Positions 1 to 64,000 of a DNA stretch of 64,000 nt are shown in pieces. The first letter of the stretch is position 1. The number at the start of each line of letters is the position of its first letter. The stretch is taken from NCBI RefSeq assembly GCF_016767715.1, contig NZ_CP050145.1, positions 2,170,001 through 2,234,000 on the forward strand, in the 5' to 3' direction. The translations under genes were made by a program, and so were the position numbers. Source of the DNA: Mycobacteroides chelonae (GTDB lineage Bacteria > Actinomycetota > Actinomycetes > Mycobacteriales > Mycobacteriaceae). The notes beneath the pieces are model-generated. The model searched no databases. It worked only from the letters and a program-made list of their open reading frames with translations, and had not been told where the DNA came from.

Positions 1-1
1 G

Positions 2-1054
2 TACGTGATGTGCGCGCTGGCGCGACGACGCCGGCTGCTGTCCCAGGAATCGGCGCTCAAGTATTTTCTGCTCGGTGCGTTCTCCTCGGCGTTCTTTCTG
101 TTCGGGTCGGCCTTCGTGTACGGATACGCCGGAACCGTCGAACTCGACGCCGTCGCGCGGGCCGTCAGCGCAGATGCCGGCGAGCGGTCCTTCCTGCTGC
201 TCGGTGTGGCCATGCTGTCGGTGGGCCTGTTGTTCAAGGTAGGGGCGGTGCCCTTCCATTTCTGGGTCCCCGACGTCTACCAAGGGGCGCCGACCCCGGT
301 TACCGCATTCATGGCGGCCACGACCAAAATCGCGGCTTTCGGCGCGCTGCTTCGGGTTCTGTATGTCGCGCTGCCGGGAATCACGGCCGACTGGCGTCCG
401 GTGCTGTGGGCGGTGGCGATCGCGACCATGCTGATCGGATCAATCGGTGCCGTCACGCAGACCGATGTGAAACGCATGTTGGCCTATTCCGCGGTGGCGC
501 ATACCGGGTTTCTGCTGACCGGGGTCACGGCCGCCAATGAACGTGGTGTGTCGTCGACGTTGTTCTATTTGGCGGCATACGGTTTCAGCACCGTGGGGGC
601 ATTCGCCATTGCCGGGCTGGTTCGTTCCGGTGATGGCGACGGCGGACCGGATGAGGACGAAGAGATCACCGATCTGAGTCGGTGGGCAGGAATCGGCCGC
701 CGATCACCCGTGCTCGGCATCGTCTTCGCCTTGTTCTTGCTGGCTTTCGCGGGCATTCCGCTCACCAGTGGATTCGTCAGCAAGTTCGCGGTCTTCGAGG
801 CCGCCGCATCCGGCGGTGCCGTGCCGCTGGTGGTGGTTGGTGTGGTGTGCAGCGCCATCGCCGCCTACTTCTACGTGCGGGTGATCGTGCTGATGTTCTT
901 CGCCGATCTGGTCGAGGACTCCGGGGTGCTTCGGATCCCCGGTCCGGCGGTGGCGATATCGATCGGGGTGAGTGCGCTCGTCACGGTTCTGCTCGGCATA
1001 GTGCCGCAGCCACTGCTTGATCTCGTCGGGAATCTCGCTCACTTCGTTCCGTGA
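2..1054 (+). CDS. nuoN: NADH-quinone oxidoreductase subunit N, 3' part (NuoN)
   Basis: This is the C-terminal 350 residues of NuoN, an antiporter-like membrane subunit of proton-pumping complex I, which passes electrons from NADH to menaquinone. The reading frame is already open at the left edge, so the true start lies outside the window. Mycobacterial NuoN is about 530 residues, so roughly the first third is missing. The visible part is a series of hydrophobic helices and includes the conserved Lys in LLFKVGAVPFHFW and the following PDVYQGAPTPVTAF, typical of the proton_antipo_M domain. It would be the last gene of the nuo operon. The next gene begins 186 bp later with its own promoter. Confidence 0.93.
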   Translation, partial: YVMCALARRRRLLSQESALKYFLLGAFSSAFFLFGSAFVYGYAGTVELDAVARAVSADAGERSFLLLGVAMLSVGLLFKVGAVPFHFWVPDVYQGAPTPVTAFMAATTKIAAFGALLRVLYVALPGITADWRPVLWAVAIATMLIGSIGAVTQTDVKRMLAYSAVAHTGFLLTGVTAANERGVSSTLFYLAAYGFSTVGAFAIAGLVRSGDGDGGPDEDEEITDLSRWAGIGRRSPVLGIVFALFLLAFAGIPLTSGFVSKFAVFEAAASGGAVPLVVVGVVCSAIAAYFYVRVIVLMFFADLVEDSGVLRIPGPAVAISIGVSALVTVLLGIVPQPLLDLVGNLAHFVP

Positions 1055-1078
1055 GTCCGATCACGGGCCGCCGGTGTT

Positions 1079-1176
1079 TCGACACGCCGTCTTCGGTGCC
1101 GACACGCCTCTGATCCGCGCAAAATGCGGCGTGTCGACGCCTACCGTGGCCTGGTTGTCACCACCTGTGGCGTGTC
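1079..1176. repeat. Cluster of four GACACGCC/GGCGTGTC octamers
   Basis: The octamer GACACGCC occurs at 1081-1088 and 1101-1108. Its complement GGCGTGTC occurs at 1128-1135 and 1169-1176. The outer pair is part of a perfect 11-bp inverted repeat, TCGACACGCCG (1079-1089) against CGGCGTGTCGA (1127-1137), with a 37-nt loop. It lies just after the nuoN stop and could be a terminator-like structure or a small dispersed intergenic repeat. I cannot tell which. Confidence 0.5.
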
Positions 1177-1193
1177 CATTTACCGACGAGTAA

Positions 1194-1209
1194 CCTACGG
1201 GACCGTAGG
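1194..1209. promoter_or_regulatory. Palindromic operator upstream of the DesA3-type desaturase
   Basis: CCTACGG (1194-1200) and CCGTAGG (1203-1209) are perfect 7-bp arms around GA. A nearly identical palindrome sits in front of the DesA1-type gene at 10731-10752. A TATCGT -10 box at 1217-1222 would start transcription near 1229, so the operator would cover about -35 to -20, a position suited to repression. The likely protein is a TetR-type, acyl-CoA-sensing regulator such as MadR. That identity is inference. Confidence 0.65.
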
Positions 1210-1240
1210 GTGAAGGTATCGTGGGCGCGGAAGGAGGCCG

Positions 1241-2482
1241 ATGGCAATCACGGACATCTCGGCATTCGCGCATCTCACCAGCGAGGACGTCGAGAACCTG
1301 GCCGTCGAGCTCGATGGGCTCCGGCGTGAAATCGAGGAGTCGCGCGGTGCGCGCGACGCCCGCTACATCCGTCGCACCATCGCCGCGCAACGCGCGCTCG
1401 AGCTGACCGGCCGTGTGCTGCTGGCGGCGAGTAAGAAGCGCTCCGCGTGGTGGGCCGGCACGGTGACGCTGGCGGTCGCCAAGATCATCGAGAACATGGA
1501 GATCGGTCACAACGTCTTACACGGTCAGTGGGACTGGATGAACGATCCCGAGATTCACTCGTCGACGTGGGAATGGGACATGGCAGGTGCGGCCAAGCAC
1601 TGGCGCATCACCCATAACGTCGAGCATCACAAGTACACCAACATCCTGGATCTGGACGACGATGTGGGCTACGGGATTCTGCGGGTCACACGTGATGAAC
1701 CGTGGAAGGTGCGCAACCTTCTGAACATGCCACTCAACTTCATCCTCGCTGCTGGTTTTGAGTGGGGAATCGCCCTGCAGCACCTGGAATTCCGGAAGAT
1801 CTGGACAAAGGAAACTCGCGAGGCGACCAAACAGCGAGTACGCGAGCTGGTCCGCTCGGCGGGCGCGCAGGTCTTCAAGGATTACGTCGCGTTCCCGGCG
1901 ATCACGGCGCTCTCGCCGGGGGCGACTTACCGCTCGACGCTGACCTCCACCGCGACAGCCAACCTGATCCGGAATTTCTGGTCCAATGCCGTCATCTTCT
2001 GCGGACATTTTCCGGACGGCGCGGAGAAGTTCTCCGTGACCGACATGGAGAACGAGACGCGCGGTCAGTGGTATCTGCGCCAGTTGCTCGGCAGCGCGAA
2101 TTTCGACGCGGGTCCAACGATGCGGCTGATGAGCGGCAACCTGTGTCATCAGATCGAACATCATCTCTACCCGGATCTGCCGAGCAACCGGCTGCACGAG
2201 ATCTCGCTGCGGGTACGCGAGATCTGCGATCGCTACGACCTTCCGTACACCACCGGATCGATGCTGTTCCAATACGCGAAGACCTGGCGCACCATTGCCA
2301 AGTTGTCGTTGCCGGATCGATTCCTGCATGCCACGGCCGACAATGCGCCGGAGACTCGTAGCGAGCGCATGTTCGTGGTCCTAGAACCACCCGTGGCCGA
2401 ACCGAATTCGGTTCCGCGTCGCGGCCTCAAGACCGCTATCGCGTTGGTGCGTGAGCGGCGCCGCACCAAGGTGTCCGTCTAG
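1241..2482 (+). CDS. Membrane fatty acid desaturase (DesA3 / linoleoyl-CoA desaturase-like)
   Basis: This 413-residue membrane di-iron desaturase introduces a double bond into fatty acyl chains. The three histidine clusters are complete: HNVLH at residues 90-94, HNVEHH at 125-130 and HQIEHHLYP from 303. Hydrophobic segments fall around residues 70-85 and 160-180. Its closest characterised relative by motif is M. tuberculosis DesA3, a stearoyl-CoA delta-9 desaturase that needs a ferredoxin-reductase-like partner. No such partner is adjacent here, so electrons must come from elsewhere. The ATG follows AAGGAGG (1231-1237). A palindromic operator and -10 box lie just upstream, so expression is probably controlled by lipid status. 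Confidence 0.88.
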   Translation: MAITDISAFAHLTSEDVENLAVELDGLRREIEESRGARDARYIRRTIAAQRALELTGRVLLAASKKRSAWWAGTVTLAVAKIIENMEIGHNVLHGQWDWMNDPEIHSSTWEWDMAGAAKHWRITHNVEHHKYTNILDLDDDVGYGILRVTRDEPWKVRNLLNMPLNFILAAGFEWGIALQHLEFRKIWTKETREATKQRVRELVRSAGAQVFKDYVAFPAITALSPGATYRSTLTSTATANLIRNFWSNAVIFCGHFPDGAEKFSVTDMENETRGQWYLRQLLGSANFDAGPTMRLMSGNLCHQIEHHLYPDLPSNRLHEISLRVREICDRYDLPYTTGSMLFQYAKTWRTIAKLSLPDRFLHATADNAPETRSERMFVVLEPPVAEPNSVPRRGLKTAIALVRERRRTKVSV

Positions 2483-2582
2483 TTTCTGAGCGGCCGATCA
2501 CGCCCACCGGTGGCGTGGATCTGCTCTGGTGATCTTGATGATTCCGCCGCGGACGCGGGCGGAACGCGCTATGCAGTGATGT

Positions 2583-3239
2583 GTGACTACGTACGCAGAG
2601 GCCCCGGCGGTAACCCAAGTGGGCCGAGAGGATGCCCTGATCTCGGGTTCTGCCGAGAAGCCGGCACGCACACTGTCCGGCTTCCTGGCCATGACACTGC
2701 AGACCTTTGGTGCCATGGTGCGTCGTCCACCAGCGGTGGGCGAGTTCTTCCGGCAGGTGTGGTCGATCGCCAGAGTGTCGGTTCTGCCGATGTGCATGGT
2801 GGCGATACCGCTCGCGGTGCTCATAGTGCTCGTGCTGGAGGCGTTGGTGTTCGGCCCCACGGGGTTCCCGACGCACGCGGTCTTGGTGGCCGCGGCCACC
2901 GGCGCGACGGTGGTGTTTGCCGAGGCCGATTCCGCCCGGATCCAACAAGAGATTGAGGTCATGCGGGGCCGGGGCGTCGACGTCACGCACGGGTTTGTTG
3001 TCCCTCGAGTCCTCGCCACCGCGGTCGCCGCGGTGCCGTTGGCCTTCATAGCTGTTGGCGCAGCCGGTGTCTATTTCTTCTCGGCGTTCGGCAAGCACAC
3101 TCCGTTGAGTCTTTTCATCGAGAACTTGACGCAGTTGTTGAGTCCCTTCAATGTGTTGATTGTGGCCATCGAAGCGCTGGCTCTCGGGCTTATTGGTGGC
3201 CTAATCGCTTGCTACAAAGGTGTTTCCGCGTCGCGCTGA
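2583..3239 (+). CDS. Orphan MlaE/YrbE-family permease, truncated at the C-terminus
   Basis: The 218-residue product resembles YrbE/MlaE permeases, which work in pairs with Mce proteins to move lipids across the mycobacterial envelope. Three hydrophobic blocks and the central ADSARIQQEIEVMRGRGVDV region match the family's cytoplasmic coupling segment. Family members are usually 255-290 residues. This one stops at CYKGVSASR, exactly where others continue through a GG-containing loop into a last helix. Only 22 bp separate the stop from the convergent gene, so the missing part is gone, not frameshifted. There is no YrbE partner, Mce gene or MceG nearby. A stop codon lies directly upstream in frame, which fixes GTG 2583 as the first usable start. 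It may be decaying or a reduced stand-alone form. Confidence 0.7.
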   Translation: MTTYAEAPAVTQVGREDALISGSAEKPARTLSGFLAMTLQTFGAMVRRPPAVGEFFRQVWSIARVSVLPMCMVAIPLAVLIVLVLEALVFGPTGFPTHAVLVAAATGATVVFAEADSARIQQEIEVMRGRGVDVTHGFVVPRVLATAVAAVPLAFIAVGAAGVYFFSAFGKHTPLSLFIENLTQLLSPFNVLIVAIEALALGLIGGLIACYKGVSASR

Positions 3240-3261
3240 CCTGACCAGCTGGCGAGATCGG

Positions 3262-3939
3262 TCACCTTGTGGTGAGCAGGGTCGCCAGGCGAAACACCGG
3301 TGCGACCAGGCTGGCGGCGCGCAGCCCGATCCTTTGAAGACGCTGGCTGTGCATGAGGGAGCCTAATCCGGCGAGCTGTGCGGCACCGTAAAGCATGTCC
3401 CAGTCGGTGTCGATGTGGGTGATCTTGAAGTCTTCAGTCAGTGTATAGCGGTCGATACCAATGAAATTCAGGCAGCGGCCGGTTCCCTTGAGTTTGGCTC
3501 CCGTGTTGGGCTCGATGGTCTCACCGATCATGCGGCCGATACCTCGCCACGGAATGGTCACCCGCCACTGATCGTCGAAGTAGTCCCAGTAGGGCAGTGA
3601 CCGGTTGGTTCCGTCCTGTGGGTAGAACGCAAAGTCGGGGAAGACGTCGAAGGCGGCCTGGCAGTTGTCGATCGTGAACTGACGTCCGAGCCTGTTCTCC
3701 TGGAACGTCGTGCTGTCGATATAGCTGCACTCCTCGGCGATGCAGTAATCGATCTTCTTGATGTCCTGCTCGGCCCAGGCATCAAACCATGTGTAGGCGA
3801 ACTCTGTTCGGCCCTGGGCGGGAAGCCCGCGCTCGATGTCGTTCTTCTCTTGCTGCCGCACCTTCTTCCAGAACTCCGGCATGAGCGCCTGATACTGCGC
3901 GTGTTCCGGTGAGGGGCCCAACTTTTCCAATCTGCTCAT
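3262..3939 (-). CDS. NTF2-like / SnoaL-type protein, P450-associated
   Basis: The 225-residue product begins MSRLEKLGPSPEH. The centre (FAYTWFDAWAEQDIKKIDYC, then PDFAFYPQDG and WRVTIPWRGIGRMIG) has the spacing of the NTF2/SnoaL cone fold, used by small hydrolases, isomerases and cyclases acting on hydrophobic substrates. The family is usually 130-160 residues, so this one has extra terminal sequence. The reading frame extends further upstream, but I chose ATG 3939 because AAAGGA lies just before it and the upstream translation looks non-coding. It lies 34 bp downstream of the P450 gene in the same direction, so the two are probably co-transcribed and act on the same substrate. The reaction is unknown. 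Confidence 0.65.
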   Translation of the reverse strand: MSRLEKLGPSPEHAQYQALMPEFWKKVRQQEKNDIERGLPAQGRTEFAYTWFDAWAEQDIKKIDYCIAEECSYIDSTTFQENRLGRQFTIDNCQAAFDVFPDFAFYPQDGTNRSLPYWDYFDDQWRVTIPWRGIGRMIGETIEPNTGAKLKGTGRCLNFIGIDRYTLTEDFKITHIDTDWDMLYGAAQLAGLGSLMHSQRLQRIGLRAASLVAPVFRLATLLTTR

Positions 3940-3973
3940 CTTTTTCCTTTCGTTGTGGGAACTGTGTGATGGC

Positions 3974-5374
3974 TCAGCGGGTGAGGAGCCGCGTCGGGAG
4001 GCCGCCAGCCAGGCCGGTGGAGACGCGTACTCGGTGCCGGGGTGTCCAGCCATCGCGGATCTGGAATGCATAGCGCTGCAAGATGGTTCCGAGGACCAGG
4101 GTCCCCTCGATGTAGGCCATCCTGGTGCCCATGCACTTGCGTGGTCCGATACTGAACGGCAGGAACGCATTCCGATTGATCTTGTCGGTCAGGAATCGTT
4201 CGGGGTTGAACGTCTCCGGGTCCTTCCAGAACCGGGGATCGCGCTGTAGTGCGTATTGCGTGATCACGACGTGTGAACCTTGGGGAATGAGATAGCCGCC
4301 GATCTCGTCGTCCTGGACGGCCGTTCGGATGTTGGCGGGTGCGGCCTGGAAACGCTGTGCCTCATCGAAACATGCCCTCAGATACTTCAAGTTCTCCAGG
4401 TCGTCGTACTCCAACGTCTTTCCGCCGAGCGCGTCAATCTCCCTATACGCCCTACCGAGAGCGATCGGGTTGCGGCACAGCAGCGCGATGGTCCAGGCCA
4501 GCGCGGCGGCGGTGGTCTCGAATCCTGCGAACACCAACCCGGCGGCTTCGGAGCGCCGTCTGCGGTGCTGTGTCTGCGGGCAGCCCTCGAATTCCAGCCC
4601 GATCAATGCGTCCACGAGATCGGGCGAGTCGGGCAGCGGGCACCCTTTCCGTTCGTCGACGAAGCGGTCGAGGATCCCGAATAGCTCCTCCTTGGACTGT
4701 TCACCACTGCGACGCAGGGGATTTGGCATCCAGCCGGGCAGATAATGCATGGCGACCCGGCTGATGACGTAGCGGCCGTACCGACGCGCACCGTCGACCG
4801 CATGATCAATCTCGTCGGAGCCGAGCTGAACGTTGAACATCGAGCGCATCAGTCCGTCCATCACGACCGCGCCGAGTTCATGTTCCAGATCCACGGGTTG
4901 CCCGCTGGTCGCATGGCGTGACCAGGCATCGACCCGATCGGTGATCCCTTCCATCATGAGCGGGGTCGCTGCCGCCAGTGCGCGTTCGCCGAAGTACGGA
5001 TTGAAAGCGGTGCGGACTCGTTTCCACTCCTGGCCCTCGAGCAAGGGGAGGGCGGCCGGTTCTCCGGAGACCAATTCGATGGTGGCCTCGTGCTTGGCGT
5101 ATCGGTCGTGGTGGCGGGTGAACACATGGTCGATGTAGTCGGGATGGTTGATCAGGGTGACTGTGAGCGCGGGGCTCGGGCCCGTGAAGAGGCGGACGAT
5201 GTCGCCGTATCGATTCGCGATCTTGGGCAGTAGCAGGTACGGCAGCCGAAACGGGTCACCCAGGCAGCTCAGCCCCAGCAGCGCGGCCCGATGCAAGGGC
5301 AGCCGCGGGGCAAGTCGGGGTCCTGGGGTCTGCGATGTTTCCTGCGTGGGGGAGTTTGTGCCGGTGGCGTGCAT
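3974..5374 (-). CDS. Cytochrome P450
   Basis: This is a 466-residue P450 monooxygenase. The I-helix oxygen-binding motif AGFETT, the K-helix EXXR (EAQR in FDEAQRF) and the heme loop FSIGPRKCMG with the axial Cys near residue 414 are all present. The FxxGxRxCxG loop and overall length resemble fatty-acid or sterol-type P450s more than the shorter soluble bacterial enzymes. The substrate cannot be read from sequence. It needs ferredoxin and reductase partners, and none is adjacent. The gene is divergent from a TetR regulator across a 129-bp gap containing an inverted repeat, so it is probably repressed by that regulator and induced by its ligand. Confidence 0.9.
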   Translation of the reverse strand: MHATGTNSPTQETSQTPGPRLAPRLPLHRAALLGLSCLGDPFRLPYLLLPKIANRYGDIVRLFTGPSPALTVTLINHPDYIDHVFTRHHDRYAKHEATIELVSGEPAALPLLEGQEWKRVRTAFNPYFGERALAAATPLMMEGITDRVDAWSRHATSGQPVDLEHELGAVVMDGLMRSMFNVQLGSDEIDHAVDGARRYGRYVISRVAMHYLPGWMPNPLRRSGEQSKEELFGILDRFVDERKGCPLPDSPDLVDALIGLEFEGCPQTQHRRRRSEAAGLVFAGFETTAAALAWTIALLCRNPIALGRAYREIDALGGKTLEYDDLENLKYLRACFDEAQRFQAAPANIRTAVQDDEIGGYLIPQGSHVVITQYALQRDPRFWKDPETFNPERFLTDKINRNAFLPFSIGPRKCMGTRMAYIEGTLVLGTILQRYAFQIRDGWTPRHRVRVSTGLAGGLPTRLLTR

Positions 5375-5445
5375 GGCTGCCTCTTCTGTGCGGAACGGTG
5401 ATTCTGGTGGCGAAGTGTATGGCCGATCCAGCCGTCATGCAATAC

Positions 5446-5471
5446 TGAATCAAAAGTAATTCATTGATTCA
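5446..5471. promoter_or_regulatory. Candidate TetR operator between the P450 and its regulator
   Basis: TGAATCA (5446-5452) and TGATTCA (5465-5471) form a perfect 7-bp inverted repeat with a 12-nt spacer. The spacer also contains ATTCA, so there are three TGAAT half-sites in 26 bp. The stretch is AT-rich in a GC-rich genome and lies 33 bp before the TetR start and 72 bp before the P450 start. It is the obvious binding site for the neighbouring TetR protein acting on both genes. Confidence 0.6.
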
Positions 5472-5503
5472 AATACCAGCTAGATGTGCCGAACGGAGGG
5501 GCT

Positions 5504-6169
5504 GTGAGTCGCAGCGAGGTTTCGCAGGTCCCCGCCGTTACTATCGGGTCCGTGGTAGAGATCGACTCGTTGCTGCGGCAGCTGGTCACCGGAACACTGT
5601 CCGACACGAATGTGGCGACCGCTCATTTGTTGGATGCCGCCCGCGAGGAATTCGTTGCCCACGGGATCGCTCGCACCGCTGTCGGGGATATCGCACGCCG
5701 CGCCGGTGTGTCCCGCCCGACCTTGTACCGCAAATGCGGAGACAAGGAAGACATCGTCGCCGCGGTGTTGGTGCGGGAGACAACCGAATTCTTCATGAGG
5801 GCGCAGGCTGTGCTCGCGCCCTTATCGAATGCCGAGGACAGGATGGTCGAGGCATTCGTCATGGGCATGCGTGAGGCGCGTGATCATCCATTGGTGCTGG
5901 CGCTCAAGGAATTCGACGCGGAATCGTTCTCGCGGAATGTCTTTGACGTGAATGCGTCCGGGTATCAGGGACTGCTTGCGGTGATCGCGGAACTACTGGC
6001 CGACGAGGACTATCCCGTTCCTGCGGTGAAGCGCGCGCTCGACCTGGCGCTGCGGCTGACGTCGACGTTTCTGGTGAACCCTTCCGCGCTGGTGCCGACC
6101 GACACCGACGAAAACACCCGCGAATTCGCGGGCCGATATCTGCTACCCCTCATGCGTGCCGCCCGTTAG
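5504..6169 (+). CDS. TetR/AcrR-family transcriptional regulator
   Basis: The 221-residue product has a standard TetR N-terminal DNA-binding domain. It starts near LLDAAREEFVAHGIARTAVG, followed by the recognition-helix segment AGVSRPTLYRKCGDKEDIVA, then a divergent helical ligand domain. It is transcribed away from the P450/NTF2-like pair and probably represses them and itself. I prefer GTG 5504, which follows GGAGG at 5495-5499. GTG 5486 is an alternative without a ribosome site. The ligand is unknown, probably a hydrophobic P450 substrate or product. Confidence 0.85.
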   Translation: MSRSEVSQVPAVTIGSVVEIDSLLRQLVTGTLSDTNVATAHLLDAAREEFVAHGIARTAVGDIARRAGVSRPTLYRKCGDKEDIVAAVLVRETTEFFMRAQAVLAPLSNAEDRMVEAFVMGMREARDHPLVLALKEFDAESFSRNVFDVNASGYQGLLAVIAELLADEDYPVPAVKRALDLALRLTSTFLVNPSALVPTDTDENTREFAGRYLLPLMRAAR

Positions 6170-6179
6170 GTGCGCTCCG

Positions 6180-6185
6180 TATCCT
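6180..6185 (+). promoter_or_regulatory. -10 box for a leaderless MOSC mRNA
   Basis: TATCCT fits the mycobacterial TANNNT -10 consensus and places the transcription start on GTG 6192. Confidence 0.5.
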
Positions 6186-6191
6186 GGTGTG

Positions 6192-6854
6192 GTGGCTACA
6201 GTTTTGACGGTGAACGTGGGCCAGCTGCGGTCGAATCCGGCAGGCGGGCCAACGCGCACCGGTATCGACAAACATCCCACCGATTCGGTGATAGCCGTCC
6301 GCGCGCCGGGTGGTACGTCCGAGGGTGCCGGCAGCGGCCTGGAAGGTGACGCGATCGGAGATACGGGCGTGCACGGTGGCGACGATCAAGCCGTGTATGC
6401 GTACGCCCGCGAGGACCTGGACTGGTGGCAGGGCACGCTCGGGCGAGAGCTGGCGAATGGCCAGTTCGGGGAGAACCTGACCACCCGCGAGATCGATGTG
6501 ACCGGCGCGCTCATCGGTGAGCAGTGGCATATCGGTGACGGCGGGCTGGTGCTGGAAGTGTCCGCGCCGCGCATACCGTGCCGGACCTTTGCGGCCTGGC
6601 TTGACCTGCGCGGGTGGGTCAAGACCTTTACGGCGCAAGCGATCCCCGGCGCATACTTCCGGGTGATCTCACCCGGGGTGGTGCGAGAGGGTGACGGCAT
6701 CGCCGTCAAGAATCGTCCGGAGCATGATGTGACCGTGGGACTTGCGTTCCGGGCGCTCACCCTCGAATCCGAGTTGCTTCCGCGGCTTCTCGATGCCCCC
6801 GCGTTGCCGGAACACGTCAAGGAGACGGTCAGGCGCAGGAGCGGATCGGCCTAA
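6192..6854 (+). CDS. MOSC domain-containing protein
   Basis: The 220-residue product resembles the YiiM group of MOSC proteins. These bind molybdenum cofactor through a conserved Cys and reduce N-hydroxylated compounds or handle sulfur. The Cys sits in APRIPCRTFAAW. Upstream of it are the HGGDDQAVYAYAREDL segment and GQFGENLTT, both typical of the family. I place the start at GTG 6192 because TATCCT (6180-6185) ends 7 bp before it, which predicts a leaderless message; GTG 6189 is the alternative. It begins 22 bp after the TetR gene and converges on the thioesterase gene with a 1-bp gap. Confidence 0.8.
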   Translation: MATVLTVNVGQLRSNPAGGPTRTGIDKHPTDSVIAVRAPGGTSEGAGSGLEGDAIGDTGVHGGDDQAVYAYAREDLDWWQGTLGRELANGQFGENLTTREIDVTGALIGEQWHIGDGGLVLEVSAPRIPCRTFAAWLDLRGWVKTFTAQAIPGAYFRVISPGVVREGDGIAVKNRPEHDVTVGLAFRALTLESELLPRLLDAPALPEHVKETVRRRSGSA

Positions 6855-6855
6855 C

Positions 6856-7665
6856 CTACCGCCGCTGCACCAGGACTGTCTGGGCGCTGGAGCCGATGTA
6901 GCCGCGGCGGTCGAATATCTCCGCCGTGGTCACGCCGACTCCGTCGGGTCCGACCGACATGCGGGCGCGGACGCCGAATTCGTCGCCCTGGGGAATCCGG
7001 TGGACGTGCATCACGGTATCGGTGTTCATGTAGACGAACCGCAGGGGGTTGAGCACCGCGCCGATGCCGTTCGCGGAGTCGATGACCGAGGCCAGCCGCT
7101 GCCATCCGGTGGTGGGCTCGGTATCGACGATGTGCACATGTGGCCGCATCCAGGCAACCTGCGGTTCTCCCTCGGGTACCGAAAACCACTGAAAATCAAC
7201 CGATTTTGAGTAGTTAGAGCCCTCGAAGCCGAACGCCGGCGGTGTGGGGCCGGGCGGGTACTCGGGTAAGGGCGGGTACCGATCACTGGCTTTGTCGGCG
7301 GTCACCGAGGTCGCCAACAGCCACGCGCTGGCTCGCGCGACCGCACGGTAACCGCCATTGGCGCGCGCTTCCATCTCGGCCACGGCAAGCGCGATGCGCC
7401 GACCCGGCCGTTCGATCCATGCCCGTACGCGCACCGGCTCCAGCGGAACCGGGCCGAGGATGTCGAGCGCGACCCGGCCGATCCGCAGGCTCTCGCGCGG
7501 CTCCGGCAGTTCCTCGATGGCCTTGAGTAGCAACGCCATCGGGGGAGAGCCGTGCTGCAGGTTCGGCCCCCATCCGCTGGCGGTCAGCTCGGTGGACTCG
7601 AACACCTGGAACTCGCCGTCGGTATCCAATCGCCGGTAGTAACAACCCGTCAGGTCCAACGTCAT
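6856..7665 (-). CDS. Thioesterase-like (acyl-CoA thioesterase, double hot-dog) protein
   Basis: The 269-residue product looks like the TesB-like/4HBT_3 family: two hot-dog domains in one chain, which hydrolyse acyl-CoA thioesters. The first domain contains WGPNLQHGSPPMALLLKAIE and a long central helix. The second contains TGWQRLASVIDSANGIGAVL. The match in ASVIDSANG to family active-site regions is suggestive only. The ATG overlaps the stop of the RecB-like gene by 4 bp, so translation of the two is coupled, although no shared pathway is obvious. The substrate is not known. Confidence 0.7.
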   Translation of the reverse strand: MTLDLTGCYYRRLDTDGEFQVFESTELTASGWGPNLQHGSPPMALLLKAIEELPEPRESLRIGRVALDILGPVPLEPVRVRAWIERPGRRIALAVAEMEARANGGYRAVARASAWLLATSVTADKASDRYPPLPEYPPGPTPPAFGFEGSNYSKSVDFQWFSVPEGEPQVAWMRPHVHIVDTEPTTGWQRLASVIDSANGIGAVLNPLRFVYMNTDTVMHVHRIPQGDEFGVRARMSVGPDGVGVTTAEIFDRRGYIGSSAQTVLVQRR

Positions 7666-8552
7666 GCGGCATCTCCCGGGATCGCGGTCGCGGAGGCTTC
7701 GGCATCTTCGATATCAGTATCGGAGACACCGTAATCGGAAGGCCAGCCTGGGTAGGGAGGCGGCGTGCCGCCGAACGCGGGACACAGCGACTGATGGGCA
7801 CACCAGTCGCACAACCGGGAGGGATTGGGCCGGAAGTCGCCGGTGGTGCCGAGGTTCTGAATCGCTCGCCAGATCGCCATGAGCGTCTTCTCGAACTTGA
7901 GTAGCTCTGCCTCATCCGGTGTGTAGTCGAGAACCTCGCCATCGGACAGATACAGCAGCCGCAGCCGTCGCGGCACCACCCCGCGGGTGCGATACAGCGC
8001 GACGGCATAGAACTTCATCTGAAACAACGCCTTGGCTTCGAACAAGGCGCGCGGTGCGCGTCCGGTCTTGTAGTCGACCAGACGCATCGCGCCCCCGGGG
8101 GCGACGTCGATGCGATCGATGAATCCGCGCAGCATCGTGCCGTCGGACAGCTCGACCTCGACGCGCTCCTCGCAACTGTCGGGATCGAATCGGGTGGGAT
8201 CTTCAAGCCGGTAATAGCCCGAGAGCAGATCTCGGGCCTCATCGAGGAACGCCGGAAGGCGCTCGGTCTCGACCACCGCCGCGAGTTCGGGGTTCGATTC
8301 CACGAGGCGTTCCCACGCGGGCTGCACCAATCCCGCGGCGGTGGCGTACTCGCGATCGGCCGCGGGCCGGGCGTAGAGATCTTCCAGGGCGGCATGCACG
8401 AGGCTGCCGCGCACCTGCGCTGTCGAGGGCGGCTCGGGGAGGCGGTCGATCGCGCGGAACCGGTACAGCAGTGGGCATTGCTTGAAGTCGCTGGCACGGG
8501 AAGGGGACAGCGCGGGCCGGCGGGTGGGCCGGTTCTGCGTGGTCTCCTTCAT
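7662..8552 (-). CDS. RecB-family (Cas4/AddB-like) exonuclease
   Basis: This 296-residue stand-alone PD-(D/E)XK nuclease is the counterpart of M. tuberculosis Rv2119. Key motifs are GSLVHAALE, GFIDRIDV and LVDYKTG, which carry the metal-binding Asp and the catalytic Lys. Four cysteines (one in FKQCPLLY and three in CDWCAHQSLC) are arranged as in the 4Fe-4S-stabilised nucleases AddB and Cas4. Its role is probably DNA end processing or repair. There is no CRISPR array or cas gene, so it is not an adaptation protein. I chose ATG 8552; ATG 8570 is 6 codons further upstream, and neither has a clear ribosome site. Confidence 0.82.
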   Translation of the reverse strand: MKETTQNRPTRRPALSPSRASDFKQCPLLYRFRAIDRLPEPPSTAQVRGSLVHAALEDLYARPAADREYATAAGLVQPAWERLVESNPELAAVVETERLPAFLDEARDLLSGYYRLEDPTRFDPDSCEERVEVELSDGTMLRGFIDRIDVAPGGAMRLVDYKTGRAPRALFEAKALFQMKFYAVALYRTRGVVPRRLRLLYLSDGEVLDYTPDEAELLKFEKTLMAIWRAIQNLGTTGDFRPNPSRLCDWCAHQSLCPAFGGTPPPYPGWPSDYGVSDTDIEDAEASATAIPGDAA

Positions 8553-8724
8553 GGTTGGCAGCCTAGGCATCGTGTCCGACAGGTGCTGACGCCACGCCGG
8601 GCACAAAGCTGGTGGGCTCCGTTCAACACATGTCACAAGTCGTCCCCAAAGTATCCGTACTCGAAGTAACGTGAACCTCTCATTGGCCATGGGGCGACGA
8701 CGCCCCACGCGAGAGGAATGTGCA

Positions 8725-10692
8725 GTGACGACGGCAAAGCATCGAAGCCCGCTGGACAGCCCGCAGGTGAAGGACACCGGGCTCGCCGGTTCTGAACTCG
8801 CCGAGCGGTGGACCGCGCTGGCCGATGGGCCCAGTCGGTACTCCCGGGTGTCCTTCACTCCCAATGTCTCGATACCGCTGTCCGACGGGACCGTGCTCAA
8901 GGCCCAGGTGTTCCGGCCGGCCAATGCCGACGGGACCCCGGTCAATGACCCGGTGCCGGTGCTCTTCAACCTCACCCCCTACAACAAATCCGTTACTCAC
9001 CTGGCGGCATGGGTGCTGCGGGGCCTGCACCGGTTCGGCATTACCGTGCCGGCCCTGCCGCCCAGGAATCCGCGTCTGTTGGAGCTCGCCGAGCTGGCGC
9101 GGGCGATTCCCGGTGGCGGCCTGACGACGTTTGGAGTGAACGACTCGCTGATCCGCAGTGGGTATGCCCAAGTGGTTGTCGATGTTCGCGGTACCGGCGC
9201 CTCCTCGGGTGACTGGGGAATGCTCAACGATCTCGAACAGCGGGACACCGCGGAGGTGGTGGCCTGGGCGCAGGCGCAGCCGTGGTGCGATGGTTCGGTC
9301 GGCATGTATGGCATCTCGTACTGTTCGATCAACGCGCTGCAGGCCGCCGGCAACCGGGTGCCGGGTCTCGGTGCGGTGTTCGCGGTCGAGCCGGTCAGCG
9401 ACATCTCCCGTGACCTCATGAAAACCGGTGGGGCGCAGACATTCTTCCTGCCCATCTGGATGCTTGCCGTTGCGCTGGGAAAGTGGTTGCCGTCGCCTTC
9501 GGACGTGATACGCGGCGGCGTCGGCCTGGGCTGGCTCGCGGGGCGGTTGCGCGCACCACTGAATCGTGTGGTGCGGTACATCTTCGAGGGCTTGCGTGGC
9601 ACGGGTGCGCTGATCGACAACGACGAGTATTTCCAGCAGATCAGTCCCCGGTTCGAAGACATCGAGATCCCTACGTTCGTCTATGGGGCGTGGGACGACA
9701 TCTTCGGTCCGGCCGCCCTGCGTATCCATCGCCGAGCCGCGTCGCCGGGCGGCAGGTTTCAGGTCGTCATCAACGAGGGTTATCACGGGTCCCCGGGTTC
9801 GCAGCTCGGCCGTGAAGACGGACCTCCCCGGCTGGATGTCTTGCAGCGTGCGTGGTTTGACAAGTGGCTCAAGGGTATTGACAACGGAGTGGAGAGCTAC
9901 GGCCCGCTCACCCTGCAACAGCAAAATGGCGGTTGGCATACCCTGGACGTCTATCCGCGGCCCGAAGCCGAGCCGCAGCGGTTCTATCTGGATGCCGAAC
10001 CCTCAGGGGTGGGGGCTGGTTCGACATTCGACGGGTCGTTGACGGGTGCTGTGCCGCTGAACAAGACCGAGCACCTCCTTCGCCGACGGATGGGACTGCT
10101 GAAATCGCCCACCACCTCCCGGCTGACGGCCGGTATCACTGCCGTGCTGGGTACGTCCGGGCTCAAGGACTCTCGGTACTTCGAGCGTGGGGCACTCACC
10201 TTCACCAGTAGCCCCGCTGTGCAGCCGTGGGTGATCTCCGGGGCGCTGAACCTTCATCTGCACACCAAAGCCATAGGTACGGAGGCGTTCTGGGTCGTAT
10301 CGGTGACGGACGTGGCGCCCGACGGCTTCTCCCGGATGCTGGCTGAGGGCGCGCTGCTGGCATCGCGCCGCGGGGTGGATGAGGACAAGAGTCTGCGTAC
10401 CGCGGACGGAGACTACCTATCGCCCTGGCATCCCACCGGTAAGGGATCGACGCTGCCGGTGGAACCCGGCGTGCCAACCACTCTCGACATCGATCTCACC
10501 GAGGTAGATGCGGTGATCGCGGCGGGGCACCGGCTGCGGGTGGTCGTCGCGGCGGCCAGTCTGCCGAGGTACATCCCGTCCATTCCGGAGCTGTGGGCGA
10601 GCCGTCACGGCCAGGCCCTTGTCCTGGATCCCGGCCAGCCGAGTTACCTGGTGGCGCCCGTGATTCTCGATACCGGCGCCGGGGCCGCGTAG
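8725..10692 (+). CDS. CocE/NonD-family hydrolase (S15 peptidase-like)
   Basis: The 655-residue alpha/beta hydrolase has a C-terminal galactose-binding-like jelly-roll, the layout of cocaine esterase, X-Pro dipeptidyl peptidases and glutaryl-7-ACA acylases. The nucleophile Ser is in MYGISYCSINALQ; the last position of the usual GxSYxG is Ser here. The acid is in WDDIFGP and the His in GYHGSPGSQ. The C-terminal domain begins near KDSRYFERGALTF. An in-frame GTG exists at 8671, but GTG 8725 has GAGAGG 8 bp upstream and is preferred. There is no secretion signal at either start. The substrate is probably an ester or amide and cannot be specified. Confidence 0.82.
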   Translation: MTTAKHRSPLDSPQVKDTGLAGSELAERWTALADGPSRYSRVSFTPNVSIPLSDGTVLKAQVFRPANADGTPVNDPVPVLFNLTPYNKSVTHLAAWVLRGLHRFGITVPALPPRNPRLLELAELARAIPGGGLTTFGVNDSLIRSGYAQVVVDVRGTGASSGDWGMLNDLEQRDTAEVVAWAQAQPWCDGSVGMYGISYCSINALQAAGNRVPGLGAVFAVEPVSDISRDLMKTGGAQTFFLPIWMLAVALGKWLPSPSDVIRGGVGLGWLAGRLRAPLNRVVRYIFEGLRGTGALIDNDEYFQQISPRFEDIEIPTFVYGAWDDIFGPAALRIHRRAASPGGRFQVVINEGYHGSPGSQLGREDGPPRLDVLQRAWFDKWLKGIDNGVESYGPLTLQQQNGGWHTLDVYPRPEAEPQRFYLDAEPSGVGAGSTFDGSLTGAVPLNKTEHLLRRRMGLLKSPTTSRLTAGITAVLGTSGLKDSRYFERGALTFTSSPAVQPWVISGALNLHLHTKAIGTEAFWVVSVTDVAPDGFSRMLAEGALLASRRGVDEDKSLRTADGDYLSPWHPTGKGSTLPVEPGVPTTLDIDLTEVDAVIAAGHRLRVVVAAASLPRYIPSIPELWASRHGQALVLDPGQPSYLVAPVILDTGAGAA

Positions 10693-10730
10693 TCCTCGCC
10701 AGTTCACCAACTTCTCATCTACTTTTTCTA

Positions 10731-10752
10731 TAACTTACGGTACCGTAGGTTA
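10731..10752. promoter_or_regulatory. Palindromic operator upstream of the DesA1-type desaturase
   Basis: The arms TAACTTACGG and CCGTAGGTTA flank TA and give a 22-bp palindrome with one mismatched pair. Its core matches the palindrome at 1194-1209 in front of the other desaturase gene. It lies 36 bp before the preferred start codon. A TetR-type repressor responsive to acyl-CoA, as described for MadR at mycobacterial desA1/desA2, is the likely binder (inference). Confidence 0.7.
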
Positions 10753-10788
10753 CAGATCGCGGTAGGCCGAATTAGAGAGGTGGACGAG

Positions 10789-11709
10789 ATGGTGACCGGA
10801 CTGCAAACACGATTACTGACCGAGCTGGAGCCCGTTGTCGAGGCGAATCTCGAGCGGCACCTGAGCGCCGCGCGGCCATGGGCCCCACATGATTACGTGC
10901 CCTGGAGCAGGGGCCGGGACTTCGCATTTCTGGGCGGAGAGGACTGGAAACCGGAGGATAGCCCGCTCGATCCGATCGCTCAGGCGGCGTTGATCGTCAA
11001 TCTGCTGACCGAGGACAACCTGCCGTCGTATCACCGTGAGATCGCCACGAGATTCGGCCGAGACGGGGCATGGGGAACCTGGGTGGGCCAGTGGACGGCG
11101 GAGGAAGGGCGGCACAGCATCGCACTTCGCGACTATCTGGTGGTCACCCGTGGTGTCGACCCGAGCAACCTCGAAGCGATGCGCATGGCGCACACCATCG
11201 CCGGTTACGACTCAGGGGACAAGACGCCCCTGGAGGCGCTCGCCTACGTGTCGTTCCAGGAGCTGGCCACTCGGATATCTCATCGCAACACGGGGAAGGC
11301 CTCGGGCTGCCCCATCGCCGATCAGCTGCTGGCGCGCGTCGCGCTGGATGAGAACCTGCACATGGTCTTCTATCGCAATCTCATGTCGGCGGCACTCGAT
11401 ATCGAACCCGATGCCGCGATGCAGGCCATCTGCAAGGAGATCGTCGGTTTCGCGATGCCGGGTATGGGGATGGCGGGATTTGCGCAGAACGCGATAGCCA
11501 TCGCGAAAGCGGGCATCTACGACTTGCGCATCCATCACGATGAGGTTCTGCAACCCATCCTGAGGTTCTGGCGGGTGTTCGAACGCTCCGATATCGGGGC
11601 CGAAGGGGAGCAGGCCCGCGACACCCTCGTGAAATTCCTTGCCGCCGTGGATGAGCGTGCAAAGTACTACGAGGAGAAGGCGGCGATCCGGGCCGCGGCG
11701 CGGGTGTAG
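10789..11709 (+). CDS. Acyl-ACP desaturase, DesA1-type
   Basis: The 306-residue product is a soluble ferritin-like di-iron acyl-ACP desaturase. The helix motifs carrying the metal ligands are visible: TEDNLPSYHRE, TAEEGRHS (EExxH) and LDENLHM (DExxH). SFQELATRISHRNTGKA closely matches M. tuberculosis DesA1, which desaturates very long chains during mycolic acid synthesis. It is closer to DesA1 than to DesA2. It may be the essential desA1 or an extra paralogue; the window does not decide. I prefer ATG 10789 (GAGAGG 8 bp upstream) over GTG 10780. A palindromic operator precedes the gene. Confidence 0.87.
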   Translation: MVTGLQTRLLTELEPVVEANLERHLSAARPWAPHDYVPWSRGRDFAFLGGEDWKPEDSPLDPIAQAALIVNLLTEDNLPSYHREIATRFGRDGAWGTWVGQWTAEEGRHSIALRDYLVVTRGVDPSNLEAMRMAHTIAGYDSGDKTPLEALAYVSFQELATRISHRNTGKASGCPIADQLLARVALDENLHMVFYRNLMSAALDIEPDAAMQAICKEIVGFAMPGMGMAGFAQNAIAIAKAGIYDLRIHHDEVLQPILRFWRVFERSDIGAEGEQARDTLVKFLAAVDERAKYYEEKAAIRAAARV

Positions 11710-11730
11710 GGAATCGCCCGCGCCGGTCGG

Positions 11731-13104
11731 TTACCGGGAGGCGCTGTTGCCCGCCCTGCGGGCGGATCGCTGTCCCTGGCCTTGACGCCCTTGACCCTGC
11801 CCCTGGCGGCCTTGGCCCTGTCCGCCGCGCCGAGGCGCACGTGCCGGACGTCCCTCGGCGCCGCCGCGGGGTCGGTGGGACCGCTGGCCGTTCGCCGTGG
11901 AAGAGCCGTTGGCCTTCTGTGCGGGAGCAGGTTTCACGTACGGAGCCACCTCGCCCACCAAGGTCTTGACCTCATCGGAATGGGCCGTCACCTGTTGGGG
12001 CGTGGCGGTGATGGCGGCCTTGCGTAGCAGCTGTGTGACATCGCGGCGCTGCTCGGGGAGTACCACCGTGACCACGTCGCCGGTGCCACCGGCGCGCGCA
12101 GTGCGGCCTGAACGGTGCAGGTACGCCTTGTGCTCGGCGGGAGGGTCGACGTGCACGACGAGAGCGACATCGTCGACGTGCACGCCGCGGGCAGCGACAT
12201 CCGTGGCGACCAGCACCCGTGCTTCGCCGTTCGCGAAGGCGGCCAGGTTACGGTCGCGTGCACCCTGAGAGAGGTTGCCGTGCAAGTCAACTGACGGGAT
12301 GCCCGACTGATTGAGCTGATGCGCGAGCCGCTTGGCGTGGTGCTTGGTACGCATGAACAGGATGCGCCGTCCGGTGCCGGAGGCCAGCGTGTTCACAAGT
12401 TCACGCTTGGCGTCGGGGCCGCTGACCGTGAACACATGGTGTGTCATCGCGGCAACCGGGGAATCGACGGGATCGACCGAATGCTCGGAGGGGGAGTGCA
12501 GGAATCGTTTGACCAACTTGTCGACATCGTTATCCAAGGTGGCCGAGAACAGCAGGCGCTGACCGGAACTCGGGGTCGCGGCGAGCAACCGCGTTACGAC
12601 GGGCAGGAATCCGAGATCTGCCATGTGGTCGGCCTCGTCCAGAACGCTGATCTCAACGCCGTCCAGAGTCAGGTGGCGCTGCTTGAGTAAGTCATCGAGC
12701 CGACCGGGGCAGGCGACCACGATGTCGACGCCGGCCTTGAGCGCCTGAACCTGACGGTGCTGCGAGACACCGCCGAAGATGGTGGTGACCTTCATGCGGT
12801 AGGCGGCCGCCAGCGGCTCGATGACTGCGCTGATCTGGGTCGCCAGCTCACGGGTGGGAGCGAGCACGAGCGCCCGCGGGCGGCCCGGCACTCGAGTGCC
12901 TTCGGCGATACGTGCGACGACGGGGATGGAGAACGCAAGGGTCTTGCCGCTGCCAGTTTTGCCGCGGGCCAGCACATCACGGCCGGCGAGTGTGTCCGGC
13001 AGGGTGGCGGCCTGGATCGGGAATGGGGCGTCGATGCCGCCCTGCTGCAGGGCGCGGACCAGTACTGCGGGCACGCCGAGTGACGCGAATGTGGTTGAAG
13101 ACAT
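11731..13104 (-). CDS. DEAD-box RNA helicase (RhlE-like)
   Basis: This is a 457-residue ATP-dependent RNA helicase. The Q-motif region, ARGKTGSGKT (motif I), APTRELA, VLDEAD (motif II), LFSATL (motif III), ATDVAARGVH and HRSGRTARAG (motif VI) appear in order. The C-terminal tail is a basic low-complexity stretch of repeated GQGRQ units, probably for non-specific RNA binding. Such helicases remodel structured RNA in the cold or during ribosome assembly. A 267-bp divergent region separates it from trmI, leaving room for a long 5' leader, which is common in cold-induced helicase genes. Confidence 0.9.
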   Translation of the reverse strand: MSSTTFASLGVPAVLVRALQQGGIDAPFPIQAATLPDTLAGRDVLARGKTGSGKTLAFSIPVVARIAEGTRVPGRPRALVLAPTRELATQISAVIEPLAAAYRMKVTTIFGGVSQHRQVQALKAGVDIVVACPGRLDDLLKQRHLTLDGVEISVLDEADHMADLGFLPVVTRLLAATPSSGQRLLFSATLDNDVDKLVKRFLHSPSEHSVDPVDSPVAAMTHHVFTVSGPDAKRELVNTLASGTGRRILFMRTKHHAKRLAHQLNQSGIPSVDLHGNLSQGARDRNLAAFANGEARVLVATDVAARGVHVDDVALVVHVDPPAEHKAYLHRSGRTARAGGTGDVVTVVLPEQRRDVTQLLRKAAITATPQQVTAHSDEVKTLVGEVAPYVKPAPAQKANGSSTANGQRSHRPRGGAEGRPARAPRRGGQGQGRQGQGQGRQGQGQRSARRAGNSASR

Positions 13105-14208
<1,104 letters not shown>

Positions 14209-14226
14209 AGCCGTCGCCAGCGGGCG

Positions 14227-14805
14227 CTACGGGGTAGGCGCCGGGGCCGGTGTCTCGGGCGCGGGTGCGCCGGCGGGAGGCGCCTCGTGCGGCGTGGCGG
14301 TACCCGCCAGCGATGTCCCGGTCTTGAGCAAGAGGTCGGAGGTTCGCTTGGACAGCTTCCAGCCCTCACCTTCGGGCGAGAACGACATCGGGACCGCGAA
14401 ACCACCCATCTTCGGGCTGGGGCTGTTGATGGTGACGACGGCTTCGACGTCGCCCTGGGTTTCCGTCGACCACTTCGGGTCCTTGACGGTGAACGACAAC
14501 GGCGAGAACCCGGCGTCGCCGATCGCCTTGGTGAACTTGTCCAGCTGCTCGGGAGTGGCACCCTGAACGGCAGTGATCTTCTCGGCACCCGGCAGGTTCG
14601 GGTCGGCGAGGCGGTTGAGGACATCGGTCAGCACCGCCGGATCGGGCAGTGGATGGTTCGGGACAGCGGCGGCCACCGCCGAGGATGCGGGCTGAGTCGC
14701 CGAAGCGCTGGCGGGGGCGGCCTTATCGTTTGAGCTGCTGCAGGCGGTCAGGGCGAGAACGGCTGCACCGGCGGCGACGACGGCGAGTTGAAGGTGACGG
14801 GCCAT
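14227..14805 (-). CDS. lppK: Lipoprotein of the MTB12/LppK family
   Basis: The 192-residue product has a lipoprotein signal, MARHLQLAVV, a hydrophobic run, and a lipobox LTAC with Cys22. After a Ser/Ala/Pro-rich linker comes one domain (VLTDVLNRLADPNL to WKLSKRTSDLLL) of the MTB12 type, then an Ala/Pro-rich tail. It sits at the position of M. tuberculosis Rv2116 (lppK), between TrmI and Mpa. The function is unknown; it is expected on the outer face of the plasma membrane. ATG 14829 is an alternative start, but 14805 gives the better signal peptide. The next gene upstream encodes a paralogous secreted protein. Confidence 0.82.
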   Translation of the reverse strand: MARHLQLAVVAAGAAVLALTACSSSNDKAAPASASATQPASSAVAAAVPNHPLPDPAVLTDVLNRLADPNLPGAEKITAVQGATPEQLDKFTKAIGDAGFSPLSFTVKDPKWSTETQGDVEAVVTINSPSPKMGGFAVPMSFSPEGEGWKLSKRTSDLLLKTGTSLAGTATPHEAPPAGAPAPETPAPAPTP

Positions 14806-14911
14806 GATCCTGGTGACTCCATTCGGCATATCGGCTAAGTCGTTCGGCCAAGTGCGGTGACGATATCGGCGTGCGAGGTCGTGGTGATCATCCAGCCCTC
14901 CTCCTACACGT

Positions 14912-15457
14912 CTACCTTCCAGACTTACCCGATGCCGCCTGGATCAGCGAAACCGCCGAGGCCTTGCTGATCTTCCAGCCATCCTGGTTCACGAAGTTGA
15001 TCTTCGTCGTGTACGCCTGCGTCTTGGGTCCGGTGATGGTGACCGCCGCAGCGGCCACACCCGGTCCGGTGGATTTGATGTCGGACACAGTGAAAGCCAG
15101 TGGCAGGAACCCGTCACGGTTGGCGCTCTTGAAGGCACGATCGGCGTAAATCGCCTCACCCGCGCCGATGCCGCCTTCCACGAGGCCACCCTTGGCCAGG
15201 GCCGACACGCCCGGATCTGCGAGTGAATACAGCAAACCGCTTAGCTCATCGGATGTGGGTGCCGCGTCGGCAGGTTCGGTGGGCACGTCCATGGGGACGT
15301 CCCAGGACACGGGGGTAATGTCCGCGGACATGGTGGTCGTTGCTGTCGGGCCAGCGGAGCTGGCTGTCGGCTCGCCCATTGGTACTGCCAAGCCAACCGC
15401 TGCCGCCGCGAGTAAACCCAGCGTGGCGACCCCTGACATACCGGTTCGTGAGCTCAC
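14912..15457 (-). CDS. Secreted low-molecular-weight antigen MTB12 (CFP-2)-like protein
   Basis: The 181-residue product has a signal peptide without a lipobox Cys (GVATLGLLAAAAVGLAVP). A Thr/Ala/Pro-rich linker follows, then a domain strongly like MTB12/CFP-2 of M. tuberculosis: LLYSLADPGVSALAKGGLVE, FLPLAFTV, NFVNQDGWKISKASAV. MTB12 is a secreted T-cell antigen of unknown biochemical role. I chose GTG 15457 because GGAAGG lies 6 bp upstream; ATG 15439 is the alternative. It lies directly upstream of lppK in the same orientation and shares its domain, so the pair looks like a tandem duplication with one copy lipidated and one free. Confidence 0.85.
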   Translation of the reverse strand: MSSRTGMSGVATLGLLAAAAVGLAVPMGEPTASSAGPTATTTMSADITPVSWDVPMDVPTEPADAAPTSDELSGLLYSLADPGVSALAKGGLVEGGIGAGEAIYADRAFKSANRDGFLPLAFTVSDIKSTGPGVAAAAVTITGPKTQAYTTKINFVNQDGWKISKASAVSLIQAASGKSGR

Positions 15458-15602
15458 GGTTGTCCTTCCGATCGACCTGAATGTGACGAACGCTAACAGC
15501 GTAGACGTCCCAGGCAACGGGTAGACCCCGCACGGGCGGCCAATCGCCGGTAGCGTTGAAGCATCCACCGCACCAATTCTCGGTGTGGGAAAGGAGGACA
15601 TC

Positions 15603-17411
15603 ATGAGTGAGTCGGAGCGTTCAGAGGCGTACGGCACACCGGATGCCGCCGAACTGGAACGGCTACGTCGAGAGGTTGCGGCCCTTCGCCAGGAGCTGGA
15701 AGGCAGCGCGGCCCACGGATCTGGTGACACCGGTCGTCTGCGCGACCTGAACCAGCTTGAGGCTCGTATCGACTCCCTGAATGCGCGCAACGCCAAGCTG
15801 ATGGACACCCTCAAAGAGGCCCGTCAGCAGCTCTTGGCGCTGCGTGAGGAGGTTGACCGGCTGGGCCAGCCGCCGAGCGGTTATGGCGTGTTGCTGGCCG
15901 TGCAGGCCGACGACACGGTGGACGTGTTCACCTCCGGCCGCAAGATGCGGGTGACTTGCTCTCCCAACATCGAGACCGCCGAGCTGCGACGGGGGCAGAC
16001 CGTGCGCCTCAACGAGGCGCTCACGGTGGTCGAGGCCGGCAACTTCGAATCGGTCGGTGAGATCAGCACGCTGCGGGAGCTGCTGGACGACGGTCATCGC
16101 GCGCTCGTGGTGGGGCATGCCGACGAGGAACGCATCGTCTGGCTGGCCGATCCGCTGATCGCGCCCGATCTCTCCGAGGTGTCCGAGGATGCCGACGGAG
16201 CGGATCTGAAGCCCCGGAAACTGCGGCCCGGCGATTCGTTGCTGGTTGATACCAAGGCCGGATATGCCTTCGAGCGGATTCCCAAGGCCGAGGTCGAGGA
16301 TCTGGTGCTCGAAGAGGTGCCCGACGTCAGCTACAGCGACATCGGTGGCCTGACGAGGCAGATCGAGCAGATCCGCGACGCGGTGGAGCTGCCGTTCCTG
16401 CACAAGGACCTCTATCGGGAGTACGCCCTGCGTCCGCCCAAGGGTGTGCTGCTGTACGGGCCCCCCGGATGCGGAAAGACACTCATCGCCAAGGCCGTCG
16501 CCAACTCGCTGGCCAAGAAGATGGCAGAGCTGCGTGGCGATGACTCGCGCGAGGCCAAGTCCTACTTCTTGAACATCAAGGGCCCGGAGCTGCTCAACAA
16601 GTTCGTCGGCGAGACCGAGCGGCATATCCGCCTGATCTTCCAGCGGGCCCGCGAAAAGGCTTCGGACGGTACGCCGGTCATCGTCTTCTTCGATGAGATG
16701 GACTCGATCTTCCGCACTCGTGGTACCGGCGTCAGCTCCGATGTGGAGACGACGGTCGTGCCGCAGCTGCTGTCCGAGATCGACGGTGTCGAGGGCCTCG
16801 AGAACGTCATCGTCATCGGCGCCTCCAACCGTGAAGACATGATCGACCCGGCGATCCTGCGGCCCGGCCGCCTCGACGTGAAGATCAAGATCGAACGGCC
16901 GGATGCGGAGTCTGCGCAAGACATCTTCTCCAAGTACCTCACCGACAAACTGCCGGTGAACACCGACGATCTGGCGGAATTCGGCGGCGATCGCGGGCTG
17001 ACCATCAAGGCCATGATCGAGAAGGTCGTGGACCGGATGTACGCCGAGATCGACGACAACCGTTTCCTGGAGGTCACCTACGCCAACGGTGACAAGGAAG
17101 TCATGTACTTCAAGGACTTCAACTCCGGCGCCATGATTCAGAACGTCGTGGACCGCGCGAAGAAGAACGCCATCAAGGCGGTGCTGGAGACCGGTCAGAA
17201 GGGTCTGCGTATTCAGCATCTGCTCGACTCGATCGTCGACGAGTTCGCCGAGAACGAGGACCTGCCCAATACCACCAATCCGGATGACTGGGCACGGATC
17301 TCGGGCAAGAAGGGCGAGCGCATCGTCTACATCCGTACGCTGGTCACCGGCAAGAGCTCCAGCGCCAGCCGCGCCATCGACACCGAATCGAGCCTGGGCC
17401 AGTACCTGTAG
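15603..17411 (+). CDS. mpa: Proteasome-associated AAA ATPase Mpa (ARC)
   Basis: This 602-residue hexameric ATPase recognises Pup, unfolds pupylated proteins and feeds them into the 20S proteasome. In order it has an N-terminal coiled coil (about residues 15-90) that binds Pup, tandem OB domains (about 95-235), and one AAA module with Walker A GPPGCGKT (286-293), Walker [11 protein letters not shown] and an arginine-finger/sensor region. The C-terminus is GQYL, retaining the Tyr-Leu end that docks into the proteasome. The ATG follows AAAGGAGG. Here the gene is about 10 kb away from dop-pup-prcBA. Confidence 0.97.
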
Positions 17412-17420
17412 GCACCGTGC

Positions 17421-18296
17421 TCACCCGCGGCGGGCTGTGACCACCGTGGTCCAGTCGCCGGGTGCGAGTGCACGCGCGCCGGTGGGATCGTAGCGACGCA
17501 GCAGCTCGGGTATCCGCAGCTGCTCGGTGGTCTGAAAGCCTTGGCGCGCAAGCAGTTCGTCGGCCTGTCTCGCCGTCATGCCCGTGCGGTACGGCTCGCC
17601 GCGCCGGGAGACGGACCGCGATCCGCGCCGGACTTCGCGACGGCGACTGTCGGGGCCGACGATATCGGGATCACCGTAATCCAGGACGAGCCTGCTTCCC
17701 GGTGCGCAGAGCTTCGTCAGTTGCGCCAGGGTCGACTCGAGGGCGGCCTCGGTGAGGTAGTAGGTCACGCCGAGCCACACCACGAGTGAGGGTGCGGCCG
17801 TATCGAATCCGGCGCCAAGCAGACGCGACGTCAGGTCATCGCGCTCGAAATCGCAGGGGACCCAGGCCAGCCGCGACTCATCACCGCGGTGTTCGGCGAT
17901 GAGATGTTGTTTCGCCTGCTGGGTGGTGGGTGCGTCGACCTCGAATACGGTGACGGGCAGGGAACCGAGCTGCTGACTCGAGGTGTCGAAGCCCGCCCCC
18001 AGCATCACCACTTGACCGATGCCGGATCGCGCGGCGGACCGCACTTCGTCGTCGGACACCCGGCGGCGCAGCACGATGAGGGCATGAAGGCCCGCGCACC
18101 ATCGGTCCACCAGACGCAGGCCCCACCTGGCCACGGTGGGAGATGCCAGTGCCGCACGCAGCAGCGGATGGGTCACGAACCATCCGGACTGTGGATCGTT
18201 CAGCAGGCCATCGCGCTGCATCGACTCGGCAGCGCGCTGCCACGCGTTGAACTGTGCGGTCAGACTTGCGGTTTGGTCGAGCCGGCGTCCAGACAT
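17421..18296 (-). CDS. Class I SAM-dependent methyltransferase (LCMT/PPM type)
   Basis: The 291-residue product belongs to the leucine-carboxyl-methyltransferase-like family, abundant in mycobacteria as putative O-methyltransferases. The SAM site shows VVMLGAGFDTSS and the following acidic VFEVDAPTTQQAK. WLGVTYYLTEAAL is the family's post-motif signature. Substrates are generally unknown. ATG 18296 is preceded by TATCCT ending 7 bp away, predicting a leaderless transcript. It converges on mpa with a 9-bp gap. A second protein of the same broad family is encoded at 26268-27092. Confidence 0.78.
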   Translation of the reverse strand: MSGRRLDQTASLTAQFNAWQRAAESMQRDGLLNDPQSGWFVTHPLLRAALASPTVARWGLRLVDRWCAGLHALIVLRRRVSDDEVRSAARSGIGQVVMLGAGFDTSSQQLGSLPVTVFEVDAPTTQQAKQHLIAEHRGDESRLAWVPCDFERDDLTSRLLGAGFDTAAPSLVVWLGVTYYLTEAALESTLAQLTKLCAPGSRLVLDYGDPDIVGPDSRRREVRRGSRSVSRRGEPYRTGMTARQADELLARQGFQTTEQLRIPELLRRYDPTGARALAPGDWTTVVTARRG

Positions 18297-18302
18297 ATCG
18301 CG

Positions 18303-18308
18303 AGGATA
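18303..18308 (-). promoter_or_regulatory. -10 box for a leaderless methyltransferase mRNA
   Basis: On the minus strand the hexamer reads TATCCT (TANNNT) and places the transcription start on the ATG at 18296. Confidence 0.5.
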
Positions 18309-18426
18309 GAAAGTCCGGTGGGCCCGCGAGGGGGCATTGGCATCATCTGGCAGTGCGTGGCATGCGGAGGCGGTGCTGGTCAGTGCGGTCTTCCTAGCAT
18401 GGCGAGTACAGCCCGAGGAGGTATCC

Positions 18427-19041
18427 GTGAAGACCATGAAACCCCGAGAAATGCTTTCCGCCGAGCGCACCAGCCTGGCCGAGTTCCTGCACACATTGAC
18501 CGAAGACGATTGGTTGGCTCCGTCACTGTGCGCGGGCTGGCGGGTCCGCGATGTCGTGGCACACGCCGCCGTCGACGCGGTATCGCTGGGTGTCTATCTG
18601 GGGACCGCGCTACGGAACCCATCGATCAACAAGCTCAACGATGCATTGGTGGAGCGCACCGGTCACCTGTCGAATGAAGAGCTGTTGCACCATTTCGAGT
18701 CGGCAGTGCGGCCCGGAGCGTTTGGCAAGATGGCGCCCGCGGCACTTCATACCGACGCCATGGTGCACCACCAGGATATTCGGCGACCACTGGGCAGGCC
18801 GCGTGCCATTCCCGAGGACCGGCTGGTCTTTGCGTTGGATCATCCCGACTTTGGCGCCCACCCGAAGCGGTACACCAAGGGGCTGAGGTTCATGGCCAAC
18901 GACGTGGATTGGGCGAAAGGCAATGGCCCGCACGTGTGCGGCACCGGGGAGGCGCTGGTGCTGGCGATGGCGGGCCGTCCGGTGGTGCTCGGTGAGCTGG
19001 AAGGTGACGGTGTGCCGACGCTGGCGGCACGGATGCGCTGA
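18427..19041 (+). CDS. Maleylpyruvate isomerase-family (DinB-like) mycothiol-dependent enzyme
   Basis: The 204-residue product is a four-helix DinB-like protein of the mycothiol-dependent maleylpyruvate isomerase family. The N-terminal part has SLCAGWRVRDVVAHAAVD, with a His metal ligand, and the second half has MVHHQDIRRPLG. These proteins use mycothiol to isomerise or detoxify electrophiles; the substrate is unknown. GTG 18427 follows GAGGAGG by 5 bp and is preferred over ATG 18436. It ends 2 bp before the convergent membrane-protein gene. Confidence 0.75.
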   Translation: MKTMKPREMLSAERTSLAEFLHTLTEDDWLAPSLCAGWRVRDVVAHAAVDAVSLGVYLGTALRNPSINKLNDALVERTGHLSNEELLHHFESAVRPGAFGKMAPAALHTDAMVHHQDIRRPLGRPRAIPEDRLVFALDHPDFGAHPKRYTKGLRFMANDVDWAKGNGPHVCGTGEALVLAMAGRPVVLGELEGDGVPTLAARMR

Positions 19042-19043
19042 GG

Positions 19044-20204
19044 TCAGATCCGTTGTGAGGCCGATAGATACACGTCGCGTCCGGCGAGGCTTACCGCCAC
19101 ATCGGCGATCAACGGTTCGAAAAAACGTGTCCGATACTGCGGATCGATGCTGCTGTTGACGGTGAAGTACAGCCCCGACAGCACCGCGACCAACAGCGAC
19201 ATATGAATCAGAGTCTGTGGCACGCCGATCCGAATCCCGTACCAGGTGCCCGAACATGGCGGCGCTGCTCCCGACGGGCATGCGGCCTCATTGGACCACA
19301 ACGCCATCACGTCGTGCGGCACGGCCACGATGCCCAGCAACATGAAGAACGCGAACACCCCGGTGGTGAAGAACACCACCTGGATCGCCTGCGAAACCAC
19401 CATCACCAGTAGCACATTCAGCCGTTCGGGCCAGCGCAGTGCGGGCCGCGGCGGCTCCGGACCGTCGGCTCCGGTCAGGTCGGCCAGTGGGGTGCCGGCC
19501 AGTAGCGTGGCGGGCGCGGGACGTTCGGCCCGGTTTTCGCGCAGATTGTTCAACTCGTCGCGCACGGTGGCGACCATGAACACGGTGGCGGTGAGGGCCA
19601 GGAAGCCGATTGTCTGCCAAAGCCTTTCGCGGGTGATCCGGGCCGACAGCTGCCAGAGCTCTCCGGTGAAGAACACCACCACGGTCAGCATGAGCAGTGG
19701 CAGCGCGCGGGACATGAGCGTGCCCAGCGCGCCGAACTGCGTGGATGCGTACCGCAGGGCCCACAGTCCGATCGACCCGGCACCCAGGTACGTCAACCAG
19801 ATGAGCACCAGCGCGGCCAGCAGGAAGGCGGGCATCTTCGCGGCGGCCTCCGGCCACGAACCGGTGTCGGTGGCCGGGAGCGCTACCACGAAGATCGCGA
19901 TGACGAGCCATGACAGGGCGCGGCGCACCACGTCGGCACGGATGGTTCCGACACGTTGCAGTGCGGTGAGCACCAGCGGTTGCGCCGCCATCAGCAGTGC
20001 CACCACCCCGAGCAGGATCATCAGCACAATCGAGCGGGTGTCGTTGTCGGTGGAGATCAGCTCGTAGAGCGCCACCCCCGCACCGGCGACTCCGATCATG
20101 GGCGCGGCCCGGTCGATGAGTTCACGTGAGCGCACGCGACGATCGAGCACGACGGGTAGTCCTCGGGAGAGGAACCATTCGTGAATGTCGTCGAGATTGC
20201 GCAC
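19044..20204 (-). CDS. Polytopic membrane protein of unknown function
   Basis: I do not recognise a family for this 386-residue product. It has about eight or nine hydrophobic segments, for example GVALYELI, SIVLMILLGVVALLMAA, SWLVIAIFVVAL, LLAALVLIWLTYLG and ALPLLMLTVVVFFT. A hydrophilic loop rich in Pro, Ala and Asp (about residues 220-260) is followed by more membrane segments and a cytoplasmic-looking C-terminus. A short Cys-containing loop (ACPSGAAPPC) lies between two late helices. It is divergent from sigL with a 92-bp gap holding the SigL-type promoter, so co-regulation is possible but not shown. The GTG start has no clear ribosome site. Confidence 0.6.
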   Translation of the reverse strand: MRNLDDIHEWFLSRGLPVVLDRRVRSRELIDRAAPMIGVAGAGVALYELISTDNDTRSIVLMILLGVVALLMAAQPLVLTALQRVGTIRADVVRRALSWLVIAIFVVALPATDTGSWPEAAAKMPAFLLAALVLIWLTYLGAGSIGLWALRYASTQFGALGTLMSRALPLLMLTVVVFFTGELWQLSARITRERLWQTIGFLALTATVFMVATVRDELNNLRENRAERPAPATLLAGTPLADLTGADGPEPPRPALRWPERLNVLLVMVVSQAIQVVFFTTGVFAFFMLLGIVAVPHDVMALWSNEAACPSGAAPPCSGTWYGIRIGVPQTLIHMSLLVAVLSGLYFTVNSSIDPQYRTRFFEPLIADVAVSLAGRDVYLSASQRI

Positions 20205-20251
20205 CTGATCATGATGACAAGGCTGTTCGACGAGGCAAAGCGGGCGTACGT

Positions 20252-20279
20252 TGAACCAATCGGGCGGTCGGATCGTGTA
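20252..20279 (+). promoter_or_regulatory. SigL-type promoter of sigL
   Basis: TGAACC (20252-20257) and CGTGTA (20274-20279) are spaced by 16 bp. This matches the -35/-10 pattern reported for M. tuberculosis SigL (TGAACC and CGTgtr, from memory). Transcription would start near 20286, just at the GGAGG of sigL. It implies autoregulation. Confidence 0.75.
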
Positions 20280-20296
20280 ACCGTCGGAGGTGTTCC

Positions 20297-20836
20297 ATGG
20301 CGGATGGGCAGGCTGGGCCGAACGGCGTCGGCGTCAATGGCTCATCGAGTCTTATGCGGGCCTTTTACGACGAGTACGCAGGCCCGCTGCATCGCTATGT
20401 CATGTACCTGACCCACGACTCGGCGCTGGCGGAAGACATCGTGCAGGAGGTGCTGTTGCGAGCCTGGCGGCATCCGACGCTGGTCAACCAGACGGAAGGG
20501 TCGGCGAGGGCATGGCTGTTTACGGTCGCCCACAACCTGGTCCGTGATAACGCACGTAGCTCGCGCTTTCGCAGCGAGATAGCCACCGCCGAGACACCCG
20601 AGTTCGCCTCTCCCGATCAGGTGGACGCAACGCTGGACGCGTGGCTGGTGGCCGAAGCGCTGCGCACGTTGTCCACCGATCACCGCGCCGTCATCCTGCG
20701 TGCGTATTACCGGGGGAGTTCAGTCGCCGACATATCCGCCGAGCTGGGGGTGCCTGAGGGCACCGTCAAGTCACGCCTGCACTATGGCGTGCGTGCGCTT
20801 CGGTTGTCGCTGCAGGAAATGGGGGTCACACGATGA
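20297..20836 (+). CDS. sigL: ECF RNA polymerase sigma factor SigL
   Basis: The 179-residue product is an extracytoplasmic-function sigma factor closely resembling M. tuberculosis SigL. Region 2 runs from RAFYDEYAGPLHRYVMYLTH to SARAWLFTVAHNLVRD. Region 4 contains ILRAYYRGSSVADISAELGV and PEGTVKSRLHYGVRALRL. The ending QEMGVTR nearly equals that of M. tuberculosis SigL. ATG 20297 follows GGAGG (20286-20290). The stop overlaps the start of the anti-sigma gene by 4 bp, so the two are made in a coupled ratio. The promoter matches SigL's own consensus. Confidence 0.9.
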   Translation: MADGQAGPNGVGVNGSSSLMRAFYDEYAGPLHRYVMYLTHDSALAEDIVQEVLLRAWRHPTLVNQTEGSARAWLFTVAHNLVRDNARSSRFRSEIATAETPEFASPDQVDATLDAWLVAEALRTLSTDHRAVILRAYYRGSSVADISAELGVPEGTVKSRLHYGVRALRLSLQEMGVTR

Positions 20837-21579
20837 CTGTGGAGCATGTTTACGCCGACTGGGACGCCGCCTATGTGCTGGGTGCGCTCTCGTCCGCCGA
20901 GCGGCGTGAATACGAACAGCACCTGGTCGACTGTGTCAGCTGCCAGCGCGCGCTGTCCGAGGTGACAGCCATGCCCGGTCTGCTGTCCAAGGTTGATCGC
21001 GGTTACGCCGAGAAGATGGAACTCGAAGACCCGCCCGTGCTCGCCAAGCCCGCCACCAGCTGCCCGGTACAGGCGCTGTGGCCCAAGCTGCAGGCCCGGT
21101 GGCGGCGGCAGAGCGCAGTGCGCCGGCTCGCCTATGTGGGTGCGGTCGCGGTGGCCGCCGCTGTCGCGCTGACGGTCTCGTTGGTGCCGCCGCCGTGGTA
21201 TCACCGGCCCGCACCGATGAATGTCGCCGCGGGTTCGTTGCCGGCGGGGGAGCATTGGCAGCCGATGCGCCAGGTGACGCCCTCACCGCTGAGCGCTCAA
21301 GTGGCCATTGTCCAGGACGGTGCCGGCACCCGTATCGAAATGTGGTGCAGCTATCCGGCATACGGAGACGACCCGGATGACTCGGCGGCACCCTATGCAC
21401 TGCGCGTCGGCACCCGAGCCGGCGGGAACATCATCGCCAGTTCGTGGACGGCCAAGCCGGGCTCCGCGATGATGACATCGATGACCGTCCCGGTGGCGCA
21501 GGATCAGATCGAGAGCGTCCAGGTGATCGACAATCACGGTGACGCCGTGCCGTTGGTGTTCCTCGAACTGCGTCGCTGA
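20833..21579 (+). CDS. rslA: Anti-sigma-L factor RslA (zinc anti-sigma, membrane-anchored)
   Basis: The 248-residue product binds and inhibits SigL. The N-terminal ZAS domain has the HX3CX2C zinc motif at His30, Cys34 and Cys37. This domain in M. tuberculosis RslA releases SigL when its cysteines are oxidised. One membrane helix follows at about residues 110-130 (YVGAVAVAAAVALTVSLV), then an extracytoplasmic domain with several Trp residues and Cys172 (WCSYPAYG). The cytoplasmic half should sense redox state. The function of the outer domain is unclear. It is the second gene of the sigL operon. Confidence 0.88.
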   Translation: MTVEHVYADWDAAYVLGALSSAERREYEQHLVDCVSCQRALSEVTAMPGLLSKVDRGYAEKMELEDPPVLAKPATSCPVQALWPKLQARWRRQSAVRRLAYVGAVAVAAAVALTVSLVPPPWYHRPAPMNVAAGSLPAGEHWQPMRQVTPSPLSAQVAIVQDGAGTRIEMWCSYPAYGDDPDDSAAPYALRVGTRAGGNIIASSWTAKPGSAMMTSMTVPVAQDQIESVQVIDNHGDAVPLVFLELRR

Positions 21580-21698
21580 CGCCTACCCCATCAGGTTCGT
21601 GGTGCTTTGACGTGCCCATATCGGCATTACCTGAAACGCGATTCATATTGTGCCATCACATGATTGAGATAACTCGATCACTTTTTCTTCCGGATTGT

Positions 21699-21726
21699 TG
21701 AACCGGTCACGTGTGACAGTCGTGTA
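21699..21726 (+). promoter_or_regulatory. SigL-type promoter driving the ThDP/KAS III/aminotransferase cassette
   Basis: TGAACC (21699-21704) and CGTGTA (21721-21726), 16 bp apart, repeat the sigL promoter exactly in both boxes and spacing. The predicted start site, 7 bp after the -10 box, is 21733, which is the A of the ATG of the first cassette gene, so the message would be leaderless. The surrounding 80 bp are unusually AT-rich. Confidence 0.78.
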
Positions 21727-21732
21727 CTAGTC

Positions 21733-23496
21733 ATGACCACCCCGATACGTGCCCGGAGCCGTATGGCCGGCGATATCGCGCTCGGGAACGGGACCATGCG
21801 CTTGGTCGACTGGCTCGTCCTGGAGTTGCGTCGTCACCATGTCGATGTCGTCTTCGGGGTCGACGGTGCGAACATCGAGGATCTCTACGATGCCGTGCAC
21901 TACGCGCCGGGTATCCAGGCCGTCGTCGCCAAGCACGAGTTCTCGGCCGGCACCATGGCCGACGGCTATGCGCGTGCCGCCTCGCGGATGAGCGTAGTGG
22001 CCGCGACCTCAGGCGGCGGCGCTGTCAATCTTGTTCCTGCGCTTGCTGAATCGTATGCGAGCCGGGTGCCGGTGCTGGCGATCGTGGGCCAGCCGCCGCG
22101 CCCGCTGGAGGGTAACGGGGCGTTCCAGGATGGGAGTGGGCGCGCCGGGAGCATGGATCTGCAGGCGGTTTTCCGGCCCATTTCCGGCTACTGCACCCGA
22201 GTGGAAAATCCCGAGGAAATCGCCGAGGCGCTCGGTCATGCCCTGGCCGCGCTTCGGGACGGTCTGCCGGCGGTTCTCTTGATACCTAAAGACGTCCAGC
22301 AGGCGCGCCTGCACGCCACACCACAGCTGCCGGAGCCGCACGTGCGGCCTGGAGCGGTGCCCGCACAGCTTGCCGACTTCGCCAAGCATCTGGCCGATGC
22401 GCCGGGACGGGTGCTGGTGGTAGCGGGGCCGGAGGTGGCACGACACAATGCCCGCGGCGAGCTATCGGATCTCCTCGATCGTCTCGATGCCTTTGTCGCG
22501 GTGTCGCCCGACGCCAAAGATGCTGTAGACGGCGATGATCCACGGCTGCTGGGCGTCATCGGGGTGATGGGACACCCGGCCGTCGAAAGGGTACTGCGCC
22601 ACGGTGTGACGTGTGTCTGCATCGGGACCACCATGCCCGTGATGACCCGAGGCGGTGTCGACTTCGCGACGACGCCGGTGCTCTCGATCGGTTCGGCGAC
22701 ACCACATATCCCGTCCCGCCACCTGCAGACCGAGGACCTGTCATCGACCCTGGCCCAGCTCGCCGCCGCTGTGCCGGCGCGTTCGGACTCGTTGGACAGT
22801 GAAACGCTCTACGCACCAACCCATCTGGAACCGCCCGAGCATGACGGCGACGGTGTCAGGTACCACGATGGCATGCACGTTCTCGACCGGGTGATTCCTG
22901 CGGAGGCGGATATCTTCGTCGATGCGGGTAACACCGGCGCTGCCGCGGTGCATTACCTGGGCGCCCGGCACCGGGGCCGTTATGTTGTCGCACTCGGTGT
23001 GGGCGGCATGGGGTACGCCTTCGGTGCGGGCATCGGCTGTGCGTTCGCGCGCGGCGGCCGCACCGTGGTGGTCGCGGGGGACGGGGCATTCTTCATGCAC
23101 GGCATGGAGATTCACACGGCGATCGAGCACCGGCTGCCGGTGACATTCGTCATTGTCAACAACAACGCACACGCCATGTGCGTCACCCGTGAGCAGCTGT
23201 ATTACGGAGGGGAGTACAGCTTCAACCGGTTCACGCCCTCGCATATCGGGGCCGGGATGGGCGCGATGTTCCCGAGTCTGATGTGCCGTTCGGCCGATAC
23301 GGTGGCCGATTTCGAGGCCGCCATGCATGCGGCGATGGCCCATGGCGGTCCCGCTGTGGTGGAGGTCATCTGTTCCACCGACGAGATACCCCCGTTTGCC
23401 CCGTTCTTGTCATCCGATATCGCTAAGGAGAAAACGCATGACCGACACGATTGCCGAAGCATCCAAGCCTGGCCTGAAAGCCTTGCCCGCGCTTAG
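21733..23496 (+). CDS. Thiamine diphosphate-dependent enzyme (acetolactate synthase/decarboxylase-like)
   Basis: The 587-residue product has the three-domain ThDP fold. The N-terminal PYR domain carries the cofactor-activating Glu69 (VVAKHEFSAGTMADGYAR). A central domain follows, then a C-terminal PP domain with GDG at 449-451 and NNN from 476 that binds Mg-diphosphate. Relatives decarboxylate 2-oxo acids or join the resulting carbanion to an acceptor. GDGAFFMHGMEIHTAIEH and the ending do not identify which. The start coincides with the predicted SigL transcription start. The last 59 bp overlap the next gene. It is the first of four tightly linked genes. Confidence 0.82.
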   Translation: MTTPIRARSRMAGDIALGNGTMRLVDWLVLELRRHHVDVVFGVDGANIEDLYDAVHYAPGIQAVVAKHEFSAGTMADGYARAASRMSVVAATSGGGAVNLVPALAESYASRVPVLAIVGQPPRPLEGNGAFQDGSGRAGSMDLQAVFRPISGYCTRVENPEEIAEALGHALAALRDGLPAVLLIPKDVQQARLHATPQLPEPHVRPGAVPAQLADFAKHLADAPGRVLVVAGPEVARHNARGELSDLLDRLDAFVAVSPDAKDAVDGDDPRLLGVIGVMGHPAVERVLRHGVTCVCIGTTMPVMTRGGVDFATTPVLSIGSATPHIPSRHLQTEDLSSTLAQLAAAVPARSDSLDSETLYAPTHLEPPEHDGDGVRYHDGMHVLDRVIPAEADIFVDAGNTGAAAVHYLGARHRGRYVVALGVGGMGYAFGAGIGCAFARGGRTVVVAGDGAFFMHGMEIHTAIEHRLPVTFVIVNNNAHAMCVTREQLYYGGEYSFNRFTPSHIGAGMGAMFPSLMCRSADTVADFEAAMHAAMAHGGPAVVEVICSTDEIPPFAPFLSSDIAKEKTHDRHDCRSIQAWPESLARA

Positions 23497-24142
23497 CGAT
23501 ATCGCTGCCGATGCCGGGACCGAGGACGCATTGCCCGGGGTGCATCGGATCGAGACCTCGCCACGCGAGAAGGCGACGCCGATCATCATGGACATGATGC
23601 GGTCGGTGTATCCGCATGACCAGGTGTTCGGCCCGTTCTGCACGGTCCAGGAGTATGTGGACTGCCCGCCCGACGAGTTGCACCGCTACCTGTCCGACAC
23701 TCGTTGCCTGGAGGAGTGGACCTACAGCCTGCGCGGCTTCGAGGAGACCGATGAGCCCGGGTTGTGGGTCGCACATGACCGTTTGGGATCGGACACGCTG
23801 ATCTACACCCGCACGGAATCGAACGCCGAATCCGGAACCGTCGATTATCACTGTGCCTGGGATCAGGGCGATCACCTCTGGATGATCTACCTCATGCGAG
23901 TGGTCGACGCGCAGATCGTGCTTAACAAGCCGGGCTCGGTCGTGCTGTGGACCAACTGCCACCATCCGTTCTACGACGAGAACCCCTATCCAGAAACCGC
24001 TCCGCCCCAACGTAAGCCGTGGGTGGGGGACTTCTGGGACATGTTCGGCGCGGGTCACCTGCTGGAACTGCTGAACCTCAAGGCCATCGCCGAGTATCGC
24101 CACAGCCATGGGCTTCCGATCGTTCCGGAGTGGATGAAATGA
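23438..24142 (+). CDS. SRPBCC-type (START/polyketide cyclase-like) protein
   Basis: The 234-residue product begins MTDTIAEASKPG at an ATG 7 bp after AAGGAG. The body (FCTVQEYVDCPPDELHRYLS, then CLEEWTYSLRGFEE and GTVDYHCAWDQGDHLWMIYL) has the layout of an SRPBCC ligand-binding fold, used by polyketide cyclases and lipid carriers. His residues in TNCHHPFYDE could be catalytic or structural. I cannot assign a reaction. It begins inside the 3' end of the ThDP gene and its stop overlaps the KAS III start by 4 bp, so it is part of a translationally coupled cassette. Confidence 0.6.
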   Translation: MTDTIAEASKPGLKALPALSDIAADAGTEDALPGVHRIETSPREKATPIIMDMMRSVYPHDQVFGPFCTVQEYVDCPPDELHRYLSDTRCLEEWTYSLRGFEETDEPGLWVAHDRLGSDTLIYTRTESNAESGTVDYHCAWDQGDHLWMIYLMRVVDAQIVLNKPGSVVLWTNCHHPFYDENPYPETAPPQRKPWVGDFWDMFGAGHLLELLNLKAIAEYRHSHGLPIVPEWMK

Positions 24143-25152
24143 CCATTAGCATCTTCGACATCTCCAGCTATCTTCCCGAGAACCGGGTCAGCGCCGATTA
24201 CTTCGCGCAGTACGCCAAGGATGACGATCTGGCGGAGAACGTCATGTTCCGCAGCCCGGCCTTCCGGCATCACGTCGCCGCCGACGAGTCCGCGGTGGAC
24301 ATGGCCGAACGTGCGGTCGCCGGACTCAAGGATCGGCACGGCGACAGCGTGCTGGACGAGGTGGACATTCTGCTGACACATACCCAGCTGCCCGACCTAC
24401 CCTTCGTGGGTTGCGGTGGGGAGGTGGCGAACCGGCTGCAGATCCGCCCGGAATGGATCTTGGACATACACAACGGTGGCTGCGTCTCGTTCGTTCTGAT
24501 GCTCAAGCTCGTGCAGCAGATGATGGACTCGTCGAGCGCCCGTTCGGCCCTCATCGTGAACATGCAGAATGCGGCCGGCCAGATCTTCGTACAAGAGCAG
24601 GTGCGCTCCACCGCACAGGCTTCCATTCCGGGGGACGGCGCCACCGCGGCGCTGATCACCCGCGATGGGACTTCCCCGGTACTGGGCATCGAGACGCGGA
24701 ACTTCGGCGAGTTCGCGGGCGACATGACGTACGCGGTGACGCCTCATCGCAAGTACTGGGAGGCCGGGGCAGGGCAGGGGAGGGTGGCGTTCACCGAGCA
24801 CAAGATCAGCAAGGTGCTGGCCCGTGGCAATCGCATGGTGCCCGAGGTGGCCCTGGCCGTCTGCGATCGAATCGGACTTCCGTCAACGGATCTGGACGCG
24901 TTGGTGACCAACCAGCCGAACCGCATATTTCTGCGGAACTGGCGCGATGCCCTGCAGCTGCCCCGGGAGAAGCACCCGGACACCTTCGACGAGTGCGGCA
25001 ACCTCTTCGGGGTGGGCATTCCGCACACTCTCGATCAGGCGATCTCCGACGGTCAGGTCAAGTCCGGCGACACGGTGATGCTGGCAGGTTTCGCCCACGC
25101 CGGTGACTATGCGGCAGCGGCGGCCGTGCGGTGGGGAGGGAGGGGCCTGTGA
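24139..25152 (+). CDS. 3-oxoacyl-ACP synthase III (KAS III)-like enzyme with altered active site
   Basis: The 337-residue thiolase-fold enzyme resembles FabH. The nucleophile Cys115 lies in HNGGCVSF and the third catalytic residue Asn288 in CGNLFGVG. In the motif that normally reads PHQAN, this protein reads TNQPN (257-261), so the catalytic His appears to be replaced by Asn258. Decarboxylation of malonyl-ACP needs that His, so the enzyme may instead acylate or condense without decarboxylation, as KAS III relatives in natural-product pathways do. It overlaps both neighbours by 4 bp. Confidence 0.78.
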   Translation: MTISIFDISSYLPENRVSADYFAQYAKDDDLAENVMFRSPAFRHHVAADESAVDMAERAVAGLKDRHGDSVLDEVDILLTHTQLPDLPFVGCGGEVANRLQIRPEWILDIHNGGCVSFVLMLKLVQQMMDSSSARSALIVNMQNAAGQIFVQEQVRSTAQASIPGDGATAALITRDGTSPVLGIETRNFGEFAGDMTYAVTPHRKYWEAGAGQGRVAFTEHKISKVLARGNRMVPEVALAVCDRIGLPSTDLDALVTNQPNRIFLRNWRDALQLPREKHPDTFDECGNLFGVGIPHTLDQAISDGQVKSGDTVMLAGFAHAGDYAAAAAVRWGGRGL

Positions 25153-26189
25153 CGGTCAGTCCACTCCGATTGGCATTGAACGAGAATCCTTATCGTCCAC
25201 TGCCATCGGTGCGCGATGCGCTCAGGCATGACATTGCGGAGGTGAACAGATACCCCGAGTTCTTGCCCGTGGTGCTTCCGCGACTGATCGCCGAACGGGT
25301 GGGCATGACACCGGAAGAAGTGGTGGTGGGCGTCGGCGCCACCGGCGTCGCGCTGCAGGTGCTGCAGGCGCTCTGTCAGCCGGGCGATTCGCTGGTGTTT
25401 GCGCACCCGACATTCGACGGCTATCCGATACTGGCCGATATCGCCGGGTTGATCCAGGTTCCGATTCCGCTGGCAGATAACGGGATCACAGATCTGGATG
25501 AGCTACTGGGTGCGGCGTATGACGCCGATGCCGCCGCCGTGGTGCTGTGCCGGCCCCACAACCCGACCGGAACACTGATACCCGCGGACCAGGTCTATGA
25601 GTTCGTCCGCGCGGCGCCGCCGACCAGTGTGGTGATCCTCGACGAGGCCTACATCGAATTCGTGGATCCCGACGAACATCTGGACGTTCCGCTTCTTCTT
25701 GCGATACACCCGAACCTGGTGGTGCTGCGTACCTTCTCGAAGGCATACGGGTTGGCGGGGCTGCGGATCGGCTATGGGTTGGCCGCTCCCGCGGTCTGTG
25801 GTGTCATTCGTAGATACCAGCTCCCATTCGGCATGAACCGTGCGGCGGCAGTGGCGGTGGCCGCCTCGTATGCGGCCGAAGACGAGCTGCGACTGCGGGT
25901 CGATTCTATTGTCTACGAGCGTGATCGGCTCAGGGAACGGCTCGCTCAGATGGGTGCGCATATCCCGGAGTCGCATGCCAATTTCGTGTATCTGCCGGCG
26001 CGCGGTGACGGCGAGCGCTGGATGTCCATCCTGGGAACCGATGATGTTGTCGCGAAGGAGTATCCCGATGGCGGTGTTCGGCTCACCGTCGGCGACCCAC
26101 GAGAAATGGCGATCGTCGCGCGGCGGCTGCTGGAGGTCGACGAGATCGGCGAAAGCGCAGCGCCGCAGTTGAGTAGACCGGCGTCATAG
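25149..26189 (+). CDS. PLP-dependent aminotransferase, HisC-like (class I/II)
   Basis: The 346-residue fold-type I aminotransferase resembles histidinol-phosphate and aromatic aminotransferases. Visible motifs are LNENPYRPLPSV at the N-terminus, VGVGATGVALQ, CRPHNPTGTL, ILDEAYIEF (Asp and Tyr that contact PLP) and TFSKAYGLAGLRIGYG with the Schiff-base Lys. The start GTG 25149 overlaps the KAS III stop (GTGA). Chromosomal hisC belongs with other his genes; none is here, and the gene is embedded in a four-gene cassette. It probably aminates a keto intermediate made by the cassette (inference). Confidence 0.85.
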   Translation: MTVSPLRLALNENPYRPLPSVRDALRHDIAEVNRYPEFLPVVLPRLIAERVGMTPEEVVVGVGATGVALQVLQALCQPGDSLVFAHPTFDGYPILADIAGLIQVPIPLADNGITDLDELLGAAYDADAAAVVLCRPHNPTGTLIPADQVYEFVRAAPPTSVVILDEAYIEFVDPDEHLDVPLLLAIHPNLVVLRTFSKAYGLAGLRIGYGLAAPAVCGVIRRYQLPFGMNRAAAVAVAASYAAEDELRLRVDSIVYERDRLRERLAQMGAHIPESHANFVYLPARGDGERWMSILGTDDVVAKEYPDGGVRLTVGDPREMAIVARRLLEVDEIGESAAPQLSRPAS

Positions 26190-26192
26190 ACT

Positions 26193-26259
26193 GGTTGGCC
26201 GCGGCGATCCGTCCCCCCGATTGCCGGCCCCGAAACGGCAAGGACTGCCGCGGTCAACC
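26193..26259. terminator. Candidate bidirectional terminator at the end of the SigL cassette
   Basis: GGTTGGCCGCGGC (26193-26205) pairs with GCCGCGGTCAACC (26247-26259): 13 bp with one G-U wobble. The 41-nt loop contains a smaller GCCG/CGGC hairpin. It lies between two convergent genes. There is no clear T-run. Confidence 0.45.
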
Positions 26260-26267
26260 CCCACTTC

Positions 26268-27092
26268 TCAGAATGCGTAGCGGTGATACTGCGCCATGTA
26301 CCGCAGCGTCGGCGATACCGACATCGCCTTGGCGAGAAGCCGATACGCGGTCCTGGTCTGTTGGAAGGTCGCCGAATCGAAGGGTGACTCCCACTCGAGG
26401 AGCTGCAGCTTGGGGATCTCGCGAATAATGTCTTCGGGACCGTCGATGCCCCAATACAGGGTCGCCCCCGAGCGTCGCACCACCGCGTTCGACCACTGCG
26501 TCTTGATGCCGAACCTGTTGAACGCATCGAATTGCAGTTCCCCGTAGGGAAAGTGATCGACAATCCGGCGAAACAGGGCGATGCCGTCGGCCTGCGTGAG
26601 ATACATGGTGAGCCCCTCTCCGATTGCGAGCACCGGGCGGTCGCCCCGAATGTGCGCGAGCCATGCCGGATCGGTCACCGATGCGGACACGACGTGATAG
26701 TTATCGCGTGTCGGATAGAGCTGGCTGCGCAGCGCCGCCACGTCGGGGTAATCGATGTCGTACCACTGGACTCCCGCGCCGGGGTTCAGCCGGAAATACC
26801 GGCCGTCGAGACCGCAGCCCAGATGCAGCACCACGGCCTCGGCGTGCCTGGACAGAAAGGCGCGCGCCCAGCCGTCGAAATGTGCGGAACGGGTGGTGAC
26901 GGCCGGTGACCTACCCGCGGTGATGGTCGTCTTGGACCAGTCGTAGTCGATGCGGTCGGCGATGTCACGGGCCAGCCGGTCGCCGAGGATCGGCTTCGGC
27001 AGATCGGCATCCAATGCCTTGGCGTAGAACGTCGCCAGCATGGTCTGCGGTGCTCCGCTGAGGTCGACATGGATCTTCTCTGGGCGGCTCAT
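26268..27092 (-). CDS. Class I SAM-dependent methyltransferase (PPM/LCMT-like O-methyltransferase)
   Basis: The 274-residue product resembles O-methyltransferases annotated as involved in polyketide biosynthesis. The SAM site is VVLHLGCGLDGRY with acidic partner WYDIDYPDV. VLAIGEGLTMYLT matches the family's third motif. It converges on the aminotransferase gene, so it is not in the SigL operon but could tailor its product. This is weak inference from position. It is divergent from dop with a 92-bp gap. Confidence 0.75.
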   Translation of the reverse strand: MSRPEKIHVDLSGAPQTMLATFYAKALDADLPKPILGDRLARDIADRIDYDWSKTTITAGRSPAVTTRSAHFDGWARAFLSRHAEAVVLHLGCGLDGRYFRLNPGAGVQWYDIDYPDVAALRSQLYPTRDNYHVVSASVTDPAWLAHIRGDRPVLAIGEGLTMYLTQADGIALFRRIVDHFPYGELQFDAFNRFGIKTQWSNAVVRRSGATLYWGIDGPEDIIREIPKLQLLEWESPFDSATFQQTRTAYRLLAKAMSVSPTLRYMAQYHRYAF

Positions 27093-27171
27093 GAATCCGA
27101 CGCTAATGCGGATTCCGCGGCGCGCAGAGCAGTCTGAACAGTCCCCGGCGTGGTGTTCAGCCCCAACTCTC

Positions 27172-27177
27172 TAGGCT
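27172..27177 (+). promoter_or_regulatory. -10 box of dop
   Basis: TAGGCT (TANNNT) predicts a transcription start at 27184, one base before the ATG, so dop is probably leaderless. The identical hexamer precedes pup (28733-28738) and pafA (39820-39825). Confidence 0.55.
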
Positions 27178-27184
27178 GAGCGTC

Positions 27185-28681
27185 ATGCAACGGATCATCG
27201 GTACCGAGGTTGAATACGGCATTTCGTCTCCTACGGACCCCGCCGCCAACCCGATCCTCACCTCCACGCAGGCAGTGCTGGCGTACGCCGCGGCCTCGGG
27301 GATCCAGCGCGCCAAGCGCACCCGGTGGGATTACGAGGTGGAGTCGCCGCTGCGTGATGCCCGTGGATTCGACCTGGGGCGCACCACCGGTCCGGCTCCT
27401 ATCGTCGATGCCGACGAGGTAGGGGCGGCCAACATGATCCTCACCAACGGTGCCCGCCTGTACGTCGATCACGCCCACCCGGAGTATTCGGCGCCCGAAT
27501 GCACCAATCCGCTCGACGCGGTGATCTGGGATAAGGCCGGTGAACGCGTGATGGAGGCCGCCGCCCGCCACGTCGCCAGCGTGCCCGGCGCCGCGCGGCT
27601 GCAGCTGTACAAGAACAACATCGACGGTAAGGGTGCCTCCTACGGCACCCACGAGAACTACCTGATGGACCGTCAGACGCCGTTCTCGGCGATCATCGCG
27701 GGCCTGACGCCGTTCTTCGTGTCGCGCCAGGTGGTCACGGGTTCCGGCCGGGTGGGAATCGGGCCCTCCGGCGACGACTCGGGCTTTCAGTTGTCGCAGC
27801 GTGCCGACTACATCGAAGTAGAGGTCGGTCTGGAAACCACGCTCAAGCGCGGCATCATCAACACCCGCGACGAGCCGCATGCCGACGCCGACAAGTACCG
27901 GCGCTTGCACGTCATCATCGGTGACGCCAACCTTGCCGAGACCTCGACGTTCCTGAAGGTGGGTACCACCTCGCTGGTACTCGACCTGATCGAATCCGGG
28001 GCCGATCTCTCGGACCTGGCCCTGGCGCGGCCGGTGTACGCGGTGCACGTGATCAGTCGTGATCCGTCGCTGCGGGCCACCGTGGCGCTTGCGGACGGCC
28101 GAGAGCTGACAGGCCTTGCACTGCAACGTATTTACTTGGAGCGGGTGGCTGAGTTGGTCGCCTCCCGCGACCCGGATCCGCAGGCCGATCACGTGCTGCA
28201 GGTGTGGGCCAAGGTTCTCGATCTGCTGGAGCGCGATCCGATGGAATGCGCCGACCTGCTGGACTGGCCCGCCAAGCTGCGGCTGCTGGAAGGATTCCGG
28301 CAACGCGAGAATCTGAGCTGGTCGGCACCGCGTCTGCATCTGGTCGACCTGCAGTACTCCGATGTGCGCCTGGACAAGGGGCTCTACAACCGGCTGGTGG
28401 CCCGCGGGTCCATGCAGCGGATGGTCACCGAGCAACAGGTGCTGGACGCGGTCACGCGGCCCCCGTCGGATACCCGCGCCTACTTCCGGGGCGAGTGCCT
28501 GCGCCGCTTCGGCGCCGACATTGCCGCCGCCAGCTGGGACTCGGTGATCTTCGACCTGGGTGGGGATTCGCTTGTCAGGATTCCAACGCTGGAGCCGCTG
28601 CGCGGGAGCAAGAGCCACGTGGGCTCGCTGCTGGATTCGGTCGATTCGGCTGCTGAACTGGTCGATCAGCTCACCACGTAA
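27185..28681 (+). CDS. dop: Pup deamidase/depupylase Dop
   Basis: The 498-residue enzyme belongs to the glutamine-synthetase-like Pup ligase family. It converts the C-terminal Gln of Pup to Glu, making it ligatable, and also removes Pup from proteins. The N-terminal Glu residues in GTEVEYGIS bind Mg-ATP. The catalytic Asp is in [36 protein letters not shown] is shared with PafA. The residues about 40-80 include the Dop-loop insertion that PafA lacks. The length is normal. It lies immediately upstream of pup. Confidence 0.97.
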
Positions 28682-28732
28682 CGGGTTCGGCGACGCACGC
28701 CCGTGAAACGTCACACCGTGGGCGCTGCCCGG

Positions 28733-28738
28733 TAGGCT
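28733..28738 (+). promoter_or_regulatory. -10 box of the pup-prcB-prcA operon
   Basis: TAGGCT predicts transcription from about 28745, leaving a short leader with AGGAGG (28761-28766) before the pup ATG. Confidence 0.5.
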
Positions 28739-28771
28739 GAACAGAACCGACCTAGCAGTCAGGAGGCAGCG

Positions 28772-28966
28772 ATGGCGCAGGAGCAGACCAAGCGCGGTGG
28801 TGGCGGTGACGAGGACGATGTCACCGACCTGGGAGGACCGGCCGGGCAGGAGCGCCGCGAAAAGCTGGCGGAGGACACCGACGATTTGCTCGATGAGATC
28901 GATGACGTGCTGGAAGAGAACGCCGAGGACTTCGTGCGGGCGTACGTCCAAAAGGGTGGCCAGTGA
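28772..28966 (+). CDS. pup: Prokaryotic ubiquitin-like protein Pup
   Basis: The 64-residue intrinsically disordered tag is rich in Glu and Asp. The middle ([20 protein letters not shown]) folds onto the Mpa coiled coil. The C-terminus is YVQKGGQ, ending in Gln, so it must be deamidated by Dop before PafA can attach it to substrate lysines. The ATG follows AGGAGG by 5 bp. Its stop overlaps the prcB start. Confidence 0.98.
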
Positions 28967-29811
28967 TCTGGCGCGATGATTCGATCGCGCCCCAGCAGTT
29001 CACCCGACACTCGCACCTTTCCTCGTTCTCCGAGTACCTGAGGATTCAGGCCCCGGAGTTGCTTCCGGCACTCGGAAAGGCATCAGGTGACGTGATCACG
29101 AACCTGCCGCACGGCACGACCATCGTGGCGCTCACGTACCGCGGTGGAGTTCTGATCGCCGGTGACCGGCGCGCCACCCAGGGCAACTACATCGCGAACC
29201 GCGATATCGACAAGGTGCAGATAACCGACAACTACTCGGCGACCGGTATCGCGGGAACCGCTGCGATCGCCGTCGAGTTCGCGCGGTTGTATGCCGTCGA
29301 ATTGGAGCACTACGAGAAGCTCGAAGGTGTGCCCCTGACCTTCAACGGTAAGGCCAATCGGCTCTCGGCCTTGGTGCGTGGCAACCTCGCCGCGGCCATG
29401 CAGGGGCTGGTGGCGGTGCCGCTGCTGGTGGGCTACGACATCGACGACCCCAACGGTGAAACCGCTGGGCGCATCGTGTCTTTCGATGTCGCGGGCGGTT
29501 GGCACGTCGAGAGTGACGGATACCAGGCGGTGGGTTCTGGTTCGGTGTTCGCCAAATCATCGATCAAGAAGCTCTACAAGTCTGGCGGCGACGCACTGGG
29601 TGCGCTGGCGGTGGCGGTAGAGGCGCTGTACGACGCCGCCGAGGACGATTCGGCAACGGGCGGACCGGATCTGGTGCGCCGGGTGTTCCCGACGGCCATT
29701 CGGATCGATTCCGGCGGAGCGATCCGGGTGCCCGAGGCCGATATCGAAAGCATTGCGCGCGAGGTCATCCAGAAGCGGACCGAAGCGGCCGAAAGTGGTG
29801 ATCCCTCATGA
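28963..29811 (+). CDS. prcB: 20S proteasome beta subunit PrcB
   Basis: The 282-residue precursor is the catalytic proteasome subunit. The propeptide is cut at [11 protein letters not shown], exposing Thr52 as the nucleophile. Downstream are [14 protein letters not shown], with the usual Asp, and the Lys-containing NRDIDKVQI. The N-terminal propeptide of 51 residues is normal for actinobacteria and prevents premature activity. GTG 28963 overlaps the pup stop, and the end overlaps the prcA start. Confidence 0.97.
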
Positions 29812-30599
29812 CCTTTCCGTATTACGCCTCGGTCGAGCAGCTCATGCGCGACCGTTCGGAGTTGGCGCGCAAGGGAATCAGCCGCGGTCGTTCGGTCGTG
29901 GCGCTCACCTATGCAGACGGCGTTTTATTTGTCGCCGAGAACCCGTCCAACTCGCTGCAGAAGGTCAGCGAGGTGTACGACCGGGTGGGTTTCGCCGCCG
30001 TCGGTAAATTCAACGAGTTCGACCGACTGCGCCGCGGTGGTATTCAGTGGGCCGATATGCGCGGCTATGCCTATGACCGCCGCGACGTGAGTGGACGGCA
30101 GCTGGCCAATATCTACGCCGAGGCGCTTGGCACCATCTTCAACGAGCAGGCCAAACCGTATGAGGTGGAGCTGTGTGTCGGTGAGGTGGCTCATCACGGC
30201 CGGGACACCCAGCCGGTGCTGTACCGGATCACCTACGACGGCTCGATTGCCGATGAGCCGCATTGGGTGGTCATGGGCGGTAACACCGAGCCGGTGATCA
30301 ACTCGCTCAAGGAGAGCTACGCCGAGGGCGCCACGCTGAAGGACGCGGTCGGTTTCGCGGTGAAGGCACTGCAGGCAGGGACGGCCGGCGCCAACGGTTC
30401 GGAGGGCCGGGCGCTGGGCGGACTTGAGGTGGCGGTGCTGGAACAGAGCCGTCCCCGCAGAGCCTTCCGCCGGATCAAGGGCGCCGCGCTGGAAGCGCTT
30501 CTGCCCGAGGACTTCTCCCCGGGGGAGATCGAGGGCGGCGGCGATCCGGGCCCCGAGGCCGGTGATTCCAAAGACTCCAAGGATTCCAAGGACAGTTAG
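29808..30599 (+). CDS. prcA: 20S proteasome alpha subunit PrcA
   Basis: The 263-residue alpha subunit forms the outer heptameric rings of the core particle. The N-terminal segment ([19 protein letters not shown]) gates the pore. It lacks a catalytic Thr, as expected. The conserved fold continues through [20 protein letters not shown]. The C-terminal tail is a low-complexity acidic stretch ending in three SKD repeats, longer than needed for the fold and probably disordered. It is translationally coupled to prcB by a 4-bp overlap. Confidence 0.97.
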
Positions 30600-30735
30600 C
30601 TCGCACGCGTTTGGCGTCCTGAGCGGATAACACCGCGTCCCGGAAGTTATCCACAGCCTGAAATCGGCGGAACCGTGAGCGGTCGTCGGTGGTCGTACCT
30701 GTATCGAACCCGTTTCGTCTCAGGTAGGAGCAGTC
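30600..30735. other. Intergenic region after prcA with a single consensus DnaA box
   Basis: This 136-bp gap contains TTATCCACA at 30647-30655, a perfect DnaA-box nonamer, but only one copy. It also holds the promoter of the following gene and a GTAGGAG ribosome site at 30725-30731. There is no AT-rich unwinding element and no second box, so it is not an origin. Confidence 0.4.
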
Positions 30736-31098
30736 ATGTCCGTCACCACCGACAAAGACACATACATCGATCTTGCGACGCTGCGACTGGCAGATGGCGC
30801 CTGTGAGGAGCTGGCCGCGCGCTGCGAGCTGCTACGGAGCGCTTTTGCGGGCGCCATCGCGCGCCTGGATACCATCGCACCCGCAGGCCATACGATCTTC
30901 GGCGACTGTGCGGAGGGCCGGGGGTGGTACCAGGTGGTTCATGACGCCGTCCGGGCACCCGAGGGATCGCTCACCGCCGTTCTCGAACAGCATCGATCCG
31001 TACTTACCGAGTTCGCCGAAACATTCCGGCGCATCGGCGACGCCTACCGCGATATCGACACGAACTCTGCCGATTGCTCCCGGAAAGCGGGGCGGTGA
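30736..31098 (+). CDS. EspC-like small helical protein with YxxxD motif (putative T7SS substrate)
   Basis: The 120-residue product is almost all helix-forming, with a possible turn near PAGHTIFGDCAEGRGW. The second helical half ends in AYRDID, giving Tyr104 to Asp108, the YxxxD/E export motif of type VII secretion substrates, located at the end of a helix as in EspC and PE proteins. The pattern of a long helix, a loop and a second helix with a C-terminal YxxxD resembles the EspC family. The next gene begins 1 bp after its stop and encodes a WxG-containing partner. No ESX machinery lies in the window. This assignment rests on motif and context only. Confidence 0.55.
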   Translation: MSVTTDKDTYIDLATLRLADGACEELAARCELLRSAFAGAIARLDTIAPAGHTIFGDCAEGRGWYQVVHDAVRAPEGSLTAVLEQHRSVLTEFAETFRRIGDAYRDIDTNSADCSRKAGR

Positions 31099-31099
31099 G

Positions 31100-32293
31100 A
31101 TGACCGGCGCAGTGCGGCCCGATGAATGGCACGGCGACAAATGGAGCCACGAATCGATCATGGACCTGCAGGCGCGGATGGAGCCCGACGGTATCAAGCG
31201 CATCGCCGGCGAATGGACGAGCACTCTGAGCAAGCTCGATTCGCTGCTCACCGCATTTCTCGAGGACGTCACGGCGATGATCGGCGAGAGCTGGAGCGGC
31301 GCAGGGGCGCGGGAGGCGCTGAGCACCATGCGGGCGTACGTGGAGAACTCGCGGGTGGCACTCGGAGAGGCCACCACCCTGTCCACCGGTCTGGGCGTGC
31401 TGGCTCACGCGACGGGTCAATTACAGCGGCAGGTCGTGGCCCCGAGTACCGGCGCCCCAGTGGGTCGGCTGGGCGTGCCGGTCGGTTGGAGAGCCTCGGT
31501 CACCGATGACCTCGATCTGTGGGAACGAGCGTTGGAGCAGGTGCGCACCGTGTACAGCGGTCCGGCGGTACAGGCCGGAAATGCGGTGGCCCAACTGGTC
31601 GGCCCCCGGGAACGACTTCGTTTCGGATCCGGCCCCGGTCTGGGAGCGGCAGGCGACTCGTCGCGGGACGAACAGGCCGAGAGGGCCGGGGACTTCCTGG
31701 CGCGGTGGGCGTTGGGGGAGCCGGAGACGGACCCGCAGCAGACGATGCCTCAGGGCGGTGCCGGTATGCCGTTGCAGGTACCCCTCATGGTGGCGGGAAT
31801 GCCGGGTAATCCCTTTCCGGGCAATGATTTCGGGTCCAGGCAGAAATCCGGATCGGGGGTGGACGAGCTCGGTGAAGACGATGTCTACGCGCAGCAGAAC
31901 TGGATGCGTGATCCGCTCTGGCATGAGAACCCAACCCGCAGCGCCGGGTTCGAATCGGCGACACCCGCGAGTCGTCAGCCGCTTACCCCGGACCGGATAC
32001 CGCCGCTCGGTGCGGGAGCAACGCCGGCGAGTACCGGCGGCATCGGTGCGGGGGCTGCGATCCGGCCATGGGGTGCGATGATGCCGATGATGGGTGCGTA
32101 TCCGTCGCACACGAACCAGCGGCGCGGGGACGAAAACGAGCACTACAGCCCGGGATATCTCGTCAATGGCGAGAACACCCGCGAGCTGCTGGGGGAGTTG
32201 CCCAAGGGCTCGGCCCCGGTTATCGGTTTGTGGGAGCACGAGGCCGACGACGATCTCGGACCACCGCCCCGTCGCGGGTTTCGTTCGCGTTGA
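31100..32293 (+). CDS. WxG-containing Gly/Pro-rich protein (PPE/EspA-like), partner of the YxxxD protein
   Basis: The N-terminal part of the 397-residue product (about residues 1-110) is helical with the turn motif W65-S-G67 (IGESWSGAGAREALSTM), as in WXG100 and PPE proteins. A longer middle region follows. The C-terminal half (about 190-397) is rich in Gly, Pro, Ala and Met and probably disordered, with segments such as GMPLQVPLMVAGMPGNPFPG. Together with the upstream YxxxD protein it fits a heterodimeric T7SS substrate, with one chain bringing WxG and the other YxxxD. It sits next to prcA, where M. tuberculosis has the PPE36/PE22 genes. It lacks the Pro-Pro-Glu N-terminus, so it is not a canonical PPE. 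Confidence 0.55.
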   Translation: MTGAVRPDEWHGDKWSHESIMDLQARMEPDGIKRIAGEWTSTLSKLDSLLTAFLEDVTAMIGESWSGAGAREALSTMRAYVENSRVALGEATTLSTGLGVLAHATGQLQRQVVAPSTGAPVGRLGVPVGWRASVTDDLDLWERALEQVRTVYSGPAVQAGNAVAQLVGPRERLRFGSGPGLGAAGDSSRDEQAERAGDFLARWALGEPETDPQQTMPQGGAGMPLQVPLMVAGMPGNPFPGNDFGSRQKSGSGVDELGEDDVYAQQNWMRDPLWHENPTRSAGFESATPASRQPLTPDRIPPLGAGATPASTGGIGAGAAIRPWGAMMPMMGAYPSHTNQRRGDENEHYSPGYLVNGENTRELLGELPKGSAPVIGLWEHEADDDLGPPPRRGFRSR

Positions 32294-32294
32294 G

Positions 32295-32314
32295 CCGGAC
32301 CCTTGAGTGTCCGG
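32295..32314 (+). terminator. Possible terminator hairpin after the WxG gene
   Basis: CCGGAC (32295-32300) pairs with GTCCGG (32309-32314) around an 8-nt loop, followed by GTTTG. It starts 2 bp after the stop codon. The stem is short, so confidence is low. Confidence 0.35.
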
Positions 32315-32321
32315 GTTTGCG

Positions 32322-32337
32322 CCGGTATCAATACCGG
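32322..32337. promoter_or_regulatory. Candidate operator upstream of the ABC transporter
   Basis: CCGGTAT (32322-32328) and ATACCGG (32331-32337) form a perfect 7-bp palindrome around CA, 81 bp before the permease start. It is the only strong palindrome in this promoter region, and no regulator gene is adjacent. Confidence 0.5.
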
Positions 32338-32418
32338 GTGCCTTCGACACCCTCTGCTGATAGCTGCTGTTGTCTGACGCCGTCCCATCGCGCCTAGCCA
32401 CAGAAAGCCATTCGCATA

Positions 32419-33285
32419 GTGTCTGTATTCGTCGACATAGTTCCCCCCGAAGAGTTGCCCGCCGAATCGAAGGAAGCAGCCCCGCGCCCGTCGCAGTGGC
32501 GCCGCCGGTTGACCAGCGCTGCTCTGCCGCTGCTCTCGGTGGTCGTGTTCGTCGGCATCTGGCAGCTGGCCGCGGTGAGCGGCATTTGGAACCAGACCTT
32601 CGTGCCGTATCCGAGTAGCGTGTGGCACGCGTTCATCGAGGTCTCCACCAACCATGACGGCGTGCATGGATACGGTGGCTACCTGCTGGCCGAACATCTG
32701 TATATGACGCTGCGCCGCTTGCTTTTCGGTGTCATCATCGGCGTTACCGGTGGCGTGCTGCTGGGCCTGGTCATGGGATCGGTCGGCTGGGTGCGCAGCG
32801 TGCTCGAGCCGTGGCTGACATTCCTGCGCACGCTGCCGCCGTTGGCGTACTTCTTCCTGTTGGTCATTTGGCTGGGCATCGACGAGGCCCCCAAGATCAC
32901 GCTGCTCGCGTTGGCGGCGCTGCCACCGGCCGCGGTCGCCACCACCGCCGCCGTGGTGGCCGCACCGGTCGGGCTGGTGGAGGCCGCCCGCGCCCTGGGC
33001 GCCACCCGCTGGCAGGTGACCCGTGACGTTGTCATCCCCGCGGCGCTGCCGGAGACATTCACCGGAGTACGGCTCGCGGTGGGCATGGCGTACTCCTCGG
33101 TGGTCGCCGCCGAATTGTTCAACGGCATACCCGGAATCGGCGGTCTGGTGAAAGACGCGAGCAACTACAACAACACGCCTGTGGTACTCGTCGGAATCTT
33201 TTCGATCGGGATCTCGGGACTGATCATCGACGCGGCGCTGCGGGCTGTGGAGCGCCGTGCGGTGCCGTGGAGGGGAAAGGTATGA
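32419..33285 (+). CDS. ABC transporter permease, sulfonate/nitrate/taurine type (SsuC-like)
   Basis: The 288-residue membrane protein has about six helices and the BPD_transp_1 domain. The EAA loop that docks on the ATPase reads EAARALGATRWQVTRDVVIP. It forms the channel for aliphatic sulfonates, taurine, nitrate or a related solute. Gene order is permease, binding protein, ATPase, with 4-bp and 17-bp overlaps, so all three are co-translated. No sulfonate monooxygenase gene is nearby, leaving the substrate open. Confidence 0.85.
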   Translation: MSVFVDIVPPEELPAESKEAAPRPSQWRRRLTSAALPLLSVVVFVGIWQLAAVSGIWNQTFVPYPSSVWHAFIEVSTNHDGVHGYGGYLLAEHLYMTLRRLLFGVIIGVTGGVLLGLVMGSVGWVRSVLEPWLTFLRTLPPLAYFFLLVIWLGIDEAPKITLLALAALPPAAVATTAAVVAAPVGLVEAARALGATRWQVTRDVVIPAALPETFTGVRLAVGMAYSSVVAAELFNGIPGIGGLVKDASNYNNTPVVLVGIFSIGISGLIIDAALRAVERRAVPWRGKV

Positions 33286-34310
33286 GAGCGGGCCGAATCG
33301 CGGCGGCGCTGATGGTGGCGATCGGGCTCCTGTCCGGATGCGCCATCGACCACTCAGGCCTGCAGGATGGTAAACCGACCATCCGCATCGGGTATCAGAA
33401 CTTCCCCAGCGGCGACCTCGTGGTCAAGCAAAACCGTTGGCTGGAAACGGCTTTACCCGATTACAACATCAAGTGGACGCGGTTCGACTCCGGTGCCGAT
33501 GTCAACACGGCATTCATCGCCAGGGAGCTGGACTTCGGGTCGCTGGGCTCAAGTCCCTTCGCGCGGGGATTGTCGGCGCCCTTGAACATCCCGTACCGGG
33601 TGGCCTTCGTTCTCGATGTCGCGGGTGACAACGAGGCCCTGGTGGCCAGTAATCGCAGCGGTGTCACGACGATCGCGGGCCTGCGGGGCAAGCGCGTGGG
33701 TACCCCCTTTGCCTCCACCGCCCACTACAGCCTGTTGGCGGCATTGGCTCAGAACGGACTGTCCGCCAAGGATGTTCAGCTCGTGGATCTGCAGCCACAA
33801 GCCGCGCTGGCCGCCTTCGACCGTGGTGACGTGGACGCCGTCTACACCTGGTTGCCCACGGTGGACCAGGTGCGCAAGAACGGTAGGGATCTCATCACCA
33901 GCCGGCAGCTGGCCCAGGGGAGTAAACCCACCCTGGACTTGGCGGCCGTGGCCAACGTCTTCTCCGACGCGCACCCGGAGATCGTCGACGTGTGGCGCCA
34001 GCAGCAGGCACGGGCGCTGCGACTCATTCATGACGATCCGAGTGCGGCGGCCAAGGCCATCGCCGCCGAGAACGGGCTCACTCCACAAGAGGTGGCGGGC
34101 CAGCTCAAGCAGGGGATCTACTTGACTCCCGGTGAGGTCGCGTCTCCGAAATGGCTTGGTGAACAGGGAAAGCCGGGCCATATCGCCGTGGACCTGCAGA
34201 GTGCGTCACAGTTCCTGGCCGAACAGAAGCAGATCCCCGCTGCGGCGCCACTGTCGACATTCGAGAATGCCGTCTACACGAAAGGCCTACCCGGTGTCAT
34301 TGGCAAATGA
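33282..34310 (+). CDS. ABC transporter substrate-binding lipoprotein (SsuA/TauA/NMT1-like)
   Basis: The 342-residue lipoprotein has signal MRAGRIAAALMVAIG and lipobox LSGC with Cys20. The mature part starts with IRIGYQNFPSGDLVVKQ and continues through DFGSLGSSPFARGL and RGKRVGTPFASTAHYSLL, typical of the NMT1/SsuA periplasmic-binding fold that captures sulfonates, nitrate or thiamine precursors. It is anchored outside the plasma membrane. The ATG overlaps the permease stop by 4 bp and follows GGGGAAAGG. Confidence 0.85.
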   Translation: MRAGRIAAALMVAIGLLSGCAIDHSGLQDGKPTIRIGYQNFPSGDLVVKQNRWLETALPDYNIKWTRFDSGADVNTAFIARELDFGSLGSSPFARGLSAPLNIPYRVAFVLDVAGDNEALVASNRSGVTTIAGLRGKRVGTPFASTAHYSLLAALAQNGLSAKDVQLVDLQPQAALAAFDRGDVDAVYTWLPTVDQVRKNGRDLITSRQLAQGSKPTLDLAAVANVFSDAHPEIVDVWRQQQARALRLIHDDPSAAAKAIAAENGLTPQEVAGQLKQGIYLTPGEVASPKWLGEQGKPGHIAVDLQSASQFLAEQKQIPAAAPLSTFENAVYTKGLPGVIGK

Positions 34311-35103
34311 TGTGGAAAGCACTGTCCAGGAAAGCAAAACCGGATCGATAAAGATCAGTGGCGTCACGCACCGCTACGGCAGCGGCGCGGACAGGACCAC
34401 GGCACTGGGCCCGGTGGACCTGACTGTCGATCCGGGGACCTTTCTGGTCTTGGTCGGGGCCTCGGGCTGCGGAAAGAGCACCCTGTTGCGGCTGCTGGCC
34501 GGATTCGAATCACCGAGTGAGGGGGCCGTACAGGTGGCCGGCGATGCGCCCACCCCAGGCATCACCTCCGGAGTCGTCTTTCAGCAGCCACGGCTATTCC
34601 CCTGGCGCACCGTGGGAGGCAACGTCGAGCTCGCCCTGAAGTACGCAAAGGTGCCTCGGGATCGATGGGCGCAGCGCCGGGACGAACTGCTCACCCGGGT
34701 CGGGCTGGAGGGCACCGCGAGTCGGCGCATCTGGGAGATCAGCGGCGGCCAGCAGCAGCGGGTGGCCATCGCCCGGGCCCTCGCCGCGGAGACCCCGCTT
34801 TTCCTCCTGGACGAACCGTTCGCCGCGCTCGACGCACTCACCCGCGAGCGTCTCCAGGAAGATGTCCGGCAGGTCAGTGCCGAGTCGGGCCGCACCACGG
34901 TGTTCGTCACACACAGCGCCGAGGAGGCTGCCTTCCTCGGGTCGCGCATCGTCGTGCTGACCCGCCGCCCGGGGCAAGTGGCACTGGACATTCTGGTGAA
35001 CCTGCCCAGAACCGGCATCGACCCCGACGATCTACGCCGTTCTCCCGAGTACGCCGAACTGCGTACCGAGGTGGGCAAGGCCGTCAAGGCCGCTGCCGCG
35101 TGA
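34294..35103 (+). CDS. ABC transporter ATP-binding protein (SsuB-like)
   Basis: The 269-residue ATPase energises the preceding permease. Walker A is GASGCGKST, the Q-loop VFQQPRLFPWR, the signature SGGQQQR, Walker B LFLLDEPFAALD and the switch His VFVTHSAEEA. The gene starts inside the binding-protein gene at GTG 34294 (17-bp overlap); GTG 34312 is an alternative. Length and motifs are normal for the taurine/sulfonate group. Confidence 0.88.
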   Translation: MSLANDVESTVQESKTGSIKISGVTHRYGSGADRTTALGPVDLTVDPGTFLVLVGASGCGKSTLLRLLAGFESPSEGAVQVAGDAPTPGITSGVVFQQPRLFPWRTVGGNVELALKYAKVPRDRWAQRRDELLTRVGLEGTASRRIWEISGGQQQRVAIARALAAETPLFLLDEPFAALDALTRERLQEDVRQVSAESGRTTVFVTHSAEEAAFLGSRIVVLTRRPGQVALDILVNLPRTGIDPDDLRRSPEYAELRTEVGKAVKAAAA

Positions 35104-35358
35104 CGCGCGCGAACAGTTTGCGGCAGGTCGAACCGACGAGTGTCCGGCCTCGAGTGTGCACGGCTGCGCACCCGTTAACATGGTTGTGCCACAGGGAGAG
35201 CGGACTCGTTACGCAGTGTTATCGGGACGGTGCTGTATCTGGCTGACGCGCGCGGCTAGCATTACTGGCATACGTCACGGGTGGGCGACGAAGCTCACCT
35301 CAGCTGGGCCCTCATCGTGGTGTCCCGTTCTTACTTCTCCTTGTTCTGAGGATCGAAA
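35104..35358. other. Intergenic region upstream of the 61-residue ORF
   Basis: The 255-bp gap contains a TAGCAT -10-like hexamer near 35252 (TANNNT) and a GAGG ribosome site at about 35348-35351 before the small ORF. I see no convincing gene, repeat or RNA structure in the rest. Confidence 0.35.
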
Positions 35359-35544
35359 ATGAGCGAAGAACTCTTCGTCGGCATGAGTGAAACCGGGTGG
35401 GATCATGCGCCCTGGGAAATCGAGCCGACCTTTACCCCCAGTGAACTGCGGATTCTGCTGAATCCCGCTCTATCGGTTACGCAGGCGGCCGACGAGGTGG
35501 GCTGCGTCGAGCACGACGTGCAGCGACTCAGGGACTCCGCCTGA
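35359..35544 (+). CDS. Small hypothetical protein, possible helix-turn-helix
   Basis: The 61-residue product begins MSEELFVGMSETGWDHAPWE and ends in a compact segment (PALSVTQAADEVGCVEHDVQ) whose helix-turn-helix-like pattern resembles small DNA-binding or adaptor proteins. The ATG follows GAGG by about 7 bp, and a long upstream region supplies a promoter. I do not recognise a family. Codon use looks coding, with a strong GC third position. It converges on the ankyrin gene with an 8-bp gap. Confidence 0.5.
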   Translation: MSEELFVGMSETGWDHAPWEIEPTFTPSELRILLNPALSVTQAADEVGCVEHDVQRLRDSA

Positions 35545-35552
35545 TCCGGCGC

Positions 35553-36776
35553 CTATCCATGTCCGGTATCCCGCAGTAGTTTTGCCGCCTCCATTTGGTA
35601 CGCGTGCTCTGCCCATTGCAGCGGCGTTGTGCTGAAACGGTTGTCGGCGATTGTGCGATCGGCTCCTGCGTCCAGAAGCCTTCGGATCAACCCGAGGTCA
35701 CCCGCCCAGGCGGCGTGATGCAGCGGCGTCGCGCCTTCGTCGTCGCGGGCATTGACGTCGGTGGGGAAGGCGGGTACCACGACGGTGGCGCCCGCGGTGT
35801 CGATTCCATGCCGTGCGAGCAGTTCCAGCCTGTCGGAGAACCCGTGCTCGGCGGCCCAGTCGACCTGCCGCCGCCACATCTGTTGACGGGTCTCCATGGC
35901 CTCGCCCAGGTGGAGTTCCCACGGGCTCGCCCCGGCATCGGCCAGCCCGTGGGCGAACAGCAGCTCCAGATGCGAATCGTCGGGGCGAAACATCCTGTTG
36001 TAGAGGGTCTGCTGATCCACCGGGTGTGCGCCGCGCTGCAGCAGAACGGTGGCCAGCGCTTCGGCGAAGGGGTGCCGGGGCTGACGTCCCGGCCCTTGCT
36101 CACCCTCGCCGAACACCCCCGTCAGCGCGGTGAACGGAGTGGGCAGACCGCGCCAGAGGTATCCCGCGTTCGGATCGGCGCCGGCGTCCAGAAGCAGGCG
36201 CGCGGCAGCCACCGTCTGCTGCTCCGTACGACCCAATGGCGCACGGCCGTAGCACAGGTACATGATCGGAAACCATTGGTATGGACCACCATTCGTGCTC
36301 GCCAGTGTTGGGTGCGCCGCCAGATGTCGTGCGAGTGCGGCCGGGTCGGCGGCCGAGGCGGCCGCCCATACATGCCGATCTACCAGCGCGGGATCGGCGG
36401 CCACCAGGTCCGCGGCCGCCTGCCAACGGGGCGGTTCATCGTCCTCGTCGTATCGCAGCGATGCCAGAGCGCAGAATCGGTCGGCCGTGTCGAGCGCCGC
36501 TTCGGACACCGCGCTGGGATCGGTGCTGAGTCCGGCGGCAAGCTCCACATAGTGCACGAGCGCGGGCCAGCCGGTGAATCCGTAGCGGCGGGCCACTGTC
36601 AGCTGGGCATCGTGCAGTGCGAATTGTTCACCCGCCAAGGCGATATCCGGACGTGGATGGTGTTGACGCACCACGCCGGCCGCGTCAAGATCGGTGGCTC
36701 GCATCGCGCGCTGCAGTCCGCGCGCCTCATCGCGGAGGCGATCAAGTGACGGATTGGCGGGAAGGGTGCTGGCCAT
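35553..36776 (-). CDS. Ankyrin-repeat protein
   Basis: The 407-residue product starts at ATG 36776, 5 bp after AGGAGG. The N-terminal third (SLDRLRDEARGLQRAMRATD to RRYGFTGWPALVHYVE) is a helical domain often found in front of ankyrin repeats in actinobacteria. Ankyrin-like units follow: AAARLLLDAGADPNAGY, then ATVLLQRGAHPVD, LELLARHGIDTAGA, and the clearest one, EGATPLHHAAWAGDLGLIRR followed by LLDAGADRTIADN. These mediate protein-protein contacts; the partner is unknown. There is no signal peptide. Confidence 0.82.
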   Translation of the reverse strand: MASTLPANPSLDRLRDEARGLQRAMRATDLDAAGVVRQHHPRPDIALAGEQFALHDAQLTVARRYGFTGWPALVHYVELAAGLSTDPSAVSEAALDTADRFCALASLRYDEDDEPPRWQAAADLVAADPALVDRHVWAAASAADPAALARHLAAHPTLASTNGGPYQWFPIMYLCYGRAPLGRTEQQTVAAARLLLDAGADPNAGYLWRGLPTPFTALTGVFGEGEQGPGRQPRHPFAEALATVLLQRGAHPVDQQTLYNRMFRPDDSHLELLFAHGLADAGASPWELHLGEAMETRQQMWRRQVDWAAEHGFSDRLELLARHGIDTAGATVVVPAFPTDVNARDDEGATPLHHAAWAGDLGLIRRLLDAGADRTIADNRFSTTPLQWAEHAYQMEAAKLLRDTGHG

Positions 36777-36918
36777 GACGGCCTCCTCTCGTGTGCCCGA
36801 TGTCCGCGAGACCAGGTGCGAGAAGAGGTCGGTAAACCAGTGCAAGCAAGGCAGGGAGGCTGAGCCTCTTCGGGCGGACACCGGGCGCTCCTGCAGGCCC
36901 GGCGTCCACATTACCGCG

Positions 36919-38394
36919 CTAGAGCGTGGGCCGGCGGTCTGCCCACGGTGCGGTCGCCTCCAACTGGGTGGCCAGCCGGATGAGCAGTGATTCGCCGCCC
37001 AGTGGGGCGACGAACTGCACGCCGAGGGGCAGGCCCTTCGGCGTTTGATACAGGGGCAGGGAAATCGCGGGGCGCCCAGTCAGATTCGCCAACTGGGTAT
37101 AGGGAACCCAGCCGAGGTTGTCGTTGATCATGCTGTCGACGATGTTGGCGTACTTGAGCACGCGGGCCGTCTTGGTGCGCAACAACAGATCGGACACTGC
37201 CGCCAAGGGCGCCGGAAGGTTGAACTCGCCGATCTTCGGTGGAACCTTGGCAAGCGTGGGCGTGAGCAACAAGTCGTAGTCGCCGAAGAAGGTGGCCAGT
37301 TCCCGTACATAGTTGTGCCGGCGTTCCACGGCCGCAACATAATCGGGGCCGTTGGTGGCACGGCCCAGCGCGGCGATGAGTAGGGTGTCGCGTTCAAAAC
37401 CTTCGTCACCGGCTCCGGTTAGCCGCTTGGTGTCGTCCACCTCGTAGGCCGCGTGCACAAACCAGGTCAGCAGGAAGTCGCGTGCCAGCTGCCCATCGTC
37501 ATACGGGGCGCTCACCTCTTCCACCTCGTGGCCCAGATGCGTCAGGACACGCACCGCGGCCTCGACCGCGGCGGCTGCCGCCGGATCGGGATTGGGGGTG
37601 ATGACGGTCGGGATGCGCACCCCGATCCGGAGCTTTCCGGGATCCCTGCCCACCTGCGAGGCGTACGAATCCTCGGGTATGGCAGGCAGGTACGGCGACG
37701 TCGCATCCGGTCCGGCAATAACATCGAGCATCGCGGCGGTATCGCGGACGGTGCGCGAGACCGTGCCGCTCACGGCCGCACCGTGCATGGGCTCGCCGGC
37801 CGCCGGACCCATCGGAGTGATGCCACGCCCTGGCTTGAGGCCCACCAGACCACAACATCCCGCGGGGATGCGGATGGACCCGCCGCCGTCGCTGGCACCG
37901 GCCACCGGGACGATTCCCGCCGCGACGGCGGCCGCGGAGCCACCCGATGATCCGCCGGGTGTGCGGTCCAGATCCCACGGATTACGGCTAGCCCCAAAAA
38001 GTTCCGGCTCGGTGATGCCCTTCGAGCCGAACTCGGGGGTGTTGGTCTTGCCGAAGATGACCAGACCGGCGTCGAGCCACCGCTGCACGATGGTGGAATG
38101 CTCCGGCGCGGGAAGGGTGGACAGCGCCCGGCACCCTCCCGATGTCGGATGGCCCTTGTAGTCCTGACCGAGGTCCTTGATGAGAAAAGGAACCCCCGCG
38201 AACGGACCGCTCAGCTCGCCCTCGACCTGTTTATCCGCCTCCGGAATGGTCCGGACTATGGCAGTGATCTTGTTGTTGACCGCTACCGCGCGGGCGCGGG
38301 CCGCGGCGAGCAGTTCGGCCGGGGTGACCTGCTTGGTGGCCACCAGCTCGGCTAGGCCGGTGGCGTCGTATCGGGAGTATTCGGAGAAGTCCAC
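36919..38394 (-). CDS. Amidase (amidase-signature family)
   Basis: The 491-residue hydrolase has the Ser-cisSer-Lys triad. The Lys is in FLIKDLGQDYKG, the cis-Ser and nucleophile in TPGGSSGGSAAAVAAG, and GASDGGGSIRIPAGCCGLVG follows. Family members hydrolyse carboxylic amides, including nitrile-derived or peptide amides, or act as tRNA amidotransferase subunits. GatA is normally accompanied by gatB and gatC, which are not here, so a catabolic amidase is more likely. The substrate is unknown. The gene lies 142 bp upstream of the ankyrin gene and 27 bp downstream of the glycosyltransferase, all on the same strand. Confidence 0.88.
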   Translation of the reverse strand: MDFSEYSRYDATGLAELVATKQVTPAELLAAARARAVAVNNKITAIVRTIPEADKQVEGELSGPFAGVPFLIKDLGQDYKGHPTSGGCRALSTLPAPEHSTIVQRWLDAGLVIFGKTNTPEFGSKGITEPELFGASRNPWDLDRTPGGSSGGSAAAVAAGIVPVAGASDGGGSIRIPAGCCGLVGLKPGRGITPMGPAAGEPMHGAAVSGTVSRTVRDTAAMLDVIAGPDATSPYLPAIPEDSYASQVGRDPGKLRIGVRIPTVITPNPDPAAAAAVEAAVRVLTHLGHEVEEVSAPYDDGQLARDFLLTWFVHAAYEVDDTKRLTGAGDEGFERDTLLIAALGRATNGPDYVAAVERRHNYVRELATFFGDYDLLLTPTLAKVPPKIGEFNLPAPLAAVSDLLLRTKTARVLKYANIVDSMINDNLGWVPYTQLANLTGRPAISLPLYQTPKGLPLGVQFVAPLGGESLLIRLATQLEATAPWADRRPTL

Positions 38395-38421
38395 CCGGCC
38401 AGCCTATGCGGCCTCACGGGG

Positions 38422-39666
38422 TCAGGCGTTGGCCTTCTTCAACACATCGTTGTAGATGGCGACAATCTTCTCGGTCTGCAGCGACTGCCGCGGCTCGTCC
38501 TGGTGCGCAGCCACCACCTCGGTCATCTGCCGCAGCTTGGCGCGGTCATCAGCCAACGCCCGGATGGCCTTCGCAATGGCCTCGACGGATTCGTTCTCGG
38601 TGACCAGGCCACCGCCATCGGGTACCGACTCGCCCAGGATCTCGTCGCAGAAGATCACCGGGGTCGACATCGAAATCGCCTCCAGCAGAACCAGTCCCTG
38701 GGTGTCGAAACCGTAGGAGGTGAACAGTAGGGCGCTGCTGGCTCCCATCGCCGCCAGGCAGCTGTCCTGGCTGACCCGGCCGCGCAGCCTGATGCGGTGC
38801 GAAGCTCCGTGTGAATCGACGTACTTCTTGATGGCGTGCTCGAGGTGGCCGTCGCCGTAGATGTCCATGACGCAGTTCTGGACCTGGGTGGCGGCCTTCA
38901 CGGCCTCCAGCACCCGCTTCTCCGGGGACAGCCGTCCGCACCAGATCAGCCGTAGCGGCTCGTCGTCGGTCGGCTTGTCGTCGGCGGCTTCACGGGCGAT
39001 GTCCACCAGTTCGTCGTCCACGCCATTGGAGACCACCGAAATCGGCCGACGCAGCCCGCGGTCGGTGAGGGCCTGGGCAAAGTGTGTCGTCGGGGTGATC
39101 TCGTGATCCACCGCCTGCGCCTGGGCCATCATCAGCTGCCACGCCCGCCGCGACGCGGCCGATTCCTGCACCGTCGTCAGGTGGAAATCCTTGGGTAGAT
39201 GGCGCTCCTGCATCTGGCTGAAGATCCACGCCAACAGCAGGGGGTTGGGGCTGGCCTTTTCGAAGTAGACGTCGTACCGGGTGTGCTTGGTCTGCACCAC
39301 CGGGATGCCATTGCGGCGGGCCGCTTCCACGCCGGCGATGCAGACGCCCAGGTCGCCCTGGCTGTGGATGATGTCGATCGGCCCGCGGGCACGAAGCTCC
39401 CGATCGATCAGTTCCTTGTTCGCCGCCCCGGGCCATACGAAGGTGAAATCGTCGTGCTTGCCGAGCTTGCGCATCGCCTCGGCCACGAATGGCACCGGCT
39501 TGACCTCGACGACGTTCGGGTCGGGGTCAACGGTGTGGGCCAGCGGCGCGGTGAACACCGTCACCTTGTGTCCCAGCCGTTCCAGCCCGTGACGCTGGCG
39601 CGCCACCGAGATCTGCGCCCCGCCCAGGCTCTCAGGGTGAAGATCGGTGAACAGCGCAATATGCAT
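38422..39666 (-). CDS. GT4-family glycosyltransferase
   Basis: The 414-residue product is a GT-B fold transferase. The N-terminal domain starts [20 protein letters not shown] with the Gly-rich acceptor-binding loop. The C-terminal donor-binding domain has [31 protein letters not shown] and the motif [16 protein letters not shown], close to the retaining-enzyme EX7E pattern. It resembles mannosyl- or glucosyltransferases acting on envelope glycolipids. Donor and acceptor are not deducible. ATG 39666 follows ACAGG. It is divergent from pafA with a 166-bp gap. Confidence 0.82.
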
Positions 39667-39819
39667 TGTCGAAACCTGTCGTTGTGTGCCAATACGGCGT
39701 GCGGAAAACCGGGCCCAACCCGAACCGAACCGTATCGGATCGCCGGTCGTGCTGCTGAGATACCCAGACAGATGGCCTCGAGAAAGGCCAGCCTCCCCGC
39801 TGTCGATGGCCTCACCCAG

Positions 39820-39825
39820 TAGGCT
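39820..39825 (+). promoter_or_regulatory. -10 box of pafA
   Basis: TAGGCT predicts a start at 39832, one base before GTG 39833. It is the same hexamer and near-leaderless geometry as at dop. Confidence 0.55.
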
Positions 39826-39832
39826 CGATGGT

Positions 39833-41191
39833 GTGCAACGTCGAATTATGGGGATCGAGACCGAGTTCGGCGTCACGTGCACATTTCACGGCCACCGGCG
39901 ATTGAGCCCGGACGAGGTCGCCCGTTACCTGTTCCGCCGGGTGGTGTCCTGGGGGCGCAGCTCCAACGTCTTCCTGCGTAATGGCGCGCGGCTCTACCTT
40001 GACGTGGGCAGCCACCCCGAGTACGCCACCGCCGAGTGCGACAGCCTGGTGCAGCTGGTCACCCATGACCGCGCCGGAGAGCGCGTCCTGGAAGATCTGC
40101 TCATCGACGCCGAACAGCGTCTCTCCGACGAGGGCATCGGCGGCGACATCTACCTGTTCAAGAACAACACCGATTCCGCGGGTAACTCGTACGGCTGCCA
40201 CGAGAACTACCTCATCGTGCGGGCCGGCGAGTTCTCCCGGATCTCGGATGTGCTGCTGCCGTTCCTGGTCACCCGCCAATTGATCTGCGGGGCGGGCAAG
40301 GTGCTGCTCACGCCCAAGGCCGCGACCTATTGCTTATCGCAACGCGCCGAGCATATTTGGGAAGGTGTGTCCTCGGCGACCACGCGTAGCCGCCCCATCA
40401 TCAACACGCGCGACGAGCCGCACGCCGACGCCGAGAAGTACCGCCGCCTGCACGTCATCGTCGGCGACTCCAACATGTCTGAGTCCACCACCATGCTCAA
40501 GGTGGGCACCGCGGCGCTGGTGCTGGAGATGATCGAGTCGGGTGTGGCATTCCGGGACTTCTCGTTGGACAACCCGATCCGTGCTATCCGCGAGGTCAGC
40601 CACGACCTCACCGGCCGCCGTCCGGTGCGGCTCGCCGGGGGGCGGCAGGCCAGCGCGCTGGACATCCAGCGCGAATACCACGCGCGGGCCGTGGAACATC
40701 TCAACACCAGAGAACCCAATGAGCAGGTCGAGCAGGTCGTCGAACTTTGGGGCCGCACGCTGGATGCTGTTGAGAGCCAAGACTTCTCGAAGGTCGACAC
40801 CGAGATTGACTGGGTGATCAAGCGCAAGCTGTTCCAGCGGTACCAGGACCGCTACAACATGGAGCTGTCTGACCCGAAGATCGCTCAGCTGGACCTGGCC
40901 TATCACGACATCAAGCGTGGCCGGGGCGTGTTCGACCTGCTGCAACGCAAGGGGTTGGCCGCACGTATCACCACCGATGAGGAGATCAAGGCCGCCGTCG
41001 ATCAGCCGCCGCAGACCACGCGCGCCAAGCTGCGCGGCGACTTCATCACCGCCGCCCAGGAGGCCGGCCGCGATTTCACCGTCGACTGGGTGCACCTCAA
41101 GCTCAACGACCAGGCGCAACGCACCGTGCTGTGCAAGGACCCGTTCCGGTCGGTCGACGAGCGGGTGGAACGGCTCATCGCCAGCATGTAG
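39833..41191 (+). CDS. pafA: Pup-protein ligase PafA
   Basis: The 452-residue ligase attaches the C-terminal Glu of deamidated Pup to substrate lysines, using [21 protein letters not shown] contains the Mg-binding Glu residues, and [18 protein letters not shown] carries the catalytic Asp. [19 protein letters not shown] is shared with Dop. The reading frame is open further upstream, but the protein aligns with M. tuberculosis PafA from GTG 39833 (QRRIMGIE), and the -10 box supports it. It is separated from dop-pup-prcBA by about 9 kb. Confidence 0.96.
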
Positions 41192-41214
41192 CGCTCGCGC
41201 TCGGCGTTTGGGTC

Positions 41215-41238
41215 GTGTCCGAACAAACATTCGGACAC
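41215..41238. promoter_or_regulatory. 24-bp perfect inverted repeat upstream of pafBC
   Basis: GTGTCCGAA (41215-41223) and TTCGGACAC (41230-41238) are perfect 9-bp arms around CAAACA. The core CGAAC-N4-ATTCG resembles but does not match the mycobacterial LexA box (TCGAAC-N4-GTTCGA). It lies 24 bp after the pafA stop and 50 bp before pafB, so it could be an operator or a pafA terminator hairpin. Confidence 0.5.
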
Positions 41239-41275
41239 TCCCGCATGCGCTCCGGGCTGACGTGCCGGTTTCCTC

Positions 41276-41281
41276 TAAGCT
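41276..41281 (+). promoter_or_regulatory. -10 box of the pafB operon
   Basis: TAAGCT (TANNNT) predicts a start at 41288, one base before GTG 41289, so pafB is probably leaderless. Confidence 0.5.
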
Positions 41282-41288
41282 TTCCGCC

Positions 41289-42290
41289 GTGGCGATCTCC
41301 AAAGTCGAGCGGTTGATGAACCTGGTGATCTGCCTGCTGTCCACCCGAACCTATGTCACCGCAGAACGAATCCGCACCTCTGTGGCCGGTTACTCGGACT
41401 CGCCGAGCGATGAGGCCTTCAGCCGGATGTTCGAGCGCGACAAGAACGAACTGCGCGACCTGGGCATCCCGCTGGAAACGGGCAAAGTGTCGTCCTTCGA
41501 CGCCACGGAGGGCTACCGCATCCGTCGCGACGCCTACGAGTTGCCCGATATCACTCTCACCGCCGATGAATCCGCGGCTGTTGCGGTCGCCACGCAGCTG
41601 TGGCAGTCGCCCGAACTGGTCACCGCCGCACAGGGTGCGCTGATGAAACTGCGCGCGGCGGGCGTGGACGTCGATCCCGCCGCCGAGAACGTTTCGGTGG
41701 CGGGGTCCACGTCAAACCTAGCGATGCCCGGTGGTCGTGGGTCGGAATCGGTGTTGCGAATCCTGCTGTCCGCCATCGACTCCGGTCAGGCAGTGCAGTT
41801 CGGACACCGTCCCTCACGCGCCGAGCCCTACGTCACGCGCACCGTGGAGCCGTGGGGCGTGATCACCGACCGCGGCCGCTGGTACCTGGTCGGACACGAT
41901 CGAGACCGCAATGCCACCCGTACGTTCCGGCTCTCCCGCATCGGAGAGGACGTCACGATGCTGGAAAAGCCGGGCACGGTGCGCCGCCCCGACGGAGTGG
42001 ATCTGCGCGCCATCGTGGCCAGAGCTGTCGGCGATGGGCCGGTGCGCATCACCGCGCGGGTATGGATCGCCGAGGGGCGCGCCCAGGAGCTGCGCCGGAT
42101 GGGTGCCATGGTCGAACCCCGTCGGCTGGGCGAACGCGACGGCGATGTGGTCGAGATCGAGGTGGCCTCACCCGACCGCCTGGTTCGTTCGATCGCCTCC
42201 CACGGCGCCGATGCGGTCGCGTTGGAGCCGGCGCAGGTGCGCGACGAGGTCATCGCTCGTCTCCAGGAACACGCAGGAGTTACGGCATGA
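41289..42290 (+). CDS. pafB: WYL-domain transcriptional activator PafB
   Basis: The 333-residue product has an N-terminal winged helix (KVERLMNLVICLLSTRTYVT), a central WYL domain (VTRTVEPWGVITDRGRWYLV then GHDRDRNATRTFRLSRI) and a C-terminal extension. With PafC it activates the LexA-independent DNA-damage regulon, including recA, probably on binding single-stranded DNA through WYL. GTG 41289 aligns with the start of the M. tuberculosis protein and sits next to a -10 box. The stop overlaps pafC by 4 bp. Confidence 0.94.
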   Translation: MAISKVERLMNLVICLLSTRTYVTAERIRTSVAGYSDSPSDEAFSRMFERDKNELRDLGIPLETGKVSSFDATEGYRIRRDAYELPDITLTADESAAVAVATQLWQSPELVTAAQGALMKLRAAGVDVDPAAENVSVAGSTSNLAMPGGRGSESVLRILLSAIDSGQAVQFGHRPSRAEPYVTRTVEPWGVITDRGRWYLVGHDRDRNATRTFRLSRIGEDVTMLEKPGTVRRPDGVDLRAIVARAVGDGPVRITARVWIAEGRAQELRRMGAMVEPRRLGERDGDVVEIEVASPDRLVRSIASHGADAVALEPAQVRDEVIARLQEHAGVTA

Positions 42291-43267
42291 CCGAGCTGTC
42301 GAATCGTCTGACCCGGCTTCTCAACATGGTTCCGTACTTCCAGGCCAATCCCGGTATCAGTGCCGCTGACGCCGCCGCGGACCTGGGCGTCACCACCAAA
42401 CAGCTGATGGCAGATCTGAACCAGCTGTGGATGTGTGGCCTGCCTGGTTACGGCCCCGGCGATCTGATCGATCTCTCGTTCTCCGAGGAGAGCATCGAGG
42501 TCACATTCTCGGCCGGTATCGACCGTCCGCTGCGCCTCACCTCGCCCGAGGCGACGGCGCTGTTGGTCGCCCTGCGCGCCCTGCTGGACATGCCCGGCAC
42601 CGTCGACCCGGAGGCCGCACGCAGCGCTATCGCCAAGATCGAGGATGCGGCGGGGGCTGGCGACGAGACGCTCGGACGAAGAGAATCAACCACCGAATCG
42701 GACGCTTCATCGGCGACCCCTGTCGAGTCCGCGGCGGTCTCCGCCGTCCGCGCGGCTGTGCGTAACCGCAAGGCGCTGCGCATCGAGTACTACTCGGCAT
42801 CACGAGATGCCTTGTCGGAGCGGATAGTCGACCCCATTCGGATCGCGGTCGTGGGGGAACACAGCTACCTGGAGGCCTGGTGTCGCGCCTCCGAGGGGGT
42901 GCGGCTGTTCCGGTTCGACAGGATCGAACAAGCCGAGGTTCTCGATCAGCGATCTGCACCCCCTGCGCCCGCGGTACAGACGGCCACCGACACCGGCTTG
43001 TTCGAGGCGGACCCCTCGTTGCCGGCCGCGACGGTATTGGTCGGGCCGAGTGCCTCCTGGGTCTTCGACTACTTCCCGATGCGGCCCACCGGCGCCCAGC
43101 ATGCCGACGGATCGGTCGAGGCCGCCATGACCTATGCCTCCGAGGACTGGATGGCGCGGCTGATCCTCGGTTTCGGTTCGGCGATCCGGGTGCTGGCGCC
43201 GGAATCCCTGGCGCGACGGGTGCGTACCGACGCGGTGGCGGCGCTGGCGGCGTATCAGGCCAGCTGA
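42287..43267 (+). CDS. pafC: WYL-domain transcriptional activator PafC
   Basis: This 326-residue paralogue and obligate partner of PafB has an N-terminal winged helix ([20 protein letters not shown]), a WYL domain ([20 protein letters not shown] then [20 protein letters not shown]) and a C-terminal WCX-type domain. A Ser/Thr-rich linker near residues 125-145 ([19 protein letters not shown]) separates the halves and is probably flexible. It is translationally coupled to pafB. Confidence 0.93.
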
Positions 43268-43325
43268 CCGCGATCAGCCCTGGGGTAGCATCAAGGCAGA
43301 CACGACGCCAGAGGAGGTGACCACG

Positions 43326-43592
43326 TTGGGCGGTCTACAACCCATGCACTGGGTGATCGTAATTGTCGTATTCGCGCTGCTCTTCGGTGCCAAGAAGCTG
43401 CCCGACCTCGCGCGTTCGCTGGGTAAGTCGCTGCGGATCTTCAAATCCGAAGTCAAGGAACTGCAAAACGAGGGAAATTCTGCGAAGGCGGCCGACGCCC
43501 CACCAGCGGTGGAGCAGCAGCAAGTGCCACCCGCTACCGCGGTGGAAGCACCGCCGATCGAATCGACTCCCGGTCACAAGCCCACTGCCTAG
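43326..43592 (+). CDS. tatA: Twin-arginine translocase subunit TatA
   Basis: The 88-residue subunit has one membrane helix ([15 protein letters not shown]), an amphipathic helix ([17 protein letters not shown]) and an acidic, Pro-rich tail. It forms the pore that lets folded proteins cross the membrane. I place the start at TTG 43326: GAGGAGG (43311-43317) lies 8 bp upstream and the resulting MGGLQPMHW matches the N-terminus of other mycobacterial TatA. GTG 43317 would place the ribosome site on top of the start codon. It follows pafC in the same operon. Confidence 0.93.
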
Positions 43593-43635
43593 CCGCGTTC
43601 CGCCGCGATAGGCCGGCCGGATAGGTCATGCGTTC

Positions 43636-44577
43636 ATGAATAAGGTCCTGGGTGCTCTTGGGCTGCAGCGAAAGTCCAGACAGCCCAAGAATTCCGACGG
43701 CACCATGTCGCTCGTCGAGCATCTGCAGGAGCTGCGTACCCGTCTGTTGATCTCGGTGGCCGCCGTCCTGCTGACCACCATCGTCGGGTTCTTCTGGTAC
43801 GAGCACGCGATGTTCGGTGTGGAGAGCCTCGGTGAGTGGTTGCGCGGACCGTACTGCTCGCTGCCGGCCAGCGCGCGCGCCAATCTGAGCGCCGATGGGG
43901 CCTGCCGGCTGCTGGCGACCGCGCCTTTCGAGCAGTTCATGCTGCGCCTCAAGGTAGGTCTGACCGCCGGTGTGGTGCTGGCCTGTCCGGTGTGGCTGTA
44001 CCAGATCTGGCGGTTCATCACGCCGGGCCTGTATCGCAACGAACGCAAATTCGCGGTCATCTTCGTCACCGCGGCGACGGTGCTGTTCGTCGCCGGTGCG
44101 CTATTGGCCTACACGGTGCTGGCCAAGGCCCTGCATTTCCTCTTGACGGTGGGCAGCGACGTCCAGGTCACCGGGCTCAAGGGTGACGAGTACTTCAGTT
44201 TTCTGATCAACGTGTTGCTGGTCTTCGGCGTCAGCTTCGAGTTCCCGCTGTTGCTCGTGATGCTCAATTTCGTTGGTATCCTGTCCTACGCCAAGCTCAA
44301 GAATTGGCGTAGGGGCATCATCTTCGGCCTGTTCGTGTTCGCGGCCTTCGCGACCCCGGGATCCGATCCGTTCACGATGACTGCGCTGGGCCTCGCACTG
44401 ACGGTGCTGCTGGAGTTCTCCATTCAGGTGGCCCGGATCCACGACAGACGCAAGGCCAAGCGGGAGGCCGCGCAGGAGCTCGGCGATGACGAGGCCTCGG
44501 CTTTGGATGCTCCCGAGGCCATTGCCGCGCCCGAACCGATCGGTCCTCCCGAGCGGTTTGACAACATGGGCAAGTGA
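43636..44577 (+). CDS. tatC: Twin-arginine translocase subunit TatC
   Basis: The 313-residue six-helix membrane protein is the receptor for twin-arginine signal peptides. The N-terminal [17 protein letters not shown] carries the conserved Glu and Arg. The fold continues with [18 protein letters not shown] and [21 protein letters not shown] long periplasmic loop ([20 protein letters not shown]) lies between helices 1 and 2. The charged C-terminal tail is longer than in E. coli, as usual in actinobacteria. Its stop overlaps the helY start. Confidence 0.96.
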
Positions 44578-47315
44578 CCAGCATCGGAACCCAACTCAGT
44601 GCGTTCTCCCAAGGGCTGAGTTTTGCTCTCGATCCCTTTCAGGTCCGCGCGTGCACGGCGCTGGAAAACGGCCACGGCGTGCTGGTCTGTGCACCCACCG
44701 GCGCGGGTAAGACCATCGTCGGAGAATTCGCGGTCCACCTGGCGCTGGCGGCCGGACGCAAGTGCTTCTACACCACCCCGATCAAGGCGCTGAGCAACCA
44801 GAAACACAACGACTTGGTGTCGGTGTACGGACCGGAGAAGGTCGGCCTGCTTACCGGAGACTCCTCGATCAACTCCGATGCCCCGGTGGTTGTGATGACC
44901 ACCGAGGTGCTGCGGAACATGCTGTATGCGGATTCGCCAGCACTGCATGGTCTTTCGTATGTGGTCATGGACGAGGTGCATTTCCTGGCCGACCGATTCC
45001 GCGGTGCGGTCTGGGAAGAAGTCATTTTGCACCTGCCCGAAGAGGTGGCCCTGGCCAGCCTGTCGGCCACGGTAAGCAACGCCGAAGAATTCGGCGGATG
45101 GATCAAAACAGTCCGCGGGGACACGGCCGTCGTGGTCGATGAGACCAGGCCGGTCCCGCTATGGCAGCACGTCATGGTCGGGCGGCGGCTCTTCGATCTC
45201 TTTGATTACGACGGCAAGAAAACCGATGTCGACCCGGAGCTCACCCGCTACATAGCCCAGCGGCGCCAGGCCGATCGCTTCGCAGACTTCGACCGCCCAC
45301 GCCGACGGGGACCACACGATCGTGGCGGGCGTCCTCCCACGCTCTATCGCCCGCCATCGCGACCCGAGGTCATCACCCGGCTCGACGAGGACGGCCTACT
45401 TCCGGCGATCACGTTCATCTTTTCTCGTGCTGGCTGCGATGGCGCTGTGGCGCAATGCCTTCGATCCCGGTTGCGCCTCACCACCGAGGAGGACCGGCGG
45501 GAGATCGTTGCCATCATCGACCGCCGCACCGAGGGGCTGCCCGAGGCAGACCTGGACGTGCTCGGCTACTGGCAGTGGCGTGAGGGGCTGCTGCGCGGTA
45601 TCGCCGCCCACCATGCCGGCATGCTGCCGGTCTTCCGGCACACCGTCGAGGAACTGTTCACCAAGGGGCTCGTGAAGGCGGTATTTGCCACCGAGACACT
45701 GGCATTGGGTATCAACATGCCCGCGCGCACGGTGGTGCTGGAGCGGTTGGTGAAGTTCAACGGCGAGCAGCACGCGGCGTTGACTCCGGGGGAGTACACC
45801 CAGTTGACCGGGCGGGCGGGCCGACGCGGAATCGACGTCGAGGGACATGCCGTCGTGTTGTGGACGCCCGAGGTGGAACCCAGCGAGATCGCAGGTCTGG
45901 CGTCCACGCGTACCTTCCCGCTGCGCAGCTCGTTTGCGCCGTCCTACAACATGACGATCAATCTGGTGCACCGCATGGGCCCGGATCCGGCGCGTGAACT
46001 ACTGGAGCGATCCTTCGCGCAGTTCCAGGCCGACCGCTCGGTGGTGGGACTGGTCCGCGGTATCGAACGCGGCAAGAAGATGCTGGACGAGATCGCCAAG
46101 GAGATTGACGGGCACGACGGGTCCGTCCTGGAATACGTCCGGTTGCGCGGCAGGCTCTCCGAGCGCGAGCGGGCGGCGGCGCGCACCTCGCGGCTGGAAC
46201 GTCGCGGTGCGGCCAACGATGCCCTGGCGGCGCTCAAGCGCGGCGATGTCATCGCGATACCTCACGGCCGCCGCAATGGCGTGGCCGTCGTGCTGGAGCC
46301 GGCCCACGACGACGATGACCCGCGCCCGTTGGTGTTGACCGAACATCGTTGGGCCGGAAGGATTTCATCGGCGGACTACTCAGGAACCGCGGAACCGCTC
46401 GGATCCATCAGCCTGCCTAAGCGTGTCGAGCACCGCCAGCCCAAGGTGCGCCGTGACGTGGCGTCAGCCCTGCGATCGGCACTGGACGAGGGCCGGGTGC
46501 GCAGGCCGCAACCCGTGAAGGGGCGCAAGAACGATTCGGGCACTGATGGTTCAGATCTCGGCGTCGAGGTCGAACGGCTGCGCCGCGAAATCCGGGAACA
46601 TCCGGTGCACCACGCTCCCAACCGTGAGGAACTGGCGCGGACGGCCGAGCGCTACCTGCGCATCGAACGCGATAACGCGCAACTGCAGAAGAAGGTGTCG
46701 GCCGCCACCAACTCACTCGCGCGCACGTTTGACCGCATCCTGACGCTGCTGACCGAACGCGGATACGTCCAGGACAGCTCCGAACTCGGCAAGAAGGTGA
46801 CCGAGGACGGCATGCTGCTGGCGCGTATTTACAGCGAGAGCGATCTGCTGGTGGCCGAATGTCTGCGGCGCGGACTGTGGGCGGGGCTCAAACCCGCGGA
46901 ACTGGCGGCCGTGGCCTCGGCCGTGCTGTACGAGTCGCGTGGTGATGCGGTATCGGTGACGGGGGAGGCGCCCACTGGGGCGCTGCGCGCGGCGCTCGCC
47001 GAAACCCACCGGGCACTGGCACGGTTGCGTCACGACGAACAGCGGCATCAGCTCGCGCCCACCCGCGAGGTCGATGAGGGCTTTGTCGCGGCGGTGTACC
47101 GCTGGGCGACCACCGGTGATCTGGCGGCGTCGTTGGAGGCGGCCGGTGATACGGGCACCGCGCTACCGGCAGGCGATTTCGTGCGGTGGTGCCGGCAAGT
47201 GGTTGATCTGCTCGACCAGATCAACAAGGCAGCGCCGGACGCCGGGGTGCGCTCGGTGGCGAGGGCCGCGGTCGCCGACGTGCGGCGTGGCGTCGTTGCC
47301 GTTGATGGCACATAA
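44574..47315 (+). CDS. helY: Ski2/Mtr4-like DEAD/DEAH-box helicase HelY
   Basis: The 913-residue superfamily 2 RNA helicase has Walker [10 protein letters not shown], the DEVH box [13 protein letters not shown] ([13 protein letters not shown]), motif [15 protein letters not shown] and motif [15 protein letters not shown]. The C-terminal half resembles the DSHCT domain of Ski2/Mtr4, which delivers RNA to degrading enzymes. A basic Pro-rich insertion ([20 protein letters not shown]) splits the helicase core. It is the last gene of the pafB-pafC-tatA-tatC-helY chain (GTG start overlapping tatC by 4 bp). Confidence 0.93.
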
Positions 47316-47394
47316 CGACGAGCAAACGCTAAGGTGGAGCGTCAGCACCCTCTTACACACCGGTAAGTAACAAAGTCGCGACACGGGAGGAACG

Positions 47395-48105
47395 ATGAGC
47401 GGTCCACAGGGAACCGAACCTGGCGGACAGTGGGCGCCCCAACCTGGGCAAGGCCAAGAGCCGTGGCAGACACCGCAATCCTCAGATCCGGCGCAGCAGG
47501 GTGACCCGAGTTGGCAGCAGCCCGCCTATGGCCAGGGCCAGCAGTATCCGCAGTACCAGCAGCCGGGTTTCCCGGGCGGTGGATTTGGGGATCCGAGCCA
47601 GTTCGGCCAGCAGCCCAGTCAGCCGGGGTTCGGTGAGCCGAGCCAGTTCGGTCAGCCCGGCGCCTACGGCCAGCCGGGACAGTACGGACAGCAGGGTGGA
47701 TACCCGGGCCAGTACGGACAGCAGCAGGGACAGCCGTTCCCGCAGTTCGGCGCCGGAAAGCCGCAGCGTTCCACCAAGACCATCGCGATCATCGGCGGTA
47801 TCGTCGCGGCCGCGGTGATCCTGATCGTGGTGCTGATTACCGCCTTCCTGGCACCTGGCTGGGCCATGACCACAACCCTGGACGTCAACAAGGCGCAGGA
47901 GGGTGTGACCAAGGTTCTCACCGACGAAACCAATGGCTACGGCGCCAAGAACGTCAAGGACGTCAAGTGCAACGATGGCCAGAACCCCGAGGTGAAGAAG
48001 GGCGCCACCTTCAACTGCGATGTCAGCATCGACGGCACCAAGCGACAGGTCACCGTGACCTTCCAGAACGACAAGGGCACCTACGAGGTCGGCCGCCCCA
48101 AGTAA
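47395..48105 (+). CDS. DUF4333-like membrane protein with Gln/Gly/Pro/Tyr-rich N-terminus (Rv2091c-like)
   Basis: The first 125 residues of the 236-residue product are low-complexity repeats around GQYGQQ and PSQFGQ. One membrane helix follows at about residues 130-155 ([20 protein letters not shown]), then an extracytoplasmic domain with two Cys residues (VKCNDGQ and FNCDVSIDG), matching DUF4333. The topology puts the disordered part in the cytoplasm. The position next to helY and Rv2090-like matches M. tuberculosis Rv2091c. The function is unknown. The ATG follows GGGAGG. Confidence 0.82.
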
Positions 48106-48115
48106 CGAGTTCCGC

Positions 48116-48155
48116 CAAAACGCCGAGCGCATGCAGTGACGCGCTCGGCGTTTTG
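48116..48155. terminator. Strong bidirectional intrinsic terminator
   Basis: A 15-bp stem (CAAAACGCCGAGCGC at 48116-48130 with its complement at 48141-48155) surrounds a 10-nt loop. It has A and T tracts at the base on both strands, so it can act in either direction. It lies between the convergent DUF4333-like and exonuclease genes. Confidence 0.85.
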
Positions 48156-48166
48156 CGTTCTCGGCT

Positions 48167-49138
48167 TTAAGGCTGCGGCAGCGTGTCCAATGCCTTCTGG
48201 AGGCGCGTGATCGCCGAACCGATGCCCAGCTCGGCACCGAGTTCGGCGACTCGCCGCGGATCTCGGGCGGCCAGCGGTAGCGCATCGCTGTCCCGATCGA
48301 TGGTGACCGGCGCATCCACGGCCACCCGCACCACCGGCTCGGCAGCCGCGATGTAGTCGACCGAGGCCTGCAACTTGGCGCGAACGGCCTTGGCCAGCCC
48401 TGATTTTGGATCATCGGCCGCTGCGAGAATGCCGGTCAGCGAGTGATGCTCGGCCAGAAGTTTGGCGGCGGTTTTCTCGCCCACCCCGGCAACACCGGGC
48501 AGACCGTCGGACGGGTCGCCGCGCAGCAGGGCCAGCTCGGCGTACGCCGCGCCGGCGCGCTCGACGGACACGCCGTACTGCTCGGATACCTCCACCGGTC
48601 CGAACAATGTGGCCTTGGCGAACCCGCGGCCCATGTAGAAGACGCGAACAGGTACCGGGGCATCGGTGACCACCTGCAGTAGGTCTCGGTCCCCGCTTAC
48701 CACGATCACCGGGTCGCGCCGTTCAGCGGCCGCGAGGGTGCCTAGTACGTCGTCGGCTTCGAATCCCGGGGCGCCGGCGGACGCGATGCCGAACGCATCC
48801 AGCATTTCGGCGATCATGTCGACCTGGGGTGTCAGGTCGTCGGGCACCTCTTCGACATCGACGGCGCCGTCGGGCTCCTCCGCGACCACACGATGCGCCT
48901 TGTACGACGGAATCGCGGCAACCCGCCAGGCGGGCCGCCAGTCCAGATCCAGGCACACCACAAGCCGATGCGGCCGATGCAGCGTGATGAGCTGGGAGAT
49001 GGTGTCGAGGAAGCCGCGGACCGCATTGACGGGTCTGCCATCAGGGGACTTGATGGAATCCGGGACGCCGAAGTATGAACGGAACCACAGGCTGGCTCCA
49101 TCGAGGAGCAGGACGGGTCGGTGGAGGTCTTCTGACAC
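48167..49138 (-). CDS. 5'-3' exonuclease (PolI N-terminal / FEN-like, Rv2090-like)
   Basis: The 323-residue stand-alone flap nuclease is related to the 5' nuclease domain of DNA polymerase I. The metal-binding acidic residues lie in [23 protein letters not shown] and [10 protein letters not shown]. The helix-hairpin-helix is in [20 protein letters not shown]. It removes RNA primers or flaps during replication and repair. GTG 49138 is preceded by a TAGGTT -10 box one base short of leaderless and aligns with relatives. It is divergent from pepE with only 33 bp between start codons. Confidence 0.9.
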
Positions 49139-49145
49139 GGCACTC

Positions 49146-49164
49146 AACCTATGCCAGATAGCCT
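49146..49164. promoter_or_regulatory. Back-to-back -10 boxes of the exonuclease and pepE genes
   Basis: On the minus strand TAGGTT (49151 to 49146) points to a start at 49139. On the plus strand TAGCCT (49159-49164) points to a start at 49171. Both transcripts would begin one base before their start codons. The two -10 boxes are 7 bp apart, so each occupies the other's -35 region. Confidence 0.6.
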
Positions 49165-49171
49165 GGACCGT

Positions 49172-50311
49172 ATGGCACCCCAGCGTTTTGAATCCGATGT
49201 GTACGCCAACCGTCTGCAACGTGCCGCTCAGGAGGCCGCGACGGCCGGGGTGGCGGGCTTGGTGATCACACCCGGATACGACCTGAGATATCTGACCGGC
49301 TCACGCGCGCAGACATTCGAGCGGCTCACGGCGTTAGTGGTGCCTGCCTCGGGAACGCCCACCGTGATCGCGCCGCGGATGGAGCTTGCGGCGCTGCAGG
49401 ATTCGGCGATCGGCGACCTCGGCATCCCGATCAGCGATTGGGTGGACGGGGAGAATCCCTATGAGCTGGTACGGGCGGCGTTGGGTTCCCCGGATGGTGC
49501 GTTGTCGGGCACCATTGCCGTCACCGAGTCCATGCCCGCGCTGCATCTACTCCCGCTGACCGAATTGATCGGGACCGTGCCGATACTGGCCACGGGGGTG
49601 CTGCGCCGACTGCGCATGGTCAAGGACGCCTCCGAGATCGATGCCCTGCGCAAGGCCGGGGCGGCCATCGATCGCGTCCACGCGCTGGTGCCCGAACTGC
49701 TGGTGCCGGGCCGCACGGAGGCGCAGGTGGCCGCCGACATCGCTGAAGCGATTGTGGCCGAGGGGCATTCGGAAGTCGCCTTCATCATCGTCGGGTCCGG
49801 TCCGCATGGGGCCGACCCGCACCACGAATGCTCCGACCGCGAGCTGCAGACCGGGGACATCGTCGTGGTGGACATCGGCGGCAGCTACGAGCCCGGTTAC
49901 CACTCCGACAGCACGCGTACCTACAGCATTGGCGAGCCTGACTCCGATGTGGCTCACCGGATTTCAATTCTGGAGCAGGCGCAGCAGGCGGCGGTACGGG
50001 CGGCCCGGCCCGGCGTGAGCGCCCAGTCGGTGGATGCCGCCGCGCGCCGCGTTCTCGTCGAGGCGGGGATGGGTGAGGCATTCGTGCATCGCACCGGACA
50101 CGGCATCGGATTGTCGGTACACGAGGAGCCGTACATCGTGGAGGGCAACGATCTGATCCTGGAGCCGGGAATGGCCTTCAGCATCGAGCCTGGCGTGTAC
50201 TTCCCGGGGCAGTGGGGCGCGCGAATCGAGGACATCGTCGTCGTCACCGAAAATGGTTGCGAATCGGTGAATTCACGGCCGCACGGCCTGACGGTGGTGC
50301 CTACTCGGTAG
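49172..50311 (+). CDS. pepE: Xaa-Pro dipeptidase PepE (M24 metallopeptidase)
   Basis: The 379-residue product has a creatinase-like N-terminal domain and a pita-bread catalytic domain. The five metal ligands are visible: two Asp in [20 protein letters not shown], His in [15 protein letters not shown], Glu in [10 protein letters not shown] and Glu in ARIEDIV. It cleaves dipeptides ending in proline. ATG 49172 is fixed by the adjacent TAGCCT -10 box and by similarity to M. tuberculosis PepE; an upstream in-frame start at 49151 is unlikely. The end overlaps the convergent gene by 11 bp. Confidence 0.9.
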
Positions 50312-50726
50312 GAGCGTCGCCGCGGTTCAGTAGATCCGAGGAGCCCAGTACCCGTTCGATCTTGACCTCGATGACCACCCGCTGCGGGTTCACCCGCGGT
50401 GTGCGGTAGCGCTGCGCATAACGCAGCTCGGCGTCGCGTACCGCCTCTTTGTCGGTGACGACGGTGGCCGAGCCCTCCAGGGAAAGCCAGCGGGCGCCGT
50501 CCACCTGACTCAGTACCGCGAGGCCTCCACGCTCGGCGTTGACCGCTTTCTGCGACCCGCCGGTGGTGATGACCCGCGCGATGTGCGTGACCGGGTCAAA
50601 AGTGAAGCCGACAGCCACCACGTGCGGGCTGTTGTCCTGCCGCAGGGTGGTCAGCATCGCGAGATGGCGCTCGGACAGGAACGCCAGCGCATCATCGGTA
50701 AGTCGAGTTGTAGGGGTGTTCGGCAT
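50301..50726 (-). CDS. PPOX-fold F420-dependent biliverdin reductase (Rv2074-like)
   Basis: The 141-residue split-barrel protein is nearly identical in motif to M. tuberculosis Rv2074, which reduces biliverdin to bilirubin with reduced F420. Matching stretches are [53 protein letters not shown] and [13 protein letters not shown]. It may protect against oxidative or nitrosative stress during heme breakdown. ATG 50726 is preferred over TTG 50729. It is divergent from the SDR gene with a 35-bp gap. Confidence 0.88.
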
Positions 50727-50734
50727 CAACTCTC

Positions 50735-50754
50735 ACGCTAGCGCAGGACATAAT
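50735..50754. promoter_or_regulatory. Back-to-back -10 boxes of the biliverdin reductase and SDR genes
   Basis: The minus-strand TAGCGT (50740 to 50735) predicts a start at 50728, two bases before the ATG. The plus-strand CATAAT (50749-50754) predicts a start at 50761, one base before GTG 50762. This is a compact divergent promoter for two near-leaderless genes. Confidence 0.55.
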
Positions 50755-50761
50755 CGCTGAC

Positions 50762-51553
50762 GTGACCGACACGGTGCGACACTCCGGCCAGCTTGGGGAT
50801 GATCCGCGTGCGGGAAGACCGTCGACGGTGGTGATATTCGGCGGACGCAGCGAAATCGGACTTGAGGTGGCCACGCGTCTCGCCGCCGGAAACACGGTGG
50901 TCCTCGCGGCGCGCCGGGCCGGTGACCTGCAGGACGAGGAACGGCGCGTCCGCGACGCGGGGGCCGTGGCGGTCGATTGCGTCGAGTTCGACGCCGACCG
51001 GCTCGACACCCACGAATCGGTGCTGGCCGCCCTTACCGAGCGGCATGGAGCCATCGACGTGGCGGTGCTCGCGTTTGGACTGCTGGGCGACCAGGAGCGG
51101 GCGGAAACCGATGCCGGCCATGCGGCGGCGATCGTGCACATCGACTACGTGGCGCAGGTGGCGTTGTTGACCCAGCTGGCCGTGCGCATGCGCGGTGCCG
51201 GGCGCGGTGCGCTGGTGGTCTTCTCCTCGATCGCCGGATGGCGAGTGCGGCGTGCCAATTACGTGTACGGATCGGCCAAGGCGGGGCTCGACGGTTTCGC
51301 GAGCGGACTCGCCGACGCCCTGCACGGTTCGGGCGTGCACCTGTTGATCGCGCGCCCCGGCTTCGTGATCGGGCGGATGGCGGCGGGTATGTCACCGGCA
51401 CCATTGGCGAGCACACCGCCCCAGGTGGCGGAGGCGACCGTGCGCGCCCTGCGCAGCGGGAAGCGCACCGTGTGGATTCCGCGTGCGCTGGGAACGCTCG
51501 CTTTCATCATGCGCTGGGTACCGTCATCTCTATGGCGCAGGATACCGCGGTGA
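50762..51553 (+). CDS. Short-chain dehydrogenase/reductase (Rv2073c-like, DprE2-like)
   Basis: The 263-residue NAD(P)-dependent oxidoreductase has a dinucleotide loop IFGGRSEIGLEVA, which is GxxxxIG as in DprE2-like enzymes. The catalytic Ser is in VVFSSIAGW and the Tyr/Lys pair in YVYGSAKAGLDGF. The substrate is unknown. In M. tuberculosis the gene is also directly upstream of cobL. The GTGA overlap with cobL couples their translation, but a role in corrin synthesis is not known. GTG 50762 is near-leaderless. Confidence 0.87.
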   Translation: MTDTVRHSGQLGDDPRAGRPSTVVIFGGRSEIGLEVATRLAAGNTVVLAARRAGDLQDEERRVRDAGAVAVDCVEFDADRLDTHESVLAALTERHGAIDVAVLAFGLLGDQERAETDAGHAAAIVHIDYVAQVALLTQLAVRMRGAGRGALVVFSSIAGWRVRRANYVYGSAKAGLDGFASGLADALHGSGVHLLIARPGFVIGRMAAGMSPAPLASTPPQVAEATVRALRSGKRTVWIPRALGTLAFIMRWVPSSLWRRIPR

Positions 51554-52737
51554 TCACCGTGATCGGGATAGGTGCGGACGGTGTCGACGGGCTATCCATG
51601 CGTTCCCGCCGCGAATTACAGCATGCCTCAGTGATATTCGGTTCGCTACGCCAGCTGGAACTGCTGGCCGAAGAATCCCTGGCGGCCGAGTGCCGGGTGT
51701 GGCCTTCGCCCCTGTTGCCCGCGTTGCCCACCATGTTCGATGGTCTCGGCAATGTCCACGTGCTGGCCAGCGGTGACCCGATGCTGCATGGCATCGGAAC
51801 CACGCTGATCCGGCTCTTCGGAGCGGATCGGGTGCATGTGTTACCGCACGTATCCAGTGTGTCGTTGGCCTGCGCACGAATGGGGTGGGCGGTGAACGAT
51901 GTGGAGATCATCAGCCTGGTCAATGCGCCGGCGACCTCCGCGCTGCGGTTCGGCGGTCGGGCGATCGTGCTCAGCCGCAACGCGGACACTCCGGCTGAGC
52001 TGGCGCAGACCCTGACCGATTCCGGGCTGGGTGACTCACGGCTGACGGTGTGGGAGCAGCTGGGTGGAGCGGCAGAGAAAAGCCTGGAAGGGGTCGCTCG
52101 CGATTGGGGCCATTCTCCCGGTCATGCATTGAATGTCGTTGCCGTGGAATATTTTCCGACGGCAGCGGGAGAGGTGGCGCTGCCACTGGTCGCGGGGTTG
52201 TCCGAGGACGCCTTCGAACACGATGGGCAGATAACCAAGCGCGAGATCCGGGCGGTCACGCTGGCATCACTCGCGCCGCGACCGGGCCAGCGGCTTTGGG
52301 ATGTGGGCGCAGGGTCGGGCAGCATCGCGATCGAATGGTCTCGCAGTGGCACCGGCTGTAGCGCCTCGGCCTTCGAGATCAAGCCATCGCGGCGGGCCGC
52401 GATTGTGGCCAACGCGACGAAATTCGGTGTAGACGTCGAGTGTTTCGCCGCGGCACCTTGCGATTTCGACAGGGCCTGCCCGCCGGACGCGATCTTTGTC
52501 GGCGGTGGCGTGACCAATGCCGGTCTGCTAGAGGCGTGCTGGGAACGGCTGCCGAGCGGAGGCAGGATTGTCGTCAACGCGGTGACCGCGGAGTCCGAAG
52601 CGCTGCTATTGCGTTGGTATTCCCGCCATGGGGGAGAGCTGCACCGGTACCGCGTGGAGGACGCGGCTCCGCTCGGAGCCTTCACCAGCTGGAGATCCCG
52701 GCTGCCCGTGGCTCAATGGACCGGGGAAAAGTCATGA
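51550..52737 (+). CDS. cobL: Precorrin-6Y C5,15-methyltransferase (decarboxylating) CobL
   Basis: The 395-residue two-domain enzyme has an N-terminal CbiE-like domain (VITVIGIGADGVDGL, VLASGDPMLHGIGTTLIRLF, HVSSVSLACARMGW) that methylates C5, and a C-terminal CbiT-like domain (GQITKREIRAV, LWDVGAGSGSIAIEW, FVGGGVTNAGLLEACW) that methylates C15 and decarboxylates C12. The frame continues upstream and an ATG exists at 51532, but GTG 51550 aligns exactly with M. tuberculosis CobL and overlaps the SDR stop by 4 bp, so I chose it. Confidence 0.94.
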   Translation: MITVIGIGADGVDGLSMRSRRELQHASVIFGSLRQLELLAEESLAAECRVWPSPLLPALPTMFDGLGNVHVLASGDPMLHGIGTTLIRLFGADRVHVLPHVSSVSLACARMGWAVNDVEIISLVNAPATSALRFGGRAIVLSRNADTPAELAQTLTDSGLGDSRLTVWEQLGGAAEKSLEGVARDWGHSPGHALNVVAVEYFPTAAGEVALPLVAGLSEDAFEHDGQITKREIRAVTLASLAPRPGQRLWDVGAGSGSIAIEWSRSGTGCSASAFEIKPSRRAAIVANATKFGVDVECFAAAPCDFDRACPPDAIFVGGGVTNAGLLEACWERLPSGGRIVVNAVTAESEALLLRWYSRHGGELHRYRVEDAAPLGAFTSWRSRLPVAQWTGEKS

Positions 52738-53489
52738 CCGTCTACTTCATCGGCGCGGGACCGGGCGCCGCCGACCTCATCACGGTGCGCGGTCAGCGGA
52801 TTCTGCAGCGGTGCACGGTGTGCCTGTACGCCGGATCGATCATGCCGCCCGACCTCCTGGCGGTGTGCCCGCCCGACGCCCGAATCATCGACACTGGCCC
52901 ACTGACCTTGGATGCCATCATCGAGGAGATATCCAGCGCTGACGCACAGGGATTGGATGTCGCCAGGCTGCACTCGGGTGACCCCTCGCTGTACAGTGCG
53001 GTGGCCGAGCAGTGCCGCCGACTGGATGCCCTGGGCATCGGTCACGAGATCGTGCCCGGTGTGCCTGCCTTCGCCGCGGCCGCGGCGGCATTGGGCGCCG
53101 AGCTCACCGTTCCCGGTGTCGCGCAGACCGTGACAATCACCCGTGTCTCGACGCTGTCCACCGCGATGCCCGCCGGCGAGGATTTGCGCACCCTGGCGGC
53201 GCCGCGGGCGACGCTGGCGTTGCACCTGGCCGCGGCCCAAATCGACAATGTGGTAGCTGACCTCGTCGCCGGGGGGTATCCGCCGGGCACGCCGGTTGCT
53301 GTCGTCGCATATGCCAGCTGGCCATCGGAGACCATCCTTCGTGGCACTCTCGCGGACATCGCCGAGCAGATGAAACAAGCGGGCGTGACCAAGACGGCGG
53401 TCATCTTCGTCGGAAAGGTGCTTGCGGCAGAGGGGTTCACGGATAGCTACCTGTACTCGGCCGGACGTCGCAGAGGGGCAACACATTAG
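52734..53489 (+). CDS. cobM: Precorrin-4 C11-methyltransferase CobM
   Basis: The 251-residue SAM-dependent enzyme of the aerobic cobalamin pathway belongs to the tetrapyrrole methyltransferase fold. It starts with TVYFIGAGPGAADLITVRGQ, then CLYAGSIMPPDLL, the SAM loop LHSGDPSLYSAVAEQ and EIVPGVPAFAAAAAALG. The ATG overlaps the cobL stop by 4 bp, and cobK starts immediately after its stop. Confidence 0.95.
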   Translation: MTVYFIGAGPGAADLITVRGQRILQRCTVCLYAGSIMPPDLLAVCPPDARIIDTGPLTLDAIIEEISSADAQGLDVARLHSGDPSLYSAVAEQCRRLDALGIGHEIVPGVPAFAAAAAALGAELTVPGVAQTVTITRVSTLSTAMPAGEDLRTLAAPRATLALHLAAAQIDNVVADLVAGGYPPGTPVAVVAYASWPSETILRGTLADIAEQMKQAGVTKTAVIFVGKVLAAEGFTDSYLYSAGRRRGATH

Positions 53490-54227
53490 ATGAAGATCTT
53501 GATTCTCGGCGGCTCGGCGGAGGCGCGCGAGCTGGCGGAGCGGCTGGCACCCCGGTTCGATGTCACCACCTCGCTCGCGGGGCGGGTGCGTAACCCGGCA
53601 GTTCCGGCCGGCGAGTTGCGCATCGGGGGCTTTGGTGGAGAGGCCGGACTACGGAAATGGTTGTTGGATAACAATATCGACGCCGTGGTCGACGCTACGC
53701 ATCCGTTCGCGGCGACGATTACCGAGAACGCCGCTGCGGCATGCGCCCGGCTGGGTATCCCGCACCTCATCCTGCGCCGTCCACCCTGGCCGGCGGGAGA
53801 TGCCACCGTGGTGTGCTCGGCCGCCGAGGCCAAGGACACGGTGGTGGCACAGGGCTTTTCACGAGTGTTTCTGACCTCGGGGCGCTCCAGCATCGGGGCG
53901 TTTCTGTTCTCGGACGCCTGGTTCCTGATCCGTGTGGTGGAGCCGGTGCCCGCCGACGAACTGCCCGAGCGGCACCATCTGTTGTTGTCGCGTGGGCCCT
54001 ATTCCCTCGAGGAAGAGACCGATCTCATGCGCCAGTACGAGATCGAGGCGCTGGTCACCAAGAACAGTGGCGGAACGATGACTTCGGCGAAGTTGGAAGC
54101 CGCTGCAGTGCTGGGCATTCCCGTGGTGATGATCGACAGGCCGGCCCTGCCGGAGAAGGTGCGCACCGTGTCCACCGTGGACGAGGCACAGCACTGGGTC
54201 ACTGAGCGGGATACCGCCGAGGCGTGA
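53490..54227 (+). CDS. cobK: Precorrin-6A reductase CobK
   Basis: The 245-residue NADPH-dependent reductase converts precorrin-6A to dihydroprecorrin-6 (precorrin-6B). It has ILILGGSAEARELAERLA at the N-terminus, VVDATHPFAATITENAA (the family signature) and LVTKNSGGTMTSAKLEAAAV near the C-terminus. It is the third gene of the SDR-cobL-cobM-cobK run. Its last 29 bp overlap the end of the convergent cobIJ gene. In M. tuberculosis sigC and blaC follow cobK here; they are absent. Confidence 0.94.
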   Translation: MKILILGGSAEARELAERLAPRFDVTTSLAGRVRNPAVPAGELRIGGFGGEAGLRKWLLDNNIDAVVDATHPFAATITENAAAACARLGIPHLILRRPPWPAGDATVVCSAAEAKDTVVAQGFSRVFLTSGRSSIGAFLFSDAWFLIRVVEPVPADELPERHHLLLSRGPYSLEEETDLMRQYEIEALVTKNSGGTMTSAKLEAAAVLGIPVVMIDRPALPEKVRTVSTVDEAQHWVTERDTAEA

Positions 54228-55677
54228 ACACCTGAGGTCCCGAATCGGTGTCCTGCCACTGGGTCTGTGAGGACCCGATGATCAGCAGGGTGCGCATGTC
54301 CACCGCTGACGGGTCGAGGTCACCCAGGGTGGTCACCCGCACGGACTCTCCCGCGCCGCCGACATCGCGTCCCAGTACGACCGGAGTTGCCGGGGCGCGG
54401 TGTTCCAGCAGCACGTCGCGCATGGAGGCCACTTGCCAGGTGCGCGACTTCGAGGCCGGGTTGTACACGGCCAGCACCAGGTCGGCCGCGGCCGCGGCGC
54501 GTAGCCGGGACTCGATGACCTGCCAGGGCTTGAGGCGATCGGACAGCGAGATCACCGCATAGTCATGCCCGAGGGGTGCCCCGACCCGGCTGGCGACGGC
54601 CTGCGCCGCCGTCATCGCCGGAAGCACCCGCACCGTGACATCGGGCCACGCTCGGGCCTCTTCCATCACCGCCGCCGCCATCGCGAACACACCCGGGTCC
54701 CCCGAGGACACCACGGCCACCCGGCGGCCACCCGCAGCGAGCTTGAAGGACAGTTCGGCGCGTGCGGGCTCGTCACGGTTGTCGCTGGCATGACGGACTT
54801 GACCGTCGCGAGCGGGGATACGATCCAGATACGGCCCGTATCCGATGAGATCGGTGGCGAGGGCCAGTTCGTGCCGTACTTCGGTGGTGGTCCAATCATG
54901 ATGGCCGGGGCCCAAACCGACCACCGTCACCATTCCGTCCTGTGCGGTGTCGCCGAGGGGTTGCGCCCCGGGAACCAGGACCAGTGAGAAATAGGGCACC
55001 GAAGACGGATCGACATCGGCGGCGGACAGTACCCGCTGCTGCGTGGTGCTGGCCCGTTCCACGTAGTAGGCACGGTCCAGCACGCCGGCGGTGTCCAACG
55101 CCTGCCGGACGGCGCCGTAGGAGCGTCCGAGTTTCATGATGACTGCCGCATCCGAATCGCTGAGCCTGCGGGCGATCTCGTCGGCGGGCAAGGTGCCGGG
55201 GATGACCGTCAGGATCTCGTCGCCCTCGACCAAGGGCGTACCCGTTGCGGCTGATGCGGCGCTGACCGACGTCACACCGGGGATGATGACCGCGTCGAAC
55301 CTGTCGGTCAGGCGGCGGTGCATATGCATGTACGAGCTGTAGAACAGCGGATCACCTTCGGCGAGCAGCGCCACATTACGGCCCGAATCCAAATGGGCGG
55401 CAATCCGATTCGCGGACTCCTCGTAGAAGTCATCGATCGCACCGCGGTATCCGCCCGGGTGATCGGTGGTCTCGGTGGTCACCGGGTAGACCAGGTGCTC
55501 CTCGATCTGGCCGGTCCGCAGATACGGCTGCGCAATCGAGCGGGCGATGCTGCGGCCGTGCCGTGCGCTGTGGAATGCCACCACATCGGCTTCGCCGATC
55601 ACGCGGGCCGCCTTCACGGTCACCAGTTCGGGATCACCGGGGCCCAGGCCCACACCCCAGAGCGTTCCTCTGCTCAT
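54199..55677 (-). CDS. cobIJ: Fused precorrin-2 C20- / precorrin-3B C17-methyltransferase CobIJ
   Basis: The 492-residue product joins two tetrapyrrole methyltransferases. The N-terminal CobI part has [36 protein letters not shown] and [15 protein letters not shown]. The C-terminal CobJ part, from about residue 245, has [33 protein letters not shown] and [20 protein letters not shown]. The fusion is normal in mycobacteria. The long upstream frame is ignored because ATG 55677 overlaps the cobH stop by 4 bp and gives the expected N-terminus. Confidence 0.94.
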
Positions 55678-56300
55678 TCCTTCTCGCTCGCAATCGCATT
55701 CACGGCAGCGGCGGCCATCGCGCTGCCACCGCGCCGCCCTCGCACCAACAGGTAGTCCATGCCACGGGGACGGTCGATCAGCTCCTGCTTGGACTGTGCC
55801 GAACCGACGAAACCGACCGGGCCGCCCAGGACGGCCACCGGGGGCGCCACACCTTCGTCGATGAGTTCGAGTATGCGGAATAGCGCCGTGGGGGCATTTC
55901 CGATCGCGGCCACCGATCCCGGTAGTCGATCGGTCCAAAGATCCACCGCAGCAGCAGATCTCGTAGTCCCGGTGCGCTGGGCCAAATCGGCGGCGCGCGG
56001 ATCGGCCACCAGGGACACCACTTCGTTGTCCGCGGGCAGGCGCAGACGGGTGATCCCGGCCGCGACCATCGACGAATCACACAGGATGGGGGCACCCGCA
56101 TCCAATGCCGCTCGGGTGCGTGTCACCACATCGGGGGTGAAGGCGATTTCGCCGGGCAAATCCACCTGCCCACAGGTGTGAATGAGCCGGACCACCACAC
56201 GCGCGACGTCATCGGGGAAGGCCGACAAATCTGCCTCGGCCCTGATGGTCGCGAACGATTGCCGATAGATCTCGGCTCCGTCTCGCACGTAGTCCAGCAC
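55674..56300 (-). CDS. cobH: Precorrin-8X methylmutase CobH
   Basis: The 208-residue enzyme moves a methyl group from C11 to C12, converting precorrin-8X to hydrogenobyrinate. The catalytic His is in [24 protein letters not shown] and the C-terminal [14 protein letters not shown] complete the family pattern. The GTG start lies 9 bp downstream of the cobG stop, and its own stop overlaps cobIJ, so cobG-cobH-cobIJ form one operon. Confidence 0.95.
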
Positions 56301-56309
56301 GCGCTAACC

Positions 56310-57458
56310 CTACGGGTGCCGCTCGAGCGGTCGATAACCCAGCTCCGTCGCCACCAGCACCTGCCCTGTGGTGGGGGAGCCGCAGGCCCGTGGACACCCG
56401 ACCCAGTGCCGATGTATCGGCGAATGAACACCGCTGGCGATCTCTTCGGCGACTTCGAGCCGGACGTCGGCGTGGACATCGGTTCGGGAGCGTCCGCATC
56501 CCGGTAGCCCGGTGCACGAGCTGGCATTGAGCCATGGGGAGCGCTCGTCGAAGACCAGGCCCAGAGGTGCCAGCACCCGCAGCACCGCGTCGGCGTCCTC
56601 GTGGGGCAGATCGCACAGCAGTACCGACCGCCATGGGGTGATGACGACGGGTCTTTCGGCGGCGGCCAGCAGTGCCGCCACCCGAGCCGGCAGCTGGCCC
56701 AACGGAACGGCGGCCCCCAGCGTCACCAACTCGTGGTCGGGATACTGCTCGATCCATCCCACGGGCGCGTGCGGCGCGGGCCCTGCCTCGCCCGGCCCCG
56801 CGATCAGTGTTGCGCCGATCGCCGCGGCCAGGGTCTTGGCGCCGTCCGGCAGCTCCCGGACGCGCCATGCGTTTCCCCGAATCTCTACGAAGGTCTGCGC
56901 CGCCGCGAGCACATGGTCGACGGCGGCGTCCGGGTCGGCGACACACGTAGAGGTGCCATGACCATCGAGGAGAACACGCCAGCCGCCCGGCCCATGGCCG
57001 AGCCCGATGTCCGCACCCACGGTGGCCATGTCGGCGCGTCCGTCATCGAGGCTGAACAGGAAGCGGCCCGGCAGGCCGGCGAGCACGGAAGCTGAGATCA
57101 GCCCCTGGTCGAGCGCGCGGACCAGCGGCCGCACATCGGGGAACTCACCGGCCCGGCCCGAGAGCGGCGAGGCCACGATGTTGCGCACTCGTTCGTGGCT
57201 GGGCGACGGCAGCAGCCCGGCGTCCGATAACAGGGTGCCCACCGCGTCCGCATCCCGGATCGATCGCAGCTGAATGTTGCCGCGGGAGGTCAGCTCCAAA
57301 ACGGGTGCGCCATGGCTGCCTGCTGCTGTGGCCAACGCGGCCAACTGCGCCGACGAGAGCATTCCGCCGGGCAGCCGGATGCGTGCCAGTGCTCCGTCGG
57401 CCGCCTCATGTAACCGCAGCGCACCGGGGCATGCGTCGTCGGCTGAGGAGCGGGTCAC
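56310..57458 (-). CDS. cobG: Precorrin-3B synthase CobG
   Basis: The 382-residue oxygen-dependent enzyme is related to nitrite and sulfite reductases and makes the hydroxylactone of precorrin-3B. The ferredoxin-like half-domains are visible (ARIRLPGGMLSSAQLAALA, LELTSRGNIQLR). The 4Fe-4S/siroheme-type cysteines are in SSCTGLPGCGRSR and WVGCPRACGS. Its presence marks the aerobic route. GTG 57458 coincides with the predicted transcription start of a TACGGT -10 box, so it is probably leaderless. Confidence 0.93.
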   Translation of the reverse strand: MTRSSADDACPGALRLHEAADGALARIRLPGGMLSSAQLAALATAAGSHGAPVLELTSRGNIQLRSIRDADAVGTLLSDAGLLPSPSHERVRNIVASPLSGRAGEFPDVRPLVRALDQGLISASVLAGLPGRFLFSLDDGRADMATVGADIGLGHGPGGWRVLLDGHGTSTCVADPDAAVDHVLAAAQTFVEIRGNAWRVRELPDGAKTLAAAIGATLIAGPGEAGPAPHAPVGWIEQYPDHELVTLGAAVPLGQLPARVAALLAAAERPVVITPWRSVLLCDLPHEDADAVLRVLAPLGLVFDERSPWLNASSCTGLPGCGRSRTDVHADVRLEVAEEIASGVHSPIHRHWVGCPRACGSPTTGQVLVATELGYRPLERHP

Positions 57459-57464
57459 CTACTC

Positions 57465-57480
57465 ACCGTAGGACTACGGT
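57465..57480. promoter_or_regulatory. Palindromic divergent promoter between cobG and cobN
   Basis: ACCGTAG (57465-57471) and CTACGGT (57474-57480) form a perfect 7-bp palindrome around GA in a 33-bp gap. Each arm contains TACGGT (TANNNT) pointing outward, giving starts at 57458 (the cobG GTG) and about 57487 (5 nt before the cobN GTG). The palindrome therefore equals two mirror-image -10 boxes, and a single bound protein would shut off both genes. Confidence 0.65.
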
Positions 57481-57491
57481 ACGAATGTCCT

Positions 57492-60400
57492 GTGAGCAAT
57501 GCCCCGATCCTGATTCTGTCGACATCGGATACCGACCTGCTGAGCGCGCGCGCCAGCGGTGCGAACTATCGATGGGCCAACCCCTCTCGTATCCACGTCG
57601 ACGACGTCCCGGGCCTGCTGGAGGGGATGGGGTTGGTGGTTGTCCGGCTTCTGGGCGGACGTCGCGGCTGGGAGGAGGGCATCGACGCCGTCATTGCCTC
57701 CGGAGTGCCGGCCGTGGTGGTCTCCGGTGAACAGGCTCCCGATGCCGAACTCATGGAATGCTCGACCGTTCCGGGCGGCGTCGCCCTGCAGGTGCACCGG
57801 TACCTGGCCGAGGGCGGGACGGCCAATCTGCAGCAGCTGCACGCCTTCTTGTCCGACACCGTCCTGATGACGGGTATCGGCTTCGAACCGCCGACGACAA
57901 ACCCGGCCTGGGGAGTGCTGGAGCGTGCGACCGGGAGTGTCGATGGTCCCACCGTCGCGGTGCTGTACTACCGCGCTCAGCAGCTGGCCGGGAACACCGC
58001 ATACATAGAGGCTCTCTGCACCGCCATTGAAAACCTCGGAGGGCGGGCGCTTCCGGTGTACTGCGCCTCGCTACGCACCGCGCCGGCGGAACTCCTGGAG
58101 ACGCTCGCCGCCGCTGACGCGATGGTGGTCACCGTGCTGGCCGCGGGCGGTGCCACCCCGGCGGCTGTGGGAGCCGGAGGGGCTGACGACGAGTGGAATG
58201 TCGGCCATCTTGCCGCCCTTGATATCCCGATCCTGCAGGGGCTGTGCCTGACCAGCCCCCGAGATGATTGGGAGGCCAACGACGACGGCATGAGTCCGTT
58301 GGACGTCGCCACTCAGGTCGCGGTGCCCGAATTCGACGGGCGCATCATCACCGTGCCGTTCTCGTTCAAGGAGATCGACAGCGACGGCCTCATCACCTAT
58401 GTTCCCGACCCGGAGCGCTGCGCCCGGGTGGCAGGTATCGCGCTGCGGCACGCGAAGCTTCGATCCATCCCCGCCGGTGAACGCCGGATTGCCGTCGTGT
58501 TCTCCGCATACCCCACCAAGCACGCCAGGATCGGGAACGCGGTGGGACTGGACACTCCGGCCAGTGCGGTGGCATTGCTGACCGCGATGCGGGAGGCCGG
58601 CTACGACGTGGGCGCCGACGGCGACATCCCCGGACTGCCCGCCACCGGTCGTCCCGCCACGGACGGGGACGGGGACACCCTGGTGCACGCGCTCATCGAG
58701 CGGGGTGGCCAAGATCCGGACTGGCTTACCGCAGACCAGCTGGCGGGCAACCCGATTCGTGTTCCGGCTCGCCAGTACCGGGAGTGGTTCTCCCGGCTGG
58801 CACCCGGTCTTGCCGAGCAGGTCGTCGAACACTGGGGACCGCCGCCGGGCGATCTGTTCGTGGACACCAGCGTCAACCCCGACGGCGATATCGTGATCGC
58901 CGCCTTGCAAGCCGGCAATACCCTGCTGCTGGTGCAGCCGCCTCGCGGGTTCGGCGAGAACCCGGTGGCCATCTATCACGATCCCGATCTGCCGCCGAGC
59001 CACCATTATCTGGCCGCGTATCGCTGGCTGTCGGCCCCGCGCGAGGAGGGTGGGTTTGGCGCCGACGCGCTGGTGCACCTGGGCAAGCACGGCAACCTGG
59101 AGTGGTTACCCGGGAAAACCGTTGGTCTGTCGGCAGATTGCGCTACCGACGCCGCGATCGGTGACCTGCCACTCATCTACCCGTTCCTGGTGAACGATCC
59201 GGGCGAGGGCACCCAGGCCAAGCGGCGCGCACACGCGACCCTGGTCGATCACCTGATCCCACCCATGGCGCGCGCCGAGACCTACGGGGATATCGCGCGT
59301 TTGGAGCAGCTTCTCGATGAGCACGCGAACATCTCGGCGCTGGATCCGGCCAAACTCCCGGCGATCCGCCAGCAGATCTGGACGCTGATGCGTGCAGCGA
59401 AGATGGACCACGACCTGGGACTCGAAGAGCGCCCTGACGAGGACGTCTTCGACGACATGCTGCTGCACGTCGACGGATGGCTCTGCGAGATCAAGGATGT
59501 GCAGATCCGTGACGGCCTGCACATCCTGGGCAGTGCGCCCACGGGTGCCGCTCAGGTTGATCTGGTGCTCTCGATCCTGCGCGCCCGGCAGATGTGGGCC
59601 GGCGAACAGTCGGTGCCGGGGTTGCGGCAGGCGCTCGGCCTGGCCGAGGACGGCACCGACGACCGTGCGCGGGTGGATGAGATTGATCAGCAAGCACATT
59701 CGCTGCTGGCCGCGTTGCAGGGCACAGGCTGGAACCCGGATGCGGTCGGTCAACTCACCGACGACCCTCAGGTCGCATCGATCCTGCGGTTCGCGGCGAC
59801 GGAGGTGGTGCCACGGCTGGACGGCACCAACGGCGAAATCGACGCGGTGCTGCGCGCTCTTGATGGCCGATTCATCGAGGCCGGGCCCTCTGGCTCGCCG
59901 CTGCGCGGACTCGTCAACGTGTTGCCCACCGGACGCAACTTCTACTCGGTGGACCCCAAGGCGGTTCCGTCGAAGTTGGCTTGGGAGACCGGGCAGGCCA
60001 TGGCGGACTCGCTCCTGCAGCGATACCGCACCGACTATGGCGACTGGCCGCGGTCCGTCGGGCTTTCGATCTGGGGTACCTCGGCGATGCGGACCTCTGG
60101 CGACGACATTGCCGAAGTCCTTGCCCTCCTGGGAGTTCGGCCGGTATGGGATGACGCCTCCCGGCGCGTGGTGAGCCTCGAGGCGATCTCCTTGTCGGAG
60201 CTCGGGCGCCCTCGCATCGACGTCACGGTGCGCATCTCCGGATTCTTCCGCGACGCCTTCCCGCACGTGGTGACCATGCTCGACGACGCCGTCGCCCTTG
60301 CGGCCGGACTCGACGAATCTGCCGAGGAGAACTATCTGAGGGCGCACGCCGAGGCTGATCGTGCCGAACACGGAGACTGGCGCCGCGCCACCATGCGCAT

Positions 60401-61109
60401 CTTCGGCTCCAAGCCCGGCACCTACGGGGCGGGACTGCTTCAGCTGATCGATAGTCAAAACTGGCGCAACGACTCGGATTTGGAACAGGTCTACACAGCG
60501 TGGGGTGGATTCGCCTACGGCCGCGGACTGGACGGTGCGGCTGCCAGTGAGGATATGCGTCATCAGTATCGCCGGATCGCGGTGGCGGCCAAGAACACCG
60601 ACACCCGTGAACACGATATTGCCGACTCGGACGACTATTTCCAGTATCACGGTGGCATGGTCGCCGCGGTGCGAGCGCTCACCGGCAAGGCGCCGGCGGC
60701 ATACATCGGCGACAACACCCGGCCCGACGCGGTGCATACCCGCACGTTATCTGAAGAAACCACAAGGGTTTTCCGTGCGCGTGTGGTTAATCCGCGGTGG
60801 TTGGAGGCGATGCGCCGGCACGGTTACAAGGGTGCATTCGAGATGGCCGCCACCGTCGACTACCTGTTCGGATACGACGCCACCGCGAACGTGATGGCCG
60901 ACTGGATGTACGAGCAGCTCACCAACAGCTATGTGCTCGACGAGCAGAATCGCAAGTTCATGCAGCAATCGAACCCGTGGGCTCTTCACGGGATTGCCGA
61001 GAGATTGTTGGAGGCAGCCAGCCGGGGTCTCTGGCAAGAACCCGATCAGCAAGTTTTGGATGATTTGCGTTCGGTGTTCCTGGAAACCGAGGGCGAGTTG
61101 GAGTCGTAG
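57492..61109 (+). CDS. cobN: Cobaltochelatase large subunit CobN
   Basis: The 1205-residue subunit of the ATP-dependent cobaltochelatase inserts cobalt into hydrogenobyrinic acid a,c-diamide together with CobS and CobT, which are not in this window. It is related to the magnesium chelatase H subunit. The N-terminal part includes LSTSDTDLLSAR and VVRLLGGRRGWEEGI. The core includes HYLAAYRWL, ALVHLGKHGNLEWLPGKT and MARAETYGDIARLEQLLDEH. The length is normal. GTG 57492 gives the usual N-terminus. No cobalamin riboswitch is visible, as the gap to cobG is only 33 bp. Confidence 0.95.
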   Translation: MSNAPILILSTSDTDLLSARASGANYRWANPSRIHVDDVPGLLEGMGLVVVRLLGGRRGWEEGIDAVIASGVPAVVVSGEQAPDAELMECSTVPGGVALQVHRYLAEGGTANLQQLHAFLSDTVLMTGIGFEPPTTNPAWGVLERATGSVDGPTVAVLYYRAQQLAGNTAYIEALCTAIENLGGRALPVYCASLRTAPAELLETLAAADAMVVTVLAAGGATPAAVGAGGADDEWNVGHLAALDIPILQGLCLTSPRDDWEANDDGMSPLDVATQVAVPEFDGRIITVPFSFKEIDSDGLITYVPDPERCARVAGIALRHAKLRSIPAGERRIAVVFSAYPTKHARIGNAVGLDTPASAVALLTAMREAGYDVGADGDIPGLPATGRPATDGDGDTLVHALIERGGQDPDWLTADQLAGNPIRVPARQYREWFSRLAPGLAEQVVEHWGPPPGDLFVDTSVNPDGDIVIAALQAGNTLLLVQPPRGFGENPVAIYHDPDLPPSHHYLAAYRWLSAPREEGGFGADALVHLGKHGNLEWLPGKTVGLSADCATDAAIGDLPLIYPFLVNDPGEGTQAKRRAHATLVDHLIPPMARAETYGDIARLEQLLDEHANISALDPAKLPAIRQQIWTLMRAAKMDHDLGLEERPDEDVFDDMLLHVDGWLCEIKDVQIRDGLHILGSAPTGAAQVDLVLSILRARQMWAGEQSVPGLRQALGLAEDGTDDRARVDEIDQQAHSLLAALQGTGWNPDAVGQLTDDPQVASILRFAATEVVPRLDGTNGEIDAVLRALDGRFIEAGPSGSPLRGLVNVLPTGRNFYSVDPKAVPSKLAWETGQAMADSLLQRYRTDYGDWPRSVGLSIWGTSAMRTSGDDIAEVLALLGVRPVWDDASRRVVSLEAISLSELGRPRIDVTVRISGFFRDAFPHVVTMLDDAVALAAGLDESAEENYLRAHAEADRAEHGDWRRATMRIFGSKPGTYGAGLLQLIDSQNWRNDSDLEQVYTAWGGFAYGRGLDGAAASEDMRHQYRRIAVAAKNTDTREHDIADSDDYFQYHGGMVAAVRALTGKAPAAYIGDNTRPDAVHTRTLSEETTRVFRARVVNPRWLEAMRRHGYKGAFEMAATVDYLFGYDATANVMADWMYEQLTNSYVLDEQNRKFMQQSNPWALHGIAERLLEAASRGLWQEPDQQVLDDLRSVFLETEGELES

Positions 61110-61118
61110 CATCGGAGC

Positions 61119-61523
61119 ATGGCCCGGGATATCGGCTTGAACATCGGCACGGTGGCGGCGGGCCGCTACATCCTGTTGACCACATTCACCAAAGACGGTG
61201 TGCCCAAGCCAACTCCGATGGGCTTCGTGGCAGAGGGCGACGAGCTTCTGTTGACCACAAGTGCCAACACCTGGAAGGTCGGAAGGATCCGGCGCAACAG
61301 GAAGGTGCGGGTGGCCGTCTGTACTCGGCGCGGCCGGGTGATCAGCCCGTCCGCCGACGCCACCGCGGTGATCGTCGAGGATCCGGCGTCCGTGGCGCGT
61401 ATTCGGTCGGCGGTGGTCAGCCGATACGGGCTGGCCAGCCGGATCGTGACCGCCTGGCTGGACCGGCGTAACGGCGCCAGGGTTGGGATTTCAGTGACGC
61501 TCGGCGCGCCGGAAGCGCCCTGA
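61119..61523 (+). CDS. PPOX-class F420-dependent oxidoreductase-like protein (first of two)
   Basis: The 134-residue split-barrel protein of the flavin/F420-binding PNPOx superfamily is like M. tuberculosis Rv2061c, which also follows cobN. Motifs are GRYILLTTFTKDGVPKPTPM and NTWKVGRIRRNRKVRVAVCT. The basic residues could bind the F420 phosphate. The substrate is unknown. The gene starts 9 bp after the cobN stop and is followed 19 bp later by a paralogue, so the three may be co-transcribed. Confidence 0.82.
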   Translation: MARDIGLNIGTVAAGRYILLTTFTKDGVPKPTPMGFVAEGDELLLTTSANTWKVGRIRRNRKVRVAVCTRRGRVISPSADATAVIVEDPASVARIRSAVVSRYGLASRIVTAWLDRRNGARVGISVTLGAPEAP

Positions 61524-61542
61524 GGTTTCTAGACTGGTCGGC

Positions 61543-61935
61543 ATGGGTGCGAACCTCCCGGTGCCGACATTCGACGAAGTCTGTGCTGCCAAGTATGTCC
61601 TGCTGACCACCTACACCAAGGACGGCCGGGCCAAACCTGCCGCGGTATGGGCGGCGCCCGAGGACGGTGAACTTCTCGTGTGGACCGAGACGACGTCCTG
61701 GAAGGTGCGCCGGATCCGAAACACCCCGCGGGTCTCGCTGGCCATCTGCGATGTGCGCGGCAAGGTCCGCAGCGGCGAGATCGAGGGCACCGCGCGCGTC
61801 CTGGATACCGAGGGCACGCAGCGAGCCCGCGCGGCCATCACGCGCAAGTACGGGCTGTTGGGCTGGGTGCTGGTCAAGGCGAGCATCGTGCGTCGCGGCA
61901 GCAGCGGCACCATCGGGTTGGCCATCACCGCCTGA
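61543..61935 (+). CDS. PPOX-class F420-dependent oxidoreductase-like protein (second of two)
   Basis: The 130-residue paralogue of the preceding protein reads YVLLTTYTKDGRAKPAAVWA, then TSWKVRRIRNTPRVSLAICD and GTARVLDTEG. The shared order and spacing of YxLLTTxTKDG and W-K-V-x-R-I-R show a tandem duplication, but sequence has diverged enough that the two probably have different substrates. The ATG lies 19 bp after the first copy. Confidence 0.82.
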   Translation: MGANLPVPTFDEVCAAKYVLLTTYTKDGRAKPAAVWAAPEDGELLVWTETTSWKVRRIRNTPRVSLAICDVRGKVRSGEIEGTARVLDTEGTQRARAAITRKYGLLGWVLVKASIVRRGSSGTIGLAITA

Positions 61936-61985
61936 ACCGCGGCGTGAGTCGGGAACCCGGCGACGGGTCGGCTCGTTGACCGGAT

Positions 61986-62498
61986 ATGTGGCTTGGTCTG
62001 TTTCTGCTGTACGTGATCGTGGAGGTGTCCGCCCTGGTGGCGTTGACCTCGGCGGTGGGTATCGGCTGGACCATCATCGCCGTCCTTGCCGCCTTCGTGG
62101 CCGGTCTCATACTTGCCGGCTCTCAGGCTCGACGCGCCGTTGATCAGCTGCGACGTGGAGTCAGATCCCCGGGAGGGGCCGTCGCGGACGGCGCGCTCAT
62201 CGCGCTGGGAACCATTGCGGTGGTGATTCCCGGACTGGTCTCCTCGGTCATCGGACTGCTGATGCTGCTGCCCCCGACCCGAGCGGTCCTGCGGCCGGTC
62301 TTGACCCTGGTCGCGGCCCGCCAGCTGAGTAGGCGTGCGCCCCTCATCACCGTCATACCCACCGGATACGGCGCCTTTCAGGGGGCTCAAACACGGGCGA
62401 GCACCGTCGATTACATCGACGGTGAGGTCATCGACGTGAGTGACGAGCAAGCCGGACCGTCTCGGCGATACCGTCCCGGCCACGACCTGCCTGCGTAG
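61986..62498 (+). CDS. fxsA: FxsA-family membrane protein
   Basis: The 170-residue product has hydrophobic helices at the N-terminus (LGLFLLYVIVEVSALVAL), then WTIIAVLAAFVAGLILAG and LIALGTIAVVIPGLVSSVIG, matching the FxsA fold named for suppression of phage F exclusion in E. coli. The C-terminal 50 residues are polar. The cellular role is unclear. It lies between the PPOX pair and an amidohydrolase, in the same direction. Confidence 0.83.
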   Translation: MWLGLFLLYVIVEVSALVALTSAVGIGWTIIAVLAAFVAGLILAGSQARRAVDQLRRGVRSPGGAVADGALIALGTIAVVIPGLVSSVIGLLMLLPPTRAVLRPVLTLVAARQLSRRAPLITVIPTGYGAFQGAQTRASTVDYIDGEVIDVSDEQAGPSRRYRPGHDLPA

Positions 62499-62527
62499 AC
62501 ACCGCCCGAACCCGGCAGAATTAGCGA

Positions 62528-64000
62528 GTGCAGACTCAACTGCTCGTCAATGCGCGCGTGCATAGCCCGTCGCATCCGGCGGCGACCGCGATGGCCGTGA
62601 CCGGCGATGTCATCAGCTGGATCGGCGAGGACGACCTCGGTCGTGCCGAGTTCCCGAACGCCGACATCGTCGACCTCGAGGGTGCCTTCGTCGCGCCCGC
62701 GTTCGTCGACGCCCATGTTCATCTCACCGCCATCGGACTGTCCCTCATCGGGCTCGACTTGTCCGGGATGTCTTCGCGGGAGCAGTGCCTGGCCCGACTG
62801 ACCGCGTACGCCGGCGAGCACTCCGATGAGGTGATCTGGGGGCATGGCTGGGACGAATCGCGATGGCCCGAGCGGCAGCCGCTGACCACTGTCGATCTCG
62901 ACGAGGCCGCGCCTGGCCGGGCCGTCTACCTCAGCCGGATCGATGTGCATTCGGCTGCGGCGTCGACCGCGCTGCGGCAGCAGGTACCCGGGCTTGCCGG
63001 GGCCACGGGATTTCATCCCGAACATCCGGTGGCCGGTGCGGCTCATCACCTGTTACGGGCACATGCGCGCGGCGCGCTCTCCGTCAATGGGCGTGCGACA
63101 GCGCGGCGCGCGGCGCTGGACAGTGCGGCATCGCTGGGTCTGGTGTCGGTGCACGAGTGCGGCGGGCCGGAGATCAGTGGTTTGGACGATTTCCGCGAGC
63201 TGTTGGCCACCGAGCATGGCGTGCAGGTCACCGGATATTGGGGCGAGCCGGCGCGCGACGCCGAGCACGCGCGCGAGCTCATCGCGTTGACGGGGGCCGC
63301 CGGTCTGGCCGGAGACCTCTTCGTCGACGGTGCGTTGGGATCGCACACCGCCTGGCTGCAGGAGCCCTATCACGACGCACCACACACCTGCGGCACCATG
63401 CATCTGGATGCCGAAACCGTTGAGACGCACCTGGACTCGTGCACACGGGCCGGTATTACCGCGGGATTCCACGTGATCGGTGACGCTGCTGTCACTCAGG
63501 TGATCGACGCGCTGGACCGCGTCGCCACCCGGCACGGCATACCGGCTGTGGCTCGGTGCGGGCACCGCCTTGAGCACCTGGAAATGATCTCGGCGGCACA
63601 GGCGGAGCAGCTCGGTCGCCTTGGGGTGATCGCCAGTGTGCAACCGGCCTTTGACGCCCTCTGGGGCGGCCCCGATGGTATGTACGCGGAACGACTCGGC
63701 GTGGATCGAGGTACTCAGCTAAACCCGCTGGCGCTGTTAGCATCCCAAGGCGTGCCCCTCGCGTTCGGTTCTGACGCCCCTGTCACGCCCCTGGATCCGT
63801 GGATGACGGTGCGGGCGGCAGCCCATCATCGCACCCCAACCAGTTCCGTCTCGGTCCGCGCGGCGTTCGGCGCCGCCACCCGAGGTGGCTGGCGCGCCCA
63901 GGGAGTTCATGACGGTGCCACGGGCACGCTGATCCCGGGAGCACTTGCCAGCTATGCGATTTGGGAGACGGGGGAGTTGACCATCAACACCAGCCAACCG
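62528..64000 (+). CDS. Amidohydrolase (YtcJ-like, amidohydrolase_3), 3' end missing
   Basis: The reading frame starts at GTG 62528 and is still open at the right edge (491 codons). Relatives are about 500-560 residues, so only a short C-terminal piece is missing. It is a TIM-barrel metal hydrolase. The N-terminal strand domain (LLVNARVHSP) is followed by the metal-binding AFVDAHVHLTAIG, then WGHGWDESRWPE, LFVDGALGSHTAWLQEPYHD, GFHVIGDAAVTQVIDAL and LAFGSDAPVTPLDPW with the catalytic Asp. YtcJ relatives hydrolyse exocyclic amides or esters; the substrate is unknown. The CAGAAT hexamer at 62516-62521 could be a -10 box for a leaderless message. Confidence 0.85.
   Translation, partial: MQTQLLVNARVHSPSHPAATAMAVTGDVISWIGEDDLGRAEFPNADIVDLEGAFVAPAFVDAHVHLTAIGLSLIGLDLSGMSSREQCLARLTAYAGEHSDEVIWGHGWDESRWPERQPLTTVDLDEAAPGRAVYLSRIDVHSAAASTALRQQVPGLAGATGFHPEHPVAGAAHHLLRAHARGALSVNGRATARRAALDSAASLGLVSVHECGGPEISGLDDFRELLATEHGVQVTGYWGEPARDAEHARELIALTGAAGLAGDLFVDGALGSHTAWLQEPYHDAPHTCGTMHLDAETVETHLDSCTRAGITAGFHVIGDAAVTQVIDALDRVATRHGIPAVARCGHRLEHLEMISAAQAEQLGRLGVIASVQPAFDALWGGPDGMYAERLGVDRGTQLNPLALLASQGVPLAFGSDAPVTPLDPWMTVRAAAHHRTPTSSVSVRAAFGAATRGGWRAQGVHDGATGTLIPGALASYAIWETGELTINTSQP

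Follow-up and report, generated by a model that had tools for sequence, protein, structure and literature searches.

The window analysed here, a stretch of 64,000 nucleotides from Mycobacteroides chelonae, contains a sigma factor gene, its anti-sigma partner and a putative biosynthetic cassette of four genes that overlap each other in series, all on the forward strand. The first of these, sigL (20297..20836), encodes an ECF sigma factor that scored 227 bits (cut-off 202) with NCBIfam PRK09645.1, which we take to be the SigL family model; its best solved relative is M. tuberculosis SigL (6dv9, 201 bits). It overlaps rslA (20833..21579), which encodes a zinc-type anti-sigma factor with an HXXXCXXC motif (PF13490, zf-HC2), and this motif was found directly 3' of the sigma gene, in any of three frames, at 98 of 98 loci. 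In M. tuberculosis, RslA is described as a zinc anti-sigma factor that is redox-released (PMC2877774).

The motif TGAACC-N16-CGTGTA lies ahead of sigL-rslA (20252..20279, forward strand) and recurs ahead of the cassette (21699..21726, forward strand). Both sites have the same hexamers and 16-bp spacing, and their spacer sequences differ, that of the second containing GTCACgtGTGAC (21706-21717). An earlier note on this DNA had described the region as a SigL unit in which twin promoters precede sigL-rslA and a coupled cassette of four genes, a description borne out by the identity of the sites and their conservation across species. The recurrence of the sigL boxes with 16-bp spacing likewise stood, but their placement 153 bp after rslA did not: the second motif starts 120 bp past rslA, and it is the ATG of the thiamine diphosphate (ThDP) enzyme gene that lies at 153 bp.

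Across the whole 5.06-Mb genome, TGAACC/CGTGTR at 16-bp spacing occurs at the two promoter sites only, whereas TGAACC-N15-17-CGTGTR gave three matches, the same number as in a backward control. By itself this motif is not above chance in the genome, and its rarity was dropped as proof of the promoters. The third match (C1:1433171, spacing 17) falls within the beginning of a reading frame whose product, by eye, resembles a ketosynthase. With up to two mismatches allowed, the 64-kb window contained 6 matches against 3.26 expected, a count reached in 9 of 100 shuffles, and those at 20252 and 21699 were the only exact ones. A wider scan of the organism's own genome for TGAACC-N16-CGTNT returned 10 matches, eight of them beyond the two promoters, and its control returned 3; no wider regulon is claimed on this basis. 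For the two promoters chance is excluded because of their pairing, position and conservation across species, and on these comparative grounds both are judged real.

This conservation is extensive. Where a sigma gene adjoins the cassette, TGAAC-N17-CGT precedes the first cassette gene at 70 of 72 loci, against 11 of 46 where none does; the two sets overlap. It also lies ahead of sigL at 53 of the 57 named loci with sigL and at 20 of 20 sigL loci (L134-L153) that lack an adjacent cassette. In most genomes having both promoters the -35 element and the spacing are common to the two, and the final -10 bases often differ. Most sigma-less cassettes lack the motif, so SigL is not the sole regulator of this chemistry. 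No promoter scar was found in 16 rslA-MarR gaps at cassette-less sites (20 loci, 3 of them not measurable); one motif match lies within the 3.4-kb gap of the cassette-less locus L152.

Alternatively, a different ECF sigma factor whose -35 preference is similar could recognise the cassette promoter, the adjacency of sigL being merely inherited. Among its -10 residues the window sigma factor keeps His54 and has Gln in place of Asp60, the residue by which M. tuberculosis SigL gains its specificity at -11 (PMC6372665). This Gln, which recurs in all 4 remaining rows from the window's lineage and in all 7 from other genera, speaks for a different reader, as do the SigL-like paralogues present in some mycobacteria. 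Sigma factor trees placed the window protein outside canonical SigL, near other genera and paralogues, on long branches; an early-branching lineage would look alike. The sigma factor of genome G016 differs from the M. tuberculosis SigL sequence, and the best identity to it in the genus sample (396 genomes, M. tuberculosis not among them) was 93%. Against a different reader, this genome encodes a single SigL-like gene at E < 1e-30, the sigL and cassette promoters share -35 and spacing, and the motif tracks sigma adjacency, which leaves that explanation improbable. SigL regulation of the cassette is strongly supported by these sequence comparisons; from them we infer SigL dependence in vivo, and SigL very probably turns on the four cassette genes.

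The position of the second promoter also bears on the transcript start. At 8 of 8 Mycobacteroides-lineage loci, with letters read by eye, an ATG stands at the same distance after CGTGTACTARTC, and insertions 3' of ATG 21733 are multiples of three. Of the later in-frame ATGs in the window, 21763 is kept in none of the eight loci and 21796 in three. An in-frame GTG further downstream, which is TTG in the window, is kept in all eight, so that a ThDP enzyme start later than 21733 is possible. The cassette transcript is likely leaderless, with a predicted start base at about 21732-21735.

The SRPBCC product of the second cassette gene (23438..24142) has as its sole solved relative the carbazole synthase CqsB2 (6ipv, E 4e-46; profile E 2e-56). 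Four of five catalytic residues are identical (Y151, Y179, H207 and E210), Glu105 is replaced by D114, and the surrounding motifs are kept. The Glu105 to Asp exchange is present in all window-type cyclase rows examined, and the resulting D-Y-Y-H-E signature in all 119 mycobacterial and other-family rows. Outside the window's lineage this protein varies least among the four, with 72-81% identity in the genus sample against 48-66% for the other three. A structure model of the cyclase built from 12 sequences was set aside (mean pLDDT 58.6). The earlier note had guessed at an acyl-amino or acyloin-type product, and the presence of a ThDP enzyme and a KASIII-like enzyme agrees with a plain metabolite of this kind that the SRPBCC protein merely binds or protects. 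The marked conservation of that protein and its invariant signature make this a poor prospect. An acyloin survives as the intermediate of step two, since the SRPBCC protein is a CqsB2 homologue and the gene set matches the carbazole core.

The remaining three enzymes point in the same direction. The ThDP-dependent enzyme (21733..23496) carries three TPP Pfam domains, resembles CqsB3/NzsH and is predicted to carboligate indole-3-pyruvate and pyruvate; it scored 238-260 bits with its counterparts at the carquinostatin-type loci L189-L192, and its closest solved relatives are BbmA and CsmA. The KASIII-like condensing enzyme (24139..25152), similar to CqsB1, scored 109-151 bits with the CqsB1-type enzymes of L189-L192 and 46-60 bits with the second KASIII of L189-L191, its identity to two aligned CqsB1-type enzymes being only 25-29%. 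It has C115-N258-N288 in place of Cys-His-Asn, and Cys-Asn-Asn recurs in 99 mycobacterial, 20 complete other-family and 9 window-type g34 rows; the catalytic His is retained at L189 and L192. The HisC-like aminotransferase (25149..26189; PF00155), CqsB7-like and predicted to convert tryptophan to indole-3-pyruvate, scored 262-273 bits (44-47%) with its counterparts at L189-L191 and 139 bits (34%) with that of L192. Its nearest paralogue in its own genome reached 39% and 227 bits, the score coming from another tool.

The same order of reactions could act on another arylpyruvate, such as phenyl- or hydroxyphenylpyruvate, and yield a non-carbazole aromatic, for example an alkyl-naphthol. The replacement of His by Asn in the KASIII and of Glu105 by Asp in the cyclase, which sets these enzymes on a branch separate from carquinostatin-type clusters, would fit such a product, as would the breadth of the aminotransferase family, whose best NCBIfam model scored 319 bits, under its cut-off of 374. 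The four retained cyclase residues with their neighbouring motifs, and an aminotransferase nearer to those of L189-L191 than to its own-genome paralogue, favour the indole substrate instead; NzsH is moreover described as a distinct group using indole-3-pyruvate (PMC9822442). We consider a different ring system unlikely. Carbazole-type chemistry is well supported by these similarities, and the cassette appears to be a carbazole-core set on a distinct branch marked by the two exchanges.

The sigL-cassette unit is old and occupies the canonical sigL locus in many mycobacteria. The order secY-adk-mapA-sigL-rslA-[cassette]-MarR was found at 54 of 139 loci, and the same flanks without the cassette at 19. 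The earlier note had asked for the distribution of the block, which proved patchy (82 of 251 genomes of the family sample); it had missed the conservation at the canonical sigL locus, and also that elsewhere in the family, in other genera, sigL-rslA adjoins the cassette at 5 of 20 loci. The automatic names, acetolactate synthase and histidinol-phosphate transaminase, would make the cassette a piece of branched-chain or histidine housekeeping metabolism beside sigL by chance. The scores lie under the model cut-offs (acetolactate synthase 202 vs 538; HisC 239 vs 277), presence is patchy, and promoter and synteny are conserved; this highly improbable reading is already largely contradicted.

Taken together, it is probable that SigL, freed from RslA by stress, drives alkyl-carbazole synthesis through a minimal carbazole-type pathway. 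Under reducing conditions SigL would be bound by RslA; oxidation of the HXXXCXXC zinc site would free it to transcribe sigL-rslA, in an autoregulatory loop, and the cassette from 21699, giving a four-gene mRNA that is probably leaderless. The aminotransferase would convert tryptophan to indole-3-pyruvate, which the ThDP enzyme would join to pyruvate, the acyloin being step two of the carbazole-core pathway. The four-gene block contains neither an acyl carrier protein of its own nor a second KASIII, which speaks against this pathway; the KASIII-like enzyme would add an acyl chain taken as a thioester from the host fatty-acid pool. The SRPBCC cyclase would then close and aromatise ring A to give an alkyl-hydroxycarbazole. 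The substrates and product are predicted on this basis, as is a role as radical scavenger, as with known bacterial carbazoles, perhaps in the envelope. Given the two exchanges, the chemistry may differ from that of carquinostatin. In M. tuberculosis, SigL and Rip1 are linked to iron/zinc balance (PMC10449499), so the inducing signal is perhaps not oxidative.

A broader proposal is offered tentatively, at somewhat less than even confidence: that SigL ancestrally served, in this family, to induce a radical-scavenging alkyl-carbazole in response to oxidative or envelope stress, that mycobacteria are unrecognised carbazole producers whose condensing enzyme works without the catalytic His, and that M. 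tuberculosis-like lineages kept the switch and lost its main output. Most work on SigL concerns M. tuberculosis, in which its targets seem a mixed collection; if the carbazole pathway is its conserved partner, signal, output and evolutionary history become testable together. An antioxidant alkaloid class would then be expected in a large set of bacteria, environmental and opportunistic, from which no earlier report of one was found, and the His-to-Asn ketosynthase branch poses a clean question for enzymology. In keeping with the earlier note's impression of novelty, the portions of the open-licence literature searched contained no description of a SigL-driven cassette of this make-up and no link between SigL or mycobacteria and carbazoles.

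The SigL-RslA pair of M. tuberculosis and that of the window share the family model, the solved relative, the zinc motif and the hexamers before sigL, which we take to match those of the M. tuberculosis SigL literature. From sigL-rslA to Rv0737 the M. tuberculosis genes presumably bear consecutive numbers, leaving, by numbering alone, no space for the cassette. Rv0737 is described as lying near sigL-rslA (PMC13002591), and the characterised SigL promoters include those of pks10 and Rv1139c (PMC6372665).

On the side of chemistry, the proposed chlCz (chlocarbazomycin) cluster of Streptomyces tubbatahanensis comprises a HisC-type transaminase, a TPP-binding protein, a 3-oxoacyl-ACP synthase and an SRPBCC carbazole synthase, the same four annotations as in the cassette. 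It differs in having its own ACP, oxidases and a proposed halogenase, all functions being proposals of that source (PMC10100901), whose excerpted text shows no SigL link. Lipocarbazoles with antioxidative activity are described from Tsukamurella pseudospumae, and one Tsukamurella strain (P0244) has the cyclase gene, to which these compounds may be tied; no gene cluster for them was found in the literature searched. The closest comparison is with the Streptomyces cqs/nzs systems for carquinostatin and neocarazostatin, where a four-enzyme CqsB7-B3-B1-B2 carbazole pathway is described (PMC7466098). At the control locus L189 one encoded protein scores 526 bits with CqsB2, and an aminotransferase and a protein of the squalene/phytoene-synthase type are encoded there too; each of the four window enzymes has a counterpart at this locus. 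The four types and their predicted order of action (aminotransferase, ThDP carboligase, KASIII-like enzyme, CqsB2 cyclase) are the same, and the cyclase Tyr, Tyr, His and Glu are common to both. The gene order is KAS-cyclase-ThDP there and ThDP-cyclase-KAS-aminotransferase here, and the present block lacks an ACP, a second KASIII and a prenyltransferase, adjoins an ECF sigma factor and carries Asp for Glu105 in the cyclase. With Cys-Asn-Asn rather than the Cys-His-Asn triad in its KASIII, the cassette is best regarded as a variant of the cqs/nzs-type carbazole core and not as a member of it.

The motif TGAACC-N16-CGTGTA occurs twice in the window, at 20252–20279, ahead of sigL (20297–20836, plus strand; ECF sigma factor), and at 21699–21726, between rslA (20833–21579, plus strand; zinc anti-sigma factor) and a cassette of four plus-strand genes encoding a ThDP enzyme (21733–23496), an SRPBCC cyclase (23438–24142), a KASIII-like enzyme (24139–25152) and an aminotransferase (25149–26189). 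The earlier note put the second motif 153 bp after rslA, but that figure applies to the ThDP ATG; the motif begins at 120 bp. That note also proposed judging the pair by whether the motif is common by chance, which frequency cannot dismiss, since TGAACC-N15-17-CGTGTR has three matches in the whole 5.06-Mb genome and three in a backward control. With spacing 16, only the two window sites match TGAACC/CGTGTR genome-wide, while the third match (C1:1433171, spacing 17) lies within the opening codons of a reading frame whose product resembles a ketosynthase on visual inspection. Both sites satisfy positions one to four of the published M. tuberculosis SigL −10 consensus, TGN(C/A)AG with CG favoured ahead of it (PMC6372665, available part); position five fits at the sigL site, and positions five and six do not fit at the cassette site. 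A near-identical minus-strand pair of TGAACC-N16-CGTCT sites, separated by 1.76 kb (G000:C1:239218 and 240978), is probably a repeat.

As far as sequence comparison goes, it is conservation across species, not motif rarity, that decides that the promoter pair is real. Conservation was assessed in a named set of 80 loci with an SRPBCC gene (the best 80 of 486 stretches encoding a relative) and in unnamed loci added separately; the two sets partly share genomes, so their counts are not independent. In the named set, 53 of the 57 loci that include sigL have TGAAC-N17-CGT ahead of it, and 60/80 loci have it ahead of the ThDP gene, against 0–6 matches for the other spacings between 8 and 25, except spacing 14 (8 for sigL, 14 for ThDP). 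Where a sigma gene stands within 3 kb upstream, the cassette motif is present in 52/53 named, 13/14 unnamed and 5/5 other-genus loci, versus 7/26, 1/5 and 3/15 where none does, one named locus lacking a ThDP match being left out of this split. Five of these 11 motif-bearing "non-adjacent" loci (L108, L111, L115, L159, L168) have a sigma gene farther away or divergent. Within the spacer of the cassette promoter is an inverted repeat, GTCACgtGTGAC (21706–21717), intact by eye in 5/8 loci of the lineage and a possible operator.

The cassette transcript is likely, if not proven, to be leaderless: the ATG follows CGTGTACTARTC at constant distance in all eight Mycobacteroides-lineage loci, and the window's later in-frame ATGs are kept in 0/8 and 3/8. 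All eight nevertheless retain a GTG codon in frame (TTG in the window). The sigma factor is treated as a SigL orthologue on the basis of best hits and RslA, not trees. RslA scores reach 67–107 bits at canonical loci (L135–L153) and 42–49 at seven of eight paralogue loci (L207–L214), a comparison biased towards SigL orthology because the paralogue stretches span only about 1.5 kb and leave the anti-sigma gene incomplete. A second SigL-like sigma gene, located away from the cassette, occurs in some mycobacteria; at 7/8 of these paralogue loci an anti-sigma-like stretch adjoins it.

The order secY-adk-mapA-sigL-rslA-ThDP-SRPBCC-KAS-AT-MarR was found in 54 of 139 ordered loci and secY-adk-mapA-sigL-rslA-MarR in 19, so a single site, the canonical sigL locus, either has the cassette or lacks it; these counts are not a frequency, since possession or lack of the cassette was one of the grounds for choosing loci. 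Fourteen of the 19 come from genomes without an SRPBCC match and five (L149–L153) from genomes with the cassette elsewhere; in L152, rslA and MarR are 3.4 kb apart. In the window's lineage, the block is located instead between mpa and pafA (both named by look). In the window itself, two minus-strand methyltransferase-like genes flank the unit, one at 26268–27092 (PF04072; TIGR00027 below cut-off) and one at 17421–18494 (about 30% to genes near sigL in other mycobacteria). In the genus sample, 37/60 genomes have the SRPBCC gene and 51/60 a SigL-like gene, which accompanies the cassette in 36/37 cassette genomes (the exception, G041, is 89% complete). The cyclase occurs in 82/251 genomes and 15/31 genera of the family sample and in 14/396 of the phylum sample, 13 of them Mycobacteriaceae; the genome sample contained no M. 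tuberculosis. A Burkholderia cyclase (P0195), 73% identical to the window's, suggests transfer between phyla, and in L156, a locus of another genus (genome G074), an additional KASIII-like gene follows the aminotransferase.

The MarR gene that follows the aminotransferase in the 54 loci (for example L127 12743–13255, the one with MarR domains assigned by Pfam) is, we infer, orthologous to Rv0737, which in M. tuberculosis lies near sigL, binds the sigL-rslA promoter region and acts on sigL-rslA as a MarR regulator, according to the available part of PMC13002591. It may sense the cassette's product.

In the PDB, CqsB2 was the one distinct sequence matched by the SRPBCC profile (E 2e-56), and the window protein alone also matched it (E 4e-46). 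CqsB2 acts as carbazole synthase on the route to carquinostatin. According to the accessible part of a carbazole review (PMC7466098), that route runs as follows: CqsB7, an aminotransferase, converts tryptophan to indole-3-pyruvate, the ThDP enzyme CqsB3 joins pyruvate, the KASIII-like CqsB1 performs decarboxylative condensation with an acyl-ACP, and CqsB2 then closes the ring. These four enzyme types are those of the window cassette. The CqsB2 residues named there, Glu105, Tyr144, Tyr172, His206 and Glu209, align to D114, Y151, Y179, H207 and E210 of the window protein, and the register is supported by E-Y-Y-H-E at these columns in the CqsB2-type cyclases of four carquinostatin-type loci (L189–L192). 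The same part of the review adds Streptomyces cattleya, Sorangium and Scytonema to the carriers, and the string "mycobacteri" is absent from it.

It also describes bacterial carbazoles as potential antioxidants against free radicals and cites, by title, antioxidative lipocarbazoles from Tsukamurella, a genus in which at least one strain has the cyclase gene (P0244). Oxidation lowers the affinity of M. tuberculosis RslA for SigL (PMC2877774, in part), and HXXXCXXC is encoded after the sigma gene, in one of three frames, at 98/98 loci. The two sigL mRNAs of M. mucogenicum increase in stationary phase (PMC6917791, in part). The simplest joining of the carbazole, RslA, HXXXCXXC and sigL facts would be a SigL-RslA redox switch that drives synthesis of an antioxidant, but other work links M. 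tuberculosis SigL to iron and zinc homeostasis as well (PMC10449499, in part). Some sigma-less mycobacterial copies (L045, L053, L128; partly L051, L100, L121) have a longer gene row without the aminotransferase. In L045, L053 and L128 it runs ThDP-cyclase-KASIII-AMP ligase-MMPL-O-methyltransferase-methyltransferase-P450 (Pfam: five L045 proteins, one L053), and the AMP ligase, MMPL transporter, methyltransferases and P450 suggest a lipid-like, exported product.

Among the comparison loci, L189 (genome G855; genus g34, presumably Streptomyces) serves as a control and is a carquinostatin- or neocarazostatin-type cluster: its cyclase scores 526 bits to CqsB2, and it also encodes KASIII, ThDP, squalene/phytoene-synthase-type and aminotransferase genes. 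On one common scale, the window enzymes score against L189–L192 at 238–260 bits (ThDP), 159–165 (cyclase) and 109–151 (KASIII, versus 46–60 to the second KASIII of L189–L191). The aminotransferase scores 262–273 to L189–L191 and 139 to L192; its identity to L189–L191 is 44–47%, versus 39% to its nearest own-genome paralogue, whose 227 bits come from a different tool.

Beta-keto acids readily lose CO2, and the condensing enzyme might therefore work without a catalytic His. Window-type loci carry the KASIII triad Cys-Asn-Asn in 99 mycobacterial, 20 complete other-family and 9 g34 rows (two partial other-family rows agree where covered), and the cyclase signature D-Y-Y-H-E in 99, 20 and 9 rows, respectively. 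In contrast, carquinostatin-type loci have E-Y-Y-H-E in 4/4 cyclases and, in the KASIII of L192 and L189, His in place of Asn (the alignment covered these two KASIIIs, those of L190 and L191 having scored under its limit). Judged by these residues, the window-type cassette forms a branch separate from the carquinostatin-type loci.
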